Assembly: GCA_015063325.1 (NCBI GenBank)
Contig: SVUK01000004.1
Location: 212,665-276,664, forward strand
DNA length: 64,000 nucleotides
Origin: Oscillospiraceae bacterium
Lineage (GTDB): Bacteria; Bacillota; Clostridia; Oscillospirales; CAG-272
Reading direction: 5' to 3'
This document shows positions 1-64,000 of the stretch, in pieces. The notes below the pieces were generated by a model. That model was not told where the DNA came from. It was given only the letters and a program-made list of their open reading frames with translations, and searched no databases. How positions within the stretch are numbered: the stretch's first letter is position 1; the number at the start of each line of letters is the position of its first letter. A program made the translations under genes and the position numbers.

Positions 1-41
1 GGCAGGGTGATTTGTTCTGCTTTCTCAATATACGATGTCAT
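1..41 (-). CDS. 5' end of a gene leaving the window (possibly Lon protease)
   Basis: A minus-strand ATG at 41-39 opens a frame that stays open to the window edge; the first residues read MTSYIEKAEQITL. This resembles the N-terminus I remember for some clostridial Lon (endopeptidase La) proteins, but 13 residues are too few to be sure. There is a purine-rich stretch before the ATG but no strong Shine-Dalgarno sequence. A+T-rich repeats lie upstream. Confidence 0.3.
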   Translation of the reverse strand, partial: MTSYIEKAEQITL

Positions 42-126
42 TTCTTACTTTTCAAATCCTTTCCAAAGGGGATAATTAACCGATTTTAAATAGTATAATC
101 AAACCATTATATCACAATCTACCACT

Positions 127-285
127 AAATTCTATAGTTTTTCAAAAAAAATCCGAATTCTGTAACTTTTTAGAAAATCTAACCCCGTGTTTCTCAAAAA
201 ATATGAATTCTACAGCCTTTCAAAAGATCTGAATTTTATGACTTTTCAAATGGAATGAAACAGATGGCTTTTCAAAAAGCGATCA
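127..285. repeat. degenerate A+T-rich tandem repeat
   Basis: About four imperfect copies of a unit resembling AATTCTATAGTTTTTCAAAA followed by ATC occur in tandem, with AATTC-type cores near 128, 156, 206 and 232. Spacing is irregular (about 25-50 bp). The copies lie between the minus-strand gene at the edge and the candidate small RNA. I see no reading frame here. Confidence 0.5.
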
Positions 286-291
286 ATGATC

Positions 292-416
292 AAAAAGAAA
301 ATTGCACACCCATTGGTGCGTTTCTGCGCGGAGGATGTCATAAGATTGACACTTCACAGAATCCGTAGCATTCGGTGTGCAATTGCAAGGGAACCTGCCG
401 GACAAGATCCGACAGC
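292..416 (-). ncRNA. candidate small structured RNA with its own promoter and terminator
   Basis: A minus-strand transcript of about 125 nt is predicted from a consensus-like promoter just upstream. Its 5' part forms an 8-bp hairpin (CTGTCGGA with TCCGGCAG). Its 3' part is closed by an 11-12 bp stem (AATTGCACACC with GGTGTGCAATT) directly followed by TTCTTTTT, like an intrinsic terminator. Inside the closed region is a small TGTCA/TGACA hairpin followed by CCTCC, which could pair with Shine-Dalgarno sequences. I cannot assign it to a known RNA family; 6S RNA, or a leader of the minus-strand gene at the window edge, are alternatives. Confidence 0.45.
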
Positions 417-422
417 ATGAAT

Positions 423-451
423 ATTATACCAAACCGCCGCCGATTTGTAAA
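423..451 (-). promoter_or_regulatory. sigma-A-type promoter for the candidate small RNA
   Basis: Minus strand: TTTACA (451-446), a 17-bp spacer, then TATAAT (428-423). It points away from infC. Confidence 0.6.
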
Positions 452-610
452 TATCCGAAAGTGACAAAAAACGAAGCGATTTTTTGTGAAAAACATGTGC
501 ATAGAGAATTTTGCCCCATAATCGCCATCGGTTTTTGTTGCTTTTTCCGATAGACAAAAATGTCGTACCAAAAAATGGAAAAAGAAATTGAAAAAAGTTT
601 GAAAAAGCAC

Positions 611-639
611 TTGACAAATTTGGGAGCGTGTGGTAAAAT
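611..639 (+). promoter_or_regulatory. promoter of the infC-rpmI-rplT operon
   Basis: TTGACA at 611-616, a 17-bp spacer and TAAAAT at 634-639 give a near-consensus sigma-A promoter about 150 bp upstream of infC, leaving room for a long leader. Confidence 0.7.
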
Positions 640-645
640 ACCATC

Positions 646-786
646 GACAACAAAGAAGAGTTTCCGCTCTCACCCGCCGCGTTTAGCAAACGGGTTGATA
701 AAAGTTTTCCCCAAAAAAGGGAAGGTTTTGCCGCGCGGAGATTCTGTCTTTGTGCGGAATTTTTTTATACTGTGAGGTGTTGAACT
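646..786 (+). promoter_or_regulatory. infC leader with attenuator (L20-leader-like)
   Basis: About 140 nt of untranslated leader precede infC. It contains several possible helices and ends in an intrinsic terminator before the gene. In Bacillota the infC-rpmI-rplT operon is often controlled by binding of ribosomal protein L20 to such a leader; position and architecture fit, but I did not match the specific L20 motif, so the identity is inferred. Confidence 0.55.
731..766 (+). terminator. attenuator terminator upstream of infC
   Basis: An 11-bp stem (CCGCGCGGAGA with TCTTTGTGCGG, including G-U pairs), a 5-nt loop, then seven T from 760. It lies between promoter and start codon, so it should act as a conditional terminator. 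Confidence 0.7.
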
Positions 787-1311
787 ATTAGCACGAAGGA
801 CAAAGAGACCCTGCTCAACGAGGATATTACCGCGGCGGAGGTCCGTTTGATCGGGCCAAACGGCGAGGCACTCGGAATCGTCAGCTCCCAAAAGGCGCTG
901 GAAACTGCCTATGACTATGGAATGGATCTTGTGATGATGGCGGCGCAGGCAACTCCCCCCGTTTGCAAGATCATGGACTACGGAAAATTCTGCTTTGACC
1001 GCGACAAACGCGAAAAGGAAGCGCGCAAAAAGCAGCAGACCGTGGAGCTCAAAGAGATCCAGCTTTCCTGCCGGATCGACACGCATGACTTTGAAACAAA
1101 GGCGCGCCATGCAGTCCGTTTTTTAAAAGATGGAAACAAAGTGCGCGTGGTCATGAAATTTAAAGGGCGTGAAATGAGCCACCAAAGCATCGGTATGGAG
1201 ATTTTGGAAAAATTCAAAGCCGCTTGTGCGGAATGCGGCACGGTGGATAAAGCGCCGGTGCTGGACGGCAGATTTTTGAGCATGGTAATTTCGCCCGTCA
1301 AAGCAAAATAA
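787..1311 (+). CDS. infC: translation initiation factor IF-3
   Basis: IF-3 binds the 30S subunit, keeps it apart from 50S and proofreads the initiation codon. The protein is 174 residues, typical for the family, with the N-terminal domain (LIGPNGEALGI near residues 19-29), a lysine/arginine-rich linker helix and the C-terminal domain carrying KFKGREMSH. I place the start at ATT 787: the frame is open upstream of the first ATG (847), the upstream residues (LLNEDITAAEVR) are conserved IF-3 sequence, and AGGTG sits 7 nt before it. A rare AUU start is the known means by which IF-3 limits its own synthesis. It heads the operon with rpmI and rplT. Confidence 0.95.
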   Translation: MSTKDKETLLNEDITAAEVRLIGPNGEALGIVSSQKALETAYDYGMDLVMMAAQATPPVCKIMDYGKFCFDRDKREKEARKKQQTVELKEIQLSCRIDTHDFETKARHAVRFLKDGNKVRVVMKFKGREMSHQSIGMEILEKFKAACAECGTVDKAPVLDGRFLSMVISPVKAK

Positions 1312-1346
1312 GTTCGACAAGACAGAGAAGAAAAGGAGAATTCAAA

Positions 1347-1538
1347 ATGGGAAAGATCAAAACACATAAGGCATCCGCAAAACGGTTTACCGTTACCGCG
1401 AACGGCAAAGTCAAGATGTTCCATGCCTCTCACCGCCACAATACGGGCAATAAGCCTGCAAAGCGGATCCGTCATCTGCGTGAAAGCGCGCTGGTGCAGG
1501 GAAAAATGGCAAGCAACATCAAGGCTATGGTAAAGTAA
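1347..1538 (+). CDS. rpmI: 50S ribosomal protein L35
   Basis: A 63-residue, very basic protein starting MGKIKTHKASAKRF, the standard L35 N-terminus; it is part of the large ribosomal subunit. AAAGGAG precedes the ATG. Its place between infC and rplT is the canonical order. Confidence 0.97.
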   Translation: MGKIKTHKASAKRFTVTANGKVKMFHASHRHNTGNKPAKRIRHLRESALVQGKMASNIKAMVK

Positions 1539-1560
1539 TCGAAAACGGAGGAATTGAAAA

Positions 1561-1914
1561 ATGGCAAGAGTTAAAGGCGCATTGATGACGCGCAAGAGAA
1601 GAAAAGCGACGCTGAAAGCGGCAAAAGGATACTGGGGCGCAAAGTCCAAGCACTTCAAGATGGCGAAAGAAGCCGTCATGAAGAGCGGCAATTACGCATT
1701 TGCAGGCAGAAAGATGCGCAAGAGAGATTTCCGCAGCTTGTGGATTACGAGAATCTCTGCGCAGGCAAAAGTCAACGGAATGAACTATTCCAGCTTTATG
1801 CACGGATTGAAGAAAGCCGGCGTTGATCTCAACCGCAAGATGCTTTCCGAAATTGCGGTAACCGACAAGGAAGCGTTCGCCGCTTTGGCAGCGCAGGCAA
1901 AAGCCGCACTTTGA
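1561..1914 (+). CDS. rplT: 50S ribosomal protein L20
   Basis: A 117-residue basic protein with a long arginine/lysine-rich N-terminal extension and the globular C-terminal domain. L20 is needed early in 50S assembly and in Bacillota usually also represses its own operon by binding the infC leader. ACGGAGG lies just before the ATG. Last gene of the operon, followed by a strong terminator. Confidence 0.97.
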
Positions 1915-1925
1915 TGAAAACAATC

Positions 1926-1955
1926 AAAAACCCGATGGTCAGCATCGGGTTTTTG
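1926..1955 (+). terminator. terminator of the infC operon
   Basis: Stem CCCGATG (1931-1937) with CATCGGG (1943-1949), extended by A/T pairs, 5-nt loop, followed by T-rich sequence. Confidence 0.85.
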
Positions 1956-2045
1956 TCATACATAGGGGGCTTTTTCAGCCTTGAAAATGGGTATAAAAGC
2001 AAGGAAAAAAGGGGATAAATCAGGAAAAAAAGGGGGGAAAAAACA

Positions 2046-2888
2046 GTGCTTTTTTCGGAGGAAATCATCCGCTCGCGTCAAAATCGGACGGTTGTGGAAC
2101 TCATGAAACTGAATGACCGCGGAAATCGAGAACATTCGAGGTTGTTTCGTTTTGACGGAATCAAACTTGCCGCCGACGCAATTTGCGCCGGATTGAAGAT
2201 TCCGCTTTTGTTTTTAAAAGAGAAAAATGCGGAAGAAATTTGCCGTTTTCTTTCCCAAAGGATTTCTTCGGACCTTGAACGGTCGGTCGGGCGGATCGTG
2301 CGGTTGGACGATGACTTGTTCTCCAAAATTTCGGAAGAAAAATCGCCAGAAGGCGTGATATGTGTTGCAAAATATATTGACAAAATTCAAAAAGATGATA
2401 TAATAGATGATAGCTTTTTTTTAAAAGTCGAAAAAGAACGCGTTGTTTTACTGGAATCGGTGCGAGATCCTTCCAACCTTGGCGCCATCATTCGTTCGGC
2501 GGCGGCAATGGGGGTTGATCGTTTGATCGTCAGCTCCGATTGCGCTGATCTTTACAATGCCAAAACGGTGCGCGCCTCGATGGGTACGCTCTTTACGCAA
2601 CCAATCAGCCGTGTTGAAAATTTGGCGGAAACGATTAACGGCTTGAAAAAGAGCGGACGGCGCGTATTTGCCGCAACGCTGACAAAAACATCTGCCGCAC
2701 TTGGCTCTTTTCCCACTTGCAAAGACGACTGCGTGGTTATCGGAAACGAGGGGCACGGACTTTCGGAGGCGGTTGTTGCCGCTTGCGGCGAAAGCGTTTT
2801 CATCCCCATGAGCGACCGCGCCGAATCCTTTAACGCGGCGGTCGCGGCGTCGATTTTGATGTGGGAATTCTTCAAAGCGCAAAATTAA
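2046..2888 (+). CDS. TrmH/SpoU-family RNA 2'-O-methyltransferase
   Basis: A 280-residue SPOUT methyltransferase that should transfer a methyl group from S-adenosylmethionine to a ribose 2'-OH in rRNA or tRNA. After an N-terminal substrate-binding domain (about residues 10-110) the three SpoU motifs are visible: RDPSNLGAIIRSA near 141, VVIGNEGHGLS near 230 and IPMSDRAESFNAAVAAS near 252. The start is GTG at 2046 behind a G-rich Shine-Dalgarno sequence. The exact target nucleotide cannot be told from sequence. It stands alone between the infC operon and dprA. Confidence 0.85.
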   Translation: MLFSEEIIRSRQNRTVVELMKLNDRGNREHSRLFRFDGIKLAADAICAGLKIPLLFLKEKNAEEICRFLSQRISSDLERSVGRIVRLDDDLFSKISEEKSPEGVICVAKYIDKIQKDDIIDDSFFLKVEKERVVLLESVRDPSNLGAIIRSAAAMGVDRLIVSSDCADLYNAKTVRASMGTLFTQPISRVENLAETINGLKKSGRRVFAATLTKTSAALGSFPTCKDDCVVIGNEGHGLSEAVVAACGESVFIPMSDRAESFNAAVAASILMWEFFKAQN

Positions 2889-2966
2889 AAGCATGGGCTT
2901 GAGACAATTTTTGAGTCAATGTTCTTAAGCAGATTTTTTGAAACAATAAATTAGATGTAAAGCATT

Positions 2967-3002
2967 AGAACCAGCTTTAGAACCGGCTTTAGAACCAGCT
3001 TT
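2967..3002. repeat. three tandem 12-bp repeats before dprA
   Basis: AGAACCAGCTTT, AGAACCGGCTTT, AGAACCAGCTTT in tandem, followed by a partial AGAATTAGAG. They lie in the short gap upstream of dprA. Confidence 0.8.
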
Positions 3003-3038
3003 AGAATTAGAGATTTGAAAACGAAAGGGAGAGTGCGT

Positions 3039-4319
3039 ATGAATCGGAAAGAGCTGATCGATTGGATTTGGCTTTCGGAAACGATTGGACGTTCGGGGTT
3101 CGTTTTTCGCAAATTGCTCTCCCGGTTTGATCACCCGAACGAACTGTATGCGGCGGACGAAGAGACGATTCGAAAAATTCCGAATCTGACCGAGCGGAAT
3201 ATTGCCGCGCTTTTGAACAAGGATCAGAGTGCCGCGGTCAAAATTTTGGACGATTGCGAGCGGTTGGGGGTTTCGGTGGTGCCATACAATTCAAAGGTGT
3301 TTCCGCAGATTTTGCATGAAATTCCCGATCCGCCTGCACTGTTATATGTTGCCGGCAAGATCCCCGATTTTGAAAACCGATTCTGTGTTGCCATGGTAGG
3401 CACACGGAAAATGAGCGAGGCAGGTATGCAAAATGCCTATCGCCTTTCCCGGGAGCTTTCGGACGCCGGCGCGCTGATTGTCAGCGGACTTGCCGAAGGC
3501 ATTGACGGCGTTTGCGCCGTCGGCGCGATGCAGGGCGGAGGGGGTACGGTTGCCGTGATTGGTTGCGGATTGGATATTGCCTATCCTGCCCACCATGGAA
3601 AACTGATGAATCGAATTGTGGAATCGGGCGGTGCGATTCTTTCGGAATATCCTCCCGGAACGCCGCCTTCGCAATACCATTTCCCGGTTCGCAATCGTAT
3701 CATCAGCGGACTTTCGCAAATTGTCATTGTTGTGGAAGCCGGAATGTCCAGCGGCTCGCTGATTACGGCGAGGGAAGCGTTTACGCAAGGAAAGAAGGTT
3801 TTTACCATCCCTGCAGACCTTGAAACACACACGGCAGACGGAAATAACAAGCTTTTGCAGGACGGTGCGCAGGTTGTTTTGGAAAGCCGCGATTTGTTAG
3901 AGCGATTTCGTTATGTTTTCAAAAACCGACCGCTTGCCGATCGGATTCATCCGCTTCTGGGCGGAGCCGACCGCGACGCCTTACGCGATCTTGGCGTGAT
4001 CGGCTTTGAGCGTACGCCGCATTCATCGGGACCGAAACCGAAGAAAACGCTGCAAGAGCCGAAACGGGAAAACGGGGCGGCGGAATCTGTTGAAACGGAA
4101 GCGGAGCGGAAAACGCCGTCGGTTATTCCAGACGAAGTTTTGCAATCGCTCGATCCGGTGCAACTTGCCGTTTTGGAAGCGATGCCGGACGATTATCCGG
4201 TCGTTCCGGAAAAGATTCAAGCCGGCTATCCTTTGGGCGAGGTGATGGCGGCATTGACGGTTTTAGAGATTTTGGGCATTGTTCGCAAACTGCCCGGGTC
4301 CATGTACGGGAAAATTTGA
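3039..4319 (+). CDS. dprA: DNA-processing protein DprA
   Basis: DprA binds incoming single-stranded DNA and loads RecA during natural transformation. The 426-residue protein has the Rossmann-like domain with GTRKMSEAG, SGLAEGIDG, IGCGLDIAYP and FPVRNRIISGLS (about residues 125-245), a charged linker and a C-terminal winged-helix region (about 365-426). The start ATG at 3039 has AAAGGGA upstream; a TTG 24 nt earlier is less likely. It is followed after 140 bp by topA, a common neighbour. No other competence gene is visible, so a general recombination role is also possible. Confidence 0.93.
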   Translation: MNRKELIDWIWLSETIGRSGFVFRKLLSRFDHPNELYAADEETIRKIPNLTERNIAALLNKDQSAAVKILDDCERLGVSVVPYNSKVFPQILHEIPDPPALLYVAGKIPDFENRFCVAMVGTRKMSEAGMQNAYRLSRELSDAGALIVSGLAEGIDGVCAVGAMQGGGGTVAVIGCGLDIAYPAHHGKLMNRIVESGGAILSEYPPGTPPSQYHFPVRNRIISGLSQIVIVVEAGMSSGSLITAREAFTQGKKVFTIPADLETHTADGNNKLLQDGAQVVLESRDLLERFRYVFKNRPLADRIHPLLGGADRDALRDLGVIGFERTPHSSGPKPKKTLQEPKRENGAAESVETEAERKTPSVIPDEVLQSLDPVQLAVLEAMPDDYPVVPEKIQAGYPLGEVMAALTVLEILGIVRKLPGSMYGKI

Positions 4320-4415
4320 ATTAAGAATACTTTTTTGAAAAAATATTTGCGCTTTTTTTGATTAGTGCTTTGATTTGAATTAAAAAAAAGATATATGACA
4401 GATATATGATATGAC

Positions 4416-4443
4416 AAGAGTAACACAGTAAGAGTAACACAGT
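4416..4443. repeat. 14-bp tandem duplication before topA
   Basis: Two perfect copies of AAGAGTAACACAGT (4416-4429 and 4430-4443), ending close to the topA ribosome-binding site. A second local duplication, GATATATGA, lies just upstream. Confidence 0.85.
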
Positions 4444-4460
4444 AGAAGAAAGGAACAACC

Positions 4461-6779
4461 ATGGCAAACAATTTGGTTATTGTCGAGTCTCCCTCTAAAG
4501 CTTTAACAATCAAAGGATATCTTGGAAGCAACTATAAGGTGATTGCTTCGGTCGGGCATGTACGCGATCTTCCCAAAAGTTCTTTGGGTGTGGACATTGA
4601 AAACGGATTTGCCGCGCACTATATCAGTATTCGCGGCAAAGGAGATCTGATCAAAGAAATCAAAAAAGAAGCGAAAAACGCCGGCAAAATCTTTCTGGCG
4701 ACCGACCCTGACCGCGAAGGAGAAGCCATTTCCTGGCACCTTGCGGCAACGCTCGGAATTCCGGTGGAAAAAACGCAGCGTATTTGCTTTAACGAGGTAA
4801 CGAAAACTGCCGTTCGTGCGGCAATTAAAGCCCCGCGCGCGATTGATATGAATTTGGTCAACTCCCAACAGACGCGTCGGATTATGGACCGTATTGTAGG
4901 ATACAAATTGAGTCCGCTCCTTTGGAAGAACGTTAAGAGCGGATTGAGCGCAGGAAGAGTGCAATCGGTTGCGGCGAGAATCATTGTGGAGCGCGAGGAA
5001 GAGATTCGCGCGTTTACGCCGAAAGAATATTGGACGATCGACGCCGTACTGACTACTGCCGACGGCAAAAACGTTCCGGTTCGTTTTTGGGGGAACGCAA
5101 AGGAAAAGGTTCGTCTGACGAGCGAGCAGGAGACCATGAAGGTGGTTTCCGCCGTTACGGGTAAGTCCTATTCGGTTGCCGCCGTTCGCCGCGCTACCAA
5201 GCACAAACAGCCTGCACCGCCGTTTACCACTTCCACCATGCAACAGGAAGCGGTGCGCAAACTCGGCTTCCAATCTCAGCGAATCATGAAGGTTGCGCAG
5301 GAACTTTACGAAGGCGTTAATCTCGGCGCTGAACTTGGCGGCACACAAGGTTTGATCACCTATATGAGAACCGACTCGCTCCGCGTTTCCGAGGAAGCGC
5401 AAGACCGCGCAAGAGAATTTATTCTCGGTAAATTCGGAAAAGAGTACTGCCCCGAAACCAAGCGCGTTTACCGTTCCAAAGCAGGCGCGCAAGACGCGCA
5501 CGAAGCGATTCGCCCCGTTCGGGTAGATTTGGAGCCGCAAAAGGTGCGCCGTGCGCTTTCCGGTGACCAGTATAAACTTTACAAGCTGATTTGGGAACGA
5601 TTCATTGCAAGTCAGATGGAATCCGCCGTTTTGGAAACGGTGACGGCTGATTTCTCCTGTGAAAAATACCTGTTCCGCACCAGCGGCTACACGGTTTCTT
5701 TCCAAGGATATATGGCGGTTTATGAGGAGAGCGACGATGAGCAGACGTCTTCGGATGATCTGACCGAGGTCAAAAACATTCGTTTACCCAATCTGACCAA
5801 AGGACAGGAGCTCACAGCAGGCGAAATCAATCCTGCAAAGCACTTTACCGAGCCGCCCATCCGCTATAATGACGCTTCGCTGATCAAAACCATGGAGGAG
5901 CAGGGACTCGGTCGCCCCAGCACCTATGCCACCATTATTTCTACGATTTTGGCAAGGGGATACGTCAAACGCGAGGGCAAAGCTTTTGTTCCCACGCCGC
6001 TCGGCGAAGTGACGAACAAGCTGATGAAAGAATATTTCTCCTCCATTGTGGACTACAAATTCACGGCGGAAATGGAAAACGAGCTGGATGAGATTGAAAA
6101 CGGTCAGGTGACGATGGATCGTGTTTTGGAGACTTTTTGGGCTGATTTTTCCAAACAGCTCAAGGAAGCCGAGGAAAAAATCGGAGACAAGACCATTGAA
6201 ATTCCGCCCGAAGAAACCGATATTATCTGCGAAAAATGCGGTAGCCGCATGGTCGTTCGCAACGGTCGGTTCGGCAAATTTGCCGCCTGCCCCAATTATC
6301 CTGCCTGCCGTAACACCAAACCTTTGACCGTGCAAAAGCCGGAAGAGGATTTTGAAAAGGAAGAGGGAAAAGAGGAGCAGAAAGAGAAGAAACAGCCGCA
6401 GATCGTTCCCGATATGAAATGCGAAAAGTGCGGCGCCGATTTGGTGCTTCGCACCGGAAGATTCGGCAGTTTCTATGCCTGCAGTCGCTATCCCGAATGT
6501 GATTTTACCAAGGCGAGAATGCGCGATACCGGCGTCAAATGCCCCAAGTGCGGCGCTCGGGTGGTGACCAAATTCGGCAGAAAGCACACCGTATTCTACA
6601 GTTGCGAGCGCTATCCCGATTGCGATTTTTCGTCCTGGGATATGCCGACAACCGAGATTTGCCCCAAGTGCGGCGGAATGCTCTTCCGCAAAAAAGGAAA
6701 AAATCTGTTGGTTTGCCATAACGATTCCTGCGGATACAGTTGTGAAGCCGAACCCGTTGCTGCTCAAACGCAGGATTGA
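4461..6779 (+). CDS. topA: DNA topoisomerase I
   Basis: Type IA topoisomerase that relaxes negative supercoils by passing one strand through a transient 5'-phosphotyrosine break. The 772-residue protein has an N-terminal TOPRIM domain (VESPSKA near residue 8; TDPDREGEAISWH near 79), the active-site motif TYMRTDS (near 298), and four C-terminal Cys4 zinc ribbons of the CxKCG...C...C type (about 590-765). AAAGGAAC precedes the ATG. It is followed 6 bp later by trmFO, so the two are probably cotranscribed. Confidence 0.97.
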   Translation: MANNLVIVESPSKALTIKGYLGSNYKVIASVGHVRDLPKSSLGVDIENGFAAHYISIRGKGDLIKEIKKEAKNAGKIFLATDPDREGEAISWHLAATLGIPVEKTQRICFNEVTKTAVRAAIKAPRAIDMNLVNSQQTRRIMDRIVGYKLSPLLWKNVKSGLSAGRVQSVAARIIVEREEEIRAFTPKEYWTIDAVLTTADGKNVPVRFWGNAKEKVRLTSEQETMKVVSAVTGKSYSVAAVRRATKHKQPAPPFTTSTMQQEAVRKLGFQSQRIMKVAQELYEGVNLGAELGGTQGLITYMRTDSLRVSEEAQDRAREFILGKFGKEYCPETKRVYRSKAGAQDAHEAIRPVRVDLEPQKVRRALSGDQYKLYKLIWERFIASQMESAVLETVTADFSCEKYLFRTSGYTVSFQGYMAVYEESDDEQTSSDDLTEVKNIRLPNLTKGQELTAGEINPAKHFTEPPIRYNDASLIKTMEEQGLGRPSTYATIISTILARGYVKREGKAFVPTPLGEVTNKLMKEYFSSIVDYKFTAEMENELDEIENGQVTMDRVLETFWADFSKQLKEAEEKIGDKTIEIPPEETDIICEKCGSRMVVRNGRFGKFAACPNYPACRNTKPLTVQKPEEDFEKEEGKEEQKEKKQPQIVPDMKCEKCGADLVLRTGRFGSFYACSRYPECDFTKARMRDTGVKCPKCGARVVTKFGRKHTVFYSCERYPDCDFSSWDMPTTEICPKCGGMLFRKKGKNLLVCHNDSCGYSCEAEPVAAQTQD

Positions 6780-6785
6780 CGAAAT

Positions 6786-8099
6786 ATGAACGCAATTACC
6801 GTTTACGGAGCCGGACTTGCCGGGTGCGAGGCGGCATGGCAGGCGGCAAGCCGCGGCGTTCAAGTTTGCCTTGTGGAAATGAAACCGCAAAAAATGACGC
6901 CGGCGCACCATGCGCCCGGGTTTGCCGAGCTGGTTTGCTCCAATTCTTTGCGCTCGGATAGCCTTTCCAATGCGGTGGGACTTCTCAAAGAGGAAATGCG
7001 CCGTCTTGGCTCGCTTATTCTGGAAGCGGCGGACGCCACGCGCGTTCCTGCCGGCTCGGCTTTGGCGGTCGATCGCGAAAAGTTTTCGGCTTTTATCAGC
7101 GACCGTATTCGCTCCCATCCGTTGATTTCGGTGGAAGAACGGGAAGCCGACTGCATCGATCCCGACGAGATCAGCGTGATTGCCACCGGACCTTTGACAA
7201 GCGACGCGATGGCAAACTATATTGCCGGAGAACTTGGTTGCCCGGGGCTGCATTTCTTTGACGCCGCCGCCCCGATTGTCGATTTTTCCACGGTAAATAT
7301 GGAAATTGCCTATTTTGCTTCGCGCTACGATAAGGGGGACGCCGACTATCTCAACTGTCCCATGACCAAAGAGCAGTACGACATTTTTTACGAAGCCTTG
7401 ATTTCCGCCGAAGAAGCCGCCCTGAAGGAGTTTGACAAGGAATCGCAAAAAGACCTGAAAGTATTCGAGGGATGTATGCCGGTGGAAGTGATGGCGAAGC
7501 GCGGACGCGATACCTTGCGTTACGGTCCGCTGAAGCCGGTGGGGCTCGTTGACCCGAGAACCGGAAAAGAGGCTTACGCCGTGGTACAGCTGCGCCGGGA
7601 GAACCGCGAGGGGACGATGTTCAATCTTGTCGGTTTTCAAACACACCTGACTTTTTCCGAGCAACGCCGGGTTTTCCGCCTGATTCCGGGATTGGAGAAC
7701 GCCGAGTTTTTGCGCTACGGCGTGATGCACCGCAACACCTATCTTTCCTCGCCCGGGCTGTTGGAACCGACCTACGCCATGAAAAGCCGCCCGAATCTCT
7801 TTTTTGCCGGGCAGATGACCGGTGTGGAAGGATATATCGAGAGTGCCGGCAGCGGTCTGGTTGCCGGAATCAACGCCGCGAAGCTTGCCCTTGGGGAAGC
7901 GCCGCTCGTTTTTCCCGAAGAAACGATGATTGGCGCGATGGCGGCGTATGTCAGTCGCGGCGGACTTGGGGAATTCGTCCCCATGAACGCCAATTTCGGC
8001 ATTATTGCGCCTTTGAACGTGCGCGTCAAAGGGGGAAAAGCCGCACGCAACGAGCGGCTCTCGGAACGATCGCTGGAGATTCTTTCCGCGATTCGTTGA
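6786..8099 (+). CDS. trmFO: methylenetetrahydrofolate-tRNA-(uracil-5-)-methyltransferase TrmFO
   Basis: TrmFO makes 5-methyluridine at position 54 in the T-loop of tRNAs, using methylenetetrahydrofolate and FAD. The 437-residue protein starts with a dinucleotide-binding motif [11 protein letters not shown] and has the family's conserved [16 protein letters not shown] near residue 40 and [16 protein letters not shown] near 343. The topA-trmFO order is common in Bacillota; here the gap is 6 bp. Confidence 0.95.
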
Positions 8100-8141
8100 T
8101 CAAGTTCCGAAAGGAGACGGCGAAAGCCATCAATCAATTCA

Positions 8142-9185
8142 ATGAGGATAATTGTTGACGTAATGGGCGGAGACAAGGCGCCGGACGAAATGGTCAAGGG
8201 CGTTTGTCTTGCCGCCGCAGAATTCAACGCAACGTATATATTGGTCGGCGACCGTCGGGAAATTGAACGTGTTGCCGAGGAGAACGGACTGGATATCCGC
8301 CGTTTTGACATCGTGCATACCGAGAGTGTGATCACGATGGAGGACGATCCTGTCAGTGTGGTGCGTGCCAAAAAAGATTCCTCAATGGCAAAGGGTTTGC
8401 AGCTGCTTGCCGAGGGAGCAGGCGACGCCTTTGTAAGTACCGGAAATACCGGCGCGCTTTTCACCGGAGCTACGTTGATCGTTCGTAAAATCAAAGGCGT
8501 TCTGCGCGCCGGAATCGGAACGGTGATTCCGTTTGCGAATCCTACTCTCCTTTTAGACACCGGTGCAAATGTGACGGTGACGGAGGAGAATTTGGAGCAG
8601 TTCGGCGTGATGGGAAGCGCATACATGAAGAAAATGTACGGGTTGAGCGAGCCGCGCGTGGGGCTTTTGAACAACGGAAGCGAATCCTGCAAAGGAACCG
8701 ATCTTCAGCGCGCCGCCTACGCTTTGCTCTCCGAGAGTTCGGAAATCAATTTTGTGGGGAACGTGGAGTCCAATACCGCCGTTTTCGGAGGGTGCGACGT
8801 TTTGGTCGCCGACGGATTTACCGGAAATATCTTTTTGAAGAGTGTGGAGGGCGTTGGAAAATTGATGCTGACCAAGCTCAAAAACGTTCTTTACAGCAGT
8901 CCCGTTACCAAGCTGGCGGCACTGACTATGAAAAAACAGCTCACCGATATGAAAAAAGAGCTTGACCCCAACGAGCACGGAGGCGCGCCGATTCTCGGTA
9001 TTTCCAAACCGGTTGTCAAAGCGCACGGTTCCTCGGATGCAAAAGCTTTTAAAAACGCCATCCGACAGGCAATTTCCTATGCCGATTCGGGTGTGATCTA
9101 TGACCTTGCCGAGAGTGCGGCGGCTTTTGCCGAGCGCAAACGGTCCGAACAGGAGCGCAAACGGCAGCAGGCAGAACAAGTTTAA
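8142..9185 (+). CDS. plsX: phosphate acyltransferase PlsX
   Basis: PlsX converts acyl-ACP and phosphate to acyl-phosphate for phospholipid synthesis. The 347-residue protein begins MRIIVDVMGGDKAPDEMVKG, the usual start, and has STGNTGAL and DGFTGNI motifs. The C-terminal 30 residues are highly charged. The nearest good Shine-Dalgarno sequence (AAAGGAG, about 8110) is unusually far from the ATG. In many Bacillota acpP sits between plsX and rnc; here there is none. Confidence 0.95.
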   Translation: MRIIVDVMGGDKAPDEMVKGVCLAAAEFNATYILVGDRREIERVAEENGLDIRRFDIVHTESVITMEDDPVSVVRAKKDSSMAKGLQLLAEGAGDAFVSTGNTGALFTGATLIVRKIKGVLRAGIGTVIPFANPTLLLDTGANVTVTEENLEQFGVMGSAYMKKMYGLSEPRVGLLNNGSESCKGTDLQRAAYALLSESSEINFVGNVESNTAVFGGCDVLVADGFTGNIFLKSVEGVGKLMLTKLKNVLYSSPVTKLAALTMKKQLTDMKKELDPNEHGGAPILGISKPVVKAHGSSDAKAFKNAIRQAISYADSGVIYDLAESAAAFAERKRSEQERKRQQAEQV

Positions 9186-9248
9186 GTAAATCAAGTTTAT
9201 ATACGAAAAAAATTTAAAAAAACAAGTTTTAGTGGTTGAAGCGATTTG

Positions 9249-9302
9249 AGAGTCTCAAGAAGCTTAAGAGTTTCAAGAAGCTTGAGAGTTTCAAAAATTT
9301 GA
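9249..9302. repeat. three tandem 18-bp repeats between plsX and rnc
   Basis: Units AGAGTCTCAAGAAGCTTA, AGAGTTTCAAGAAGCTTG and AGAGTTTCAAAAATTTGA follow each other without spacers in the 171-bp gap. No gene (notably no acpP) is present in the gap. Confidence 0.85.
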
Positions 9303-9356
9303 AAAAATTTAAGTAAGACAAAACAAGTTCAAACAAAAAAGAAAGGGGAATTCATA

Positions 9357-10112
9357 ATGCCGCAATCTATGGAAGAACTGCAAAGGCGGATCGGGTATGC
9401 CTTCCGGAATCCGAATTATTTGGAACGGGCGTTGACTCACTCGTCCTTTGCCAACGAAACCGGCGCGCACGATCACCATTTGCGCTGTAACGAGCGTTTG
9501 GAATTCCTCGGCGATTCGGTGTTGTCCTTAATTGCCAGCCGTTATCTGTTCTCTCGTTTCCCGGGCTACAAGGAGGGGGAACTTTCCCAGCTTCGCTCGC
9601 GCATTGTCTGCGAAGAAGCACTCTGCGTTTATGCAAAAGAAATCGGTTTGGGAGAATCGCTCCTTTTGGGTAAGGGCGAGCGAAAGTGCGGCGGCGCGCA
9701 AAAACCGGCGATTCTCGCCGACGCATTTGAGGCGGTTCTTGCGGCAATCTATTTGGACGCGGAGAAAAACGCATTGGAACAGGTTTCCGATTTTTTAATG
9801 CCTTTTCTCATTCGCGCGGTGGACGAGCAGCAGGGGCACGAACTTTTGGACAGTAAATCGCTTCTTTATAAGTTCATTCAGCAGGAATCCCACGAAGAAA
9901 CATTGAACGATTTGGAATATCGGACGATCAGCGCCGTGGGTCCCGATCATGCGAAAATTTTCGAGGTGGAATTGTATCTTGCTTCCAACCGCATCGGGTG
10001 CGGCAAGGGAACCACCATTCAGCAGGCAGAGCAGGAAGCGGCTGCACAAGCGCTCGCCTTGTTCGGCATTGTAAAAGAAACAGAGAACCAAAGAAAACCG
10101 GAGGAGACGTAA
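9357..10112 (+). CDS. rnc: ribonuclease III
   Basis: Endonuclease for double-stranded RNA, acting in rRNA maturation and mRNA processing. The 251-residue protein has the N-terminal RNase III domain with signature NERLEFLGDSVL (near residue 44) and the later metal-binding LADAFEAVLAAIYLD (near 120), then a C-terminal double-stranded RNA-binding domain (about 160-235). The ATG at 9357 is preceded by AAAGGGG. It runs directly into smc (3-bp gap), the usual rnc-smc-ftsY arrangement. Confidence 0.97.
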   Translation: MPQSMEELQRRIGYAFRNPNYLERALTHSSFANETGAHDHHLRCNERLEFLGDSVLSLIASRYLFSRFPGYKEGELSQLRSRIVCEEALCVYAKEIGLGESLLLGKGERKCGGAQKPAILADAFEAVLAAIYLDAEKNALEQVSDFLMPFLIRAVDEQQGHELLDSKSLLYKFIQQESHEETLNDLEYRTISAVGPDHAKIFEVELYLASNRIGCGKGTTIQQAEQEAAAQALALFGIVKETENQRKPEET

Positions 10113-10115
10113 ACC

Positions 10116-13100
10116 GTGTATCTGAAATCACTGGAAATGCAGGGCTTCAAGTCCTTTCCCGACAAAACTAAATTGATGTTCGACAACGGTGTTGACGTTT
10201 CGGTGGGATTGGGCAATGAAACCAAGGGCGTTACCGTTATTATCGGTCCGAACGGATCGGGAAAATCCAATATTGCCGACGCTATGCGCTGGGTTTTGGG
10301 TGAAATTTCATCCAAGAGTTTGCGCGGCAGCAAAATGGAGGACGTTATTTTCGGCGGTGCCGACAGTCGCCGTCCTATGGGATATGCCGAGGTTTCGGTC
10401 ACCTTCGATAATAAAGAGGAATTTGCCAAACTGGATTGCCCTTATGATGAGGTTACCGTCACCCGTCGCTACTACCGCGCCGGGGACAGCGAATATTTCA
10501 TCAACCGCAAGGCGGTCCGCTTGAAAGATATTTACGAGCTGTTCATGAACACCGGTATCGGGCGCGACGGCTATTCCATCATCGGGCAGGGAAAAATTGC
10601 CGAGATGGTATCGCGCAAGAGCGAGGAACGCCGCAGTGTTTTTGAGGACGCTTCGGGAATTGCAAAATATCGCCATCGCAAGGATGAAACCGAACGCAAG
10701 CTCGCCGGCGTAGAGGAAAATATGGCAAGGGTCAACGATATTTTTGCCGAAGTCTCGGCACAGGTAGGACCCTTGGAAAAAGAAGCCGAAAGGGCAAAGA
10801 AGGCGCTTGCTTTAATGGAAGACAAAAAGCGCGCCGATGTGACCATTTGGCTTTACGATACCGAGAAGATCCACGGCGAGTTGGAAGCCGCCGAGGAAGC
10901 CTTCAACCATGCCGCATTCGACATGCAGGCGGCAGAGGAAGGCATTCAAACCCTGGAAGCGCAAAACGACAAGCTCTTTGAAGCTTCTCAAAGCGGAAAA
11001 CTGGAATCTGAACAGCTTTTGCGCCGGATTCAGGAGCAATCCGAGGAATGTCACCGTTTGGAGAGCGAGGAGCGCGTTGCCGAAACGACGATCGCCCACG
11101 CAAAGGATCTGATTGCCGCAACACAGGGGTCGATTGCCGGCGTTGAAAAATCAATTCGCGCCGAAGAAGAATCCTGCACCGTGCACGCTGAAAAGATCGG
11201 TGTGCTGGAGAATGCGCTTGCCGATCAGGAAAAAGAGCGTGAGGCTCTTACCGCTGAGCAAACTGCGCTGGCAAAAAAAGAGAACGATCTTGCCGAAGCG
11301 ATTGCCGAAGCGCTGACGCATATCCGCGAAGCGGAAGCAGACGCCACAGATATTCGCGTTCGAATTTCGGTATTGGAAAATGCAAAAGAGACCGATACCG
11401 GTAAAAATTCCTCCGCTTTGCAGGAATTGCAGGGATACCGCGAAACATCCGAGAAATTGAAAGAGCAGTGCGCCGCAAAAGAGCGCACCGTTGCCGGATA
11501 TGACGCCGAGATCGTCAATGCCGACGCGTCGATCGCCGAAGCGGAAAAGAAGATTGAGGCGATGGCGGAGCAATTGCGCGCTGCGCAAGCCGAAAGTGCG
11601 AACGCCAAATTGCGCGTGGATTCGGTGACGCAGAGAATTGAAACTATGAAGGCAATGGAAGCGCATTTCGAGGGCTATTCCGGCGCCGTTCGCTTTGTGA
11701 TGAATCAATATGAGAGCGGTGCGATTACCGACCGTTCGGGTGCCCCTTGCGGAACAATTTACGGTCCGCTTTCCAAAGTGATTTCGGTAGAGGATCGTTT
11801 CATTACTGCCATGGAGATTGCTTTAGGCGCAAATTTGCAGAATATTGTTGTGGAGGACGAAGCGACGGCAAAAGCCGCCATGTTCGCGCTCAAACGTGGG
11901 GAAGCGGGGCGCGCAACCTTCTTTCCGTTGACCTCTATGAAACCCTCCGAGCCGACCCGGGAAATGACCGCGGCAGCTGGATATGAAGGTTATATCGGTG
12001 TTGCCGACGCGCTGGTGAAAACCGACGAAAAGTTTAAGAATGTTTTGTCCTCTCTTTTGGGCAGAACGGTTGTATTTGACGGGATTGACCATGCAAACGT
12101 GATGGCAAAAGCGCTTGGCTATCGTGTTCGCGTTGTTACACTGGACGGTCAGCAGATTAACGTCGGCGGTTCTTTCACCGGCGGTTCTGTCAAAACCGGT
12201 TCGGGCGTCCTTTCCCGTGCCGGAGAGATCAAGCGGTTGGAATCCGAGTTGAAAAATTTGCAGGTTGTTGCCGACAAGCGTGCAAAGGAAACCGCAGAGC
12301 TTGCAGAACGATTGGAGGAAGCTGAAACTGCAAGAAACTCTGCCGATGACCGCAAAGAGCTGATCGGCGTTCTGCGCGCCAACGAGGCGGCAGGGCTTGA
12401 ACAGTTGCGCGCCAAGCTGGACGCCAACAACACGCTTTTGGAAAAATTGCGCGAGGACACCCGTGAATTGGAAGAAGCGCAAACGCGGTACAAAGAAGAG
12501 CTTGCCGCGCTTTCTGCCGAGGAAAAATCGGTTTGCGCGCGCATTCGCGAGTTTACCGACTTCCGCGCCGAAAAGTCTGCCGAGCATGGGGAGGTCGTTT
12601 TGCAAAAGGACGAGATCGGCAGAAAGTTGACCGAACTTTATATTCGTTCGAGCGAAACGCAAAAGGATATTGAAACCGAAACAACCCTCAAAGCCACGGC
12701 AGAAGAGCGGATTGCAAATTTGCATACCGAGTTGTCAGGATACACTGAGAAGATTCGCGCCAAGAGTGAAGAGATTGCCGCAAAGAGCGCGGCAATTGAA
12801 GCTTCTCGTGCCGCTTATCGTTCCGGAAGTGCGCTTTTGGAACAGTTGAACGCTAAACGGAGTCAGCTGGAAGAGGGAAATCTTGCGTTTGAAAAGAAAC
12901 TCAACGATCTCAACGGTCGTTTGCGCGAGCGGATGAATCAGAAGGAACTGGTTTTCCGCGAATACACCAAATGCGAGGCGAAACTTGCCAATTTGCGCGC
13001 AATGCAGGAACAGCTTGCGACGCGCTTGTGGGATGAATATGAAATGACGCGTGCCGACGCCGCCGCGCTCGGATATCCGCCCCTGACCAAAGAGACGAGA

Positions 13101-13787
13101 CCGCAGATGCTTGCTTTGCAGACCGAATGCAAAAACAAGCTGCGTTCCATTGGTCATGTGGATTTGGACGCTGTGAACAAATATGCCGAAGTGCGCGCGC
13201 GGTATGACGCGATGAACACGCAAATTACCGATTTGGAAAAATCGAAAAAGGATCTTTCCGAGATCATTAAACAGTTGGAAACCGAAATGCGTACCGCTTT
13301 TGTTGATTCCTTTAACCAGATCAATGAGAATTTCGGAAAAGTTTTTGCCGAGCTGTTCGGCGGCGGTTCTGCAGAGCTTTCGCTCACCGATCCCGAAAAC
13401 GTTTTGGAAAGCGGAATTGAGATCAAGGCGGCGCCTCCCGGAAAAATCATTAAAAACCTGATGCAGCTCTCGGGCGGCGAGCAGGCATTTGTGGGCGTTG
13501 CGCTCTTCTTTGCCATTTTGCAGGTCAATCCCACGCCGTTCTGCATTTTGGACGAGATTGAGGCGGCGTTGGATGAGGTCAATGTCGAGCGCCTTGCGCA
13601 GTACATCAAACGGTATTCGCACGGAACGCAGTTTATTTTGATCACGCACCGTCGCGGTACGATGGCGGCGGCGGATCGTCTTTACGGCGTTACCATGCCG
13701 GAGCACGGTATTTCCAAAGTGCTCATGCTGAACATCAACGATATTTCAAAGAAGGATGGAGAAGACTGGGATGGCATTTTTGGCTAA
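10116..13787 (+). CDS. smc: chromosome segregation protein SMC
   Basis: SMC ATPase that folds and segregates the chromosome with ScpA and ScpB. The 1223-residue protein has a Walker A GPNGSGKSN near residue 48, two long coiled coils, a hinge (about 510-670), the ABC signature LSGGEQA near 1118 and Walker B FCILDEIEAALDE near 1142. The start is GTG at 10116 with GGAGGAG upstream. A short insertion (VSVGLGNETKG) precedes the Walker A motif compared with the usual shorter loop. The end overlaps ftsY by 17 bp. Confidence 0.97.
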   Translation: MYLKSLEMQGFKSFPDKTKLMFDNGVDVSVGLGNETKGVTVIIGPNGSGKSNIADAMRWVLGEISSKSLRGSKMEDVIFGGADSRRPMGYAEVSVTFDNKEEFAKLDCPYDEVTVTRRYYRAGDSEYFINRKAVRLKDIYELFMNTGIGRDGYSIIGQGKIAEMVSRKSEERRSVFEDASGIAKYRHRKDETERKLAGVEENMARVNDIFAEVSAQVGPLEKEAERAKKALALMEDKKRADVTIWLYDTEKIHGELEAAEEAFNHAAFDMQAAEEGIQTLEAQNDKLFEASQSGKLESEQLLRRIQEQSEECHRLESEERVAETTIAHAKDLIAATQGSIAGVEKSIRAEEESCTVHAEKIGVLENALADQEKEREALTAEQTALAKKENDLAEAIAEALTHIREAEADATDIRVRISVLENAKETDTGKNSSALQELQGYRETSEKLKEQCAAKERTVAGYDAEIVNADASIAEAEKKIEAMAEQLRAAQAESANAKLRVDSVTQRIETMKAMEAHFEGYSGAVRFVMNQYESGAITDRSGAPCGTIYGPLSKVISVEDRFITAMEIALGANLQNIVVEDEATAKAAMFALKRGEAGRATFFPLTSMKPSEPTREMTAAAGYEGYIGVADALVKTDEKFKNVLSSLLGRTVVFDGIDHANVMAKALGYRVRVVTLDGQQINVGGSFTGGSVKTGSGVLSRAGEIKRLESELKNLQVVADKRAKETAELAERLEEAETARNSADDRKELIGVLRANEAAGLEQLRAKLDANNTLLEKLREDTRELEEAQTRYKEELAALSAEEKSVCARIREFTDFRAEKSAEHGEVVLQKDEIGRKLTELYIRSSETQKDIETETTLKATAEERIANLHTELSGYTEKIRAKSEEIAAKSAAIEASRAAYRSGSALLEQLNAKRSQLEEGNLAFEKKLNDLNGRLRERMNQKELVFREYTKCEAKLANLRAMQEQLATRLWDEYEMTRADAAALGYPPLTKETRPQMLALQTECKNKLRSIGHVDLDAVNKYAEVRARYDAMNTQITDLEKSKKDLSEIIKQLETEMRTAFVDSFNQINENFGKVFAELFGGGSAELSLTDPENVLESGIEIKAAPPGKIIKNLMQLSGGEQAFVGVALFFAILQVNPTPFCILDEIEAALDEVNVERLAQYIKRYSHGTQFILITHRRGTMAAADRLYGVTMPEHGISKVLMLNINDISKKDGEDWDGIFG

Positions 13788-15021
13788 CCTGTTTGGAAGA
13801 AAGAAGAAAAAAGAAGTTGAGGAGCCGATGGAGCAAACCGATTTGTCCCAATCGGCGGAAAATTCTGCCGGGGCATCTGTTCCTTTGGCAGAACCCGTAA
13901 TTGAGTTGACGGAAACGAAAGCCGAATCTGTAGTTGAGTCGTCGGAAATGAGCTCCGAATCCGAAACGACTGCGGAATCTTTGCCCGAGCAACCGACTGC
14001 GAGCGAGGAAGCAAGAGTAGAAGAAGCAGGTCAAGAGAAAACAAGTCAGGAAGAAATAACGGAAGAAGTCGTTGCAGAACCGACGGAAGAACCCGAAACG
14101 CCGAAAGAAGAGAAAAAATCCTTTTGGGCGCGCGTCAAAGCCGGAATTTTGAAAACCAAAAACGCTATTTTCGGCGGTGTTGACAATTTGCTCAAGCATT
14201 TCGTTCGTGTGGACGAGGATTTGCTCGAAGAATTGGAGGAATTGCTGATTTCGGCGGACGTTGGAGTGAACACCACCGAGCAGATTATTGATGAGTTGCG
14301 CGACCGGATCAAGGATGGTCGGCTGAAGGAAAAAGAGCAGATCACCGATACTTTGCGCGAGATTCTGGAAGGTTTGATTGGCGAAGGGGAAGCGCTCAAT
14401 CTTTCTACAAAGCCGTCGGTCATCCTTGTGATCGGCGTTAACGGTGTTGGCAAAACAACTGCCATTGGCAAAATTTCCAATCGTTTGCGCAAAAGCGGCA
14501 AAAAGGTGGTCGTTGCGGCGGCGGATACGTTTCGTGCCGCGGCAATTGATCAGTTGGAAGTTTGGTGCGAGCGCGCAAAGGTACAACTGGTGCGCCAAAA
14601 CGAAGGAAGCGACCCTGCCGCCGTTGTTTTTGACGCCTGCCATGCGGCAAAGAATCAAAACGCCGACGTTTTGATCATTGACACCGCCGGACGTTTGCAC
14701 AACAAGACCAATTTGATGAACGAGCTTGCAAAAATCAATCGCGTGATTGACCGGGAGCTGCCCGGCGTTGCGCGCGAAAATTTGCTTGTTTTGGACGCGA
14801 CCACCGGTCAGAACGCGATTTTGCAGGCGAAGGAATTCCGCAACGCCGCCGCGCTCACCGGCTTAATTTTGAACAAAATGGACGGTACGGCAAAGGGTGG
14901 TATCGTTCTTGCCATTCGTCAAGAGCTGGGGATTCCGGTCAAGTTCATCGGTGTTGGCGAAAAGATTGACGATATGCAGGAATTTGACCAAAAAGAATTT
15001 ATCAAGGCGCTCTTTGATTGA
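13771..15021 (+). CDS. ftsY: signal recognition particle receptor FtsY
   Basis: SRP receptor GTPase that docks ribosome-nascent-chain complexes at the membrane. The 416-residue protein has an acidic Glu/Thr-rich N-terminal region (about 15-115), then the NG domain with GVNGVGKTTAIGK near 222, DTFRAAAIDQL, DTAGRLHN near 304 and LNKMDGTAKGG. I start at ATG 13771 (MAFLANLFGRKKKK), which overlaps the smc stop; an ATG 15 nt upstream has a worse context. Confidence 0.95.
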   Translation: MAFLANLFGRKKKKEVEEPMEQTDLSQSAENSAGASVPLAEPVIELTETKAESVVESSEMSSESETTAESLPEQPTASEEARVEEAGQEKTSQEEITEEVVAEPTEEPETPKEEKKSFWARVKAGILKTKNAIFGGVDNLLKHFVRVDEDLLEELEELLISADVGVNTTEQIIDELRDRIKDGRLKEKEQITDTLREILEGLIGEGEALNLSTKPSVILVIGVNGVGKTTAIGKISNRLRKSGKKVVVAAADTFRAAAIDQLEVWCERAKVQLVRQNEGSDPAAVVFDACHAAKNQNADVLIIDTAGRLHNKTNLMNELAKINRVIDRELPGVARENLLVLDATTGQNAILQAKEFRNAAALTGLILNKMDGTAKGGIVLAIRQELGIPVKFIGVGEKIDDMQEFDQKEFIKALFD

Positions 15022-15030
15022 GGTAGTGTT

Positions 15031-15639
15031 ATGAAAATCGTACTTGCTTCGCGAAATCAAAAAAAGATCGGCGAATTGCGGACCTTGCTTGCAGAAACGC
15101 TTCCGGATGTAGAAGTCCTTTCGTTGGATGACGTTGGAATTTTTGGCGAAATTGAGGAAAACGGGGCGACATTTGAAGAAAATGCGCTTATCAAAGCGCG
15201 CGCTGCCGCTTCTTCCGGCTATATCGGGGTTGGCGACGATTCCGGCTTGACGGTTGACGCGCTCGGCGGTGAACCGGGCGTCTATTCGGCTCGTTTCGCG
15301 TTTTTGAAAACGGGAATGAACGATCACGATGACCAGGCGAATAACCGCACGGTACTGGATCTTTTGCAAGATGTTCCGACAGAACGTCGCGGTGCGGCTT
15401 TCGTCAGTGCGATTGCCTGCGTGTTCCCGGACGGTCGATCGTTTACCGTGCGCGGTGAAGTTAAGGGAAGGATTTTGACCGAACACCACGGAAACGGGGG
15501 ATTCGGCTATGATCCGCTTTTCTACTATGAACCGTACGGCAAAACGCTTGCCGAAGTTACCTCATCCGAGAAAAATGCCGTTTCCCACCGGGGAAAGGCG
15601 ATCCGCGCCTTTGCCGAGCGATTGAAAGCCGAAATTTGA
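15031..15639 (+). CDS. rdgB: XTP/dITP diphosphatase (RdgB/HAM1 family)
   Basis: House-cleaning pyrophosphatase that hydrolyses non-canonical purine nucleotides (dITP, XTP) to monophosphates. The 202 residues show the family pattern: VLASRNQKKIGEL at the start, TFEENALIKARAAA near 50, DDSGLTVDALGGEPGVYSAR near 70, GFGYDPLF near 155 and SHRGKA near 187. It lies 9 bp after ftsY and probably shares its mRNA. Confidence 0.93.
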   Translation: MKIVLASRNQKKIGELRTLLAETLPDVEVLSLDDVGIFGEIEENGATFEENALIKARAAASSGYIGVGDDSGLTVDALGGEPGVYSARFAFLKTGMNDHDDQANNRTVLDLLQDVPTERRGAAFVSAIACVFPDGRSFTVRGEVKGRILTEHHGNGGFGYDPLFYYEPYGKTLAEVTSSEKNAVSHRGKAIRAFAERLKAEI

Positions 15640-15655
15640 AAGCTATCATTTCAAA

Positions 15656-15717
15656 GAATCGGTTTACAGAGAAACAGTTTACAGGAAATCGATTTACAGA
15701 AAATCTGTTTGTAAAGA
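15656..15717. repeat. four degenerate 14-17 bp tandem repeats
   Basis: Core GTTTACAG preceded by GAAATC-like sequence occurs four times in a row (near 15662, 15677, 15692 and, degenerate, 15707) in the gap before the next gene. Confidence 0.7.
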
Positions 15718-15757
15718 GTTCATTCAAAAAAGGATCAAAAAAAGGAATCTATTCAAA

Positions 15758-16258
15758 ATGAAGTTTTCGGATTATTTTTTCTCTCCGGTCGTGCGCATCC
15801 TTTCGCTGATCGGTGGAATTTTGGTGGGCGGTGCCGTTGCCGTTTACGGAATTTTTACCGGGCAGTTTATCGGTTGGATTTGGGGCACGCTGATCGGCGC
15901 GATCACCGCGCTGGCGTTAAGTTTGATCGTTCCGTTCCGCTTTTGGCTTGCAGAGGCGCCCTATCGCCGGGTCAAGGAAACATTGCCGCAACCTTTCCTT
16001 TTGGAAAACCCGGTACGGTTCACCGTTCCGGGCGGCACGGTTAACGGATATTTGATTCTGACGAAACAGAGCATTGTTCTGCTCTCTTTCGAGCGCGGCG
16101 AACAGCGTATGGAACTTTCGCGCGAGGAGATTCAATCCATTCTGCCTGAAGAAAACGGAATCAAAATCTATTTAAACAATACCAAATTTGTCAGCTTTTC
16201 GGCGGTTGATCCCGATCAGATCCTCAGGATTCTTCGCCGCGAAGGCTGGAATGCCTAA
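15758..16258 (+). CDS. small membrane protein, unknown function
   Basis: A 166-residue protein with two N-terminal hydrophobic segments rich in glycine and alanine (about residues 12-32 and 40-62), then a soluble C-terminal part of about 100 residues that looks beta-rich and faces the cytoplasm in the simplest topology. I do not recognise the family. AAAGGA precedes the ATG. It is followed 15 bp later by yhbY and may share an mRNA with the yhbY-nadD-yqeK group. Confidence 0.7.
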   Translation: MKFSDYFFSPVVRILSLIGGILVGGAVAVYGIFTGQFIGWIWGTLIGAITALALSLIVPFRFWLAEAPYRRVKETLPQPFLLENPVRFTVPGGTVNGYLILTKQSIVLLSFERGEQRMELSREEIQSILPEENGIKIYLNNTKFVSFSAVDPDQILRILRREGWNA

Positions 16259-16273
16259 AAAAGGAGAATGGAT

Positions 16274-16564
16274 ATGATCTCATCTAAACAACGAGCATAT
16301 TTGCGCGGTCTTGCAAATGATTTTCCGGTTATTTTACAAATCGGAAAAGGCGGCTTGACCGAGAATTTAACCAAAACCGTTTCCGAAGCGCTGGAAGCTC
16401 GGGAACTGATCAAGGTGCACGTTCTGGAAAACAGCGGCGAAGATCCGCAGACCATTGCCAACGAACTGGCGGCGACTGTAGGTGCCGATGTGGTTTCGGT
16501 TACCGGCAAAAAGGCGGTTCTTTACCGTCGTTCCTCCAAAAAGCCGATTATCGAATTGCCATGA
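16274..16564 (+). CDS. yhbY: YhbY-type RNA-binding protein (CRM domain)
   Basis: A 96-residue single CRM-domain protein associated with pre-50S ribosomal particles. The family pattern ISSKQRAYLRGLANDFPV and the glycine-rich loop IGKGGLT (near residue 24) are present. AAAGGAG at 16259-16265 gives normal spacing to ATG 16274 rather than to the ATG 6 nt earlier. Its stop overlaps the nadD start (ATGA), so they are coupled. Confidence 0.9.
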   Translation: MISSKQRAYLRGLANDFPVILQIGKGGLTENLTKTVSEALEARELIKVHVLENSGEDPQTIANELAATVGADVVSVTGKKAVLYRRSSKKPIIELP

Positions 16565-17187
16565 CCCGAATCGGAATTTACGGGGGGACCTTTTCTCCTC
16601 CGCACAACGGTCATATCGCCGCGGCAAAGGCATTTATGGAACAGATGTGGTTGGATTTTCTGTTCGTGATTCCTGCCGCCGTTCCGCCGCATAAAAATGT
16701 GGAGGAGGGAATTTCTGCTGACCATCGTTTTCGTATGACGCAGCTGGCGTTTCAAGGAATTGAGGGCGTTTACGTCAGTGATCTGGAATTGCAAAGAACA
16801 GGGAAAAGCTATACTGTTGATACTTTGCGCGAGCTTTCGGGCGAGGACCGCCGTTTATTCCTGCTCTGCGGAACCGATATGATGCTGACTTTGGACGAAT
16901 GGCATGAGCCGGAAGAACTTTTCCGCCTTTGCTATCCCGTTTATGCGCGGCGCGAAAAAGACCCGGTTTTGGACGCGCAAATTTTGAAAAAAATTGCCTT
17001 TTATCAGGAAAAATACGGAAAAATCGTTCGCAAAATTCAAATGGAACCGGTGGAAGTTTCTTCCACGCTGATCCGCAAAAAAATTGCCGCAGGCGAATCG
17101 GTTTCAAATCTGATTCCGCCGTTGGTTGAGCGATACATTTTTGACAATCATTTATACGGTTCAAAAATTGAGGACGGGAAACAATGA
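16561..17187 (+). CDS. nadD: nicotinate-nucleotide adenylyltransferase
   Basis: Makes nicotinate adenine dinucleotide from NaMN and ATP in NAD synthesis. The 208-residue protein has the nucleotidyltransferase motif GGTFSPPHNGH near residue 8 and the C-terminal SSTLIRKKI near 167. It overlaps yhbY by 4 bp and yqeK by 4 bp; this yhbY-nadD-yqeK order is standard in Bacillota. Confidence 0.95.
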   Translation: MTRIGIYGGTFSPPHNGHIAAAKAFMEQMWLDFLFVIPAAVPPHKNVEEGISADHRFRMTQLAFQGIEGVYVSDLELQRTGKSYTVDTLRELSGEDRRLFLLCGTDMMLTLDEWHEPEELFRLCYPVYARREKDPVLDAQILKKIAFYQEKYGKIVRKIQMEPVEVSSTLIRKKIAAGESVSNLIPPLVERYIFDNHLYGSKIEDGKQ

Positions 17188-17837
17188 GTGCGAGCAAATT
17201 TTGTTTCGATGAAGAAAAATTAAACGTTTTGCGTTTGAAAGTGCAGGCACGTCTTTCCCCGAAGCGCTGGATTCACACTGCCGAGGTGGAAAAGATGGCG
17301 GCGCGGCTTTCGGAATTATTTTGTCCGCAAAAGAAGAATCTTTTGCGTGCCGCCGCGCTTCTGCACGATATTACCAAAGAGTGGTCGGTGGAAAAGCACT
17401 GCGCGTTCTGTCCGGCGCACGGTATTCGTTTGACAGATCAGGATCTTTTTGCACATAAAACCCTGCATGCGCGGACTGCGGCGGCATTGATTCCTGAGGA
17501 ATTTGCCGAATTCGCCGCGCCGGAATTACTCTCGGCGGTGCGTTGGCATACAACGGGTCGCGCCAATATGACCCTTTCAGACAAATTGATCTATCTTGCC
17601 GATTATATTGACGAATCGCGCGCATTTCCGGATTGCGTGGCTTTGCGCAACGCTTTTTGGAGTGCTGATCCGCAAGCAATGTCTTATGCGGATCGTAAAG
17701 AGCATTTGCGTAAAATTTTACTGCGTTCATTTGATATGACGATTTCCGGACTTTTAGCGGACGGATTGCCGGTGGCGCAGGACACGATCAAAGCGCGCAA
17801 CACGCTGATTTTAGAAGGCTTTCGGAAGAAAGTTTGA
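17184..17837 (+). CDS. yqeK: YqeK HD-domain dinucleoside tetraphosphatase
   Basis: HD-superfamily hydrolase; members cleave diadenosine tetraphosphate symmetrically. The 217-residue protein shows the metal ligands of the family: an N-terminal histidine in RWIHTAEV, the HD pair in LLHDITKEW near residue 62, HKTLHARTAA near 95, and VRWHTTGR with ADYIDESR near 135. It overlaps nadD by 4 bp. It is about 20-30 residues longer than many homologues, mainly at the N-terminus. Confidence 0.92.
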   Translation: MSASKFCFDEEKLNVLRLKVQARLSPKRWIHTAEVEKMAARLSELFCPQKKNLLRAAALLHDITKEWSVEKHCAFCPAHGIRLTDQDLFAHKTLHARTAAALIPEEFAEFAAPELLSAVRWHTTGRANMTLSDKLIYLADYIDESRAFPDCVALRNAFWSADPQAMSYADRKEHLRKILLRSFDMTISGLLADGLPVAQDTIKARNTLILEGFRKKV

Positions 17838-17845
17838 TTTTATCT

Positions 17846-17941
17846 ATCAATTCGCAGCTATTATCAATACGCTTCTATTCTCAATTATCGATACGTATCT
17901 ATTCTTAATTAATTATTAATACACATCTGTTGCCGATACAT
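17846..17941. repeat. degenerate tandem repeat before the LCP gene
   Basis: Four units beginning ATACG/ATACA and containing TCTATTCT-like cores (starts near 17867, 17891, 17919 and 17936) fill much of the 134-bp gap. Otherwise the gap shows only the ribosome-binding site. Confidence 0.6.
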
Positions 17942-17971
17942 CATTTTTCAAAAAAGGAAGAGGTGTATCGT

Positions 17972-18874
17972 ATGAAAAAGCGGTTATTTTGTCTGCTCGT
18001 TTGTATTTGCCTTTTATTTGTCGGAACGGTTCCCACGTTTGCGTTGGAGAACGATTCCGTCAGGCGGTTTTTGATTTTCGGCTGTGACGAGTCTGGCGCG
18101 CTGACCGATACCATTTTGCTGGTTGCACGCAACGGGAAAACCGGAAAAACCGGGGTTTTGCAAATTCCGCGCGATACCTATGCGGCGTACACGACCGGAA
18201 ACTACCGCAAACTCAACGGCGCTTTGCGCGCGCTGGGCGACGGGGATTGCAAGGCGTTTTTCTCCCATGCATTCGGCGTTCCCATTCATTGGTTTGCATC
18301 GCTGAATCTTAAATGTGTTCCGGCAATTGTAGACGCTGTGGGCGGTGTGGATTTGGAAGTCCCGATGGATATGGATTACAGTGACCCGGCGCAGAATTTG
18401 GAAATACACCTTCAGAAGGGAATGCAGCATTTGGACGGCAAAGCGGCGCTTTCCTTTATTCGATACCGTTCCGGCTATGTGACAGCCGATCTTGGAAGGA
18501 TGCAGGCGCAACAGAACTTTCTGCGTGCGTTTGCCGAAAAATGCGGACAGTTAAGTTCGGCGACCTTTATGAAATTGTTTTTGATTGCCGCCCCTTATAT
18601 GAAGACCGACCTGCCGATTCACGAGGCAATTGCGCTTTCGCAGGGGCTTGGAAAAACGGGAGTTGAAGATCTTTCGTTTGAATCGATTCCCGGCGAGGCT
18701 GTGAAAGGAAAGAGCGGCGCTTGGTATTTTGTTCTTTCCCGAAACGGGACTTTGGCGGCGGTGAACCGGATTTTGATGCCGGTTTTGCCTGTGGTCGACG
18801 GCAATTTTGATCCCGACCGCGTATTTGATCGACCGCAAAACGCCGCTTTTCACAAGATATACAGTTCCCCGTGA
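17972..18874 (+). CDS. LytR-CpsA-Psr (LCP) family protein
   Basis: LCP enzymes transfer anionic polymers such as teichoic acid from lipid carriers to peptidoglycan outside the membrane. The 300-residue protein starts MKKRLFCLLVCICLLF, a signal peptide or anchor, and carries the domain from about residue 35 to 190, with DTILLVARN, LQIPRDTY, NYRKLNGAL, DAVGGVDLEVP and FIRYR motifs. AAGGAAGAGG precedes the ATG at 17972. It often sits between yqeK and rsfS in Bacillota, as here. Confidence 0.88.
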   Translation: MKKRLFCLLVCICLLFVGTVPTFALENDSVRRFLIFGCDESGALTDTILLVARNGKTGKTGVLQIPRDTYAAYTTGNYRKLNGALRALGDGDCKAFFSHAFGVPIHWFASLNLKCVPAIVDAVGGVDLEVPMDMDYSDPAQNLEIHLQKGMQHLDGKAALSFIRYRSGYVTADLGRMQAQQNFLRAFAEKCGQLSSATFMKLFLIAAPYMKTDLPIHEAIALSQGLGKTGVEDLSFESIPGEAVKGKSGAWYFVLSRNGTLAAVNRILMPVLPVVDGNFDPDRVFDRPQNAAFHKIYSSP

Positions 18875-18903
18875 CTTTACGTGGGGAAAGAAAGGATAAA
18901 TTT

Positions 18904-19332
18904 ATGAATCAGGAAACCCAAGAAATTTTAGAAGAAAAGAAGCCTTCCTTAACGGGAGCTTCGCCGGAGGATCTTGCCCACGCGATTTTTGATGTTTTGG
19001 ACGCAAAAAAAGCAGTTGACATCAAGGTCCTGCACGTTCACGATCACACCGTAATCACCGACTATTTTATCATTTGCACCGGGCGTTCGACCACGCAGGT
19101 CAAGTCGCTGGGCGGCGAGGTGGAATTCAAGATTGGCGAACGCGGAGTGGATCCCTCCCATTATGAGGGCAGGGACAACGGCAACTGGGTGGTATTGGAT
19201 TACGGTTCCGTCATCCTGCATATTTTCAGTCAGGAATCACGGGAATTTTATAAACTGGAAAAATTATACGGCGACGCCGAGGAAGTTCATTTCCAAAGCA
19301 TTGACGAAAAAGCGGAGGCAGAAGCAAAATGA
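18904..19332 (+). CDS. rsfS: ribosomal silencing factor RsfS
   Basis: RsfS binds L14 on the 50S subunit and blocks joining with 30S when growth slows. The 142-residue protein contains VLHVHDHTVITDYFIICTG near residue 38, HYEGRDNGNWVVLDYG near 83 and LEKLYGDA near 114. It has a longer than usual N-terminal extension (about 18 residues) and an acidic tail. I choose ATG 18904, with AAAGGA upstream. Its stop overlaps leuS by 4 bp. Confidence 0.93.
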   Translation: MNQETQEILEEKKPSLTGASPEDLAHAIFDVLDAKKAVDIKVLHVHDHTVITDYFIICTGRSTTQVKSLGGEVEFKIGERGVDPSHYEGRDNGNWVVLDYGSVILHIFSQESREFYKLEKLYGDAEEVHFQSIDEKAEAEAK

Positions 19333-21731
19333 AATACGATTTTCGAAATATTGAGCCGAAATGGCAAAAGAAATGGGAGGAAGCCGGCATTTTCAAAGCC
19401 GAGGACAACAGCCCCAAAAAGAAATTTTACGCACTGGTGGAATTCCCCTATCCTTCGGGCGCCGGAATGCACGTTGGGCATATCAAGGCGTATTCGAGCA
19501 TGGAGGTCGTTTCCCGTAAACGGAGAATGCAGGGATACAACGTTCTGTTTCCCATCGGTTTTGACGCCTACGGACTGCCCACCGAGAACTATGCCATTAA
19601 AACCGGCATTCATCCCCGTCAGGTGACCGACAAAAACATTGAAAAGTTTACATCCCAACTCAAACGGGTCGGCTTTTCCTTTGATTGGAGCCGCGTTGTG
19701 GACACGACGGAGGAGGGTTTTTACCGCTGGACGCAGTGGATCTTCCTCAAAATGTTCGAGCACGGCCTGGTCTTCCGCGATAACGCGCTGGTCAACTACT
19801 GCCCGAGCTGCAAGGTGGTGCTTTCCAACGAGGATTCGCAGGGCGGTCGTTGCGATATTTGCCACAGCGAGATTGTTCAAAAATCCAAAACCGTTTGGTA
19901 TCTTCGCATTACCGAGTATGCCGATCGTCTGCTTTCCGGATTGGACAAGGTGGATTATTTGCCCAACATTAAACAGCAGCAGGTCAACTGGATCGGCAAA
20001 TCCACCGGTGCTTTCGTCAACTTTACGGTGAAGGAAACCGGTGAAAAACTGCGCATTTACACCACGCGGTGCGATACGCTCTTCGGCGTGACCTTTATGG
20101 TCATTGCGCCCGAACATCCCATTATTGAAGAGAATCGCGACCGTATCGGCAACATTGCGGCTTTGGACGACTACCGCGAACAGTGCGCGAAAAAGACCGA
20201 ATTTGAGCGTACCCAGCTCAACAAGGACAAAACCGGCGTTCGTATTGAGGGGTTGACCGCCATTAACCCGGTGAGCGGCAAGGAAATTCCGATCTACATT
20301 TCCGACTATGTAATGATGGGGTATGGTACCGGCGCGATCATGGCGGTACCGGCGCACGATGAGCGCGACTACGCCTTTGCAAAAAAGTTCGGCATTGATA
20401 TCATTGAGGTCATCAAGGGCGGCGATATTTCCAAAGAAGCCTACACCGGTGACGGAGAGATGGTCAACTCCGGCTTCTTGAACGGCTTTACCAACAAAAA
20501 AGATTCCATTGCGCGGATGCTCGAATACCTGAAGGAAAAGGGCATTGGCGAGATGGGTGTGCAGTACAAAATGAAGGACTGGGCGTTCAACCGCCAGCGT
20601 TACTGGGGCGAGCCGATTCCGATCGTCCACTGCCCGAAGTGCGGCATGGTCCCTGTTCCCTATGAGGAATTGCCGCTCCGGTTGCCCAATATGGAAAACT
20701 TTGAGCCGGGCGAGGGCGGCGAAAGTCCGCTTGCAAAGGTGGAATCCTTCGTCAACTGCTCCTGCCCCAAGTGCGGCGGTGCGGCAAAACGCGAAACTGA
20801 CACCATGCCCCAATGGGCAGGCTCTTCCTGGTATTTCCTGCGCTACGTTGATCCGCACAATGAAAAAGCGCTTGCCGATCCTGAAAAGCTCAAATACTGG
20901 ATGCCGGTGGACTGGTACAACGGCGGTATGGAGCACGTGACCCGTCACATGATTTATTCGCGCTTCTGGCACAAATTCCTTTATGATATCGGCGCTGTTC
21001 CCTGCGACGAGCCCTACGCCAAACGCACGGCGCAGGGGTTGATCCTCGGCCCGGACGGGGAGAAAATGTCCAAATCCAAGGGCAACGTGGTCGATCCGAA
21101 CGATGTGATCGACGTTTACGGTGCCGACGTTCTGCGCGTGTACGTCCTCTTTATGGGTGACTATGCGAGCGCCGCACCCTGGAACGACAGCTCGGTGAAA
21201 GGCTGCAAACGCTTTTTGGAGCGCGTTTCCGATTTGACCGAACTTGTGCGCGAGGGCGGCGGTTCCCCGAAGTTGGAAACATCCTTCCACAAAACGGTGA
21301 AAAAGGTTTCGCAGGACATTGAGGAACTGAAATTCAACACCGCGATCGCCGCGATGATGGCGCTGATCAACGAGATTTACGAAGTTGGCAGTCTATCGCG
21401 CGAGCAGTTGATGACGCTGGCAAGACTTCTTTCTCCGTTTGCACCTCACCTTGCCGAGGAGCTTTGGGAAAAGCTGGGAGGAAAGGGACTTTGCGCAGTC
21501 GCCGAGTGGCCTGAATGGGATGAAGGCAAAACGGTGGAAAGCACGGTGGAGGTTGCCGTTCAGATCAACGGAAAAGTCCGCGCAACGGTTGAACTTCCGC
21601 TCAACTGCAAGCCGGAGGAAGCCATTGCCTTGGCAAAAGCAGACGAGAAGATTGCCGCGCAGCTGGAGGGCAAGACCATCGTCAAGGAGATCAGCGTTCC
21701 AAACAAGATTGTCAATATCGTTGTTCGCTGA
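19329..21731 (+). CDS. leuS: leucyl-tRNA synthetase
   Basis: Class I aminoacyl-tRNA synthetase charging tRNA-Leu. The 800-residue protein has the HIGH-type motif GMHVGHIKAY near residue 45, a zinc-like Cys pair region (CPSCKVV and CDICHS near 160-180), an inserted editing domain (about 225-410, TRCDTLFGVTFMVIAPEHP), DWAFNRQRYWGEP near 418, KMSKSKGNV near 579 and an anticodon-binding C-terminal part. CGGAGG inside rsfS is its Shine-Dalgarno sequence. Confidence 0.97.
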   Translation: MKYDFRNIEPKWQKKWEEAGIFKAEDNSPKKKFYALVEFPYPSGAGMHVGHIKAYSSMEVVSRKRRMQGYNVLFPIGFDAYGLPTENYAIKTGIHPRQVTDKNIEKFTSQLKRVGFSFDWSRVVDTTEEGFYRWTQWIFLKMFEHGLVFRDNALVNYCPSCKVVLSNEDSQGGRCDICHSEIVQKSKTVWYLRITEYADRLLSGLDKVDYLPNIKQQQVNWIGKSTGAFVNFTVKETGEKLRIYTTRCDTLFGVTFMVIAPEHPIIEENRDRIGNIAALDDYREQCAKKTEFERTQLNKDKTGVRIEGLTAINPVSGKEIPIYISDYVMMGYGTGAIMAVPAHDERDYAFAKKFGIDIIEVIKGGDISKEAYTGDGEMVNSGFLNGFTNKKDSIARMLEYLKEKGIGEMGVQYKMKDWAFNRQRYWGEPIPIVHCPKCGMVPVPYEELPLRLPNMENFEPGEGGESPLAKVESFVNCSCPKCGGAAKRETDTMPQWAGSSWYFLRYVDPHNEKALADPEKLKYWMPVDWYNGGMEHVTRHMIYSRFWHKFLYDIGAVPCDEPYAKRTAQGLILGPDGEKMSKSKGNVVDPNDVIDVYGADVLRVYVLFMGDYASAAPWNDSSVKGCKRFLERVSDLTELVREGGGSPKLETSFHKTVKKVSQDIEELKFNTAIAAMMALINEIYEVGSLSREQLMTLARLLSPFAPHLAEELWEKLGGKGLCAVAEWPEWDEGKTVESTVEVAVQINGKVRATVELPLNCKPEEAIALAKADEKIAAQLEGKTIVKEISVPNKIVNIVVR

Positions 21732-21752
21732 AGATTTGTGGTTAGAAAGGCC

Positions 21753-21798
21753 GCGAGAGGGGAGAAACCTTTTTGGAAAAAGGTTTCTCCCCTCTCGC
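21753..21798. terminator. 22-bp perfect hairpin after leuS
   Basis: Arms 21753-21774 (GCGAGAGGGGAGAAACC...) and 21777-21798 are perfect complements around GG. The stem is far longer than needed for a terminator. It is the first of three hairpins in the leuS-spoIIE gap. Confidence 0.75.
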
Positions 21799-21810
21799 GC
21801 TCTCCGCTTT

Positions 21811-21852
21811 TCTAAAAACTTCAAAAAAGGGGGACTTTTTGAAGTTTTTAGA
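21811..21852. repeat. 17-bp perfect hairpin in the leuS-spoIIE gap
   Basis: Arms TCTAAAAACTTCAAAAA (21811-21827) and its exact complement (21836-21852) around an 8-nt loop AGGGGGAC. Low-G+C arms, unlike its two neighbours. Confidence 0.8.
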
Positions 21853-21956
21853 AAGTGATATTCTTTAGTGCTCTTGATAAAATCCGTAGCAAGCGAATCT
21901 TAAAAACCGATTCTTTCCCTCTTTTTTTGAAGTTCTTTTAGGGGCGAGGGGAGAGT

Positions 21957-22009
21957 TTGAGAGGGGGACGGGACTTTTTCTTTCAAGAAAAGTCCCGTCC
22001 CCCTCTCAA
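21957..22009. terminator. 22-bp perfect hairpin at the end of spoIIE
   Basis: Arms 21957-21978 (TTGAGAGGGGGACGGGACTTTT) and 21988-22009 are perfect complements around a 9-nt loop. It shares the GAGAGGGG...CTTTT layout of the hairpin at 21753. Between it and the previous hairpin is about 100 bp of T-rich sequence without a gene. Confidence 0.75.
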
Positions 22010-22034
22010 GGTCTTCTCCCTCCTACCGAAAAGG

Positions 22035-24539
22035 TTAGTCCCCTTCGGTTTCTTCGATCCGCAGAACGATGGCGGAACAGTCGTCGCGGCGCTCTGCCTT
22101 TGCGGCGTGTGCGCAGATTTGATAGGCGATTTTTTCCGGGCTGATCTCCTCCAGTCCGCAGAGGAAATTGGTTAGCCAAACGGCATCGGCATCCTCTTGC
22201 AGGATTCCGTCGCTTACCATGACGACGGTGTCTCCGGCGCGGAAGGGAAACTCGCAGATTTGCGCTTCGGATTCGCGCAAAATTCCGATGGGAGCCGATC
22301 CGGTTTGCACGCGATGTACGGCTCTTCCGCGTACGACGAAACTTGCCGCCGCGCCGCTTTTTATGAACAGTCCGTTACCCGAAACAAGATCAAACTCCAA
22401 AAGATCGACTGTGGAGGAGCATTCCGCCGCGCTGTTGTCATGCGTTCGGGAAAGAAGCAGATTATTCAGCATTCGCAAAGAGGTATTCGTCCGGTTGCCG
22501 GCGCGAAGCATCTTTTCCAAAAATACCGAGCAGAGGTTGGCGGTCAGGGCGGCGTCACGTCCTGACCCCATGCCGTCGTTGATGAGCGCATAGAAATAAT
22601 CTTTTCGATTTGAAAAAAGCGTTACCGCGTCGCCGCAGACGCCGCCGTTTGCCGAGACGCATTTTTGCGCTCCGACGACAAAAAATCGTCTGCGCGTGTG
22701 GAGCACCATGGTGCAAACGGGTCCTTCCACCTCAAAGGTGGGGGAGGAAAGTTCGGCTTTGCATAGTTCGCCGATATCCCGGCGCAAGGTTTCGGCGGAA
22801 ACGGACGCACGGTCGATATCAATATCGCGAATGGCGACCTGGCGCAATCTTCCGCCGTAAACAATTACCGCTTCCGCCGTGAGTCCGGCGCTGGGCAGGT
22901 ATTCGGCAATTTTTGCGGCGAGTTCGGTATCCATTCGGTATTCCTGCGCGTCTTCCTCCAGCGCGTCGTTGATAATGTTTGCAGCTGCTTCATAATCCAT
23001 GGCGAAAATTTCGGTTCGGTTATCGCGCAGCAGTTCGCCGGTCAGTTTGGCGCAATCGCGGTTAATTTCATAAAGAATTTGATCCATTGTGCCGCACCGG
23101 CGAGCAAGAATGGGGGATATCTGTTTTTGCGTTACCGTTCCGTGCGTATGCAGAGATTTTGCCAACGCGTTCAGCACTTCCAGTGTGTCGGCATATTCCA
23201 ATCCCCAGCAAACGGTGCGGTGAGGGCAATCGGTGCAAAATTTGTCAAAAGAGGTATCGCATAGGCGCCGCAGATCAATCGTGGTCGGGCGGCGCAATCG
23301 ATCGCTTAAATTATAGAACATTTCTGAAAGCGAGGAGAAAGCCTCCGAGATGCCGCGCAAACGATCGGTTGTTTCATTCTGTCGTGAAGAAAGCAATTTG
23401 AGCTCGATTGCCGCGGTATGGTCAGTGGCAGATTCTTCTGCCTTTTCTTTTTCCTTTCCGAAATTCGGCAATCGAATTGCCAGCGTGGCTGTGGCGCCTG
23501 CGGCAAGATCGGCAAACAAAAGCGGCAAAAAGGCGGTGATTCCATGGGCATAAACCGACCATCCAAGCGCGGCAAAAACTGCCGTTGGGATTCCGATCGT
23601 TTCTTTTTTGTGCGAGCGGAACAATGCGTAGAACAGAGCGGCAAGCAGATATGCCGGAATTGACATTGGATCATGTGCCAGTCCGCAAAGGAGCGCGGCG
23701 GCAAGTCCGCCGGGAAGTCCGACCTGATGCGTGATGAAAATGGAAAAGAAAAGGGAGAAGAAACAGGAAAGCGGCACGTTTCCCAAAATCAATGAATCGC
23801 TCGCCCATATAAAGGAGAAAAGCAGGGCACCGGCGGAAATTGCATAGAGCAGTTTGAGTTCTTTTCTCTCTCCCAAAAATGCGGAATAAACCATTACTGC
23901 CGCGGCGGCGGTGAGAATGGAAAACAGGGCGGCAAAAAGATCGTAGTATAAAAATCCGCCGCCGATGACACGGAACAGGGAAACAATCAGCATACAAACA
24001 GCCGCAGTTGTCATGCGCAACGGCACCCATTCGCGGAACAGTCCCTTGCACTCTCTGCCGAAATCGCGAATCAGAGAAAGGATTGACAGCTCTTCCAATC
24101 GTGCGCGAAACCGGGAGATTTCTTTCGTTGGTTGATCCTGCGCTTTTCCTTCTGCAATTCTCTCGGGATAGAGCTTTGCCCGTATTCCTTCCGGCAAAGG
24201 CTGTTTAAGCGGTTCGCGCGGCGCTGCCAGACGAGAGGAGATGGCGCGGATCAGCGCGGCGGCAAGATAGGTTACCGTCAACAGCCATGGTTGTCCGCCG
24301 ATGAACCATGCGGAAAGAATCAATCCTGCGGAAATGGAAAGAATATGTCCGTTTGCCGCGCAAAGAAAGGCAACGCCCAGCGGATTGGTTTCAAAAAGGA
24401 GCGACGCTTGTCCAAATAAAAATCCGCCCCCCATCCAAAGAATTTCCCATCCAACGCGCGCTAAAAATCCCAATCGGGCGGCGGCGTTTTTCTTTTTCAG
24501 CTTTTCGGTCAGGGTTTCGGTTGCGGTTTTTCCCTGCAT
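22035..24539 (-). CDS. spoIIE: stage II sporulation protein E (serine phosphatase)
   Basis: SpoIIE is a polytopic membrane protein that sits at the asymmetric septum and dephosphorylates SpoIIAA, releasing sigma-F in the forespore. The 834-residue protein has about ten hydrophobic segments (about 25-345), a middle regulatory region, and a C-terminal PP2C-type domain (about 610-834) with YALINDGMGSG near 650 and VVMVSDGIL near 790 carrying the metal-binding aspartates. CGGAGG precedes the ATG. Transcription is convergent with leuS and divergent from hrcA. Confidence 0.93.
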   Translation of the reverse strand: MQGKTATETLTEKLKKKNAAARLGFLARVGWEILWMGGGFLFGQASLLFETNPLGVAFLCAANGHILSISAGLILSAWFIGGQPWLLTVTYLAAALIRAISSRLAAPREPLKQPLPEGIRAKLYPERIAEGKAQDQPTKEISRFRARLEELSILSLIRDFGRECKGLFREWVPLRMTTAAVCMLIVSLFRVIGGGFLYYDLFAALFSILTAAAAVMVYSAFLGERKELKLLYAISAGALLFSFIWASDSLILGNVPLSCFFSLFFSIFITHQVGLPGGLAAALLCGLAHDPMSIPAYLLAALFYALFRSHKKETIGIPTAVFAALGWSVYAHGITAFLPLLFADLAAGATATLAIRLPNFGKEKEKAEESATDHTAAIELKLLSSRQNETTDRLRGISEAFSSLSEMFYNLSDRLRRPTTIDLRRLCDTSFDKFCTDCPHRTVCWGLEYADTLEVLNALAKSLHTHGTVTQKQISPILARRCGTMDQILYEINRDCAKLTGELLRDNRTEIFAMDYEAAANIINDALEEDAQEYRMDTELAAKIAEYLPSAGLTAEAVIVYGGRLRQVAIRDIDIDRASVSAETLRRDIGELCKAELSSPTFEVEGPVCTMVLHTRRRFFVVGAQKCVSANGGVCGDAVTLFSNRKDYFYALINDGMGSGRDAALTANLCSVFLEKMLRAGNRTNTSLRMLNNLLLSRTHDNSAAECSSTVDLLEFDLVSGNGLFIKSGAAASFVVRGRAVHRVQTGSAPIGILRESEAQICEFPFRAGDTVVMVSDGILQEDADAVWLTNFLCGLEEISPEKIAYQICAHAAKAERRDDCSAIVLRIEETEGD

Positions 24540-24867
24540 AAAATCACTTCCTCCGTTTCATTTCGAATTTCTTCCTTATTTTATCCCAATTTTCCGGCGG
24601 ATTCGGTCGAAAACGGTCAAGCCGAAAAAAGCAGAATCCGGTCGCCAAATCCGTTTTTTTGCTCCTTTCTTGCATTGATTGGGCGATTTTTCGGGAAAGT
24701 GCGGTTATTCTATCAAGAGAAAGGTCGCAGAAGGTCAAATTCTGCCATACGATTTTTTGGAGAAAAACGCATTTTCTCTTCTTGTCTCGAAAAAAATAAA
24801 GGTTATTCATTTTTAGCACTCTGTACTCATATTTACAATTCGTTCACAATTAAATTTTGAAAAAGCA
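24540..24867. other. spoIIE-hrcA divergent intergenic region
   Basis: About 330 bp without a gene. On the spoIIE side, GGTCGAA at 24605-24611 followed one helical turn later by CGGTCAA resembles weak tandem Spo0A boxes (consensus TGNCGAA); this is only suggestive. TTAGCACTC at 24813-24821 is a perfect CIRCE half-site without its partner. The rest shows nothing I can name. Confidence 0.4.
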
Positions 24868-24896
24868 TTGACAAAACAGGGTAAAGGTGGTAAATT
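24868..24896 (+). promoter_or_regulatory. promoter of the hrcA operon
   Basis: TTGACA at 24868-24873, 17-bp spacer, TAAATT at 24891-24896. The CIRCE operator begins 11 bp downstream, over the transcription start. Confidence 0.8.
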
Positions 24897-24907
24897 ATTA
24901 TCATAAG

Positions 24908-24934
24908 TTAGCACTCGGAAGAATAGAGTGCTAA
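24908..24934 (+). promoter_or_regulatory. CIRCE operator (HrcA binding site)
   Basis: Perfect consensus TTAGCACTC (24908-24916), 9-bp spacer, GAGTGCTAA (24926-24934). HrcA binds this inverted repeat and represses the heat-shock operon until titrated by misfolded protein through the GroE chaperonin. Confidence 0.97.
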
Positions 24935-24969
24935 AGATTTGGGAAAAAGAGAAAAGGAGGTGCAAAATC

Positions 24970-26046
24970 ATGTCGGGCAAGCCGGGCGAATTGAGTGAAC
25001 GCAAAAAACAAATTCTGAAAGCCATTGTCAATGCTCACATTGAGGGCGGCGAGCCGGTGGGTTCCAAATCCATTCTGCAAGCGGCAGGCATGAATTGTTC
25101 CTCCGCGACCATTCGCAACGAGATGGCGGAACTGGAGGAAATGGGATACCTGGAACAGCCCCATGCTTCCGCCGGTCGCGTCCCGAGCGAGCTTGGTTAC
25201 CGCTTTTACGTGGATTCCCTGATCGAGCATTACGCCATGACCACGCAGGAGATCGCCCAGATCAACAATCTTTTGCGCGCAAAGATGGGGGAGCTAGATC
25301 AGATTCTTTCCGCGGCTTCGCACCTTGCCTCGGCACTGACCAACTACACCGGTATTGCCATTCAGCCACGGAGCGGATCGGTCAGCTTTTCCAAATTTGA
25401 GGGGATTTATTTGGATCCTTCACACTTCATTTTGATTGCCGTATCCTCAACCGGAACGGTGAAAAGCAAACATATTCATACAGAATTTCCATTGGAAGAA
25501 GCTGCCGTTGCGCAACTGACGCAGGTGCTGAATGAAACGCTGGTCAATCTGACAGCCGAACGGATCACTCTTCCCATTATTATGGACTTGGAAGCCAGGA
25601 TGGGTACCGAGAGTGGAATGGTAGGTCCTGTAATTAAGGTGATTTACGATCTTTTGAACGAGCTGGATTCGGGCGAGGTCCGTGTTTCTGGCATTGATCA
25701 GTTGCTTCAGTATCCGGAATACAGCGATACCCAGCAGTTCCGCGCGCTTTTGGGCGCCTTGGAAAAGAAAGATGACATTTTGGATCTTGTTTCCTCCAAT
25801 GGAAATGAATCGGATATCAACGTTCTGATCGGCTCGGAGAGCAGTGTGAAGGTGATGAACAACTCGGCGCTGGTATTCAAGCCCATTGTCAAGGACGGCA
25901 AAACGCTGGGTGCAATCGGCGTTTTGGGACCGCGACGTATGGATTATGCAAAAGTGCTTGCAACGCTGGAAGGCTTGAGCGGCAATATTGAGAATATGAT
26001 CCAACCGAGTCAGCAAATCAAGGATGGAGGGAAGTCCGATGGATGA
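24970..26046 (+). CDS. hrcA: heat-inducible transcription repressor HrcA
   Basis: Repressor of class I heat-shock genes that binds CIRCE. The 358-residue protein has an N-terminal winged-helix domain (SERKKQILKAIVNAH, GEPVGSKSI, SSATIRNEMAELEEMGYLEQPHASAGRVPS, about residues 6-75) and the GAF-like dimerisation domain with inserted segment. AAGGAGG at 24954-24960 supports ATG 24970. It is first of hrcA-grpE-dnaK-dnaJ-prmA and is autoregulated through the operator just upstream. Confidence 0.97.
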   Translation: MSGKPGELSERKKQILKAIVNAHIEGGEPVGSKSILQAAGMNCSSATIRNEMAELEEMGYLEQPHASAGRVPSELGYRFYVDSLIEHYAMTTQEIAQINNLLRAKMGELDQILSAASHLASALTNYTGIAIQPRSGSVSFSKFEGIYLDPSHFILIAVSSTGTVKSKHIHTEFPLEEAAVAQLTQVLNETLVNLTAERITLPIIMDLEARMGTESGMVGPVIKVIYDLLNELDSGEVRVSGIDQLLQYPEYSDTQQFRALLGALEKKDDILDLVSSNGNESDINVLIGSESSVKVMNNSALVFKPIVKDGKTLGAIGVLGPRRMDYAKVLATLEGLSGNIENMIQPSQQIKDGGKSDG

Positions 26047-26575
26047 AATGAAACAAACGCCGGCAGAGGAAACGAAAACCGGCGAGGAGAAATCTGAAAA
26101 GAAAAAGTCCGCTAAAAAACCGGAAGCCGAGCTCCGCGAGCTGAAAAAGCAGGTGGAGGCGGCAAAAAAAGAGGCGGCGGAAGCCAACGAAAAATATTTG
26201 CGGATGATGGCGGAATATGACAATTTCCGCAAACGAAGCGCAAAGGAGAAAGAAGGGGTGTATGCCGACGCCTATTCCGACTGTATCGGCAATATTCTTC
26301 CGATTTTGGATAACCTTTCGCGCGCCGCGTCGTCCGAGAACTTCGAGGCGGTGAAAAAAGGATTGGAGATGACCTCCAAAGCCTTTGAGGACGCGCTTTC
26401 CAAAATGGGGATCACCGAAATTGAAACGAAAACATTCGATCCCAACCTGCACAACGCCGTGATGCATATTGAAGATGATGCCTACGGCGAGGGCGAGATC
26501 GTTGAGGTATTCCAAAAGGGATACCGCAAAGGCGACAAGATCATTCGGTATGCGATGGTCAAGGTTGCCAACTGA
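26039..26575 (+). CDS. grpE: nucleotide exchange factor GrpE
   Basis: GrpE drives ADP release from DnaK. The 178-residue protein has a charged, disordered N-terminus, a long coiled coil (about 35-95, ending YDNFRKRS) and a C-terminal beta domain with the family signature NPNLHNAVMH-like DPNLHNAVMHIED and EVFQKGYRKGDKIIRYAMV. I choose ATG 26039, which has GGAGGG 7 nt upstream; it overlaps hrcA by 8 bp. Confidence 0.95.
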   Translation: MDEMKQTPAEETKTGEEKSEKKKSAKKPEAELRELKKQVEAAKKEAAEANEKYLRMMAEYDNFRKRSAKEKEGVYADAYSDCIGNILPILDNLSRAASSENFEAVKKGLEMTSKAFEDALSKMGITEIETKTFDPNLHNAVMHIEDDAYGEGEIVEVFQKGYRKGDKIIRYAMVKVAN

Positions 26576-26613
26576 TTAAATTTTGAAAATCTATCGAAAA
26601 GAGGTATTATATT

Positions 26614-28446
26614 ATGGGAAAGATTATTGGTATTGACTTGGGAACGACAAACTCCTGTGTGGCGGTTTACGAGGGCTCTGAACCCATCGTGATCCCGAAT
26701 CCCGAAGGCGCGAGAACTACTCCTTCGGTGGTTGCGTTCTCCAAAACGGGCGAGCGCATGGTCGGTCAGGTCGCAAAAAGACAGGCGATCACCAATCCCG
26801 ACCGCACCATCATCTCCATCAAGCGCGAGATGGGCACCGCAAACAAGCGCACCATTGACGGAAAGGCATACACGCCGCAGGAAATTTCGGCAATGATTTT
26901 GCAAAAGCTGAAAGCCGACGCCGAGGCATATTTGGGAACGACTGTTTCGCAGGCGGTCATTACCGTTCCGGCATATTTCTCGGACGCACAGCGCCAGGCA
27001 ACCAAGGATGCCGGCAAGATCGCCGGTTTGGAAGTTCTTCGTATCATCAACGAGCCGACCGCGGCGGCGCTTGCTTATGGTATGGATAAGGAAGCAAGCC
27101 AGAAGATTATGGTCTTCGACCTTGGCGGCGGCACCTTCGATGTCTCCCTTTTGGAGATTTCGGACGGCGTTTTTGAAGTTCTTGCCACCAACGGCGACAC
27201 CCATTTGGGCGGCGACGACTTTGACCAGCGCGTGATCGACTGGATGGCAGACAAATTCCAAAAGGAAAACGGCATTGATCTGCGCAAAGACAAAATGGTT
27301 TTGCAAAGATTGCGCGACGCCGCTGAAAAGGCAAAAATTGAGCTTTCCGGTATGGCAAGCACGTCGATCAACCTGCCGTTTATTACGGCGACTGCCGAAG
27401 GTCCTTTGCACTTTGAAGCAACCCTGACCCGTGCCGAGTTTGATCGCATTACCGCTGATCTCGTCGAGCGCACGATGGTCCCCACCAAAAAGGCGCTTGC
27501 CGACGCAGGTCTTTCGGTTGGACAGATTGATAAAGTCCTTCTCGTTGGCGGTTCCACCAGAATTCCTGCCGTACAGGAAGCGGTCAAAAAGTTCATCGGC
27601 AAAGAGCCGTTCAAGGGCATCAACCCGGACGAATGCGTTGCCATTGGCGCGGCGATCCAGGGCGGCGTTTTGGGCGGCGAGGTCAAGGACCTGTTGCTTT
27701 TGGACGTAACTCCGCTTTCCCTTGGCATTGAGACGCTGGGCGGCGTTTTCAACCGCATCATCGACCGCAACACCACCATCCCGGTCAAGAAGAGCCAGGT
27801 TTACTCCACTGCGGCGGACGGTCAGACCTCGGTCGAGATCCACGTTTTGCAGGGCGAGCGCGAAATGGCGGCTTACAACACCACGCTGGGCAGATTCATT
27901 TTGGACGGCATTACGCCTGCTCCGCGCGGCGTTCCGCAGATCGAAGTGACCTTTGATATTGACGCAAACGGCATTGTGAACGTTACCGCAAAGGATAAGG
28001 GAACCGGTAAAGAACAGCATATCACCATCACCTCTTCCACCAACATGAGCAAAGAGGACATTGACCGCGCTGTGAAAGACGCCGAAAAGTTTGCCGAAGA
28101 GGACAAAAAGGCGAAGGAAGCTGTCGATACGCGTAACCGCGCCGAAAGTGTGATCTTCCAGAGCGAAAAGACGTTGACCGAGCTGGGTGACAAAGCCGAT
28201 CCGGCAGACGCACAGGAGGTTCGCACCGCCATTGAAAAGCTTCGCGAAACGCTCAAGGGCAACGATACCGAGGCGATTAAGGCTGATACCGAGGCGGTGG
28301 AGAAATCCTTCTATAAGATCTCCGAAAAGCTTTACGCACAGCAAGCCGGACAGCAGGGTCAGCCGAACGGGGACCCGAATGCAGGCGCCGGTCAGGACGG
28401 AACCTACTATAACGCAAATTACGAGGATCACTCGGATAACAAATAA
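26614..28446 (+). CDS. dnaK: chaperone DnaK (Hsp70)
   Basis: ATP-dependent chaperone. The 610-residue protein begins [16 protein letters not shown] and has the other Hsp70 signatures ([14 protein letters not shown] near 168, [15 protein letters not shown] near 308), the substrate-binding domain and a lid. The C-terminal tail is glycine/glutamine-rich and ends in acidic residues. AGAGGT precedes the ATG. A terminator-like hairpin follows before dnaJ. Confidence 0.98.
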
Positions 28447-28458
28447 TCAACCGGTTTT

Positions 28459-28504
28459 GCGTGGGCGGTTGCAATTTTGCAACCGTCCACGCCAAGCGTT
28501 TTTT
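28459..28504 (+). terminator. hairpin between dnaK and dnaJ
   Basis: 16-bp stem, GCGTGGGCGGTTGCAA (28459-28474) with TTGCAACCGTCCACGC (28477-28492), one G-U pair, followed 6 nt later by TTTTTT (28499-28504). It may reduce dnaJ expression relative to dnaK or protect the 3' end of a processed dnaK mRNA. Confidence 0.7.
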
Positions 28505-28532
28505 ATCAGGATAAAACAGATTGAGGAAAAAC

Positions 28533-29678
28533 ATGGCGGAAAAAAGAGATTTTTACGAGGTCCTGGGCGTTGACAAGTCTGCCGACGCAGGGACCATTAA
28601 ACGTGCCTATTACAAATTGGCAAAAAAATATCACCCCGACGCAAATCCCGGCGACAAAGTTGCCGAGGAAAAGTTCAAAGAGGTGAACGAGGCGTATGAG
28701 GTCCTTTCGGATCCCGACAAGCGCGCCAAATACGACCAGTACGGTCATGCCGCGTTTGATCCGGCAATGGGCGGCGGCGAAGGCGGCGGATTCGGTGGAT
28801 TTGGCGGATTTGGCGATTTTGGAGATTTAGGCGATATTTTGGGCGGAATGTTTGGCAGTGCTTTCGGAGGCGGCAGAAGAAGAAACGGTCCCCAGCAGGG
28901 CGACGATATCGGCGTCAACGTCAGCATTGCATTTGAGGAAGCCGCGTTCGGCGTGAAAAAAGACATTACTTACAATCGCATTTGCCGTTGCCCGGACTGC
29001 AAGGGGAGCGGCGCCGCGCCCGGTACGCAGGCGGAAACCTGCTCGGTTTGCCGCGGCACGGGACAGGTCAAGCGCGTCCAGCGCATGGGTGGGATGGCAT
29101 TTCAGAGTGCCTCCACCTGCGAAGCCTGCCACGGTACGGGGAAAATTATCAAAACGCCTTGTCAAAAGTGCCGCGGAAGCGGTATGATCCGCGAGAGCAA
29201 AAAGCTGACTGTTTCCATTCCTGCCGGAATTGACAACGGCGAGCGGATCGCTTTGCGTGGGCAGGGATGCGACGGAAAAAATGGCGGTCCGACGGGAGAT
29301 TTGATCATTTCGGTTTCGGTCAAGCCGCATTCGGTTTTTGAACGTCATGGGGTAACATTAACCTGCGATGTTCCTTTGACGGTTGCAGAAGCAACGCTGG
29401 GCGCCGAAATTGAAGTGCCCACGCTGGAAGGAAACGTGAAGTACACCATTCCCGAAGGAACGCAATCCGGCACGACCTTCACGCTGCGCGGCAAAGGCAT
29501 TCCGTATATCAATAATTCGAGCCGCCGCGGAGATTTGGTCTTCCGCGCGAACGTGGAAATCCCCAAAGGGTTGAACGAAAAGCAAAAGGCGGCTATGAAA
29601 GCCTTTGCCGACAGTTGCGGTGAGACCAATTACACCAAACACAAAGCCTTTTTCAAAAAAATCTTTGGGCAGAAATGA
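28533..29678 (+). CDS. dnaJ: chaperone protein DnaJ
   Basis: Hsp40 co-chaperone that delivers substrates and stimulates DnaK ATPase. The 381-residue protein has the J domain with YHPDANPG (HPD near residue 33), a Gly/Phe-rich linker (about 75-120), four zinc-binding repeats [24 protein letters not shown] and CQKCRGSG (about 150-220) and the C-terminal substrate domains. I choose ATG 28533, preceded by TTGAGG, over a TTG 12 nt upstream. Confidence 0.97.
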
Positions 29679-29686
29679 GGAAATCG

Positions 29687-30637
29687 ATGGATCAAGATTA
29701 TCTTTGCGGTGATTACGGAACGGTGACCGACTGGACGCAGATCCGCGTGACGGTGCCGCTTTCGGAACTGGATCGTCTGACGGCGATTATGAGTATGGTT
29801 TCCAACAACCTGCAGATTGAAGATTACAGCGACATTGATCTGAAAACCTGTTATGGAGACCTGATCGACGAGTCCATTCTCAACGCCGACAAGACAATCG
29901 CCTCGGTCTCGGTCTATCTGCCGGCGGAGCGGAGCGTTCCCGAATGTTTGGCATTCCTGCGCGAACGGTTTGCCGCGGACGGTCTGAATCCTACCAAAAC
30001 TGAAGTGGTGGGTGTGAAAGAAGAGGATTGGGCAAATGCTTGGAAAGCCTACTACAAACCCATTCGCGTGGGCAAACGGCTTGTCATTGTTCCTGCATGG
30101 GAAAAATATGAGGCGAAAGCAGACGACCTGATCGTTCGTATGGATCCCGGCATGGCATTCGGGACCGGTACGCACGAGACAACGCGCTTGATTATCGGTC
30201 TTTTGGAATCCTATACCAAACCCGGCTGCAAAATGCTTGATGTGGGGACGGGAAGCGGTATTTTGGCAATTTGCGCTTCCAAGCTCGGCGCCGGTGAGTG
30301 TTTTGCCTACGATATTGACCCGATGGCGGTGCGCGTTGCCACCGAAAACGTGAAAGACAGCGGACTTTCCAACATTCATTGCGGACAGTCCGATCTGCTC
30401 AAAGGTGTTCAAAAACAACACTACGATTTGATTTGCGCCAATCTCGTTGCCGACATCATTATTCGTATGATCCCCGACCTTTCGCCACTGATGGACGAGA
30501 AAACGGTTCTGCTTGCTTCCGGTATTATCAACGAGCGCGCCGACGATGTAAAAGAATGTTTTGCCCAATACGGCTATCGTGTAATCGATCAACCGACTGA
30601 GAACGGTTGGTGCGCGCTCGCCGTTCAAAAAGCGTAA
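29687..30637 (+). CDS. prmA: ribosomal protein L11 methyltransferase
   Basis: SAM-dependent enzyme that methylates L11. The 316-residue protein has an N-terminal recognition domain and the methyltransferase domain with DPGMAFGTGTHETTRL near residue 155, LDVGTGSGILAI near 185 and DLICANLVADII near 250. ATG 29687 has GAGG at normal distance; an ATG 12 nt earlier overlaps the dnaJ stop and is an alternative. Linkage to dnaJ is common. A strong terminator closes the operon. Confidence 0.94.
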   Translation: MDQDYLCGDYGTVTDWTQIRVTVPLSELDRLTAIMSMVSNNLQIEDYSDIDLKTCYGDLIDESILNADKTIASVSVYLPAERSVPECLAFLRERFAADGLNPTKTEVVGVKEEDWANAWKAYYKPIRVGKRLVIVPAWEKYEAKADDLIVRMDPGMAFGTGTHETTRLIIGLLESYTKPGCKMLDVGTGSGILAICASKLGAGECFAYDIDPMAVRVATENVKDSGLSNIHCGQSDLLKGVQKQHYDLICANLVADIIIRMIPDLSPLMDEKTVLLASGIINERADDVKECFAQYGYRVIDQPTENGWCALAVQKA

Positions 30638-30663
30638 AATCTGTACCATGTCACCTTGAATGA

Positions 30664-30704
30664 AAAAATCGGGCGCTTGCTCATTGAGCAAGCGCCCGAT
30701 TTTT
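30664..30704 (+). terminator. terminator after prmA
   Basis: A near-perfect stem of about 20 bp (AAAAATCGGGCGCTTGCTCA and its complement), with the 3' arm ending in TTTTT. It lies just outside the integrated element. Confidence 0.9.
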
Positions 30705-30721
30705 ATTTGGGAATTGATCTG

Positions 30722-30819
30722 TTTTATTTTTGCAGTGCTTCCTGAACGGCAACTGCAACCGCAACCGTCATACCAACCATCGGGTTGTTTCCGGCACCGA
30801 TCAGACCCATCATTTCCAC
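30722..30819. repeat. left attachment site, 98-bp direct repeat (attL)
   Basis: These 98 bp are identical to 39938-40035. They encode, on the minus strand, the last 32 residues of the GGGtGRT protein and its stop, detached from the rest of the gene. This is presumably the original chromosomal gene end, displaced when the element entered. Confidence 0.93.
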
Positions 30820-30944
30820 ATAAGGGCTAAAAAAATGCTTCAAAACAGTGATTTTACGCATGTTTGAACACATCATTTGATGTATCTCTTGCACACATTA
30901 TATCATCTAAAAATCAAAATGTCAAGAACATATAACAACTTCTT

Positions 30945-31008
30945 AACGACTTTGAATCATCTTTCTAACAACTTTGAATCATCTTTCTAACATCTTTTTA
31001 ACATCTTT
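30945..31008. repeat. 22-bp tandem repeats inside the left end, possible integrase arm sites
   Basis: Units 30945-30966 and 30967-30988 (AACRACTTTGAATCATCTTTCT) are followed by two AACATCTTT copies (30989-30997, 31000-31008). The complement AAAGATGTT recurs at 39848-39856 near the right end. Repeats near both ends are what arm-type recombinase sites look like; this is inference. Confidence 0.5.
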
Positions 31009-31018
31009 GAAAGCAAGG

Positions 31019-31056
31019 AAGCGACAACCGCTTTGTTTCGGCTGTCGCTTCTCTTT
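31019..31056. terminator. hairpin downstream of the WYL gene
   Basis: Stem GAAGCGACAACCG with CGGCTGTCGCTTC. The T-run follows on the plus strand (TCTTTTTATT), while the neighbouring gene ends from the minus side, so the hairpin may serve both directions or only block incoming plus-strand transcripts. Confidence 0.55.
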
Positions 31057-32163
31057 TTATTTGCTGTATAGACCATAGATTTTTCCAACATAAGCGGAAA
31101 ACTTTTCTTTTACGCTCTGCGGCTCTAATATTTTTGCTTTGTTTCCAAATCCGCAAAGCCATCCAAAGAACTGATTGCTAACCTCAATTTGAGTAGTCAC
31201 CGAAAAATGTTTTTCATCAGTCTTTTTATAAATGGATTCTTTAACGCCAAATCGCTCAATAACAGTATCGAGGAGCGGATTGATAAATTGAATGGTGACA
31301 TGTTCTTTTTCGCCGCTAAACATGGAAAAAACGCGCTGTGCATAGTTTGTCAGATCAATCTTGGCGAAAACTTCCTCACCTTCTCGCGGCTCTCCTGTCG
31401 CTTTTACGCCTTTCATTCTGTCAACTCTGTATGTCCGCAATTGCTTTGATTGATCGTCAAAAGCGATCAAATAGTAATTGCCGTCATTGATCAACAATTT
31501 GAAAGGACTGACAACATACCTTTCGCCGCCGCGCTTTTCAACCTGTTGTTTCACATCTTGAATTGTGTATTTCAAATACTTGAAACTGATCTTTTCAGGA
31601 ATATGTCTGCGCCCGTCGATCATCAGTTTCATGGCATCATTGATTGTATTTACAATGTAAAATGTAGATGTATTTGCGGTTCTGGTTCTATCCATCAAAA
31701 AGGCATCGTGCTTGATTTTCTCGCTTTGTGCCTCGCTGACAAAATCGCCCAAAACATCAATCATATTCTTTGCGCGCTTCTCGTCAATGAATTTCGCCGC
31801 ATATACGCTTTCTGCGATCAGACGAATGTCTTCAAGATTATACCGACGCTGGCGCACATAAAAGCCTTTGAGTGACGGATCATAAACCACCACCGCCATT
31901 TCGCTGTCCTCGGCAAGTACTTCATCTGCTTCGTCAATTGTGCTGTCGTTTTCCCACAAATAGACTGCTCTGTTGATCTCCTGTATGTCTTTATAAATGG
32001 AGCGGCGCTCTGCGGAAATTCCGACTTCCTGTAAATAACCAACGATCTCTGAAGCAGAAACGGCATGATCCTCGTCGGAATGCTTTAACAAGTATTGATA
32101 TACAAGAAAAGGCTTGAGTTTTTGATCGTTTTTTCGCCCTTTGCCGACAAATTCATCTAACAT
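31057..32163 (-). CDS. WYL-domain transcriptional regulator
   Basis: A 368-residue protein with an N-terminal helix-turn-helix (about residues 10-70: KPFLVYQYLLKH, ASEIVGYL, ERRSIYKDIQEIN), a central WYL domain (about 155-235, SPFKLLINDGNYYLIAFDD, then RTYRVDRMKGV) and a C-terminal WCX-like extension. WYL proteins sense ligands, often nucleic acids, and are frequent on mobile and defence islands. ATG 32163 has a GGTGGTG ribosome-binding site. It is divergent from the structured leader and lipoprotein genes, which are therefore its likely targets (inference). Confidence 0.85.
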   Translation of the reverse strand: MLDEFVGKGRKNDQKLKPFLVYQYLLKHSDEDHAVSASEIVGYLQEVGISAERRSIYKDIQEINRAVYLWENDSTIDEADEVLAEDSEMAVVVYDPSLKGFYVRQRRYNLEDIRLIAESVYAAKFIDEKRAKNMIDVLGDFVSEAQSEKIKHDAFLMDRTRTANTSTFYIVNTINDAMKLMIDGRRHIPEKISFKYLKYTIQDVKQQVEKRGGERYVVSPFKLLINDGNYYLIAFDDQSKQLRTYRVDRMKGVKATGEPREGEEVFAKIDLTNYAQRVFSMFSGEKEHVTIQFINPLLDTVIERFGVKESIYKKTDEKHFSVTTQIEVSNQFFGWLCGFGNKAKILEPQSVKEKFSAYVGKIYGLYSK

Positions 32164-32232
32164 TTTAATCACCACCGCTTTGATTTTACTATAAAAATAG
32201 AAAAATAGCAAGAGAAAATATCAAAAACTTTG

Positions 32233-32261
32233 TTGACAAACGGCGAAAAATATGGTAACAT
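32233..32261 (+). promoter_or_regulatory. promoter of the lipoprotein leader RNA
   Basis: TTGACA at 32233-32238, 17-bp spacer, TAACAT at 32256-32261. A start 7 nt after the -10 box would fall exactly on the first base of the outer stem at 32268. Confidence 0.75.
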
Positions 32262-32267
32262 AATTAT

Positions 32268-32474
32268 GCCAAACAAAAAACAAATAACGATGATAAGGGA
32301 TAGTCCTTTTTTGCGGATGAATCTCTGTTTTTTCGCGCATAACAGAAGCTGGATACGGCAAAACCGCAAATCCCGGCTTCTGTTATGTGGACTTCCCATA
32401 ATCGTTGTTTTTTGTTTGGCGACAATTGGGGTTTGCGTTTTTCGGTGCGCTGACTTCAGTTGGCGCACTTTTTT
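32268..32474 (+). ncRNA. structured leader RNA or independent small RNA
   Basis: Outer arms GCCAAACAAAAAACAA (32268-32283) and the complement (32405-32420) pair over 16 bp, with four more pairs after a bulge. Inside is a hairpin with 12-bp arms CATAACAGAAGC (32338-32349) and GCTTCTGTTATG (32376-32387), continued by GGAT/ATCC and CGG/CCG. An intrinsic terminator follows at 32445-32474, before the lipoprotein ATG. This is the layout of a riboswitch-type attenuator or of a stand-alone RNA. I do not recognise the family. Confidence 0.6.
32445..32474 (+). terminator. intrinsic terminator upstream of the first lipoprotein
   Basis: Stem GTGCGCTGACT (32445-32455) with AGTTGGCGCAC (32458-32468), including two G-U pairs, then TTTTTT. 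It lies 35 bp before the start codon. Confidence 0.75.
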
Positions 32475-32509
32475 ATTTGCCGAAAAAAATCAAAAAGGAG
32501 AAAAGCAAA

Positions 32510-33478
32510 ATGAAACGCACCATCGCACTACTTCTCGTCTTAGTCACACTTTTATCACTCGTCGCTTGCGGCTCACCGTCAACCATTGACAACAATCAAA
32601 CGCAACACACCCATTCGTTTGGTGAATGGGCAATAACAAAGAATGCAACCTGCACAGAAGCCGGTAAACAGGAAAGATACTGTTCGTGCGGTGAAAAACA
32701 AACTCAAACGATTGCTGCAACGGGACACAGCAAAGAACTTGATTATAATACCGTTATGGCAACATGTACTGAAAACGGTTCTATGATCGGTTCCTGCAAA
32801 TTCTGCGGAGAAGTTCTTGAAACAACTGTGTTACCGGCATGCCACGTATATGATCCTATCAATTGGTCTAATAATGAAAATGATTGGAATTGGATGATTG
32901 TAAAAGAAGCAACCTGCACAGAAGAAGGCGAAAAGAAAATAGCGTGCGTTGAATGTGGTAATGAGTTAACCAGAACGATCCCTGCTATGGGTCACAATTG
33001 GAAGGAAGCAACCTGTACAGAACCCAAAAAGTGTACTGTATGCGGAATTACGGATGGCGAGGCAGCGGGGCACGTGTTTGTGAATTGCGTTTGCCTCAGA
33101 TGCAATGAAAAACTCGGTCTTGTTGTTAATATGACAGACTTTTCGAGTTCTAATACTTTAAATGATGTCGATTCAATATATGCAATAGGAAACGACAATT
33201 TTATTATTGCAGTTTATGAATCGTCATTCTTGTACCTAGGCGCAACTTCCAAGCAGAAAGCCAAATGGTATATTACTTTGAAATGTCAACAACTTGAGGG
33301 AGATTATTGCAGTATTATAGCAAAGTTATATTCTAAGAAAACGGGTGAATTGATATATAGTCAGACGTATTTCAAAAATGGGTTTACAAAAGGGGATAAT
33401 TACACTATCGTTATAAGTCAAGAGATTTCATCATTTTCAGCAAGAGGAGATTTTGACCTTATCCTCTCGTATTATTAA
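32510..33478 (+). CDS. lipoprotein with repeated Cys-pair modules
   Basis: A 322-residue protein with a lipoprotein signal (MKRTIALLLVLVTLLSLVACG, lipobox LVAC near residue 19), so it is anchored outside the membrane. Residues about 30-200 hold four repeats, each with TCTE-type start, a CxxC or CxC pair and a closing GH or CH (CSCGEK...GHS, CKFCGE...CH, CVECGNE...GH, CTVCG...GH), resembling extracellular zinc-ribbon-like repeats seen in clostridial surface proteins. The C-terminal 110 residues are beta-rich and unrecognised. AAAAGGAG supports ATG 32510. Function unknown; element cargo. Confidence 0.75.
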   Translation: MKRTIALLLVLVTLLSLVACGSPSTIDNNQTQHTHSFGEWAITKNATCTEAGKQERYCSCGEKQTQTIAATGHSKELDYNTVMATCTENGSMIGSCKFCGEVLETTVLPACHVYDPINWSNNENDWNWMIVKEATCTEEGEKKIACVECGNELTRTIPAMGHNWKEATCTEPKKCTVCGITDGEAAGHVFVNCVCLRCNEKLGLVVNMTDFSSSNTLNDVDSIYAIGNDNFIIAVYESSFLYLGATSKQKAKWYITLKCQQLEGDYCSIIAKLYSKKTGELIYSQTYFKNGFTKGDNYTIVISQEISSFSARGDFDLILSYY

Positions 33479-33520
33479 TAAATTTTTGGTAGAATTATAG
33501 TTATGAAAAGGTAAATGATT

Positions 33521-33991
33521 ATGAAAAGAATACTGATTATATTATTAGTTGTCGCTATGTTATTAGTATCGTCTTGCTCAGCGCCGAATAATAAAGAATC
33601 AAATAATAGTAATAAAGAAACGATAGAGATCACCGCTGACAATTTCCAAGATTACTTTTATTCGGACGTTTATGGTGATATAAAAACGAATACATCCGCT
33701 ATTGGCACCACATATTTTGTTAACACCATCCATTTATCCTTCGATCTGAAGCAAACCGCCGGAATAAATAATGTGACTGTAAAAGGTAGAATAGACCTAA
33801 AAGTATCACGCACTCATTTGCTTTATAGTGAAGGTAAACTTCCGTTGTATTTTACCGTAAATATTCCTGCAAGCGGACACGGAGAGACAACACTTTATTT
33901 TCAGCATGGAACTGGAGCATATGGAGGATATACTATGAAAGACTTTTATATCACGATTGAGAGTGCAACTGGAACAATAATTATTTATTAG
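33521..33991 (+). CDS. small putative lipoprotein
   Basis: A 156-residue protein with a lipoprotein signal (lipobox VSSC near residue 19), an Asn/Ser-rich linker and a C-terminal beta-rich domain of about 110 residues that I do not recognise. AAAGG 9 nt before ATG 33521 favours this start over an ATG 6 nt earlier. It lies 42 bp after the Cys-repeat lipoprotein and probably shares its mRNA. It ends in TAG, the only element gene to do so; the next in-frame stop (TAA) comes seven codons later. Confidence 0.7.
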   Translation: MKRILIILLVVAMLLVSSCSAPNNKESNNSNKETIEITADNFQDYFYSDVYGDIKTNTSAIGTTYFVNTIHLSFDLKQTAGINNVTVKGRIDLKVSRTHLLYSEGKLPLYFTVNIPASGHGETTLYFQHGTGAYGGYTMKDFYITIESATGTIIIY

Positions 33992-34018
33992 GACTGCAAA
34001 AAGATGCTGTAAAACAGT

Positions 34019-34050
34019 ATTGGCGGATGCCTCTCGCGTCCGCCAATTTT
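34019..34050 (+). terminator. terminator after the lipoprotein genes
   Basis: Stem ATTGGCGGA (34019-34027) with TCCGCCAAT (34039-34047) followed by TTTT. It also separates the lipoproteins from the convergent serine recombinase gene. Confidence 0.8.
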
Positions 34051-34634
34051 CATTTCATCATGCTGCAATATTTGTAAATCGTCGTTCTGCTCATACCGCA
34101 GACGCGCGCGAATTCACTCAGGTTCAATTGACCATTCTTGTATGAAGGATAGTGCCGATAGAAAATCTGTGGAATATCGTCTGCCGTCGCTTTTGGTCTG
34201 CCGATCTGCGCGCCCTTCGCCTTTGCGTTTGCCATACCTGAGCGAACACGCTGACGAATGATTCTGAGTTCCAATTCTGCAAAAACGCCTGACATCTGTA
34301 TAAAAGCGTTTGTCATGGGATCAATTTCCCCTTTGGTGCAATCAACCGTCAGACTGCCGACGATTACAAGGCACAACTGCTTTTGCCTGACATTTTCGAT
34401 AATGTCGCATAATTGCTTTGTACTGCGCGCAAGTCTTGAAACTTCAAGCGTAATAATGGTGTCGCCTGAATGTGCATTTTCAAGAAGAGACGAAAGCCGC
34501 TCTTTTACCGCCGCGTCGCCATGCTCATATTCAAAATAAATCTCCTGCGCGCCTGCCGCTTTTAATTCCCTGATCTGCCTGTTTACATCTTGCTTATCTT
34601 CGCTTGTGGAACATCTTGCATAGCCATATATCAT
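34050..34634 (-). CDS. serine recombinase (resolvase/invertase family)
   Basis: A 194-residue small serine recombinase. The catalytic N-terminal domain shows YARCSTSEDKQD near residue 4 (nucleophile Ser in CSTS), the conserved arginine regions EVSRLARST near 67 and AELELRIIRQRVRSG near 118, and a C-terminal helix-turn-helix (LSEFARVCGMSRTTIYKYC). Such enzymes resolve dimers or invert segments. ATG 34634 has AAAGGAG upstream; a longer frame lacks such a site. A hairpin separates it from the SprT-like gene. Confidence 0.9.
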   Translation of the reverse strand: MIYGYARCSTSEDKQDVNRQIRELKAAGAQEIYFEYEHGDAAVKERLSSLLENAHSGDTIITLEVSRLARSTKQLCDIIENVRQKQLCLVIVGSLTVDCTKGEIDPMTNAFIQMSGVFAELELRIIRQRVRSGMANAKAKGAQIGRPKATADDIPQIFYRHYPSYKNGQLNLSEFARVCGMSRTTIYKYCSMMK

Positions 34635-34658
34635 TTTTCTTTCACTCCTTTCTTTTGT

Positions 34659-34691
34659 CGGCGGCAGAGGCTTTTCCGCCATCTGCCGCCG
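34659..34691. terminator. hairpin between SprT-like and recombinase genes
   Basis: Perfect 10-bp stem CGGCGGCAGA (34659-34668) with TCTGCCGCCG (34682-34691), 13-nt loop. There is no clear T-run on the minus strand, so it may attenuate or stabilise mRNA rather than terminate. Confidence 0.5.
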
Positions 34692-34698
34692 CTTTTCT

Positions 34699-35343
34699 TT
34701 AAGCAGTTACCACCATTTGCGTTTCGCAATCCATACAAGCAATGCGCACCATTCTCGTCGCCCTGACGCTCATCCCACAACAGGGGCAGATATATTTCCT
34801 TGTGCTGGAAGGTTTCGGCGCGACGCCATCTGCGCCGTTGTGCGTCCCTGTGCCGCCGATTGCAAAGCCGCTCTGCTCATTTCTGTTTATCAGAATGTTG
34901 GTAAGCCCTTTTTCAATCACAAAATCAAGCAGTTCTTCATTTGGTTCTGTGTGCGCCCATCCATGCTTTTCGCTGTGCTTTACAATCAAGCCCCTTTCCT
35001 CTGCGGCGCGCTTGAATCTGCCATTGTGATATGTGCCGCCGCGTGAACAGTCCTGAACGCCATTTTCATAATTGAAATAGTGGATCATTTCATGGAGCAG
35101 TGTTGCAACCACTTCTTCAATTGGTCTTGCAAGCGTCCCTGCGCCAATGTTGATTTCATGTGTGCCGCCGATTTTTGAAATCCATGTGTCAGCCCTCAAA
35201 CTAAAATGCCCATAGGCTTTGGGGGTGCTTTGAATTGTGATGGTTGGTCTTGAAAGTGTACCTTCAAAAAAGTGCTGATTCAAAAGATCGAAAATCTTGT
35301 TCAAATAACCTGCCACTCTGTTATAACTTGTCAATTCTTTCAT
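34699..35343 (-). CDS. SprT-like zinc metalloprotease-fold protein
   Basis: A 214-residue SprT-like protein, related in fold to the DNA-protein crosslink protease Spartan. The zinc motif LHEMIHYFN lies near residue 86 and a further histidine in GGTYHNGRF near 105 would complete the site. The C-terminus adds a zinc ribbon with ICPCCGMSV and IACMDCETQ (about 180-210). Such proteins are common on clostridial integrative elements and phages; a role in removing proteins from DNA or in element replication is inferred. Confidence 0.8.
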   Translation of the reverse strand: MKELTSYNRVAGYLNKIFDLLNQHFFEGTLSRPTITIQSTPKAYGHFSLRADTWISKIGGTHEINIGAGTLARPIEEVVATLLHEMIHYFNYENGVQDCSRGGTYHNGRFKRAAEERGLIVKHSEKHGWAHTEPNEELLDFVIEKGLTNILINRNEQSGFAIGGTGTHNGADGVAPKPSSTRKYICPCCGMSVRATRMVRIACMDCETQMVVTA

Positions 35344-35371
35344 TTTCTTTTTTCTCCTTCTTGACTTTTGG

Positions 35372-35403
35372 GAGTGGGCATGTTATACTTTTCATGCCCA
35401 CTC
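35372..35403. other. perfect hairpin in the SprT-like 5' leader
   Basis: GAGTGGGCATG (35372-35382) and CATGCCCACTC (35393-35403) form an 11-bp stem with a 10-nt loop, 30 bp upstream of the SprT-like start. No T-run follows on the minus strand. Confidence 0.6.
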
Positions 35404-35467
35404 TTGACTGTTTGGGTAAGTCTCTTTTCCTTTCTGCTTTGGTCGGCGATTTGGAAAAGGGGCTTTT

Positions 35468-35743
35468 TTATGAGATACTGAAACGCTTGCTTGCCACCTG
35501 CTTGGTGTACTCTTTGTAAAGTTGGGCGTATTCCTTTTTGAATGCTGTACTGTCGAAGCGATTGGAAAGCACTGAAGTCCATCTGACGATGTAAGCGCCG
35601 CACTGCATTTCCTCAGTTTCTCTTGCAAGCATTTCTGCCTTGATGTCGTCGCGCAGTGTTTCAACCTGTTCTTGCGCTTCTTCAAGAAGTGCTTCCCATT
35701 CTTTCAACTGTTCGACTTTTGCTGTGATTTCATTTTGTGACAT
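35468..35743 (-). CDS. small coiled-coil protein, unknown function
   Basis: A 91-residue protein. Residues about 8-45 are glutamate-rich and predicted coiled coil; the rest is basic and aromatic (YIVRWTSVLSNRFDSTAFKKEYAQLYKEYT). This layout is seen in small early proteins of clostridial phages and integrative elements, but I cannot name a function. It is transcribed from a consensus promoter overlapped by an XRE operator and is followed by the SprT-like and serine recombinase genes. Confidence 0.7.
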   Translation of the reverse strand: MSQNEITAKVEQLKEWEALLEEAQEQVETLRDDIKAEMLARETEEMQCGAYIVRWTSVLSNRFDSTAFKKEYAQLYKEYTKQVASKRFSIS

Positions 35744-35793
35744 TTTCTTTTTCCTTTCTTTGTGTGGGGTTCTTGCCCCCTTCCACTATAACC

Positions 35794-35822
35794 ATTATAC
35801 ACTAAAATTCGTGTATTGTCAA
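35794..35822 (-). promoter_or_regulatory. leftward consensus promoter
   Basis: Minus strand TTGACA (35822-35817), 17-bp spacer, TATAAT (35799-35794). Operator 1 lies inside the spacer, so bound repressor would block RNA polymerase. Confidence 0.8.
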
Positions 35823-35884
35823 TTGGCAACATACACGAATTTTCGTGTCTGTTTTTGTGCAAATTGTACACTTGTTTTCGTGTA
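35798..35884. promoter_or_regulatory. three 18-bp operators for the XRE repressor
   Basis: O1 TACACTAAAATTCGTGTA (35798-35815), O2 TACACGAATTTTCGTGTC (35832-35849) and O3 TACACTTGTTTTCGTGTA (35867-35884) are imperfect palindromes 34 and 35 bp apart. O1 sits in the leftward promoter and O3 over the -35 box of the rightward one. This is the layout of a phage-type repressor switch. Confidence 0.8.
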
Positions 35885-35900
35885 TAATATGTGATATAAT
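35872..35900 (+). promoter_or_regulatory. rightward promoter of the XRE gene
   Basis: TTGTTT (35872-35877), 17-bp spacer, TATAAT (35895-35900). The -35 box overlaps operator 3, implying autoregulation. Confidence 0.65.
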
Positions 35901-35924
35901 GGTAGATTGAAAGAAGGTGAAAAA

Positions 35925-36134
35925 ATGTCGCTACAATATAAGATCAATATTTTGGAAGCCCTCAAAGAAAAAGGCGTTACAACCTACACACTGCGCAAGG
36001 AAAAAGCATTGAGTGAATCAACCATTCAAAAACTGCGCAACGGCGACGGCGTATCATGGGAAAACCTTGAAACTATCTGCCGCTTGCTTGAATGCGATAT
36101 TTCTGACATTCTGATTTACAGAAAAGACAATTGA
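35925..36134 (+). CDS. XRE/Cro-family repressor
   Basis: A 69-residue protein made almost only of a Cro/C1-type helix-turn-helix: TTYTLRKEKALSESTIQKLRNG with the recognition helix near residues 28-38 and ENLETICRLLECDISDIL after it. ATG 35925 follows AAGGTG. It faces away from the early leftward genes and has three operators in the shared control region, so it is most likely the master repressor of the element (inference). Confidence 0.88.
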   Translation: MSLQYKINILEALKEKGVTTYTLRKEKALSESTIQKLRNGDGVSWENLETICRLLECDISDILIYRKDN

Positions 36135-36219
36135 CTGTTCACAAAAAGGCGCGCAGAATTTCCTGAACAAAAAACGCCTGTTTTATGCCTCTTTTCTGCG
36201 CTTTCTGCATTTCAGAAAA

Positions 36220-36251
36220 GTGTTCAGAAAAACAACTGTTTTTCTGAACAC
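36220..36251. repeat. perfect 14-bp inverted repeat
   Basis: GTGTTCAGAAAAAC (36220-36233) and its complement (36238-36251) around AACT, in the 280-bp gap after the XRE gene. No T-run follows. It could be a protein-binding or origin-type site. The rest of the gap is A+T-rich with no reading frame. Confidence 0.7.
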
Positions 36252-36334
36252 CATTGACGAACTGCAAAAAAAGTTTACATGTATGTGTAATTTGAAAGAG
36301 TATTATTATTCTAAGTAATATTGTACATATAAGT

Positions 36335-36388
36335 ATGGCGCAAACCTAACTGACTTGAAAGCGTCTGATGGGTCTGCGCCATTTTTTT
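36335..36388 (+). terminator. terminator of the XRE transcript
   Basis: Stem ATGGCGCAAACC (36335-36346) with GGTCTGCGCCAT (36371-36382), one mismatch, then seven T. Confidence 0.8.
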
Positions 36389-36415
36389 ATTCAAACATGC
36401 CTGACGAAAGGATCA

Positions 36416-36772
36416 TCATTTCGTTTTGAGTTTTTTTGTGATCTCTTGCATGATCCTATCGCTGATGATCTTTTGCGTCTTTTCATCGTGGAATATTTCT
36501 TCACAACCATTCATTGCAACGCTTACAACGCTTACAACATCATATTCAAGTGCTTGTAATACGTCTTCTAAAACCTGCCGATATATCATCTTTTGTTGTT
36601 CTTCGATCTTTTTGGAAAACTCTTCTTCAAACCTGACTAAAGCCTGACTGACAATTTCGTTTGCGATCTCTTCCATCATTCTTTTGTGGTTTATCGCATT
36701 CTAAATACTGCCATGCGAATAATCGCCTGATACTTGATAACTACTCTTAAAATATTGGTTAATCATGCCCAT
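36416..36772 (-). CDS. small element protein interrupted by one in-frame TAG
   Basis: Frame of 119 codons from ATG 36772 to TGA 36416. AAAGGAGG lies 9 nt upstream of this ATG, while the ATG at 36679, which would avoid the stop, has no ribosome-binding site. Codon 24 is TAG (36703-36701), in the context YSHGSI-TAG-NAINHKRMMEE. Downstream residues form charged helices (MMEEIANEIVSQALVRFEEEF, EEQQKMIYRQVLEDVLQALEYD). Similar sequence on both sides suggests one protein, read through or decayed. It overlaps the preceding gene by 14 bp, as coupled genes do. Function unknown. Confidence 0.65.
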
Positions 36773-37079
36773 CTTTTGTTTCCTCCTTTGGGGGTTGGTT
36801 TTGGGATTTTTCACTTTGCTTTTCTGAAAAACCGCCGCGCGCAGACTGCTTTGTTTCATGAACTTCATTTTTGAATTCATCGTAAAAAGCGATCATCGGC
36901 TTGGCTAAACTGAAATAATCCTGCGAGCGGCGCACATCGTAAATAAACTGTTGAATGCCACCTGCATAATACTTTTCTGCATATTCCTTGATTGTACTGT
37001 ATTCTTCATATAAAGTTGAATATGCACTTTCAAAATCATATAATAGTTCTTTTGCTTCTGCTTCTAAATAAAAATCCAT
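36759..37079 (-). CDS. small hypothetical element protein
   Basis: A 106-residue acidic, helix-rich protein (MDFYLEAEAKELLYDFESAY at the start, many Tyr and Glu) ending in a disordered Gln/Lys/Glu tail. No family recognised. GGAGG precedes the ATG. It is the middle gene of an operon whose two other genes contain TAG codons; it has none itself and ends in TAA. Confidence 0.7.
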   Translation of the reverse strand: MDFYLEAEAKELLYDFESAYSTLYEEYSTIKEYAEKYYAGGIQQFIYDVRRSQDYFSLAKPMIAFYDEFKNEVHETKQSARGGFSEKQSEKSQNQPPKEETKDGHD

Positions 37080-37090
37080 ATGAAACCTCC

Positions 37091-37663
37091 TTAAAAGCCA
37101 AATGCTTTTGCGCTTTCTCTGAAACGCTCATCTACATCATCGTTATTGTCAAATTGTTCTTCTGAATCGTCATAAGAGAAATAATTATTTTTGTTTCCAT
37201 CTATTCTAAAAGGAAACCTTGTATTATTTTGTATTATTTCTGTATTATTTGTATTATTTCTCTATGGAAAATCAGAAGTGTTTATCTGCTTTTCAGGAGA
37301 GGGTGTAGATGTCTCAGAAAAGAATTGCGATTTTCCTATGGCTTCTGTTTTCTATTTTTCATAAAAATAGTAGATATTGCTCCCTTCATATACTGGTTCT
37401 AAATATCTCTGTATGATTAATTCTTTAATGCCATTGTAGTAACTGTCTTTTTTAATGCCCCAGTCCCTACATGCCGCCTGACTTAATTCAACCTTAAACC
37501 CATCTTGATTTTTATTCAAATAAAGCCACATTTTAAGCCCAGAGCCATTTAGATTCTTCGCCGCTTCTGAAAGGGCTTCAAGATTGAACATTGCATAAAG
37601 ATTGTTTGCGTTTCTTTTTATGCGAGGCTAAATTTTTACAATTTTTTGATATGGAACACTCAT
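37091..37663 (-). CDS. replication-accessory-like helix-turn-helix protein with three in-frame TAG codons
   Basis: From ATG 37663 to TAA 37091 the frame runs 191 codons with no TAA, TGA or frameshift but with TAG at codons 12 (37630-37628), 104 (37354-37352) and 134 (37264-37262). AAGGAGG sits 6 nt before the ATG and a good promoter lies upstream. The part between the first two TAGs reads IKRNANNLYAMFNLEALSEA, GLKMWLYLNKNQDGF and QRYLEPVYEGSNIYYFYEK, the winged-helix type found in short replication-associated proteins of clostridial elements. The tail (NTRFPFRIDGNKNNYFSYDD, ERFRESAKAFGF) is plainly protein-like. It is either a pseudogene with amber mutations only, or a recoded gene. Confidence 0.65.
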
Positions 37664-37722
37664 AAGCGTCCTCCTTATATAATTATTTTTTGAGAAGGGA
37701 TTTTTTCCTTTTCTCTATAATA

Positions 37723-37751
37723 ATTATACCAAAAATTTATCGCAAGTTCAA
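37723..37751 (-). promoter_or_regulatory. promoter of the TAG-containing operon
   Basis: Minus strand TTGAAC (37751-37746), 17-bp spacer, TATAAT (37728-37723), about 60 bp before the gene. Confidence 0.7.
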
Positions 37752-37788
37752 ATTCTGAAAAGCAGAATGAAAATTTCACAAGCAACAT

Positions 37789-37818
37789 AAAAGACGCTTT
37801 CTGTTTTTCAGAAAGCGC
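37789..37818 (-). terminator. terminator after the second paralogue
   Basis: Minus-strand stem GCGCTTTCTG with CAGAAAGCGT around AAAAA, then TTTT. It closes the transcript of the two paralogous genes upstream. Confidence 0.7.
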
Positions 37819-37830
37819 CTTCGCTTTTTA

Positions 37831-38244
37831 TTATGCAACCTGTATTTCATCATATTTTTGTTTATTGTTATTGTTATATTCTTCGACTTCAGGATAGGAT
37901 TCAAGAAACCATTGCTTGATTCTTGGATAACGAATAGAGTGGCACTTGGAAAGCTCCAACAATTCATTGAATTCACGAAGCTTTTGGTCGCATCTGGGAT
38001 GTCTCATAATATAATCTCTGATAAAATCGTAAGTAAGTCCACGATAGCATTCTTTGCTGGGATTCTTCTTGATTGTGCGTCGAGCCACTGTATATTTAGG
38101 ATAGTCACGACGAGCCATTTGGAGAAGATCATACGCCTCTGAACCGACGATGCTCGCCGCCTTCTCAAACGCCTTGTTCATCAAAATCTTTCTGTTTTTT
38201 ATGTCAATTTTCAGTCCTTTATTTTCATTTTCATTCTTTTCCAT
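37831..38244 (-). CDS. hypothetical element protein, paralogue B
   Basis: A 137-residue basic protein of no family I know. It aligns along its length with the next gene upstream: a short N-terminal beta-like segment, an ASIVGSEAYDLLQMARRDYPKYTV region, then LTYDFIRDYIMRHP, LREFNELLEL and IKQWFLESYPEVEEY near the C-terminus. AGAGG before ATG 38244 suggests this start; a GTG 21 nt upstream is possible. Tandem duplication followed by divergence explains the pair. A role in the element's DNA transactions is a guess. Confidence 0.65.
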   Translation of the reverse strand: MEKNENENKGLKIDIKNRKILMNKAFEKAASIVGSEAYDLLQMARRDYPKYTVARRTIKKNPSKECYRGLTYDFIRDYIMRHPRCDQKLREFNELLELSKCHSIRYPRIKQWFLESYPEVEEYNNNNKQKYDEIQVA

Positions 38245-38300
38245 TTTATTATTCCTCTCATTCACTAATCTATTTGTTTATTATTGATTGCTTTTGATGA

Positions 38301-38684
38301 TCATGCCGCAAGAATACAGTCGGCTTTGGATTTGCTGATGTCCTTGAAAATGGGGTAAGTCTTCAAAAACCACTGCTTGATTTCAAAGAAGGAAATGCCA
38401 CTTGCTTTCAATGTTGCAAATTCAGAAAGGTGAGTTTCAGAATCGCTGTGATTTTTGATGTAGTTTTCCATGAAGGAGAAGTTCAAGCCTTTCAGACCTT
38501 TCAGATTTTTCTTGCTTCTTGCTCTTTCTTTGACCACTACTTTGAAAGTGGGGAACTCATTACGAATAGCGAGCAGTTTAGTGTATGCATCGCTGTTGAC
38601 GACACTTGCCTCTTTCGCTGTTGCCTTGCTGAGTTCGATGGTGGAGTTCTGATAGTTGATCTTGATAGTGTTCTTTTTAGTCAT
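38301..38684 (-). CDS. hypothetical element protein, paralogue A
   Basis: A 127-residue basic protein colinear with its neighbour: ASVVNSDAYTKLLAIRNEFPTFKV, LNFSFMENYIKNHS, LSEFATLKASG and IKQWFLKTYPIFKDI match the corresponding blocks of paralogue B. AAAGGG precedes the ATG. It lies between the integrase and paralogue B on the same strand, so it may be cotranscribed with either. No known domain recognised. Confidence 0.65.
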   Translation of the reverse strand: MTKKNTIKINYQNSTIELSKATAKEASVVNSDAYTKLLAIRNEFPTFKVVVKERARSKKNLKGLKGLNFSFMENYIKNHSDSETHLSEFATLKASGISFFEIKQWFLKTYPIFKDISKSKADCILAA

Positions 38685-38824
38685 TTTAGACCCTTTCTGC
38701 GACTTTAGGTTTTTCGCTAACCAATTTTATTTTTTTGTGGTTGATCTCTCTCAACCTTGTGACTATATTATATCAGATCAGATTCTCTAACCTGTCATTA
38801 TAATGGGACAAGTCAAAGAACTGA

Positions 38825-39772
38825 TCATCTCTTTCTGTTTTCCATTGTGATTTTCTTTTTTTCAGAAAACTTATCCAGAAGATTGATCGCCGCAACTTCT
38901 TTTGACACTTCGCTTACAAGTAAATTAACATAGTTTTGTGTGATCTGCAAACTGCTGTGACCAAGTATTTTTGAGAGGGAAACGACATTTCCACCATTCA
39001 AAATCCATTGCTTTGCAAATGTATGTCTGTATCTGTGAATGCCAGTTGTTTCAACTCCTCGCCGCTTGTTATAATTGTATAACATGTAATAACAAGTGCT
39101 TTTTACAAGTTGCTGACCAAATGCGTTGCAGAACAGGAAATCATCTGTTGTTTTGTACTGTCTGTATTTCAGAAATTCCTTCAAAATATGCCCAAGCGTA
39201 TCATTAAAAGGTACAATTAAACTCTTCCTGTTTTTTGTAACTGTAACATTTACAAGATTGTTTTCAAAATCAAGATCCTTAATGCGAATATTCATCAGAC
39301 TTCTTTGCCTTACCGCTGTACTGAACAAGAAATTTGTCATAACCCAAGATTGATATTCTGTAAAACTGCATTTCTTTATATTTGGCTTTTTGAGTAAAGT
39401 ATATAATTCTTCTTCGCTGTATGTTTCTACGGCAGTTCTATCTACTTTTATTGCTTGCATACGAAAAAAGGGAAGATAACCTTCATTCATCAAAAAATGC
39501 ATAGTTGTAATGAAATCACGCAGATATGCGTTAATGCTCACATCATTATGCAAAGTTGTGCGCAACCATACAACATATTTCTGATATTCAGATTCGTCAA
39601 TATCGCTGACCTTCATATCTTTGCCGAAAAACTTGTAAAACTGCAAATAACTCTGACGATAGTGATTGATAGTACCTTCGCGCAAATTTCTTGCCCTGCA
39701 ATTGTCAAGATACTTATTGCATCCATCTTCCAAAGTCAAAAAATTGCTTTCCATCATCCTCAATTTTTTCAT
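38825..39772 (-). CDS. tyrosine recombinase (integrase)
   Basis: A 315-residue phage-type integrase. The N-terminal core-binding domain (about 10-105) is followed by the catalytic domain with Arg in FLFSTAVRQRSLMNI near 158, HRYRHTFAKQW near 246 (His and second Arg), LGHSSLQITQNYVNL near 268 (His and nucleophile Tyr). GGGAGGAAAG precedes ATG 39772. It sits about 165 bp from the right attachment site and presumably catalyses integration into, and excision from, the GGGtGRT gene. Confidence 0.95.
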   Translation of the reverse strand: MKKLRMMESNFLTLEDGCNKYLDNCRARNLREGTINHYRQSYLQFYKFFGKDMKVSDIDESEYQKYVVWLRTTLHNDVSINAYLRDFITTMHFLMNEGYLPFFRMQAIKVDRTAVETYSEEELYTLLKKPNIKKCSFTEYQSWVMTNFLFSTAVRQRSLMNIRIKDLDFENNLVNVTVTKNRKSLIVPFNDTLGHILKEFLKYRQYKTTDDFLFCNAFGQQLVKSTCYYMLYNYNKRRGVETTGIHRYRHTFAKQWILNGGNVVSLSKILGHSSLQITQNYVNLLVSEVSKEVAAINLLDKFSEKKKITMENRKR

Positions 39773-39791
39773 ACTTTCCTCCCAAAAACAA

Positions 39792-39833
39792 TTGGACACA
39801 TCACACAGGAAAACCCTGAAATGATGTGTCCAA
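39792..39833. repeat. perfect 12-bp inverted repeat upstream of the integrase
   Basis: TTGGACACATCA (39792-39803) and TGATGTGTCCAA (39822-39833) with an 18-nt loop, 20 bp before the integrase ATG and about 105 bp from attR. ACACATCA also occurs near 30868, inside the left end next to a TGATGT. It is a candidate binding site for the integrase, an excisionase or a regulator. Confidence 0.7.
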
Positions 39834-39937
39834 CTCATTTTTGTAAAAAAGATGTTTTGAAAATGATCAGAAGATGATCGAAAGTTTCTTTAGAGTTGAT
39901 AAAACTCGCAGAAAACCTGATAGAATCATGCCTCTTC

Positions 39938-40035
39938 TTTTATTTTTGCAGTGCTTCCTGAACGGCAACTGCAACCGCAACCGTCATACCAACCATCGGG
40001 TTGTTTCCGGCACCGATCAGACCCATCATTTCCAC
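39938..40035. repeat. right attachment site, 98-bp direct repeat (attR)
   Basis: Identical to 30722-30819. Here the 98 bp form the 3' end of the intact GGGtGRT gene, including its stop codon at 39942-39940. The sequences diverge immediately outside both ends. Confidence 0.93.
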
Positions 40036-40953
40036 GTGTGCGGGAACCGAAGAAGAGCCGGCGAATTGTGCGTCGGAGTGCATTCTTCCCATGGTGTCGG
40101 TCATACCGTAGCTGGAAGGACCTGCCGCCATGTTGTCCGGGTGCAGGGTACGTCCCGTTCCGCCGCCCGAAGCAACCGAGAAATACTTAACGCCGTTCTC
40201 TACGCACCATTTCTTGTAGGTGCCGGCAACGGGGTGCTGGAATCTTGTGGGGTTGGTGGAGTTGCCGGTGATCGAAACGCCGACATTCTCCAGTTTCATA
40301 ATGGCAACGCCTTCGGGAACGTTGTCCGCGCCGTAGCAGTTGACCTTTGCGCGCGGACCGTTGGAGAACGGCTTGCGCTCGGTGACTTTGACCGTTTCGG
40401 TGTAGGGATCAAACTCGGTTTTGCAGTAGGTGAAGCCGTTGATACGGGAGATGATATAAGCCGCGTCCTTGCCAAGACCGTTCAGAATGACGCGCAGGGG
40501 CTTGTTGCGCACCTTGTTTGCGTTCAGCGCAATTTTGATTGCACCCTCTGCGGCGGCAAAGGATTCGTGTCCTGCCAAAAAGCAGAAGCATTCGGTCTCC
40601 TCGGAAAGGAGCATTTTGCCGAGATTGCCGTGACCCAAACCGACTTTGCGGTTTTCGGCAACCGATCCGGGAATGCAGAAACTTTGCAGTCCGACACCGA
40701 TGTTTGCGGCGGCGGTTGCAGCAGATTTATCACCGGTGCGCTCTGCCTCTTTGATGGCGATTGCAGCGCCGACGGTGTATGCCCATTTTGCGTTTTCAAA
40801 GCAGATGGGTTGGGTCTCTTGGACGATGGTATAGGGGTCGATGCCCTTTTCATCGCAGATCTTTTTGCATTCGTCAATGGAGGAAATGCCGTACTGCTTC
40901 AGAACGCCGAGGATCTTTGCCTCGCGTCTTTCATACCCTTCAAACTGTGCCAT
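39940..40953 (-). CDS. GGGtGRT family protein
   Basis: A 337-residue protein of the family named after its glycine-rich motif, seen here as GGGTGRTLHP near residue 270. The biochemical function is unknown to me. The family is found in anaerobes next to a NifU-like protein, as here (15-bp gap), which suggests a shared complex, possibly with an Fe-S cluster. Other conserved-looking parts are GLGHGNLGKMLLSEETECFCFLAG near 128 and MMGLIGAGNNPMVGMTV near the C-terminus. The last 32 residues come from the integrated element's copy of the attachment site. Confidence 0.88.
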   Translation of the reverse strand: MAQFEGYERREAKILGVLKQYGISSIDECKKICDEKGIDPYTIVQETQPICFENAKWAYTVGAAIAIKEAERTGDKSAATAAANIGVGLQSFCIPGSVAENRKVGLGHGNLGKMLLSEETECFCFLAGHESFAAAEGAIKIALNANKVRNKPLRVILNGLGKDAAYIISRINGFTYCKTEFDPYTETVKVTERKPFSNGPRAKVNCYGADNVPEGVAIMKLENVGVSITGNSTNPTRFQHPVAGTYKKWCVENGVKYFSVASGGGTGRTLHPDNMAAGPSSYGMTDTMGRMHSDAQFAGSSSVPAHVEMMGLIGAGNNPMVGMTVAVAVAVQEALQK

Positions 40954-40967
40954 GTGCGCGTCCCTCC

Positions 40968-41693
40968 TTATTCTTTGCGCGGATCAATGTATTTGACCGC
41001 GCCGTCTTCTTTCGAGAATCTGCCGTAGTGACCGATCGATTTCTCGTATGCTTCGTTGGGGGTAAGACCTTTCTTAATGAAGTCGGTCATTTTGCCCAAA
41101 GATACGAACTCGTAGCCGATGACTTCGTTGTTTTCATCCAGTGCCATACGGGTGCAGTAACCTTCGGTCATTTCCAAGTAACGTACGCCCTTCTCGCGCG
41201 TGCCGTACATGGTGCCGACCATGCTTCTTGCGCCCTTGCCGAGGTCCTCAAGACCTGCGCCGATGACAAGTCCGCCCTCCGAGAATGCCGACTGGGTGCG
41301 CCCGTAGACGATCTGCAGAAACAGCTCGCGCATAGCGGTGTTGATTGCATCGCAGACGAGGTCGGTATTCAGCGCTTCGAGAATGGTTTTACCCGGCAGA
41401 ATTTCAGATGCCATTGCGGCGGAATGGGTCATACCCGAGCAGCCGATGGTTTCTACCAGCGCCTCTTCGATCACGCCGTTTTTGACGTTCAGGGAAAGTT
41501 TGCAGGCGCCCTGCTGCGGTGCGCACCAGCCGATACCATGGGTATAACCCGAAATATCGGTGATTTGTTTTGCCTGAATCCATTTGCCTTCTTCGGGCAG
41601 CGGAGCCGGACCATGGTCACAACCTTTGGTAACGGCAAGCTGACCTTGCACTTCCGCACTCATGGCGTAAGGGCATTCGCTGACATTGCTCAT
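40968..41693 (-). CDS. NifU/IscU-like iron-sulfur scaffold-related protein
   Basis: A 241-residue protein with an IscU-like middle (about 60-150: GACKLSLNVKNGVIEEA, then IGCSGMTHSAAMASEILPGKTILEAL). Cysteines at about 58, 64 and 85 could bind an Fe-S cluster; the spacing differs from classical IscU, so it may be a cluster-bearing partner rather than a general scaffold. It precedes the GGGtGRT gene in one operon with the PduL-like gene. Exact function unknown. Confidence 0.8.
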   Translation of the reverse strand: MSNVSECPYAMSAEVQGQLAVTKGCDHGPAPLPEEGKWIQAKQITDISGYTHGIGWCAPQQGACKLSLNVKNGVIEEALVETIGCSGMTHSAAMASEILPGKTILEALNTDLVCDAINTAMRELFLQIVYGRTQSAFSEGGLVIGAGLEDLGKGARSMVGTMYGTREKGVRYLEMTEGYCTRMALDENNEVIGYEFVSLGKMTDFIKKGLTPNEAYEKSIGHYGRFSKEDGAVKYIDPRKE

Positions 41694-41723
41694 GTTTTTA
41701 TCTCCTTAAAATTTATTTTCTTT

Positions 41724-41757
41724 TTTCAAACTTAAGCTTATTTCAAACTTAAGCTTA
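41724..41757. repeat. perfect 17-bp tandem duplication
   Basis: TTTCAAACTTAAGCTTA occurs twice in a row (41724-41740, 41741-41757) between the PduL-like and NifU-like genes. Confidence 0.85.
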
Positions 41758-41786
41758 TTTATTTGCTTTTATTTTCGATGCCTTCT

Positions 41787-42362
41787 TTATTTGATGACTT
41801 CGCCGTAAACGGTTCCGAATGCGCCTGCGGCGTTGCATTCATCGGTATCAATGTGCATGGCGAGCGCAAAATTGTCGCTCACGCGGCAAACTACGTCTTC
41901 AAAAATGACCGGACGATCGGTGCCGACCTTGACGCTGACGATCTGCTTGTCCTTGACGCCGAACGCCTCGGCATCTTTGGTGTGGAAGTGGATGTGGCGC
42001 TTTGCAATCATTACGCCTTCCTTGATCTCCAACTCGCCTGCAGGACCGACCATTTTAATGCCGGGTGTACCTGCAACGTCGCCGCTTTCGCGTACCGGAA
42101 CGCCGGAAAGTCCGAGAGCGCGCGCGTCGGTATAGGAAAGTTCCACCTGGTTTGCTTTGCGTACCGGACCGAGAACGCTGACGGCAAGGCTGCCCTTAGG
42201 ACCGACGAGCGTGATTTTTTCATTTCCGCAGGCAAATTGACCGGGTTGGCTCAGCATTTTCTTCATGGTCAGTTCCGCGCCTTTGCCGTACAGAATTTCA
42301 ACGGCTTCTTTGGTCAGGTGAATGTGTCTTGCAGAGGTTTCCACCAAAACTTTGTTTTCCAT
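41787..42362 (-). CDS. phosphate propanoyltransferase-like phosphotransacylase (PduL family)
   Basis: PduL-type enzymes exchange CoA and phosphate on short acyl groups (acyl-CoA + phosphate to acyl-phosphate + CoA). The 191-residue protein has both family repeats: VETSARHIHLTKE near residue 7 and MIAKRHIHFHTKDAEAFG near 115, whose histidines bind zinc, plus the C-terminal FALAMHIDTDECNAAG. There is no sign of a microcompartment shell gene nearby, so it may serve acetate formation. ATG 42362 is preceded by AAAGG. First gene of the operon. Confidence 0.9.
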   Translation of the reverse strand: MENKVLVETSARHIHLTKEAVEILYGKGAELTMKKMLSQPGQFACGNEKITLVGPKGSLAVSVLGPVRKANQVELSYTDARALGLSGVPVRESGDVAGTPGIKMVGPAGELEIKEGVMIAKRHIHFHTKDAEAFGVKDKQIVSVKVGTDRPVIFEDVVCRVSDNFALAMHIDTDECNAAGAFGTVYGEVIK

Positions 42363-42420
42363 ATTTGTATCAAACCTTTCTTCCGAAATTTTGCTTGGGG
42401 CAAAACGCCCATACGTATTT

Positions 42421-42449
42421 ATTATATCATTCTTTTCTTTATTTGTAAA
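42421..42449 (-). promoter_or_regulatory. promoter of the PduL-NifU-GGGtGRT operon
   Basis: Minus strand TTTACA (42449-42444), 17-bp spacer, TATAAT (42426-42421). Confidence 0.75.
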
Positions 42450-42541
42450 GATATTTTTTTCACAAATTCGGTTACATAAAAGAAATTTTTTCTGTCCATA
42501 CTGAAAACAGGAAGTTTTCACCGAGAAAGGAGATTTTTATT

Positions 42542-43888
42542 TTGCAAACCCATTCGCAAAACGCTCGTTCTTTATCGTCCCATCGGCGCGGCAGACCAAG
42601 AAAAACGACTCTGTCTCCTGCCGTTTCCAAGGTAGGATATGATCCCAATCCCACAATCATTGACGATCCGCCCGAATGCGACGAAAGCGTCGCCCCTGCA
42701 AAACCGACGCAGCGAAGACCGAATCCAAATCGCCTGCCGCAAAGCGCACAATTCGGCGTTGGGGATATTCCGGAGAGTGAAGTAACGCCCAGCCGTGCAC
42801 CGGAGATTTCAACTCCGTTACCTGATTTTTCCGATCCATCCTACGATGAAAATCCGAAAATGGAGCCGCATTTTCCCAAAGATATGGGCGGTGGGAAATT
42901 TGATATGGGCGGCGAAGATTTTGATATGGACGCTTCTGCGCTTCGCAACCGTATTCCGTATCTCACCAGACCGAACCCGTTTGATCCCACCGATTTTCGT
43001 TTGCCGTCACGTTCGGTAGCAGGCGGCGTTGATTCGCCTGTGCGCCGCCGTACGCCGCCCTTGCCCGAAGCGCCGGTTTTGCCGGGCGCGGTTCCGTTCC
43101 CGGTCGACGAGCGTGGCGCAAAACGTTTCGATTCCGAAAAAGAGGATCGTCCTTGTGAGAAAGGAAAGTGCAAATCCAAACGTGACCGATGCCATTCCTT
43201 GCCCGACGGCAAAGAATACTATCGTGACGGCGAACTTTGCGGCTGGCTTTCTGATCCCGAATACGGCAACGCGCCGATGGGGAATGACCGCGAACAATTT
43301 CATTGCATTTCCATCATCGGGCAGATCGAGGGGCATTCGCTCCTGCCCGAAGGGCAAAAGGCAACCAAATACGAGCATATCATCCCCACGCTGGTTTCTG
43401 TTGAGGAGGACGACCGCGTGGACGGGCTGTTGGTGATTTTGAACACGATGGGCGGCGATGTGGAAGCCGGGCTTGCCATTGCCGAGATGATTGCCTCAAT
43501 GACCAAACCCACCGTCTCGCTGGTGTTGGGCGGCGGACATTCCATCGGCGTGCCTCTTGCAACGGCGGCTGACTATTCGCTCATTGTTCCCAGCGCGACC
43601 ATGACGATTCACCCGGTGCGCGTGAGCGGTATGGTGATCGGCGTTCCGCAATCCTTCCGCTATATGAGCGAAATGCAGGATCGCATCACCAAATTCATCT
43701 GCTCCCATTCCAAGGCGAAGCCGGAGGTGATCCACGAGCTGATGATGCGCCCCGACCAGATTGCCACCGACTGCGGCTCGATTTTGGAGGGTGATGAAGC
43801 CGTGCGCTACGGCATCATCGACGAGGTTGGCGGTCTTGACCGCGCGCTGACCGTTCTGCGCGAGCTGTGCAAACAAAAGAAAAAATAG
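42542..43888 (+). CDS. TepA-like ClpP-fold protease with long disordered N-terminus
   Basis: The C-terminal half (about residues 250-448) is a ClpP/TepA-type serine protease: ILNTMGGDVEAGLAIAEMI near 299, the nucleophile context GGGHSIGVPLA near 328 and the histidine in MTIHPVRVSG near 350. Residues 1-230 are proline/aspartate-rich, low complexity and probably disordered; family members usually lack this. The start is TTG 42542 with AAAGGAG 9 nt upstream. It stands alone, convergent with the YtvI-like gene. It ends in TAG, and reading past that stop would run across the terminator and far into the opposite gene, so TAG is a true stop for the host. Confidence 0.85.
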   Translation: MQTHSQNARSLSSHRRGRPRKTTLSPAVSKVGYDPNPTIIDDPPECDESVAPAKPTQRRPNPNRLPQSAQFGVGDIPESEVTPSRAPEISTPLPDFSDPSYDENPKMEPHFPKDMGGGKFDMGGEDFDMDASALRNRIPYLTRPNPFDPTDFRLPSRSVAGGVDSPVRRRTPPLPEAPVLPGAVPFPVDERGAKRFDSEKEDRPCEKGKCKSKRDRCHSLPDGKEYYRDGELCGWLSDPEYGNAPMGNDREQFHCISIIGQIEGHSLLPEGQKATKYEHIIPTLVSVEEDDRVDGLLVILNTMGGDVEAGLAIAEMIASMTKPTVSLVLGGGHSIGVPLATAADYSLIVPSATMTIHPVRVSGMVIGVPQSFRYMSEMQDRITKFICSHSKAKPEVIHELMMRPDQIATDCGSILEGDEAVRYGIIDEVGGLDRALTVLRELCKQKKK

Positions 43889-43909
43889 AATAAGAATTGT
43901 TATTATTCT

Positions 43910-43942
43910 AAAAAGCAAGGAGCGAAATGCTTCTTGCTTTTT
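43910..43942. terminator. bidirectional terminator
   Basis: 14-bp stem AAAAAGCAAGGAGC (43910-43923) with its complement (43929-43942), A-rich and T-rich at the two ends, between convergent genes. Confidence 0.85.
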
Positions 43943-43946
43943 GAAT

Positions 43947-45017
43947 TTAGACGCTTTTATTTGATTTTGAAACAAATAACGGAAGAATCCACCGCACCAC
44001 CGGCAAGAGCAAGGGGGCGAGAAGCAATCCGGCAACGCCGGCAAATTTCCAGCCGGCATAGCCTGCCGCAAGCGAGAGGAGCGGATGAACCCCCAGCGTT
44101 TTGCCGACAAGGTGCGGCTCGGCAATCTGGCGCGCGAGAGTTGCAACGAGGCAGAGAATGAGCAAGCCGAAGCCGAGAAAGTAGTTTTGTGTAAGCAATT
44201 CGAGGATCGCCCACGGGATGAGCACCGTTCCCGTGCCGAAAAAAGGGAGCAGATCCACAAGGGCAATCAGCAGTGCAGCTAAAAACGCGTATCGGGGATT
44301 CAAAATCCAAAAGCCGATCAGCAAAACGGCAAAGGAGATTAAAAAGAGGAGGAGGTAGGCGCTCACGAACTTTTGCAGAAATGCGCCTGCTTTTTCTTTT
44401 GGCGCATGGGATACGATGTTCTGCCATTTTGGAAACCGAATGGTCAGGTTTTTCCAAATCCGTTCTCCGTTTGCCGAAAAATACACACCCGAAAAGACGG
44501 TGACGACGGCGAACAGGATTACCGAGGGAATTCCCGAAGCAATTTTTGCGGCAATGCCCGGCAATTGTTCGGCGATTTCGCCGAAAAGACGTACGGCAAA
44601 ATCGGTGAGCATGGTTTTGAGTTGGGCTCGGAAAAGTTCGCTTTCTTCGCCTGCCGGCAGACGAAGTGCGTCAATGGCATTGGAGAGGAGCGAGGTCGGA
44701 GAACCGAGATCGGCAAGCCATCCCGAAAGGAGAGCGCGGCCCTCGCGGATCAGCACGGCTAACGCAAATCCGCCGAGCAACAGAAAAAGGGCAAGAGAAA
44801 TCAAAAACAGCAAAACGGTACAAAGCGTCTTTTTCCAGTGCAGAAAGTTTGCGATTTTTCCGGCAATCGGAGAGATAATTGATACCAGTACCGCAGAAAG
44901 CAGAAAGGGGAGTGCCGCCGAGAGCAGCGGCAATGCCAAAAAACGAAGCAACAAAAATAAGGCGCACAGGCAGACGCTCACCGCCGCCCAATAGGAAAAA
45001 TCAATTTTTTTTTGCAT
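43947..45017 (-). CDS. AI-2E/YtvI-family membrane permease
   Basis: A 356-residue polytopic protein with about eight hydrophobic segments in the arrangement of the AI-2E transporter family: three near the N-terminus, a soluble stretch (about 95-150), then IPSVILFAVVTVFSGVYFSA and several more including ALVDLLPFFGTGTVLIPWAI near 270. The clostridial members are often called sporulation integral membrane protein YtvI. Substrate unknown. Confidence 0.85.
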   Translation of the reverse strand: MQKKIDFSYWAAVSVCLCALFLLLRFLALPLLSAALPFLLSAVLVSIISPIAGKIANFLHWKKTLCTVLLFLISLALFLLLGGFALAVLIREGRALLSGWLADLGSPTSLLSNAIDALRLPAGEESELFRAQLKTMLTDFAVRLFGEIAEQLPGIAAKIASGIPSVILFAVVTVFSGVYFSANGERIWKNLTIRFPKWQNIVSHAPKEKAGAFLQKFVSAYLLLFLISFAVLLIGFWILNPRYAFLAALLIALVDLLPFFGTGTVLIPWAILELLTQNYFLGFGLLILCLVATLARQIAEPHLVGKTLGVHPLLSLAAGYAGWKFAGVAGLLLAPLLLPVVRWILPLFVSKSNKSV

Positions 45018-45104
45018 TTTGTTTGCTCCTTTTTTGTTTTTTACAGGTCCCGTTTTATTCTATTTTCCATTTTGGGAAAATATCGTTTGTTTGGTTATAA
45101 TAAC

Positions 45105-45133
45105 TTGACAAATTGATTTTTTTTTGCTACAAT
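45105..45133 (+). promoter_or_regulatory. promoter of the cyclophilin gene
   Basis: TTGACA 45105-45110, 17-bp spacer, TACAAT 45128-45133. Confidence 0.75.
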
Positions 45134-45169
45134 AGTCGCAGTGAAAACAAGGAAGGAGCAGTCTTATTT

Positions 45170-45964
45170 ATGGGACAGCAATCCAAAAAGAACTACGCGC
45201 AGCAGGCAAGAGAGCGGCGCGAACAAATGGAAAAAGAAAGACGGGAAAAGTCCCGTCGGCAAAACAGAATGTTTTGGGGCGTTGCCGGCGGTGTTCTGGC
45301 GGTGATTTTGATTGCGGTCGGTATTTTTTTGATCGTTCATCGCCCCCGGATAGCGCCGAAAGCCGACGAAATCGACCTTTCCCCGATCGAAGGTGATCTT
45401 TCTGAAACCTATACGCCGGTTGAAACGGCAACCGACCTCGTTCGTCTGACAGTCTCCTATACCGCGAAAGCGGGAGAAAAAGAGCAGGGCGATATTTATA
45501 TCCGCCTTTTCCCCGACGTTGCGCCCGAAACGGTGGCAAATTTCAAATCGCTTGTGGGCAGTGGATTCTATAACGGAACGACCTTTCACCGCGTTTATCC
45601 CGGATTTATGATCCAGGGTGGCGCACCGAGCGGCGACGGTGATTCGGGCAGAAGTATCAAGGGCGAGTTCTCCAAAAACGGGTTTGAGAACAACCTTTCC
45701 CACTCGCGCGGCGTACTTTCGATGGCGCGCACGAACGATCCGAACAGCGCCACCAGCCAGTTCTTTATCGTGCACAGCGATTCGGCAAAATCCTCTTTGG
45801 ACGGGAGTTACGCCTCTTTCGGCTATGTGGTTAGCGGTATGGATGTTGTGGACGCGATTACCGAGATTGAATTGAGTTTCAATGCCGGCGGTATTGACAA
45901 CGTTGCGACCTCTCCGGTATATCCCGTCACGATTGAGTCGGCGGTATTTGTAGCAAAAAAATAA
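45170..45964 (+). CDS. membrane-anchored cyclophilin-type peptidylprolyl isomerase
   Basis: A 264-residue protein: a basic cytoplasmic N-terminus (1-40), one transmembrane segment (about 41-62) and an extracellular cyclophilin domain (about 95-260) with FHRVYPGFMIQGGAP, GVLSMARTNDPNSATSQFFIV and FGYVVSGMDVV. It should speed folding of secreted proteins. GGAAGGAG supports ATG 45170. It is followed 21 bp later by the glycine-rich membrane protein gene, probably in the same mRNA. Confidence 0.92.
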   Translation: MGQQSKKNYAQQARERREQMEKERREKSRRQNRMFWGVAGGVLAVILIAVGIFLIVHRPRIAPKADEIDLSPIEGDLSETYTPVETATDLVRLTVSYTAKAGEKEQGDIYIRLFPDVAPETVANFKSLVGSGFYNGTTFHRVYPGFMIQGGAPSGDGDSGRSIKGEFSKNGFENNLSHSRGVLSMARTNDPNSATSQFFIVHSDSAKSSLDGSYASFGYVVSGMDVVDAITEIELSFNAGGIDNVATSPVYPVTIESAVFVAKK

Positions 45965-45985
45965 AGAAAGCGAGGATTTGAAATT

Positions 45986-46930
45986 ATGCCAACAGCAGGA
46001 GGCGGCGGAGGTCACGGCGGCGGTTTTAGCGGAGGAGGCTTCAGCGGTGGAGGACATGGGGGCGGTTTTCACGGCGGACGCGGATTCCGCGGCGGCTCGT
46101 TCTTCTTTTTCGGACCGCGGTTCGGTCTTTTCGGATTGCTTTCCGGTCCGATTTTTGCGCTTGCCATGGTTTTGATTATGATGGTTGTTCTCGGCGGTAT
46201 GCTGGTCAGTTCGATCGGTAACAAAAAGATTGCATATTCCTCCGATGTGGCGTTTGATTATGCGATGGAGCGCTACAATGAGGAGTTCAAAAAGGATTCC
46301 GTTGGGTATGAGGACAAGATTTTGCTTGTCTTCTTTACCAACGACGGCTATACCGAATACGATTATTATTCCATGAACGGCGACCACCTGACCAACGCGG
46401 CATACAGCCTGATGCGTGACGACCGCTCCTCGGCGCTGACCTATGCGCTGGAACGGAATATCAGCAGAACGGGATATAAAGATACGCTGGGGCGCAACCT
46501 TTCCTGCTTTGTGGACGATATGGCTGTCGAATTTTCGGGGATTTCTAATCCCTTTACCTGCGAGGAGGATCCGCATGTCAACGGTTCTTCCCAACTGGTC
46601 AACCGGAGCGGACTTGAAATTTCCGCCGAACTTGTGAACGTCTCCCTCAAAACATTTACCGAGCAGACCGGAATTCAGTTTGTAATCGTTGTGGATGACG
46701 CTGCCGCGGTATTCGGCTATGAGAGACCTACCGGACTGATTTTTGCCTTGATTTTCCTGCTCGTTTTTGCAACTGTAGTGATTGTTTCTATGGTTGGAAT
46801 TGTTAAGAATTGGAAAAAGAGCAAGCAAAACAAAAACGGTCCCGGCAATCCCTCCGGGGGTTATACGACCGGCGCGCAGATGGATGCGGATCAAAAAAAC
46901 AATGATTTTCCCAACGGGGATAACTGGTAA
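45986..46930 (+). CDS. glycine-rich membrane protein, TPM-like
   Basis: A 314-residue protein. The first 40 residues are almost only Gly, His, Phe and Ser in GGGGFSGGG-type repeats; then come a hydrophobic segment (about 50-75), an extracellular domain (about 85-245) and a second membrane segment (about 250-275) with a charged tail. The outer domain, with LLVFFTNDGYTEYDYYSMNGD, faintly resembles TPM domains of YgcG-like proteins; this is uncertain. Function unknown. Confidence 0.65.
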   Translation: MPTAGGGGGHGGGFSGGGFSGGGHGGGFHGGRGFRGGSFFFFGPRFGLFGLLSGPIFALAMVLIMMVVLGGMLVSSIGNKKIAYSSDVAFDYAMERYNEEFKKDSVGYEDKILLVFFTNDGYTEYDYYSMNGDHLTNAAYSLMRDDRSSALTYALERNISRTGYKDTLGRNLSCFVDDMAVEFSGISNPFTCEEDPHVNGSSQLVNRSGLEISAELVNVSLKTFTEQTGIQFVIVVDDAAAVFGYERPTGLIFALIFLLVFATVVIVSMVGIVKNWKKSKQNKNGPGNPSGGYTTGAQMDADQKNNDFPNGDNW

Positions 46931-46936
46931 AATGCA

Positions 46937-46989
46937 ACACAAAATGCCGGGAGCGCTGAAATCGCGTTCCCGGCATTTTGTGTTTTTTG
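46937..46989. terminator. strong terminator, 20-bp stem
   Basis: 46937-46956 pairs with 46964-46983 (ACACAAAATGCCGGGAGCGC and complement, one G-U pair), followed by TTTTTT. It serves the upstream gene and probably the convergent phosphatase gene. Confidence 0.9.
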
Positions 46990-47011
46990 TTAACCTTCCA
47001 TTGGCAAAGCG

Positions 47012-47650
47012 TTAAAGTCCCATCGGCAAAGCGGTCACTGTTTCCAAATGGTCGGTATTCGGCATTTGGAGAATCTTTGCCGTGCCGTTATCATCGTATT
47101 CGGCAATCGTGATTGAGGCGTTGGGACCTCCGCGAATATTCCCAATTTCTGAAAAAGGCGCACCTGTCCAGCGGCAAACCATACTCCGCAGGGGCATGGA
47201 ATGGCTGAACAGTGCAATACAGCCGCCTTGATTTTCCGCCGCAAGTCGATCCACGCAGGTTGTTACCCGATCGTAAAGCTCGCGCATGGTCTCTCCCCCC
47301 GGCAAACGCAACAGCGATCGGTCGCCCTGTAAATGTGCAAATTCTTCGGGATATCGTTCGGCAATCGTATCAAAGGAGAGCCCCTCCCATTCGCCGGCGC
47401 TGATCTCGCAGAGTCCTTGCTCGGGATGAATCTCCAAACCCAGCAGTTCTGCGGTTGGTTTTGCGGTATTCATTGCACGTGAGAGCGGACTTGCATAAAT
47501 GCGCGTGATGGGATAGCGCGCAAGAACTTTTGCCGTGCTTTCCGCTTGTTTGATGCCGAGATCGGTCAGCTTTGCGTCGATCTGTCCGGCAAACCGGCGT
47601 TCAAGATTGCATTCGCTTTGTCCATGGCGGATAAAAATTACGGTGGTCAT
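47012..47650 (-). CDS. histidine phosphatase family protein
   Basis: A 212-residue member of the phosphoglycerate mutase-like superfamily. The catalytic motif IFIRHGQSECN is near residue 5, the second arginine in YASPLSRAMNTA near 58, the acid in EISAGEWEGL near 85 and the second histidine in IALFSHSMPLR near 150. It could be a phosphoglycerate mutase-like or alpha-ribazole phosphatase-like enzyme; substrate not clear. It has its own promoter. Confidence 0.88.
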   Translation of the reverse strand: MTTVIFIRHGQSECNLERRFAGQIDAKLTDLGIKQAESTAKVLARYPITRIYASPLSRAMNTAKPTAELLGLEIHPEQGLCEISAGEWEGLSFDTIAERYPEEFAHLQGDRSLLRLPGGETMRELYDRVTTCVDRLAAENQGGCIALFSHSMPLRSMVCRWTGAPFSEIGNIRGGPNASITIAEYDDNGTAKILQMPNTDHLETVTALPMGL

Positions 47651-47688
47651 TTGGAAAAAGTGCTCCTTCGGATCGGATTTCTGATTCG

Positions 47689-47717
47689 ATTATAGCACAT
47701 TCTTTCGGATTTGTAAA
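47689..47717 (-). promoter_or_regulatory. promoter of the histidine phosphatase gene
   Basis: Minus strand TTTACA (47717-47712), 17-bp spacer, TATAAT (47694-47689). Confidence 0.75.
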
Positions 47718-47728
47718 GGGAAGACGTT

Positions 47729-48265
47729 TTATTCTTCGGACGGTTTCTCAAACATGGCGTTATAGCGCACGGCAATGGCGTTCCACGTTGCAAAGTCCAC
47801 CTTTCCCGTTTCTTTTAGCTCGGGACAGCAGGATTGAAATATGCGGACGTTTTGCTCGGTGGCTTGGTCGTAAACTCCGGTCGGTTCGATCGGATATTCC
47901 TCCGGCAAAAACCTTTGCAGTTCTCCCAGCATCATTTGGAGCGCCGAAACGCAAAAGCCGGTACAGCCGGGCGAAAGGCAATAGCCCTTTGGCGTTGTTG
48001 GAAAAAGGGAGACTTTTTCCGGCAAGGCGTTTTCGGCAAGCGATTTCAGAAAGGCTCGGTAGAGCGTTTTCCAGGTTTCTCCGTTCGCCGTTCCGCTGAC
48101 GGGTAACCCTGCCTTTTTTTGAAATTGCGAGAGGGATTGCCGGGTCAGAGGATCGAAAATTCCGTTGACAGGTGGCGGTGAAATATCGGGATCATGGTAG
48201 GAAAGCTGGCGAAGATAGGTTTGCAGGTTGCGAACGGCGTCGGCTTCGGTCTGATAATTCCGCAT
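47729..48265 (-). CDS. peptidoglycan-binding protein
   Basis: A 178-residue protein with two PG_binding_1-type modules: VNGIFDPLTRQSLSQFQKKAGLPVSG (about 34-60) and TGVYDQATEQNVRIFQSCCPELKETGKVDFATWNAI (about 133-170), joined by a Cys-containing stretch (GYCLSPGCTGFC). No signal peptide is visible. ATG 48265 has AAAGGAG upstream. Third gene of an operon with a SpoID-type (SpoIID) protein, so probably a spore-wall or cortex factor. Confidence 0.8.
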   Translation of the reverse strand: MRNYQTEADAVRNLQTYLRQLSYHDPDISPPPVNGIFDPLTRQSLSQFQKKAGLPVSGTANGETWKTLYRAFLKSLAENALPEKVSLFPTTPKGYCLSPGCTGFCVSALQMMLGELQRFLPEEYPIEPTGVYDQATEQNVRIFQSCCPELKETGKVDFATWNAIAVRYNAMFEKPSEE

Positions 48266-48278
48266 AGGTTCTCCTTTC

Positions 48279-49673
48279 TTACGCGCCGACTTCAAAGCCG
48301 GGGTACTGCCCCGGCCGCAGACGGTTGCCGAGGTACAGGGTATCGTAAAGCGCAGTCAGGGCGGACCAGGTTGCCGCTTCTGCGACGCCGGTTTGCGTCA
48401 ATCCTTCCAACCGTTGGAAGGCAAGAACCGCTTCGCGCGTTTGTGTTCCGAAATATCCGGTTGGAGAAACGGAAGGAATTTCGGGATAGTAGGAAGCAAC
48501 ATAATTCAGGTATTCCTGCAGGGTTCGCACCGCTTCGGATTCGCTACCCAGCCGCAAAGGAACGCCCCCGTAGGGAAGGGTTTCCCCCTCGGTATAGGTA
48601 TCGGGAATTGTGCGCGCAATTCCAAGGTAAGCATTATAAATTCGATACCAGGTTGCCGGTCCGACGATTCCGTCCGGGGCAAGACCAAAGGTGCGCTGAA
48701 CGTCCTCTACGGCGGCTTTGGTTAAAGGTCCGAAATCCCCATCCGCCCGGAGTGAGGGAATGGTGTTGTAGTAGTTGGAAAGGTAGTTGATATAGTACTG
48801 CAGATTGTAAACCTCCACGCCTTTATCCCCCAGCTGAAGGGCGCTGGGCAGAATCGGAGCGACCTCTTCGGGTCGAATGCCTTCCGAGGAGATGTCGGTC
48901 AGCTTTTTGACGCTGTAATAGAGCGATTGAATGGCATACCACGTCGCGTTCCCGACGATGCCGTCCGGCGTGAGTCCGAATACCTCCTGAAACCGCTTGA
49001 CCGCCGCCTCGGTATCGGTACTGAAAATGCCGTCGGTCAGCACGATTTTTGGAATGGAGGGAAAGTTGTTGGAAATGCGGTTGAGGCGCAGCTGCACGGT
49101 GCGGACGTTGTTGCCGAAACTGCCCAAACTCAAAGGGAAGAGCGGCGCGCTGACGGTGGAGCCGGCGACCGGCGTATTTTCCATAAAAACAATGTCGTTG
49201 CCGTAGTAATACCGCAGGATATCCTGCGGCGAAAGACCGTCCTTGGCAAGCGAAACGCTTCCCCATTGCGAAAGACCGTTGCAAGTGACCTGGATTCCGT
49301 CGCAAAACTGAGCAAACAGCGGTTCCACGCTGTTTTCGCGGCGAATATAAGTGGTGAAGACCTCGCCGACGATCTGTCGCACGTTTTCAAAAATACTTCT
49401 TCCGTTGACGTACGCCTGATCGTAAGCGGTGGAGTTTGTAATGTCAAAATCGTAGCCGCGCGAGCGGTAGTATTCTGTGTAAACACGGTTGAGCGCAAAA
49501 GAAACCTGCGCGATGATATTGGCGCGCAGGGCGGCGTCCGGCCAGGTGGGATAGAGTTCACTGGACGCTACGTTGGCAATATAGTGGATAAACGGAACCG
49601 TCACATTTTCGGCATTTGCCGACGGTGGTCCGAGATGGACGGTGATGTTTTCCGGAATGGTGGGCAGTGCCAT
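48279..49673 (-). CDS. SpoIID-domain protein with three peptidoglycan-binding repeats
   Basis: A 464-residue protein. Residues about 20-165 look like a SpoIID/LytB domain (ALRANIIAQVSFALNRVY, then CNGLSQWGSVSLAKDGLSPQDILRYYYG), the fold of the sporulation transglycosylase SpoIID. Three PG_binding_1 repeats follow, each with DGIFSTDTEAAVKRFQ-, DGDFGPLTKAAVEDVQ- or TGYFGTQTREAVLAFQ-type cores (about 215-440). The catalytic glutamate region is not obvious, so activity is uncertain. ATG 49673 has AAGGAG upstream. No signal peptide is visible, which fits a mother-cell or coat protein. Confidence 0.8.
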   Translation of the reverse strand: MALPTIPENITVHLGPPSANAENVTVPFIHYIANVASSELYPTWPDAALRANIIAQVSFALNRVYTEYYRSRGYDFDITNSTAYDQAYVNGRSIFENVRQIVGEVFTTYIRRENSVEPLFAQFCDGIQVTCNGLSQWGSVSLAKDGLSPQDILRYYYGNDIVFMENTPVAGSTVSAPLFPLSLGSFGNNVRTVQLRLNRISNNFPSIPKIVLTDGIFSTDTEAAVKRFQEVFGLTPDGIVGNATWYAIQSLYYSVKKLTDISSEGIRPEEVAPILPSALQLGDKGVEVYNLQYYINYLSNYYNTIPSLRADGDFGPLTKAAVEDVQRTFGLAPDGIVGPATWYRIYNAYLGIARTIPDTYTEGETLPYGGVPLRLGSESEAVRTLQEYLNYVASYYPEIPSVSPTGYFGTQTREAVLAFQRLEGLTQTGVAEAATWSALTALYDTLYLGNRLRPGQYPGFEVGA

Positions 49674-49677
49674 GCCG

Positions 49678-50151
49678 TTATTCTCCTTCCTCGGTGATTT
49701 GATCTTTCTCGGTTTCAAAGTACTGCGACTCGGGCGGCGGTACCTCGCTTCCGTTTTCAGGCAGAGGGATTAAGACCACCGGCTGAATTACGGTGATTCC
49801 TTCGTAAACCGGGATTCCAACATGCGTTTGCTCGTAATAGCCGGGAAGCCGGACAATACACTGATAGAGCGCATAGGGACGAACCGATTCGGGACTGTTG
49901 GCATTGGAGCAGGGAGGAGAGGGCAGGCGAAGTTTCGGCGTATTTCCGTCGCTGTCGGTGGTCAGGGTGGCAATAAGAATTCCGTCTGCCACTCGTTCGG
50001 GCGGCGGATCCAGGGGTTCATAGGTCAAAACGTCCACAAGAGCGCCTTCCAGCGGAATGGCACCGCGCGCGGTGGATACCTGTACGACCAAAAAGCCGTA
50101 GCAATCCTCGGGAAAATCTTCCGGATTGAAAGGCAACGGGTTGTTATTCAT
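49678..50151 (-). CDS. small beta-domain protein heading the peptidoglycan-binding operon
   Basis: A 157-residue protein with a carboxypeptidase-regulatory-like beta domain: GFLVVQVSTARGAIPLEGALVDV near 20, LIATLTTDSDGNTPKLRLP near 60, then YQCIVRLPGYYEQTHVGIPVYEG near 105. The acidic, proline-rich C-terminus is disordered. AAAGGAG precedes ATG 50151. It is followed 4 bp later by the SpoIID-type gene. Possibly a structural partner in the spore envelope; function unknown. Confidence 0.7.
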   Translation of the reverse strand: MNNNPLPFNPEDFPEDCYGFLVVQVSTARGAIPLEGALVDVLTYEPLDPPPERVADGILIATLTTDSDGNTPKLRLPSPPCSNANSPESVRPYALYQCIVRLPGYYEQTHVGIPVYEGITVIQPVVLIPLPENGSEVPPPESQYFETEKDQITEEGE

Positions 50152-50237
50152 ATCGTTCAAATCTCCTTTCGCTTTTCGGGTTGCTAACATTCTATGCCGA
50201 TTGAAAAGAAAAGTGAAAAAATTGCCTTTTTCCGTTG

Positions 50238-50266
50238 TTGACATTAAAAATGGGATATGATATAAT
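50238..50266 (+). promoter_or_regulatory. perfect consensus promoter upstream of uvrB
   Basis: TTGACA (50238-50243), 17-bp spacer, TATAAT (50261-50266). I find no LexA-type box (GAAC-N4-GTTC) over it. Confidence 0.8.
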
Positions 50267-50368
50267 ATCGTTAGTTTGTTATATCAATGGACATCGATAG
50301 TATGCTATATTGTGAACATCAGTAGTCTGTTATATTAGCGGACAACGATTGTTTGCTATATTGTTGAC
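50267..50368. repeat. four 25-26 bp tandem repeats in the uvrB leader
   Basis: Units 50267-50292, 50293-50317, 50318-50343 and 50344-50368, of the form ATCGNTAGTNTGYTATATYN plus a variable end in GAC/AAC. They begin directly after the -10 box, so they would all be transcribed. No spacers between units. Confidence 0.85.
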
Positions 50369-50391
50369 TCGGAAGAAAGGAGGAGACGGGA

Positions 50392-52380
50392 ATGGACGCG
50401 TTTCAGCTTAAAAGTGATTTTGTACCTACCGGAGACCAGCCTGCCGCGATTGAGTCTCTTTGCCGCGGATTGAACGAAGGGCAGAGGATGCAGACGCTTC
50501 TCGGCGTTACCGGTTCGGGCAAGACCTTTACCATGGCGAATGTGATTGCAAAGGTCAACCGTCCCACCATCATTTTGGAGCCGAACAAGACGCTTGCGGC
50601 GCAGGTTTGCTCCGAAATGCGCGAATTTTTCCCCGAAAACGCAGTCGAGTTTTTCGTTTCTTACTACGACTATTATCAACCGGAAGCCTATATCCCCGGC
50701 AAGGATATGTATATTGAAAAGGACGCCATGATCAACGAGGAGATCGACCGTTTGCGTCACAGCGCCACCAGCGCGTTATTTGAGCGCAGAGATGTGATTA
50801 TTGTAGCGTCGGTTTCCTGCATCTATTCCTTGGGCGACCCTTCGGAATACAGCGGATTGGTGCTTGCCGTTCGCACGGGAATGCAGATGAGCCGCGATAT
50901 TTTCATTCGCAAACTGGTGGCAAACAGCTACAACCGCAACGATTTTACGCTTGTGCGCGATTGTTTCCGTGTTAACGGTGACACGGTGGAAGTTGTTCCC
51001 TCCAACATGAACGACAGCGCGATTCGCGTGGAATTTTTCGGCGATGAAATTGACCGCATTTCGGAGATCAATATTGTTACGGGTGAGTTGAAACGGTTGC
51101 TCTCTTACGCCGCCATCTACCCGGCAACGCATTATGCCGTTTCCGCCGAAAAGCAGGAGGTTGCGCTTGCCGAGATTGAGCGAGAGATGGAAGAACGGGT
51201 GAAATATTTTGAATCGGAGCACAAGCTGATCGAGGCGCAGCGCATTCGCGAGCGGGTGAAATACGATTTGGAAATGCTGCGCGAGGTAGGGTTCTGCTCA
51301 GGCGTGGAAAACTATTCCCGTATTCTTTCGGGGCGTCCGGCGGGATCCACTCCGTTTACGCTTTTGGATTATTTCCCGGACGATTACGTGATGTTCATCG
51401 ACGAATCGCACGTCACGATTCCGCAGGTGCGCGGTATGAGCGGCGGCGACACCGCGCGCAAGAAAAATTTGGTGGATTACGGTTTCCGTTTGCCGTCTGC
51501 CTACGACAACCGTCCGCTCTATTTTCACGAGTTTGAGGAGAGTATTCATCAGGCAATTTTCGTCAGCGCAACGCCGGGGGACTACGAGGAGGAACACGCC
51601 GAGCAGGTGGTGGAGCAGATTATTCGCCCCACGGGGCTTCCCGATCCCGAAATTGAAGTTCGCCCCATCGAAGGGCAGGTGGACGACCTGTTGGGCGAGA
51701 TCCGCCTGCGCGCCGAAAAAGGCGAGCGCGTGTTGGTTACAACCCTGACCAAGAAGATGGCGGAGGAGCTGACCGATTATTTTGAAAAAAACGGTGTTCG
51801 CGTCCGTTATATTCACTATAATGTGGAGACCATTGAGCGCATGGAGATCATTCGCGATCTGCGCCTCGGGGTATTTGACGTTTTGGTGGGTATCAATCTT
51901 TTGCGCGAAGGATTGGATATTCCCGAAGTTTCGCTCGTTGCGATTCTTGACGCTGACAAAGAGGGATTTTTGCGCGCGGAGAGATCCTTGATTCAAACGA
52001 TCGGACGCGCCGCACGGAATGCCGGGGGAAAGGTGATTATGTACGCCGATACCGTTACGCGCTCCATGAAAGGGGCTATTGCCGAGACGAATCGTCGCCG
52101 CGCCATTCAGCTGGCGTATAACAAAGAGCATGGGATTGTTCCCAAGACGATTATCAAGGGTGTGCGCGATATCATTGAAATCGGCACCAAGGAAGAACAC
52201 GCGGCAAGGCGCGGCGAGAAGGGTAAGCCATCCCGTAAATTGACCGCAACCGAGCGCGAAAAACTGGTTGAGAGTATGACCCGTGAAATGAAGTCCGCCG
52301 CCGCTAAGCTGGAGTTTGAACAGGCGGCATATCTGCGTGACCGTATTCGCAAGATCCGCGAAGGAAAGGTCGATTTTTAA
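50392..52380 (+). CDS. uvrB: excinuclease ABC subunit B
   Basis: DNA-damage recognition helicase of nucleotide excision repair. The 662-residue protein has Walker [11 protein letters not shown] near residue 38, the beta-hairpin [10 protein letters not shown] near 91, helicase motifs DESHVT near 341 and [10 protein letters not shown] near 505, QTIGRAARN near 535, and a C-terminal UVR motif ([13 protein letters not shown]) that contacts UvrC. AAAGGAGGAG precedes the ATG. Followed 38 bp later by uvrA. Confidence 0.98.
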
Positions 52381-52418
52381 GTCTGTTTATTGATTTTTTT
52401 ATCAGGAGCAAAACCGAA

Positions 52419-55268
52419 ATGCCGAAAATGATTCAGATCCGCGGTGCGCGCGTTCACAATTTAAAAAATATCAATTTGGACATTCCGCGCGACAAATTTG
52501 TTGTGTTGACCGGGCTTTCCGGCTCGGGAAAGTCCTCGCTTGCGTTTGACACCGTCTATGCCGAGGGGCATCGTCGCTTTGTGGAGTCGCTTTCCTCCTA
52601 TGCCCGTATGTTTTTGGGGCAATTGGACAAGCCGGACGTGGATTCCATTGAGGGACTTTCCCCTGCCATTGCCATTGATCAAAAGACCACCTCCAAAAAT
52701 CCGCGTTCCACCGTGGGTACGGTAACCGAGATTTACGATTACCTCCGTTTGCTTTACGCGCGTATCGGGATTCCGCACTGCCCGGTTTGCGGCAAGGAGA
52801 TCCGCCAGCAGACCACCGATCAGATCATCGATCGGATTCTCGCTTTGCCGGAAGGAACCCGTTTTGTTATACTTGCGCCAATCGTCCGCTCGCAGAAGGG
52901 GATGCACGAAAAGGTGTTTGCCGACGCGAAAAAGCGCGGTTATGTGCGCGTTCGGGTGGACGGAAATCTTTACGATCTTTCCGAGACCATTGAACTGGAT
53001 AAAAACAAAAAGCACAACATTGAGATTGTGGTCGACCGTCTCGTTTTGCGCGAGGGAATGGAATCCCGTCTTGCCGATTCGGTGGAAAATGCTCTTGCGG
53101 TTGCCGACGGTCATCTGATCGTTCAAACCGCGCCCCGAGAAGGGGAGGGGGAGGCGCAGGAGCTGGAATTTTCACAATCTTACGCCTGCGAAGAACACGG
53201 CATTTCCTTTGGTGAATTGGAGCCGCGGATGTTTTCTTTCAACAATCCGATCGGCGCTTGTCCGCATTGCTCCGGCTTGGGCGAAATGCAACGCATTGCC
53301 GTGAACCGTTTGATTCCCAACAAAAAGCTCTCCCTGCGCGGCGGAGCCATTGCCGTTAATGGGTTCAAAACGCTGGAAGAAGAAAGCTGGAACGGTCCCT
53401 TATTCGCCGCCGTCGGAGAACGGCACGGGTTTTCACTGGATACCCCGGTTGACGATTTTACCCCCGAACAATACGATCTTTTGATGTATGGAACAGGTGA
53501 TGAAACCTATTCGATCGACCGCTGGTTTGGGCGCGAAGAGCATCATCAGAAGACGAAATTCGAGGGGCTGGTTGCCATGATCGAAAATCGTGTGAAAATG
53601 TATGGAAACGATTATTACGATCAGTTCATTGAGGCTGCTCCATGTCCGGAATGCGGCGGACGCCGGCTCTCCCCGACGATGCTTGCCGTTACGGTTGGAG
53701 GATTGAACATTTACGAATTCTGCGCGCTCTCGGTGGAGAAATCGCTGGAATTTTTGAATCAACTGGAATTGACGCAGTCGGAGCAGAAGATTGCTTCCGA
53801 AATCCTCAAAGAGATTCGCGCGCGGCTGTCTTTCCTTGTCAGCGTTGGCTTGAATTATCTTGCGCTTGCAAACAAATCGGGTACGCTCTCGGGCGGTGAA
53901 GCACAGCGCATTCGTCTTGCAACGCAGATCGGTTCGTCGCTGGTCGGCGTGCTGTATATTCTCGACGAGCCGAGCATCGGTCTTCACCAGCGCGACAACT
54001 CCAAACTGATTGCAACGCTTTGCCGTTTGTGCGATCTCGGTAACACTGTGATTGTAGTGGAGCACGATGAGGAGACAATGGAAAGCGCCGATTATCTGAT
54101 TGATATCGGACCGGGCGCCGGTATTCACGGCGGTGAGGTCGTCTTTGCCGGGACGCCGCAGGAGATGATGCAGTGCGAAAAATCCATTACAGGGCTGTAT
54201 CTTTCCGGCAAAAAAAGAATTCCGGTGCCCCAAAAGCGGCGGCAGGGGAACGGCGAATTCCTCTCGGTGCGCGGCGCCGCGCAGAACAACCTCAAAAAGC
54301 TGGATGTGGATATTCCGCTGGGTTGTTTCGTCTGTGTGACCGGCGTTTCGGGCTCGGGCAAATCTTCACTGATCAACGAGATTGTCTATCCCGTTCTTGC
54401 TGAGCGGCTCAATCGCGCCGTGACCTATGCCGGCAAATATGACGAGATCACCGGCGTTGAAAATTTGGACAAGGTGATTTGCATTGACCAGGACCCCATT
54501 GGGCGCACGCCGCGCTCCAATCCGGCAACCTATACCGGCGTGTTCAACGACATTCGCGATCTGTTTGCAAAAACCAAGGACGCCAAAGCCAAGGGATTTA
54601 CCCCGGGGCGGTTCTCCTTCAATGTCAAGGGTGGTCGATGCGAAGCCTGCGAGGGCGACGGCGTGAAAAAGATTGAAATGCACTTTTTGCCCGACGTTTA
54701 CGTGACCTGCGACGTTTGCAAAGGGAAACGCTACAACCGTGATACGCTGGACGTGCACTACAAGGGCAAAAACATTTTTGACGTGCTGGATATGACGGTG
54801 GAGGAGGGCGTTACCTTCTTTGACGGGATTCCGGCAATTTCGCGCAAACTGCAAACGCTCTACGACGTTGGGTTGGGGTATATCAAGATCGGGCAACCGG
54901 CAACCACCCTTTCGGGCGGTGAGGCGCAACGCGTCAAGCTGGCGACCGAGCTTGCACGGCGCGATACAGGAAAAACGATGTATATTTTGGACGAGCCGAC
55001 TACCGGACTGCACACCGCCGATGTGGAAAAGCTTTTGGAAATTTTGCAGCGGCTTTGCGACGCAGGCAACTCGGTATTGGTCATCGAACATAATCTGGAC
55101 GTGATTAAGTCTGCTGATCATATCATCGACCTTGGTCCCGAAGGCGGCGAGGGCGGCGGCACGCTGATTGCCCAAGGAACGCCGGAACAGGTTGCAGAAA
55201 ACGAACGTTCATATACCGGTCAATATCTGAAAAAATGGTTTGCAAAATCCAAAAACAAACCGGAATAA
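52419..55268 (+). CDS. uvrA: excinuclease ABC subunit A
   Basis: Damage-sensing ATPase that loads UvrB. The 949-residue protein has two ABC modules: [14 protein letters not shown] near residue 31 and [13 protein letters not shown] near 643, signatures [14 protein letters not shown] near 489 and [14 protein letters not shown] near 830, and zinc modules with CPVCG near 121, CPHCSG near 284 and CEACEGDG...[10 protein letters not shown] near 740-770. CAGGAG precedes the ATG. Confidence 0.98.
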
Positions 55269-55269
55269 A

Positions 55270-55317
55270 AAAGAAAAGCGATCCCCGATCTTTTTTCGGG
55301 GTCGCTTTTCTTTTTTT
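55270..55317 (+). terminator. terminator after uvrA
   Basis: Stem AAAGAAAAGCGA-T-CCCCGA with TCGGGG-T-CGCTTTTCTTT, then a T-run. It is close to palindromic, so it may also serve the convergent murA gene. Confidence 0.9.
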
Positions 55318-55328
55318 ACTTGGTTTTT

Positions 55329-55383
55329 AGTCAACTTTTAGTCAACTTTTCGTTGGCTTTTAGCTAACTTTTCGTCAGCTTTT
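55329..55383. repeat. five 11-bp tandem repeats spanning the murA stop codon
   Basis: Units AGTCAACTTTT, AGTCAACTTTT, CGTTGGCTTTT, AGCTAACTTTT, CGTCAGCTTTT. The last two encode the final residues of MurA and its TAG stop; the first three lie beyond it. Confidence 0.85.
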
Positions 55384-56641
55384 CGTCCTTTTTTGAAATA
55401 TCGGCGCCGACATCGGTTAGCTTTTTCAAAAAATCAGGGTAGCCGCGTTCGATATGGTGTATTTCACCGAGTTCCGTTTCACCTTCGGCGCAAAGTCCGG
55501 CAATCAGCAGGGCGGCGCCGCCGCGCAGATCGGTTGCGCGAACACATGCTCCTTGTAGGCGGTCGCCGCCCGGGAAATCGGCAAAATCGTCGGCGAGCAG
55601 AACGGTTCCGCCCATGCGGCAAAGTTCCGCGGTATACTGAAAGCGGCTCTTCCAAACGCGCTCGTAAATACGTCCGCCGCCGCGTGAAAGGCAGAGAAGC
55701 GGTGCAAACTGCGGTTGCAAATCGGTGGGAAATCCCGGGTATGGTGCCGTTTCCAGCACGGTTCCGTAAAGGTTGCCGGAGCGTTCCACGGTCAAGTGTT
55801 TCTCGGAAACGACAATTTCCGCTCCCATTTTCCGCAAGGGGGAAACTACTGCGCCGAGATGATCGGGGCAAAGGTTGGAAAGCCGCAGTTTTCCGCCCGT
55901 GGCGCAAGCGGCGCAAAGGTAGGTCCCGGCTTCGATCATATCCGGCACGACGCGATAACGCGTTCCATGGAGCTTGGAAACGCCGCGAATGGTAACGCAT
56001 GGACTTCCTGCTCCGGAAATCTCCGCGCCGCAGGCATTCAAGAAATTTGCAAGATCGACAATGTGCGGTTCACGCGCCGCGTTTGCAATTACGGTCGTTC
56101 CTTCGGCAAGTGCGGCGGCAAGAATACCGTTTACCGTTGCTCCCACCGATGGAAAATCCAAACGGACGGTTGCGCTGTGCAGTCCTCTCGGCGCGGTGGT
56201 ACGAAGAATTCCGTTTTCACATTCGATCGTTGCTCCCATCGATTCCAAAAGCCGAAAATGTTGGTCGAGCGGACGTGTCCCAAAATTACAGCCGCCGGGA
56301 ATGCCGGTTGCAATTCTTCCGAACCGCCCCAATCCGGCGCCGAGCAGATAGGAGGAACCGCGCAGTGTGGAGGTCAGCGAGAGGGGGACGGCATCCGGAT
56401 CGACATTTTTTGTTTGGATGCGGATTGCGTTTGGAGAAAGCCGTTTTGTTTCCGCTCCCATTTTACAAAGGATTTGCAGGGTTGTTTCAATATCGGTAAC
56501 CGGGGGCAAATCTTCCAGTGTGACCTCGTCGCGCACCAAAATGAGCGCAAACAGGATGGGCAGGGCGGCGTTTTTCATTCCGTCCACCCGAATTTCACCG
56601 CGCAAAGGTCTGCCTCCCCGGATCAAAAGATACGGAGTCAT
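55364..56641 (-). CDS. murA: UDP-N-acetylglucosamine 1-carboxyvinyltransferase
   Basis: First committed enzyme of peptidoglycan synthesis, adding enolpyruvate from PEP to UDP-GlcNAc; the target of fosfomycin. The 425-residue protein has the catalytic Lys-Asn in GMKNAALPI near residue 22 and the active-site cysteine in PGGCNFGTRPLDQH near 115, so it should be fosfomycin-sensitive. ATG 56641 has AAGGA upstream. It ends in TAG inside a tandem repeat; the last residues (KLTKS) are repeat-encoded. Bacillota often have two murA paralogues; which one this is cannot be told. Confidence 0.95.
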   Translation of the reverse strand: MTPYLLIRGGRPLRGEIRVDGMKNAALPILFALILVRDEVTLEDLPPVTDIETTLQILCKMGAETKRLSPNAIRIQTKNVDPDAVPLSLTSTLRGSSYLLGAGLGRFGRIATGIPGGCNFGTRPLDQHFRLLESMGATIECENGILRTTAPRGLHSATVRLDFPSVGATVNGILAAALAEGTTVIANAAREPHIVDLANFLNACGAEISGAGSPCVTIRGVSKLHGTRYRVVPDMIEAGTYLCAACATGGKLRLSNLCPDHLGAVVSPLRKMGAEIVVSEKHLTVERSGNLYGTVLETAPYPGFPTDLQPQFAPLLCLSRGGGRIYERVWKSRFQYTAELCRMGGTVLLADDFADFPGGDRLQGACVRATDLRGGAALLIAGLCAEGETELGEIHHIERGYPDFLKKLTDVGADISKKDEKLTKS

Positions 56642-56684
56642 GGCAAAAGAAATCCTTTCCCGATCCTTATGCCCCAAAGAATGG

Positions 56685-56742
56685 AAATGACCGTTTTTTA
56701 CGCTCTGTTAAGCGCGAAAAACGGTCATTTTCTTTCTTTTTT
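56685..56742. terminator. hairpin between the DUF3810 gene and murA
   Basis: AAATGACCGTTTTT (56685-56698) pairs with AAAAACGGTCATTT (56717-56730), with an inner CGCT/AGCG stem. T-rich sequence follows on the plus strand only, although both neighbours are on the minus strand. Confidence 0.6.
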
Positions 56743-56813
56743 CCTTTTTTTCGAGGCGAAGGACCGAAGTTCTTTCACCACAAGTATATGAATCATTGAA
56801 TGGAAAGGTGCAT

Positions 56814-57926
56814 TCAGGAGGCAGGCAAACGATTGCGGAAGAAAGCGACGGCAAGGTCTACGACCAAATCGTAACTGCGCGTGCCTGCCTCTGCTCCCTG
56901 CGAATGCAGATAGATATCGTTCACTTTTTCGCTTGTCGAGGCGATCACGTTGTCGCGGTAACGTTCAAAAAAGGCGGCGTAGGCGCGTTCCTCGTTTTGC
57001 ACACGGTAGTCCAACCGGTTCCAAACGTCTTTCCAAAGCTCGTAATCGGCGGAGTACAGCGCGTTGGAAACGTACTCGTAAAGATTGAGATACCCACTGT
57101 ATTGCAGATAGGCATCGTCCGAGCAATAACAGACCAAAAAGGCGATAAAGTTGGCTTCGTCCTCTCGCGCAACGCCGCGCTGATGGGCAAGCTCATGCGC
57201 CGCTGTGAAGGGAATGCCGTAGTCGGGAAAATCGACATTGATATTCGCCTCTCCTGTAAAAAAGGTGTAAATGCCTGTGATGTGCGCATAAGAGAACAGG
57301 TTGCTTATCAGAATTGGTTTGACACGGCTGTAAAAATGATTCGGAAAGGATTTATCAAGGGTATATTGATCGTATGCTGCCATTAGTTTTTCGTTCATTT
57401 CGGCAATTGTATAGGGCAGAATGGTCGATCCGGAATCCAGCGCGTCAAATTCAGGGGCAAGGGCGTTGATCTTCTCGGAAAGGAGCAGAGCGGTTTGATA
57501 GAGCTCCTCCGTTGAAACGGGTGTGCGCTCCAAGCCGAGTTTTCGATCGAGTGTTGTTCCGTAATATCCGGGGGCAAAGCAAAGAACGAACAGAATTGCA
57601 ATCAAACAAACCCCTGCAACCAAGCGCCCGAAAAAGACGCGCATTGCCGCGGTGCTTTGGGAATGGACGCAGATGATGCGCCAAACCACGATTCCGAGAA
57701 AAACTGGACTGAACAAGAGAAGCAGTTCGGCAAACGAGAAGGGAAGCCAGGCGGTCAGATAAGAGAGCACCTGTCTGCCGAAATTGCTGATCCGGCGATT
57801 AAACCAGTCGGCAAATGCAGGAATGCGGACAAACAGAAAGTAAAGGAGGAGGCATATTCCGGCAAGTGCATAAAGCACTTTACAGAAAACCGAAATTTTC
57901 GGTTGTTTGTTTTTCGGTTCCATCAT
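56814..57926 (-). CDS. DUF3810 membrane protein, putative metalloprotease
   Basis: A 370-residue protein with three hydrophobic segments near the N-terminus (about 15-35, 60-85, 95-118), then a large outer domain. The zinc-protease-like motif TAAHELAHQRGVAREDEANF (HExxH near residue 243, with a downstream glutamate) marks the DUF3810 family. Activity has not, to my knowledge, been shown. It lies upstream of murA on the same strand, but the hairpin in between suggests separate transcription. Confidence 0.82.
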   Translation of the reverse strand: MMEPKNKQPKISVFCKVLYALAGICLLLYFLFVRIPAFADWFNRRISNFGRQVLSYLTAWLPFSFAELLLLFSPVFLGIVVWRIICVHSQSTAAMRVFFGRLVAGVCLIAILFVLCFAPGYYGTTLDRKLGLERTPVSTEELYQTALLLSEKINALAPEFDALDSGSTILPYTIAEMNEKLMAAYDQYTLDKSFPNHFYSRVKPILISNLFSYAHITGIYTFFTGEANINVDFPDYGIPFTAAHELAHQRGVAREDEANFIAFLVCYCSDDAYLQYSGYLNLYEYVSNALYSADYELWKDVWNRLDYRVQNEERAYAAFFERYRDNVIASTSEKVNDIYLHSQGAEAGTRSYDLVVDLAVAFFRNRLPAS

Positions 57927-57961
57927 TCTCTCCTTTCTGCTTTTTTATATGTTCAGAGACG

Positions 57962-58888
57962 TTAAAACAAATCATTCGGAAGTTCAAAATTCGGAAAAAG
58001 GGAAGCAAGCAGAGTTGCAAAATCGGTCGGCGGCGGTGCAATCATCGTGAAAAACTTGCCGGTTGTCGGATGCGGAAAGGTCAACGAATATGCGTGAAGC
58101 GCCTGCCGGGGGATGCGGTTGTCGGGAGTCCCGTAAAGATCGTCCGAAAGAATCGGGCAACCGAGCGAGGCGAAATGAACGCGGAGCTGGTGCGTTCTTC
58201 CGGTCAGCGGCCGTGCGGCGACCAGAGAACAGCCCCCTGCGCGAGCCAAAACGCGATATTCGGTTACAGCCGGCTCGGCATCGGGGGTTTCGGGGGTACA
58301 AACCTCCCGAACAATGATGCTTTCTTCGGTGCGGTGGAGCGGTTTTTCAATTCTGCCCGAATCCGGCAGATGGTCGCCTTGCAGAACGGCAAGGTAGATT
58401 TTGCGAATCTTTCCGGCTTGCATGGCGGAAGTCAACCGCCCGGCGGCGAGTTTGTTCCGCGCAATCAGCAAAAGACCGCTGGTGTCTCGATCCAGCCGGT
58501 TGACCGGCCGAAAAACAAACGGAATGCCCATTTCGCGGTAGCGAAAGGCAAGCGCGTTGGCAACGGTGTCGCGGTAGTGGTCATGCGAAGGATGGGTAGG
58601 CATTTTTGCCGGTTTGTTGGGGAGAACAATGTCCGAATCCTCATACAGGATCGGCAATTCCAGTTCGATCGGTTCCAAACGCGCTTGCGCGGTATTGTCG
58701 CAGATGGCAAGCGATAGGTGGTCTCCCGGTTGCAGAACGCGGCGAACGGTGACGCGCTCGCCGTTCACAAGGATTCCGTCCTCTCGATATTTCAGATATT
58801 TAATCATTTTGGAGGAAAGCGAAAGGCGCAATTTCAAAAAAATGCCAACTGGTTTTCCGGCGTCTGTCCCGGAAATGTGGAATTCCAT
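57962..58888 (-). CDS. RluA-family pseudouridine synthase
   Basis: Converts uridine to pseudouridine in rRNA or tRNA. The 308-residue protein has an N-terminal S4-like RNA-binding part (about 10-75), then the catalytic motif FRPVNRLDRDTSGLLLIAR near 125 (catalytic Asp in RLDRDTSG) and ARPLTGRTHQLRVHFASLGCPILSDDLYG near 232. GGAGGA supports ATG 58888 rather than the ATG 6 nt upstream. The target position is not predictable. Divergent from the LRR lipoprotein. Confidence 0.93.
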   Translation of the reverse strand: MEFHISGTDAGKPVGIFLKLRLSLSSKMIKYLKYREDGILVNGERVTVRRVLQPGDHLSLAICDNTAQARLEPIELELPILYEDSDIVLPNKPAKMPTHPSHDHYRDTVANALAFRYREMGIPFVFRPVNRLDRDTSGLLLIARNKLAAGRLTSAMQAGKIRKIYLAVLQGDHLPDSGRIEKPLHRTEESIIVREVCTPETPDAEPAVTEYRVLARAGGCSLVAARPLTGRTHQLRVHFASLGCPILSDDLYGTPDNRIPRQALHAYSLTFPHPTTGKFFTMIAPPPTDFATLLASLFPNFELPNDLF

Positions 58889-58919
58889 GCACATTCCTCC
58901 TCAAAAAGACGATATTCCT

Positions 58920-58948
58920 ATTATATCATTCGATTTGCCCGTTTACAA
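58920..58948 (-). promoter_or_regulatory. promoter of the pseudouridine synthase gene
   Basis: Minus strand TTGTAA (58948-58943), 17-bp spacer, TATAAT (58925-58920). Confidence 0.7.
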
Positions 58949-58977
58949 GAGCTGAGGGGGCATTTTTGAAAAAAGAC

Positions 58978-59006
58978 TTGCACAAAATCAAAAAATGTGC
59001 TACACT
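58978..59006 (+). promoter_or_regulatory. promoter of the LRR lipoprotein gene
   Basis: TTGCAC (58978-58983), 17-bp spacer, TACACT (59001-59006). Confidence 0.6.
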
Positions 59007-59044
59007 ATCCTGTGAAAAAAAGAAGAGAGAGGGAGAATCGGAAA

Positions 59045-60259
59045 ATGAAGCGGATTTGGTTGGTGTTGGTTTGTTTTTGTCTGCTGTTTACCGCCTGCGG
59101 CGAAAAGCAGGAGAATACCGGAGAACCGGAAACGTTACCGCCTCTTCCGGAACCGATTCCGCAAACCGAACTTTTCCCCGATGAAACCGACTATGCCGCC
59201 ATGCTTTCCGCGGTGTTTGACGATGTGGAGGACGCACCGCTGACAGATTTTGCCTTTGAAGTGCAGGGAAAAACCGCAACTTTGACCGCTTATCTCGGAA
59301 CTGCCGAGGCTGTTCGTGTTCCCGAACGGGTAGGCGATGCGGTAATCACCCGAATTGCCGACGGCGTTTTTGCAAATCGCTCCGATTTAAAAATCCTCAT
59401 TCTGCCGGAAACAATTGCCGAATACGGAAATGATCTTTTGAAAGACACTGCACTGACCGCGCTGTGCGCGCCCTACCCCCAAACGCTCGATTATCTTGGT
59501 TCTCTTTGGGGAATTGCGGAATCGATCGGCAATCGTGCGCCGATAATTAAGTCTTTACAATACCTCAAATTGCTTGCTCCGCAAACCGAAACCGAACCTT
59601 TCCGTCTTCCGGCAAATAGTTTGTCCGATTGCTTGGGTTTAATTGCTTTGGAGCTGCCCGAAGGGAGCGAGCTTGGTGGTTCTGCGCTCGCAAACTGCGA
59701 GAAATTGGCATATTTGAACGCAGAAACGCTGACAAGCGTTGGCGAAAAGGCGTTGGACGGCTGTGTTTCTTTGCAAGAGCTGAAATTTAGCGGCAGTCTT
59801 ACCAAAATGGGATTTGCCGCTTTGCGCGGTTGCCGGAGTTTGATGAAATTGGAACTTCCGTTCATCGGCTCATCGGCAGAAAAACAAACGGGTATGCCCT
59901 CCGAACGCACCGATTTTCTCGGTTTTGTTTTCGGCGCTGTAAAACCGGCATTTGCAAAAGGATTTTATCCGCCGTTTTTGCAAAAGGTTACGATTTTGGA
60001 AGGATGCGATGAATTGCCCGACTTTGCGCTTTACGAGTGCGTTTCTTTAACCGCGCTTTCTTTGCCGTATTCTTTAAAACGAATCGGCGGACGGGCGCTT
60101 GCCGGATGTACTTCGCTCAAAGTGCTCTCTTTGCCCGAAGGTTGCGCCGAGATCGGAGACGCCGCCTGTGCCGGATGCACGGCTTTGATTACTGTTTATA
60201 ATTTGCGCGAACAAATTAAAATCGGGCAGAATGCCTTTTTGAATTGCCCGTTGAAGTGA
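59045..60259 (+). CDS. lipoprotein with BspA-type leucine-rich repeats
   Basis: A 404-residue lipoprotein (lipobox FTAC near residue 17) with a proline/glutamate-rich linker and several BspA-like leucine-rich repeats, for example LALELPEGSELGGSALANCEKLAYL, TSVGEKALDGCVSLQEL and LSLPEGCAEIGDAACAGCTAL. It is probably a surface protein for binding or sensing; ligand unknown. GAGGGAG precedes ATG 59045. Single gene with its own promoter and terminator. Confidence 0.85.
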   Translation: MKRIWLVLVCFCLLFTACGEKQENTGEPETLPPLPEPIPQTELFPDETDYAAMLSAVFDDVEDAPLTDFAFEVQGKTATLTAYLGTAEAVRVPERVGDAVITRIADGVFANRSDLKILILPETIAEYGNDLLKDTALTALCAPYPQTLDYLGSLWGIAESIGNRAPIIKSLQYLKLLAPQTETEPFRLPANSLSDCLGLIALELPEGSELGGSALANCEKLAYLNAETLTSVGEKALDGCVSLQELKFSGSLTKMGFAALRGCRSLMKLELPFIGSSAEKQTGMPSERTDFLGFVFGAVKPAFAKGFYPPFLQKVTILEGCDELPDFALYECVSLTALSLPYSLKRIGGRALAGCTSLKVLSLPEGCAEIGDAACAGCTALITVYNLREQIKIGQNAFLNCPLK

Positions 60260-60272
60260 AAAAGCATTAAAA

Positions 60273-60312
60273 AAAAGAGCGGCGAACCGACCGGTTCGCC
60301 GCTCTTTTCCTT
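60273..60312 (+). terminator. terminator after the LRR lipoprotein
   Basis: 17-bp stem AAAAGAGCGGCGAACCG (60273-60289) with its complement (60292-60308), T-rich end. Also placed to stop the convergent spoIIIA operon. Confidence 0.9.
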
Positions 60313-60330
60313 TCTAAAATGACAAATACT

Positions 60331-60957
60331 TTATTTGCGGATAATGGTTACGCCTGCCGGTGCAATGCCGGTGCTGGCATAAACGATCTCGTTGATCTGT
60401 GCGATTTGGGAAGGCTGTAAATTTTCTGCTTTGACGATGATGCTGACGCTGTCTCCGTTGAGAACGGCAACGCACTGCTCAAATCCTTTTGCGGTGATCA
60501 GCGATTCCATATCTGCCTCTTTGCGGATTTCATCGGCAATGGTGGCAATTCCGGTGAGCGCTTCGTTTTTGGTTGTTTCGGCGGCTTCGGCGTTGTCAAC
60601 TACCGATTGCAGAACTTCCAGCGCTTCGTCGCGAGCGCGTTGGCGGCTGACCTGCGTTGCCGAAAAATAGGCGTCGGTAGTTGCCTTTTCGGTTTGCTCG
60701 TTGCTCTTGGACTGGTCGTTCCCTTGGGATTGGTCGGTCGTTTGTGCGTCGTATTTTTGGTAGCCGTTCGTTTTCTTGTTTCCGTTGGCGAAAAGCAACC
60801 AGTTGAGAAGCACCGCAACGGCAATCAGCAGTACCGATGCGGTGATGATTGCGTTTCTGCGCCCGAACTTTGCCATCATTCGGCGGAACTTGCCCGGTTT
60901 TTTCTCCTGCTTTACAACCTCTTCGGTTGTACTTAATTCGGTCATTTTTTCTTTCAT
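60331..60957 (-). CDS. spoIIIAH: stage III sporulation protein AH
   Basis: SpoIIIAH sits in the mother-cell membrane and binds SpoIIQ to form the channel to the forespore. The 208-residue protein has a basic cytoplasmic N-terminus, one transmembrane segment (about 37-55), a Gln/Asn/Ser linker and the conserved C-terminal ring-building domain (AYFSATQVSRQRARDEALEVLQ..., about 95-208). GGAGG supports ATG 60957. Last gene of the operon. Confidence 0.92.
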   Translation of the reverse strand: MKEKMTELSTTEEVVKQEKKPGKFRRMMAKFGRRNAIITASVLLIAVAVLLNWLLFANGNKKTNGYQKYDAQTTDQSQGNDQSKSNEQTEKATTDAYFSATQVSRQRARDEALEVLQSVVDNAEAAETTKNEALTGIATIADEIRKEADMESLITAKGFEQCVAVLNGDSVSIIVKAENLQPSQIAQINEIVYASTGIAPAGVTIIRK

Positions 60958-61055
60958 GGGGAATTCCTCCTGTTTCAAAATTCCATTTTGGATTTGTTAC
61001 ACTATATGAACGGCTTTCGGCAAATATGCCGCCGAGAAACAAAATTTGATCGGAT

Positions 61056-61565
61056 TTATCCGGCTTCCGCAATGCTGATGCGATTGGTTGGCACGCGAAA
61101 TGCCGAAGAGAGCAGGGCGGTCAGCGTTCCTCGAACGGCGGAATCGCCTCCGCCGCGGCAAACAACGCCGATTCCGCTGACCTCCGGAGGATTTTGCGCA
61201 ACGATCAGCGCTTTTGCCGATGAGCCGCTCCCAATCGTTGCATAAACGGTGACGCCGTTTCTTATTTCGGTGGCGTAAACCGTTTCAAACCCTCCCGAAA
61301 GTGTTACCGAAACGCGCACTTCGCTGACACCGTCGACTGCCGCGCAAAGATCGGCAATGCGCCGCTCGAGATCCGCTCGGTAACATTCAAGTTCTTCCCT
61401 TTGCGAAAGTGTGGTTTCTTGATCGGTTTGCGGTTGTTTCGTAAACCAGCCGCTTCCGAGCAGCAACAAGAAAATGCCTACCCCGGCGCCGAGCAATATG
61501 AAAATCAGTTTCTTTTTCCCGGGTTTCGCCGGGTCTTTTTTTCCCGTCGTTTCCGTTTCTTTCAT
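61056..61565 (-). CDS. spoIIIAG: stage III sporulation protein AG
   Basis: Ring-forming channel component. The 169-residue protein has a membrane segment (about 20-42) and an outer domain with EVRVSVTLSGGFETVYA near 80 and ALIVAQNPPEVSGIGVVCRGGGD near 115, the typical secretin-like ring-building region. AAGGAGG precedes ATG 61565. It lies 17 bp after spoIIIAF. Confidence 0.92.
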   Translation of the reverse strand: MKETETTGKKDPAKPGKKKLIFILLGAGVGIFLLLLGSGWFTKQPQTDQETTLSQREELECYRADLERRIADLCAAVDGVSEVRVSVTLSGGFETVYATEIRNGVTVYATIGSGSSAKALIVAQNPPEVSGIGVVCRGGGDSAVRGTLTALLSSAFRVPTNRISIAEAG

Positions 61566-61582
61566 CCGTTTTCCCTCCTTTT

Positions 61583-62062
61583 TTAATAGATCGCCGAACT
61601 GCAGGGGCAACCCAAAAGATCGGAAACATAGGTTTCCAGCTCGTGTGGATTTTTCCATTTCGCGCTTCCCGAAAGGATCAGGGTAACAGACTCGGGTTTG
61701 ACTTCTTCGTCCGCTTCCGCCCAGGTTACCGCACAGCGAATTTCCCCCTGCGCAATTCCGAATTTTTGCTCCAAATGCGTTGTTAAAGCGCGCGCAAAAT
61801 AAACGCGCGAAGCGCTGTCCAGCGCCGTTTTCGCCTGCTCTTGAAAGTCGGATTGCCGTTCGGTTTCGGGGGCGAGCGAAGGAAGATCTTTCAGCTTTGC
61901 AATCAACCCCGGCAGCGGTGCGGCAATGACACAAACCAAAACGAAAATGGTGAGCAATCGCAGCGTTTTTCCCAAACTTGCGGAATTTCCGCTCGGAGCC
62001 AAAACGCCGATCAGGGCGGCGAGCAATGCCGCGCCCAACAGCGAAAGAAAATACGCATTCAT
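61583..62062 (-). CDS. spoIIIAF: stage III sporulation protein AF
   Basis: A 159-residue protein with two N-terminal membrane segments (about 5-22 and 35-55) and a soluble C-terminal domain (QKFGIAQGEIRCAVTWAE...). Recognised by layout and operon position more than by strong motifs. ATG 62062 has GGAGG-like sequence close upstream. It lies 14 bp after spoIIIAE. Confidence 0.88.
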   Translation of the reverse strand: MNAYFLSLLGAALLAALIGVLAPSGNSASLGKTLRLLTIFVLVCVIAAPLPGLIAKLKDLPSLAPETERQSDFQEQAKTALDSASRVYFARALTTHLEQKFGIAQGEIRCAVTWAEADEEVKPESVTLILSGSAKWKNPHELETYVSDLLGCPCSSAIY

Positions 62063-62076
62063 ATGCCTCCCTCCTT

Positions 62077-63282
62077 TCAAACTGCCGCTCCGCAATGCAC
62101 TAAAAGCACGCAGGAGAGCAGAAGAACCGAGGCGCAAATGCTGGCGGCGGCAAGCAGATATCCGCAAAGGGAGGCGATTTCCTCTAAAAGCTTTTTTTCG
62201 GTATCGCATCCGAACAAATCGGCAATTCCTGCCGAGACCTGCCAACACAAACTTTGGATCCAAAGTTTGAGCAAAATGGGGACGAGCGAAAAGAGAATCA
62301 GCAGGACCGTGCAAATACCGAGCGTTCCGCGCAGGTAGGAAACCCCGGCGCTTACCGTTCGCAACAGCTCCGAAACCGAGCCGCCCACTACCGGAACCAT
62401 GTTCCCAACGGCAAATTTTGCGCCGCGCATGGCAAGGCTATCGTTTTTTGCGGCAAGCAGCGTTTGAAATCCAAGCATGGCGAGCAGAATGGTCATCAGT
62501 CCGGCAAGAAAGATGGTATAATGCTTTTTCAAAGACCCGATCAGCGAGCCGAACCGTAAGTTTCCGTCCAGTGCGCCGATTACGGCAAACGCCATACAGA
62601 AGCCGCAAAAAGGAAGAATGCTGTTGCCGACCGTTTCTTCCAAAATCGTCAAATAAACGGAAAGTCCGGCGGAAGACGCGCTCGCGGCGGTCACGTTTCC
62701 GCCGATTGCCCAAAGTGCGCCCGAAAGCGGAATGAATGCGGCGGTCAATTTGTTCAATCGGTCGAAATAGGCGACGACCGATTCCACCATTCCGTAACTC
62801 TCCGCAAAAATTGCCGACAAAAGTGCCAGCGAGGAAGCAAAGGAAAAAGCTTTCCCGAGCGCTTCGCTTTTTAGCGAAGCGCGAATTGCCGAGAAGATTG
62901 CGCTTAACAAAATCAATCCCACCACTGTGCAAAACAGAGGAAGATAGTTTCCGATCAATTCGCCCAGCAAGGTGCCGATCAGCGAGGAAAGATTGGAAAA
63001 ACCGCTCATCTCCTGCAAGCTTTCGGCAATTTCCCCGGTATCTTCCGAAAACAATCCCGGCGGAAGCAGTTCGGCAACGTCCTCTGGAATTGCCGAAAGG
63101 AAGTCGCGAAACTCGTCCGGCGGCGTTTCTGTGGGATCCTTTTCTTCGGCAAATACGCAGAGCGAAAAAAGAATGCCGACAAGGAAAAGCAAAAGAAAGA
63201 ACGCGCAAATCCGCCGCGTTATCCTCCTATGGCGAACAGTGCTTTGGCTGTTGAAAAAATCTCCCCCATCAGGGGAAGGCAC
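62077..63282 (-). CDS. spoIIIAE: stage III sporulation protein AE
   Basis: Polytopic membrane protein of the forespore-feeding complex: a signal-type hydrophobic segment (CAFFLLLFLVGILFSLCVF), a short outer region, then about six to eight membrane segments (for example ALWAIGGNVTAASASSAGLSVYLTIL, and the MVPVVGGSVSELLRTV motif). The start is unclear. GTG 63282 gives 401 residues and a positively charged n-region (RHRRITRR) before the hydrophobic segment and overlaps spoIIIAD. AGGAGG at 63228-63223 would instead point to an ATT at 63210 or a TTG at 63192. Confidence 0.85.
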   Translation of the reverse strand: MPSPDGGDFFNSQSTVRHRRITRRICAFFLLLFLVGILFSLCVFAEEKDPTETPPDEFRDFLSAIPEDVAELLPPGLFSEDTGEIAESLQEMSGFSNLSSLIGTLLGELIGNYLPLFCTVVGLILLSAIFSAIRASLKSEALGKAFSFASSLALLSAIFAESYGMVESVVAYFDRLNKLTAAFIPLSGALWAIGGNVTAASASSAGLSVYLTILEETVGNSILPFCGFCMAFAVIGALDGNLRFGSLIGSLKKHYTIFLAGLMTILLAMLGFQTLLAAKNDSLAMRGAKFAVGNMVPVVGGSVSELLRTVSAGVSYLRGTLGICTVLLILFSLVPILLKLWIQSLCWQVSAGIADLFGCDTEKKLLEEIASLCGYLLAAASICASVLLLSCVLLVHCGAAV

Positions 63283-63611
63283 AAAATGAGAATCTCCATC
63301 TTTCCGGCAAGCTCCACCCCGTTCCCAATCCCACTTTCGCCGGCATCCCGGCAAATATCCGCGCAAATCTGCGTCAGAACGGCGATGCCCAGCGCTTTGA
63401 GAAGAAAGCCTGCATAGTTGGAAAGTCCGGTTGTTTCGGTCAGCTGTTTCAGGTATGCTGTTAGGGGTGACGCCATTGTAAGAATTGTTCCGGCAAAGAG
63501 AATGGTTGCCGCCAGCCGGACAAGCGGCAAAAAATCTGCGTTCCATTTTTTGATGACAACGGCGACAGAGACCGCCGCAACTCCGAAAAGACATAGTTTT
63601 GCGCTGTCCAT
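63219..63611 (-). CDS. spoIIIAD: stage III sporulation protein AD
   Basis: A 130-residue protein with four hydrophobic segments, ending GEIFSTAKALFAIGG. Together with AC it resembles small membrane parts of the type III-like feeding apparatus. ATG 63611 lies 9 bp after spoIIIAC; its ribosome-binding site is weak, suggesting coupling. Confidence 0.92.
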   Translation of the reverse strand: MDSAKLCLFGVAAVSVAVVIKKWNADFLPLVRLAATILFAGTILTMASPLTAYLKQLTETTGLSNYAGFLLKALGIAVLTQICADICRDAGESGIGNGVELAGKMEILILCLPLMGEIFSTAKALFAIGG

Positions 63612-63620
63612 TCCGCGGTC

Positions 63621-63818
63621 TCATCCCATTCCGAAAACTGAAGTTACAAGATCAAAAAGATCGCGGATCTGACTGATCAGGAGCATAAGAACAACTAAAA
63701 TGCCGGCAATCGTTACGAACATTGCTTGCTCATCTCTGCCGGTTTTGGAAAGAATTTGTGTTGCAACGGCAACGAGAATTCCGACGCCGGCAATCTTTAC
63801 AATCAATGAAATATCCAT
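63621..63818 (-). CDS. spoIIIAC: stage III sporulation protein AC
   Basis: A 65-residue protein with two membrane segments (MDISLIVKIAGVGILVAVATQIL, then FVTIAGILVVLMLLISQI), joined by the conserved KTGRDEQA loop. Typical length and sequence for the family. It follows spoIIIAB by 29 bp. Confidence 0.95.
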   Translation of the reverse strand: MDISLIVKIAGVGILVAVATQILSKTGRDEQAMFVTIAGILVVLMLLISQIRDLFDLVTSVFGMG

Positions 63819-63847
63819 TTTCTTCCGCCTTCCTTGTTTTTTCTTTC

Positions 63848-64000
63848 TTACCAAAGTAAAATTGAAATCAGAATTGCCGCCCCCATGCAAACGGCAAAAA
63901 TAACGCGCGATTTTGCCGTGAATTCCTCCATACGCTTTTCGCGAAGCCGTCCCAATTCGCCGGCGTAATAATCGCTTCGCCGCAAAAGCTCGGCGCGCGT
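63848..64000 (-). CDS. spoIIIAB: stage III sporulation protein AB, C-terminal end only
   Basis: The frame is open from the window edge to TAA 63850-63848 and encodes the last 50 residues: a charged helix (RAELLRRSDYYAGELGRLREKRMEEF) followed by a final hydrophobic segment (VIFAVCMGAAILISILLW). This matches the usual SpoIIIAB C-terminus, and the position before spoIIIAC is canonical. The 5' part and spoIIIAA lie outside the window. Confidence 0.85.
   Translation of the reverse strand, partial: TRAELLRRSDYYAGELGRLREKRMEEFTAKSRVIFAVCMGAAILISILLW

Follow-up and report, generated by a model that had tools for sequence, protein, structure and literature searches.

Two genes of a small operon on the minus strand of the 64,000-nucleotide stretch of an Oscillospiraceae genome analyzed here (the window) contain four in-frame TAG codons and no other lesion, and the question is whether these are pseudogenes with amber mutations only, genes of a lineage that decodes TAG as an amino acid, or genes controlled by readthrough as a switch. 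The observation itself, made in a first-pass annotation of the sequence, was confirmed. The first gene, denoted geneA, runs from ATG at 37663 to TAA at 37091 and carries TAG at codons 12, 104 and 134 (37630-37628, 37354-37352 and 37264-37262), and the second TAG gene, a small one, runs from ATG at 36772 to TGA at 36416 with TAG at codon 24 (36703-36701), whereas the small gene between them (37079-36759) is free of TAG. Both TAG genes are preceded by Shine-Dalgarno sequences, and a promoter (TTGAAC, 17 nt, TATAAT) is located upstream of the operon at 37751-37723. Script-based gene finding gave 8 element genes of at least 120 amino acids, of which one, encoding a lipoprotein, has TAG as its stop and the other 7 have TAA or TGA; TAG is also the stop codon of 2 of the 43 host genes found in the window.

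The operon belongs to an integrative element of about 9.2 kb (30722-40035) bordered by two identical 98-bp direct repeats, a distal copy at 30722-30819 and an integrase-side copy at 39938-40035 (100% identity between the 98-nt copies, which are spaced 9216 bp); the insertion site is the end of a gene which we take to encode an L-serine dehydratase-like protein. The minus strand encodes a tyrosine integrase (38825-39838, with an alternative start possible at 39772; PF00589, E=1.4e-30) that has no in-frame TAG and ends in TGA, as well as two TAG-free accessory genes (38301-38684 and 37831-38265), and genes that by eye look similar to these two precede the operons of two relatives of the element (L073 and L333). 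On the other side of the operon there is a Cro/CI-type repressor-like gene on the plus strand (35907-36134; phrog_3, E=1.4e-7), followed on the minus strand by three TAG-free genes, namely a small gene (35468-35743) that matches phrog_6244 (unknown function, E=2e-15) and phrog_434 (RecE-like), a gene for a SprT-like protein (34699-35343) to which a gene of another relative, L334, is similar by eye, and a gene for a serine resolvase (34050-34682; PF00239). The lipoprotein-like cargo gene, whose own stop is TAG, is located on the plus strand (33515-33991). A 38-nt block upstream of this gene (33478-33515) is shared, as an inverted repeat with 82% identity, with the region upstream of the TAG operon (37703-37740), which suggests common control of the two. 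No structural or terminase genes were detected among the scanned genes of the window element, a scan that covered all but two genes at 31057-33478.

A search with the geneA product, translated with TAG as X, identified relatives in 6 genomes beyond the host's own among 196 genomes of the family, and a profile search of the genome_contigs collection yielded 31 loci. Several of these loci are genomes already met in the family search, and some look like close pairs (L070/L071, L083/L085, L086/L087 and L089/L090); L058 and L059, in which geneA is matched over a short stretch only, were left out of all counts. The 31 loci are titled as Clostridia or taxa within it, as Bacillota or just as 'bacterium', many originate from animal gut samples, and two are cultured carriers, Pseudoflavonifractor phocaeensis An901 (L073) and Oscillibacter valericigenes An860 (L076). 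A common gene order of the operon in these relatives is geneC, geneA and a gene for a GIY-YIG nuclease, and the integrase gene often has the opposite direction and adjoins a tRNA gene. When in-frame TAGs were counted in the relatives, as the first-pass annotation had proposed, at least one was present in the operon at 20 of the 31 loci (L060, L063-L065, L067, L068, L070-L077, L079-L081 and L086-L088); no TAG was found in the operon genes identified at the other 11, so a lock made of TAG codons would not be essential to the family. A block similar to the window promoter and close to TTTGATTTTT-N-AAAAATTTTTGTATAATATTTATAGAAAG, also found in the window, recurs ahead of geneC in 16 of the 19 relatives compared, the exceptions being L063 with a variant, L079, where the block is located further upstream, and L061 with a poor match only.

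Of the 13 other loci tested, 6 contain elements of 4.4 to 9.7 kb that are delimited by repeats of 46 to 60 bp at the tRNA (60 bp being the longest repeat length tried); in the remaining 7, where the ends of contigs or loci perhaps cut them off, att repeats were not found. Inspection by eye of the gene lists of the six att-bounded elements, most of which were not subjected to profile search, revealed no capsid, terminase or other structural genes. There was no match to the window geneA in the viral_contigs collection, to geneA and the GIY-YIG nuclease of the relatives in the phages collection, or to geneA in the plasmids collection.

The geneA of the window itself has no match to a Pfam or phrog family, is only about 22% identical to a relative and is recovered with E=7e-21 by the profile of its relatives built without the window row. 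The second TAG gene was the only match to itself in 98 searched genomes, with no relative in the 97 others, and the geneC profile did not match it; it is the counterpart of geneC by size and place of the TAG only. A GIY-YIG match is absent from the window element.

To what amino acid TAG corresponds can be judged from the columns of the alignments in which it occurs. When the 43 TAG sites in geneA, geneC and the GIY-YIG nuclease were compared with column profiles, glutamine scored +57.5 bits and the next residue, glutamate, -25.2 bits. Glutamine is the modal residue at 18 of these 43 sites, compared with a mean of 2.1 and a maximum of 9 under random placement (20000 trials). The signal comes from geneA and the GIY-YIG nuclease, which alone give 63.3 bits from 28 sites, so geneC adds nothing to the score: it aligned poorly, with 12% glutamine opposite TAG and, by difference, glutamine as the modal residue at 0 of 12 TAG sites in the scored alignment, which is no support for glutamine. 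A hand-picked geneC set (10 of 20) aligned better; the scoring used the first alignment, and the hand-picked one is not an independent test because TAG had been written in it as Q beforehand. TAG takes the place of glutamine in several recognizable motifs, including NWQ (L065, L079), YxDQ (L065, L086, L087), PNQ or PHQ (L074, L077, L081) and IRQ (L076) in geneA and AQH and NTQIP in the GIY-YIG nuclease.

For the window itself, the comparison with homologues says nothing about the four sites that the first-pass annotation had singled out. In a weak alignment, at the identity of about 22% given above, the three geneA sites fall in H, P and E columns rather than in glutamine columns, and the glutamine score rises from 57.5 to 63.8 bits when they are left out; the site in the second TAG gene could not be compared in this way for want of relatives. 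The glutamine reading of the window is thus derived from the membership of its geneA in the family. By eye and without a computed alignment, the geneA of a phage described below (L133) has a TAG at the same place as the first TAG of the window geneA.

A search with the GIY-YIG profile led to this phage, a 27-kb IMG/VR contig, in which the numbers of TAG codons are 0 in the integrase, 1 in a relative of geneA (E=2e-21), 5 in the GIY-YIG gene (E=2e-34) and 4 in the terminase; a long protein with 9 TAGs is presumably tail-like. Searching with the terminase of this phage gave 35 loci, of which 7 have at least two TAGs in the matched genes (L152, which is L133 itself, L156-L159, L165 and L176), two have one TAG and 26 have none in the genes compared. 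Across 18 phage gene families, 144 TAG sites score +261 bits for glutamine and -45 bits for the next residue. Five of these phages, L157, L159, L165 and L133 (IMG/VR, 25-27 kb) and L158 (15 kb), have 10-41 in-frame TAG codons in the place of glutamine in the matched genes, next to relatives with none. Like the elements, the phages L133, L138 and L139 (all from IMG/VR) possess a tyrosine integrase and a GIY-YIG gene, the latter located before the small terminase gene, and L133 in addition has the geneA relative with TAG; unlike the elements, they contain terminase and other phage genes, and their contigs measure about 25-27 kb. Taken together, the sites in the element family and in the phages strongly support the assignment of TAG to glutamine in the family, the second of the options raised at the outset, although not in the form of wholesale recoding of the element.

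The last qualification follows from the distribution of TAG among the genes. In the matched domains, TAG makes up 43 of the 397 glutamine-type codons of 65 operon-gene matches vs 0 of 275 in 29 integrase matches, a set that includes integrases other than that of the element itself (Fisher p=9e-11). By gene, the shares are 12 of 86 in geneC (20 genes), 16 of 248 in geneA (33 genes) and 15 of 63 in the GIY-YIG nuclease (12 genes), the highest of the three; in the geneC set, 14 of the 20 genes have at least one TAG and two of these have two. In L080 and L090, the integrase gene seems to stop at TAG because reading on adds tails that other integrases lack, a TAG end is less clear for the integrases of L070 and L071, in which another stop follows one codon later, and the resolvases of L065, L066 and L080 also appear to end in TAG. 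Together with the TAG stop of the window lipoprotein gene, these cases make TAG seem to function both as a stop and as a glutamine codon within one element, and recoding of the whole element was accordingly rejected, the integrases being TAG-free in their matched domains. In L072, a pair of overlapping genes (6735-7475), oriented opposite to geneA, has one and two in-frame TAGs, so in this locus the use of TAG is not confined to one operon.

The host RF1 is intact and scores above the family cut-off. The tRNA with a CUA anticodon that the first-pass annotation had suggested looking for was sought in the host, the elements and the isolates and was not found. It is missing among 42 distinct tRNA genes of the host and among 46 and 42 of the two isolate hosts; these lists are not exhaustive because Ile is missing from that of the host and Asn and Trp from that of An860. 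ARAGORN, which called CUA tRNAs in 60 of 120 pattern-selected viral stretches, made 271 tRNA calls in the window and 186 loci (with overlapping loci counted repeatedly), none of them CUA. With a loose CUA-tRNA pattern, 80 matches were obtained in 32 host genomes; ARAGORN was run on 38 of these places (30 loci, plus 8 not already covered among 11 further regions) and called no CUA tRNA, 19 of the initial 30 loci being tRNA-Arg(TCT). The only match to a stricter pattern in 394 genomes of the order is a tRNA-Leu, both patterns being of a kind that misses tRNAs with other T arms. A weak 31-bit tRNA-like match (G000:C23:2230-2293, L056) was not called by ARAGORN. Reading of TAG as pyrrolysine was likewise rejected, given the lack of a CUA tRNA among the 42 distinct host tRNA genes and the fit of the TAG sites to glutamine.

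The phages show the same gap. No CUA tRNA was called in the 35 phage loci, in ten whole phage records searched with a tRNA model or in the rest of four recoded records; a 12.5-bit match in one recoded record, which ARAGORN did not call and which looks by eye like the terminal part of a Lys-type tRNA and may be an att site, was rejected. Unless the records are incomplete, recoded phages of the L133 type thus seem to lack the tRNA that they need, and they point to a suppressor from elsewhere rather than supply one.

With regard to the functions of the genes concerned, geneA of the relatives has no match in Pfam or, by sequence, among the solved structures of the PDB, and a weak match between geneA of L061 and the phrog_270 replication initiation protein (E=4e-5) makes geneA, and through its relatives that of the window, putatively replication-initiator-like. 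The GIY-YIG nuclease matches phrog_1111 and, in L062, PF01541 with 28.5 bits, above the cut-off of 22.6, with the catalytic domain present; the copy in L133 scores 20.4 bits, below the same cut-off. Two of the elements with a TAG operon have neighbors that match PADLOC models, namely an Old-like ATPase and a type II restriction-modification pair in L333 (9311-12937) and an AriA/PtuA-like ATPase and a Fic-like protein in L334 (1-4598).

On balance we consider it reasonably likely that this is an amber-locked element, probably a satellite of phages or a satellite-like descendant of a recoded phage, whose operon is opened by a suppressor tRNA acting in trans. The genes of the operon probably work only when TAG becomes readable to the cell through an outside factor, most likely a virus that infects it. 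Under this model, the integrase and other housekeeping genes would be written in the standard code of the host, so that the element could live quietly in the chromosome. The operon would be transcribed from its sigma-A type promoter, and the TAGs in the place of glutamine would halt translation, often early in the first gene; the locked set would consist of geneC, geneA and the GIY-YIG nuclease in many relatives and of geneA and two other small genes in the window. A tRNA-Gln with the anticodon CUA would enter, most likely with a phage that uses TAG for glutamine, and the TAGs would then be read as glutamine, the simplest key being the suppressor tRNA of a code 15 phage. The initiator and the nuclease would then be made, and the element would replicate or act against or alongside the phage. 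We infer an infecting phage as the source of the suppressor and mobilization of a satellite as the outcome; no infecting phage with a CUA tRNA was found linked to these hosts. Of the options raised at the outset, the switch is thus favored, albeit through a suppressor that would be supplied in trans and not through ordinary programmed readthrough.

That the TAG-bearing genes are ordinary pseudogenes with amber mutations only appears extremely improbable. In its favor are the stop codons as such and, in the case of the window, aligned sites that lack glutamine, and these have to be set against the fit to glutamine and the presence of TAG in the same genes of separate lineages, two isolates included. 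The first-pass annotation regarded other stops or frameshifts in relatives as a sign of plain decay. In profile searches that read through and count any stop, geneA relatives in 10 of 395 family genomes (the host's own and one weak 20-bit match included) contain 8 TAG, 0 TGA and 2 TAA, both TAAs being located in a single gene, at its natural end or beyond; the GIY-YIG nuclease has 5 TAG and no other stop (2 of 295 genomes), and the integrase 0 TAG and 4 TAA that were not inspected individually (14 of 295 genomes). Decay by C-to-T change would yield more TAA than TAG because CAA outnumbers CAG in the operon (221 vs 133). Past the first TAG, the dN/dS values of three geneA pairs are 0.08 (over 24 codons only), 0.13 and 0.19, and those of one GIY-YIG pair and one geneC pair 0.12 and 0.35, two further GIY-YIG pairs being saturated. 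Frames kept in this way past TAGs that match glutamine argue against the option of amber-only pseudogenes. Decay of the ordinary kind does occur within the family, as in L061, where the GIY-YIG gene (1755-1904) is broken after about 25 residues and has no TAGs. Much of the same evidence bears on another alternative that we consider improbable, namely that the elements descend from phages in which TAG is glutamine and have kept their old TAGs, which are unread today, so that the operon is dead. The recoded phage with the same arrangement of integrase, geneA and GIY-YIG genes fits this alternative, as does the failure to find a CUA tRNA in the hosts, but the frames past the TAGs are open and conserved, and a dead operon would be expected to gather TAA, TGA and indels, of which the GIY-YIG gene of L061 is the one case. 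Moreover, relatives have TAG on one side and CAA or CAG on the other at the same sites (L077/L076, L074/L065), which suggests that the interchange is continuing.

Somewhat less improbable, yet still rather unlikely in our estimation, is leaky control of dosage, in which tRNA-Gln(CUG) of the host misreads UAG at a low rate and the TAGs attenuate the initiator and the nuclease with no outside suppressor. Near-cognate misreading of UAG inserts glutamine, the host does have a tRNA-Gln(CUG), and the TAG-bearing majority of geneC genes (14 of 20) is in line with attenuation. Readthrough of serial TAGs, however, as in the window geneA (3), in L065 (3 in geneA and 1 in geneC) and in the GIY-YIG gene of L060 (3), would multiply to almost nothing. 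There is also no common base after TAG at 41 sites (A 12, C 15, G 9, T 5), although C is commoner there than after CAA or CAG (64 of 353), TAG apparently serves as a stop in neighboring genes, and in phages of the same family many genes contain TAG. The least unlikely of the alternatives is a defense triggered by infection, in which the operon serves not for spread but as an alarm, such that the CUA tRNA of a recoding phage switches on a nuclease harming that phage. This would be consistent with the nuclease gene having the highest TAG share and with the PADLOC matches adjoining two relatives. It accounts less readily for the replication-initiator-like gene in the same operon, for the window element with no GIY-YIG match and for the phages, in which the related nuclease gene stands before the small terminase gene whether they are recoded or not.

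The amber-lock reading, which we prefer, can be compared with two kinds of known systems. TAG recoding in gut phages has reportedly been described by Borges et al. in 2022. Code 15 gut phages, for example crAss-like ones, read TAG as glutamine in a host with the standard code, and late translation of their recoded genes, once the code has switched, has been proposed (PMC11210395, PMC9523058, PMC10879173); about half of them, 375 of 715, encode a Sup-CTA tRNA (PMC11210395). Like those phages, the family described here has in-frame TAGs where homologues have glutamine (in geneA and the GIY-YIG nuclease), but its elements are only 4.4-9.7 kb long, with no structural genes seen, and most of their TAGs are in a single operon; searches of the window, of the element loci and of the records of recoded phages detected no CUA tRNA, and TAG is not a sense codon genome-wide (0 of 275 in integrases, apparent TAG stops). 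Phage satellites such as PICI, PLE and P4-like elements are small att-flanked chromosomal elements with an integrase, a regulator and a replication-like gene. The elements analyzed here are likewise small and att-flanked and have an integrase, a regulator and a putative replication-like gene, with defense-type genes near some of them, and no capsid or terminase genes were seen in the listed elements; the likeness consists in gene content and att sites. We know of no satellite that depends on the genetic code of its helper, and no report of suppressor-dependent satellites was present among the matches listed from open-licence papers.

Recoding of stop codons in phages is thus already known, and its purpose is debated. 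Recoded genes with neither a suppressor tRNA nor recoding of the integrase, which is in the standard code, are what would be expected if recoding is a lock rather than drift, and the two public isolates that carry such elements would make its purpose testable in cultured hosts. Genes of this kind are likely to be mistaken for pseudogenes. A broader possibility, which we entertain with less confidence than the amber lock itself, is that the 4-10 kb elements of Clostridia and the related phages of about 25 kb form a guild that writes key genes with TAG for glutamine, keeps no tRNA to read them and takes the arrival of a suppressor tRNA from another phage as the signal to replicate. The elements would suggest that mobile elements can recognize one another by a difference in genetic code and, if the model is true, these would be satellites that sense and exploit their helper through its genetic code.
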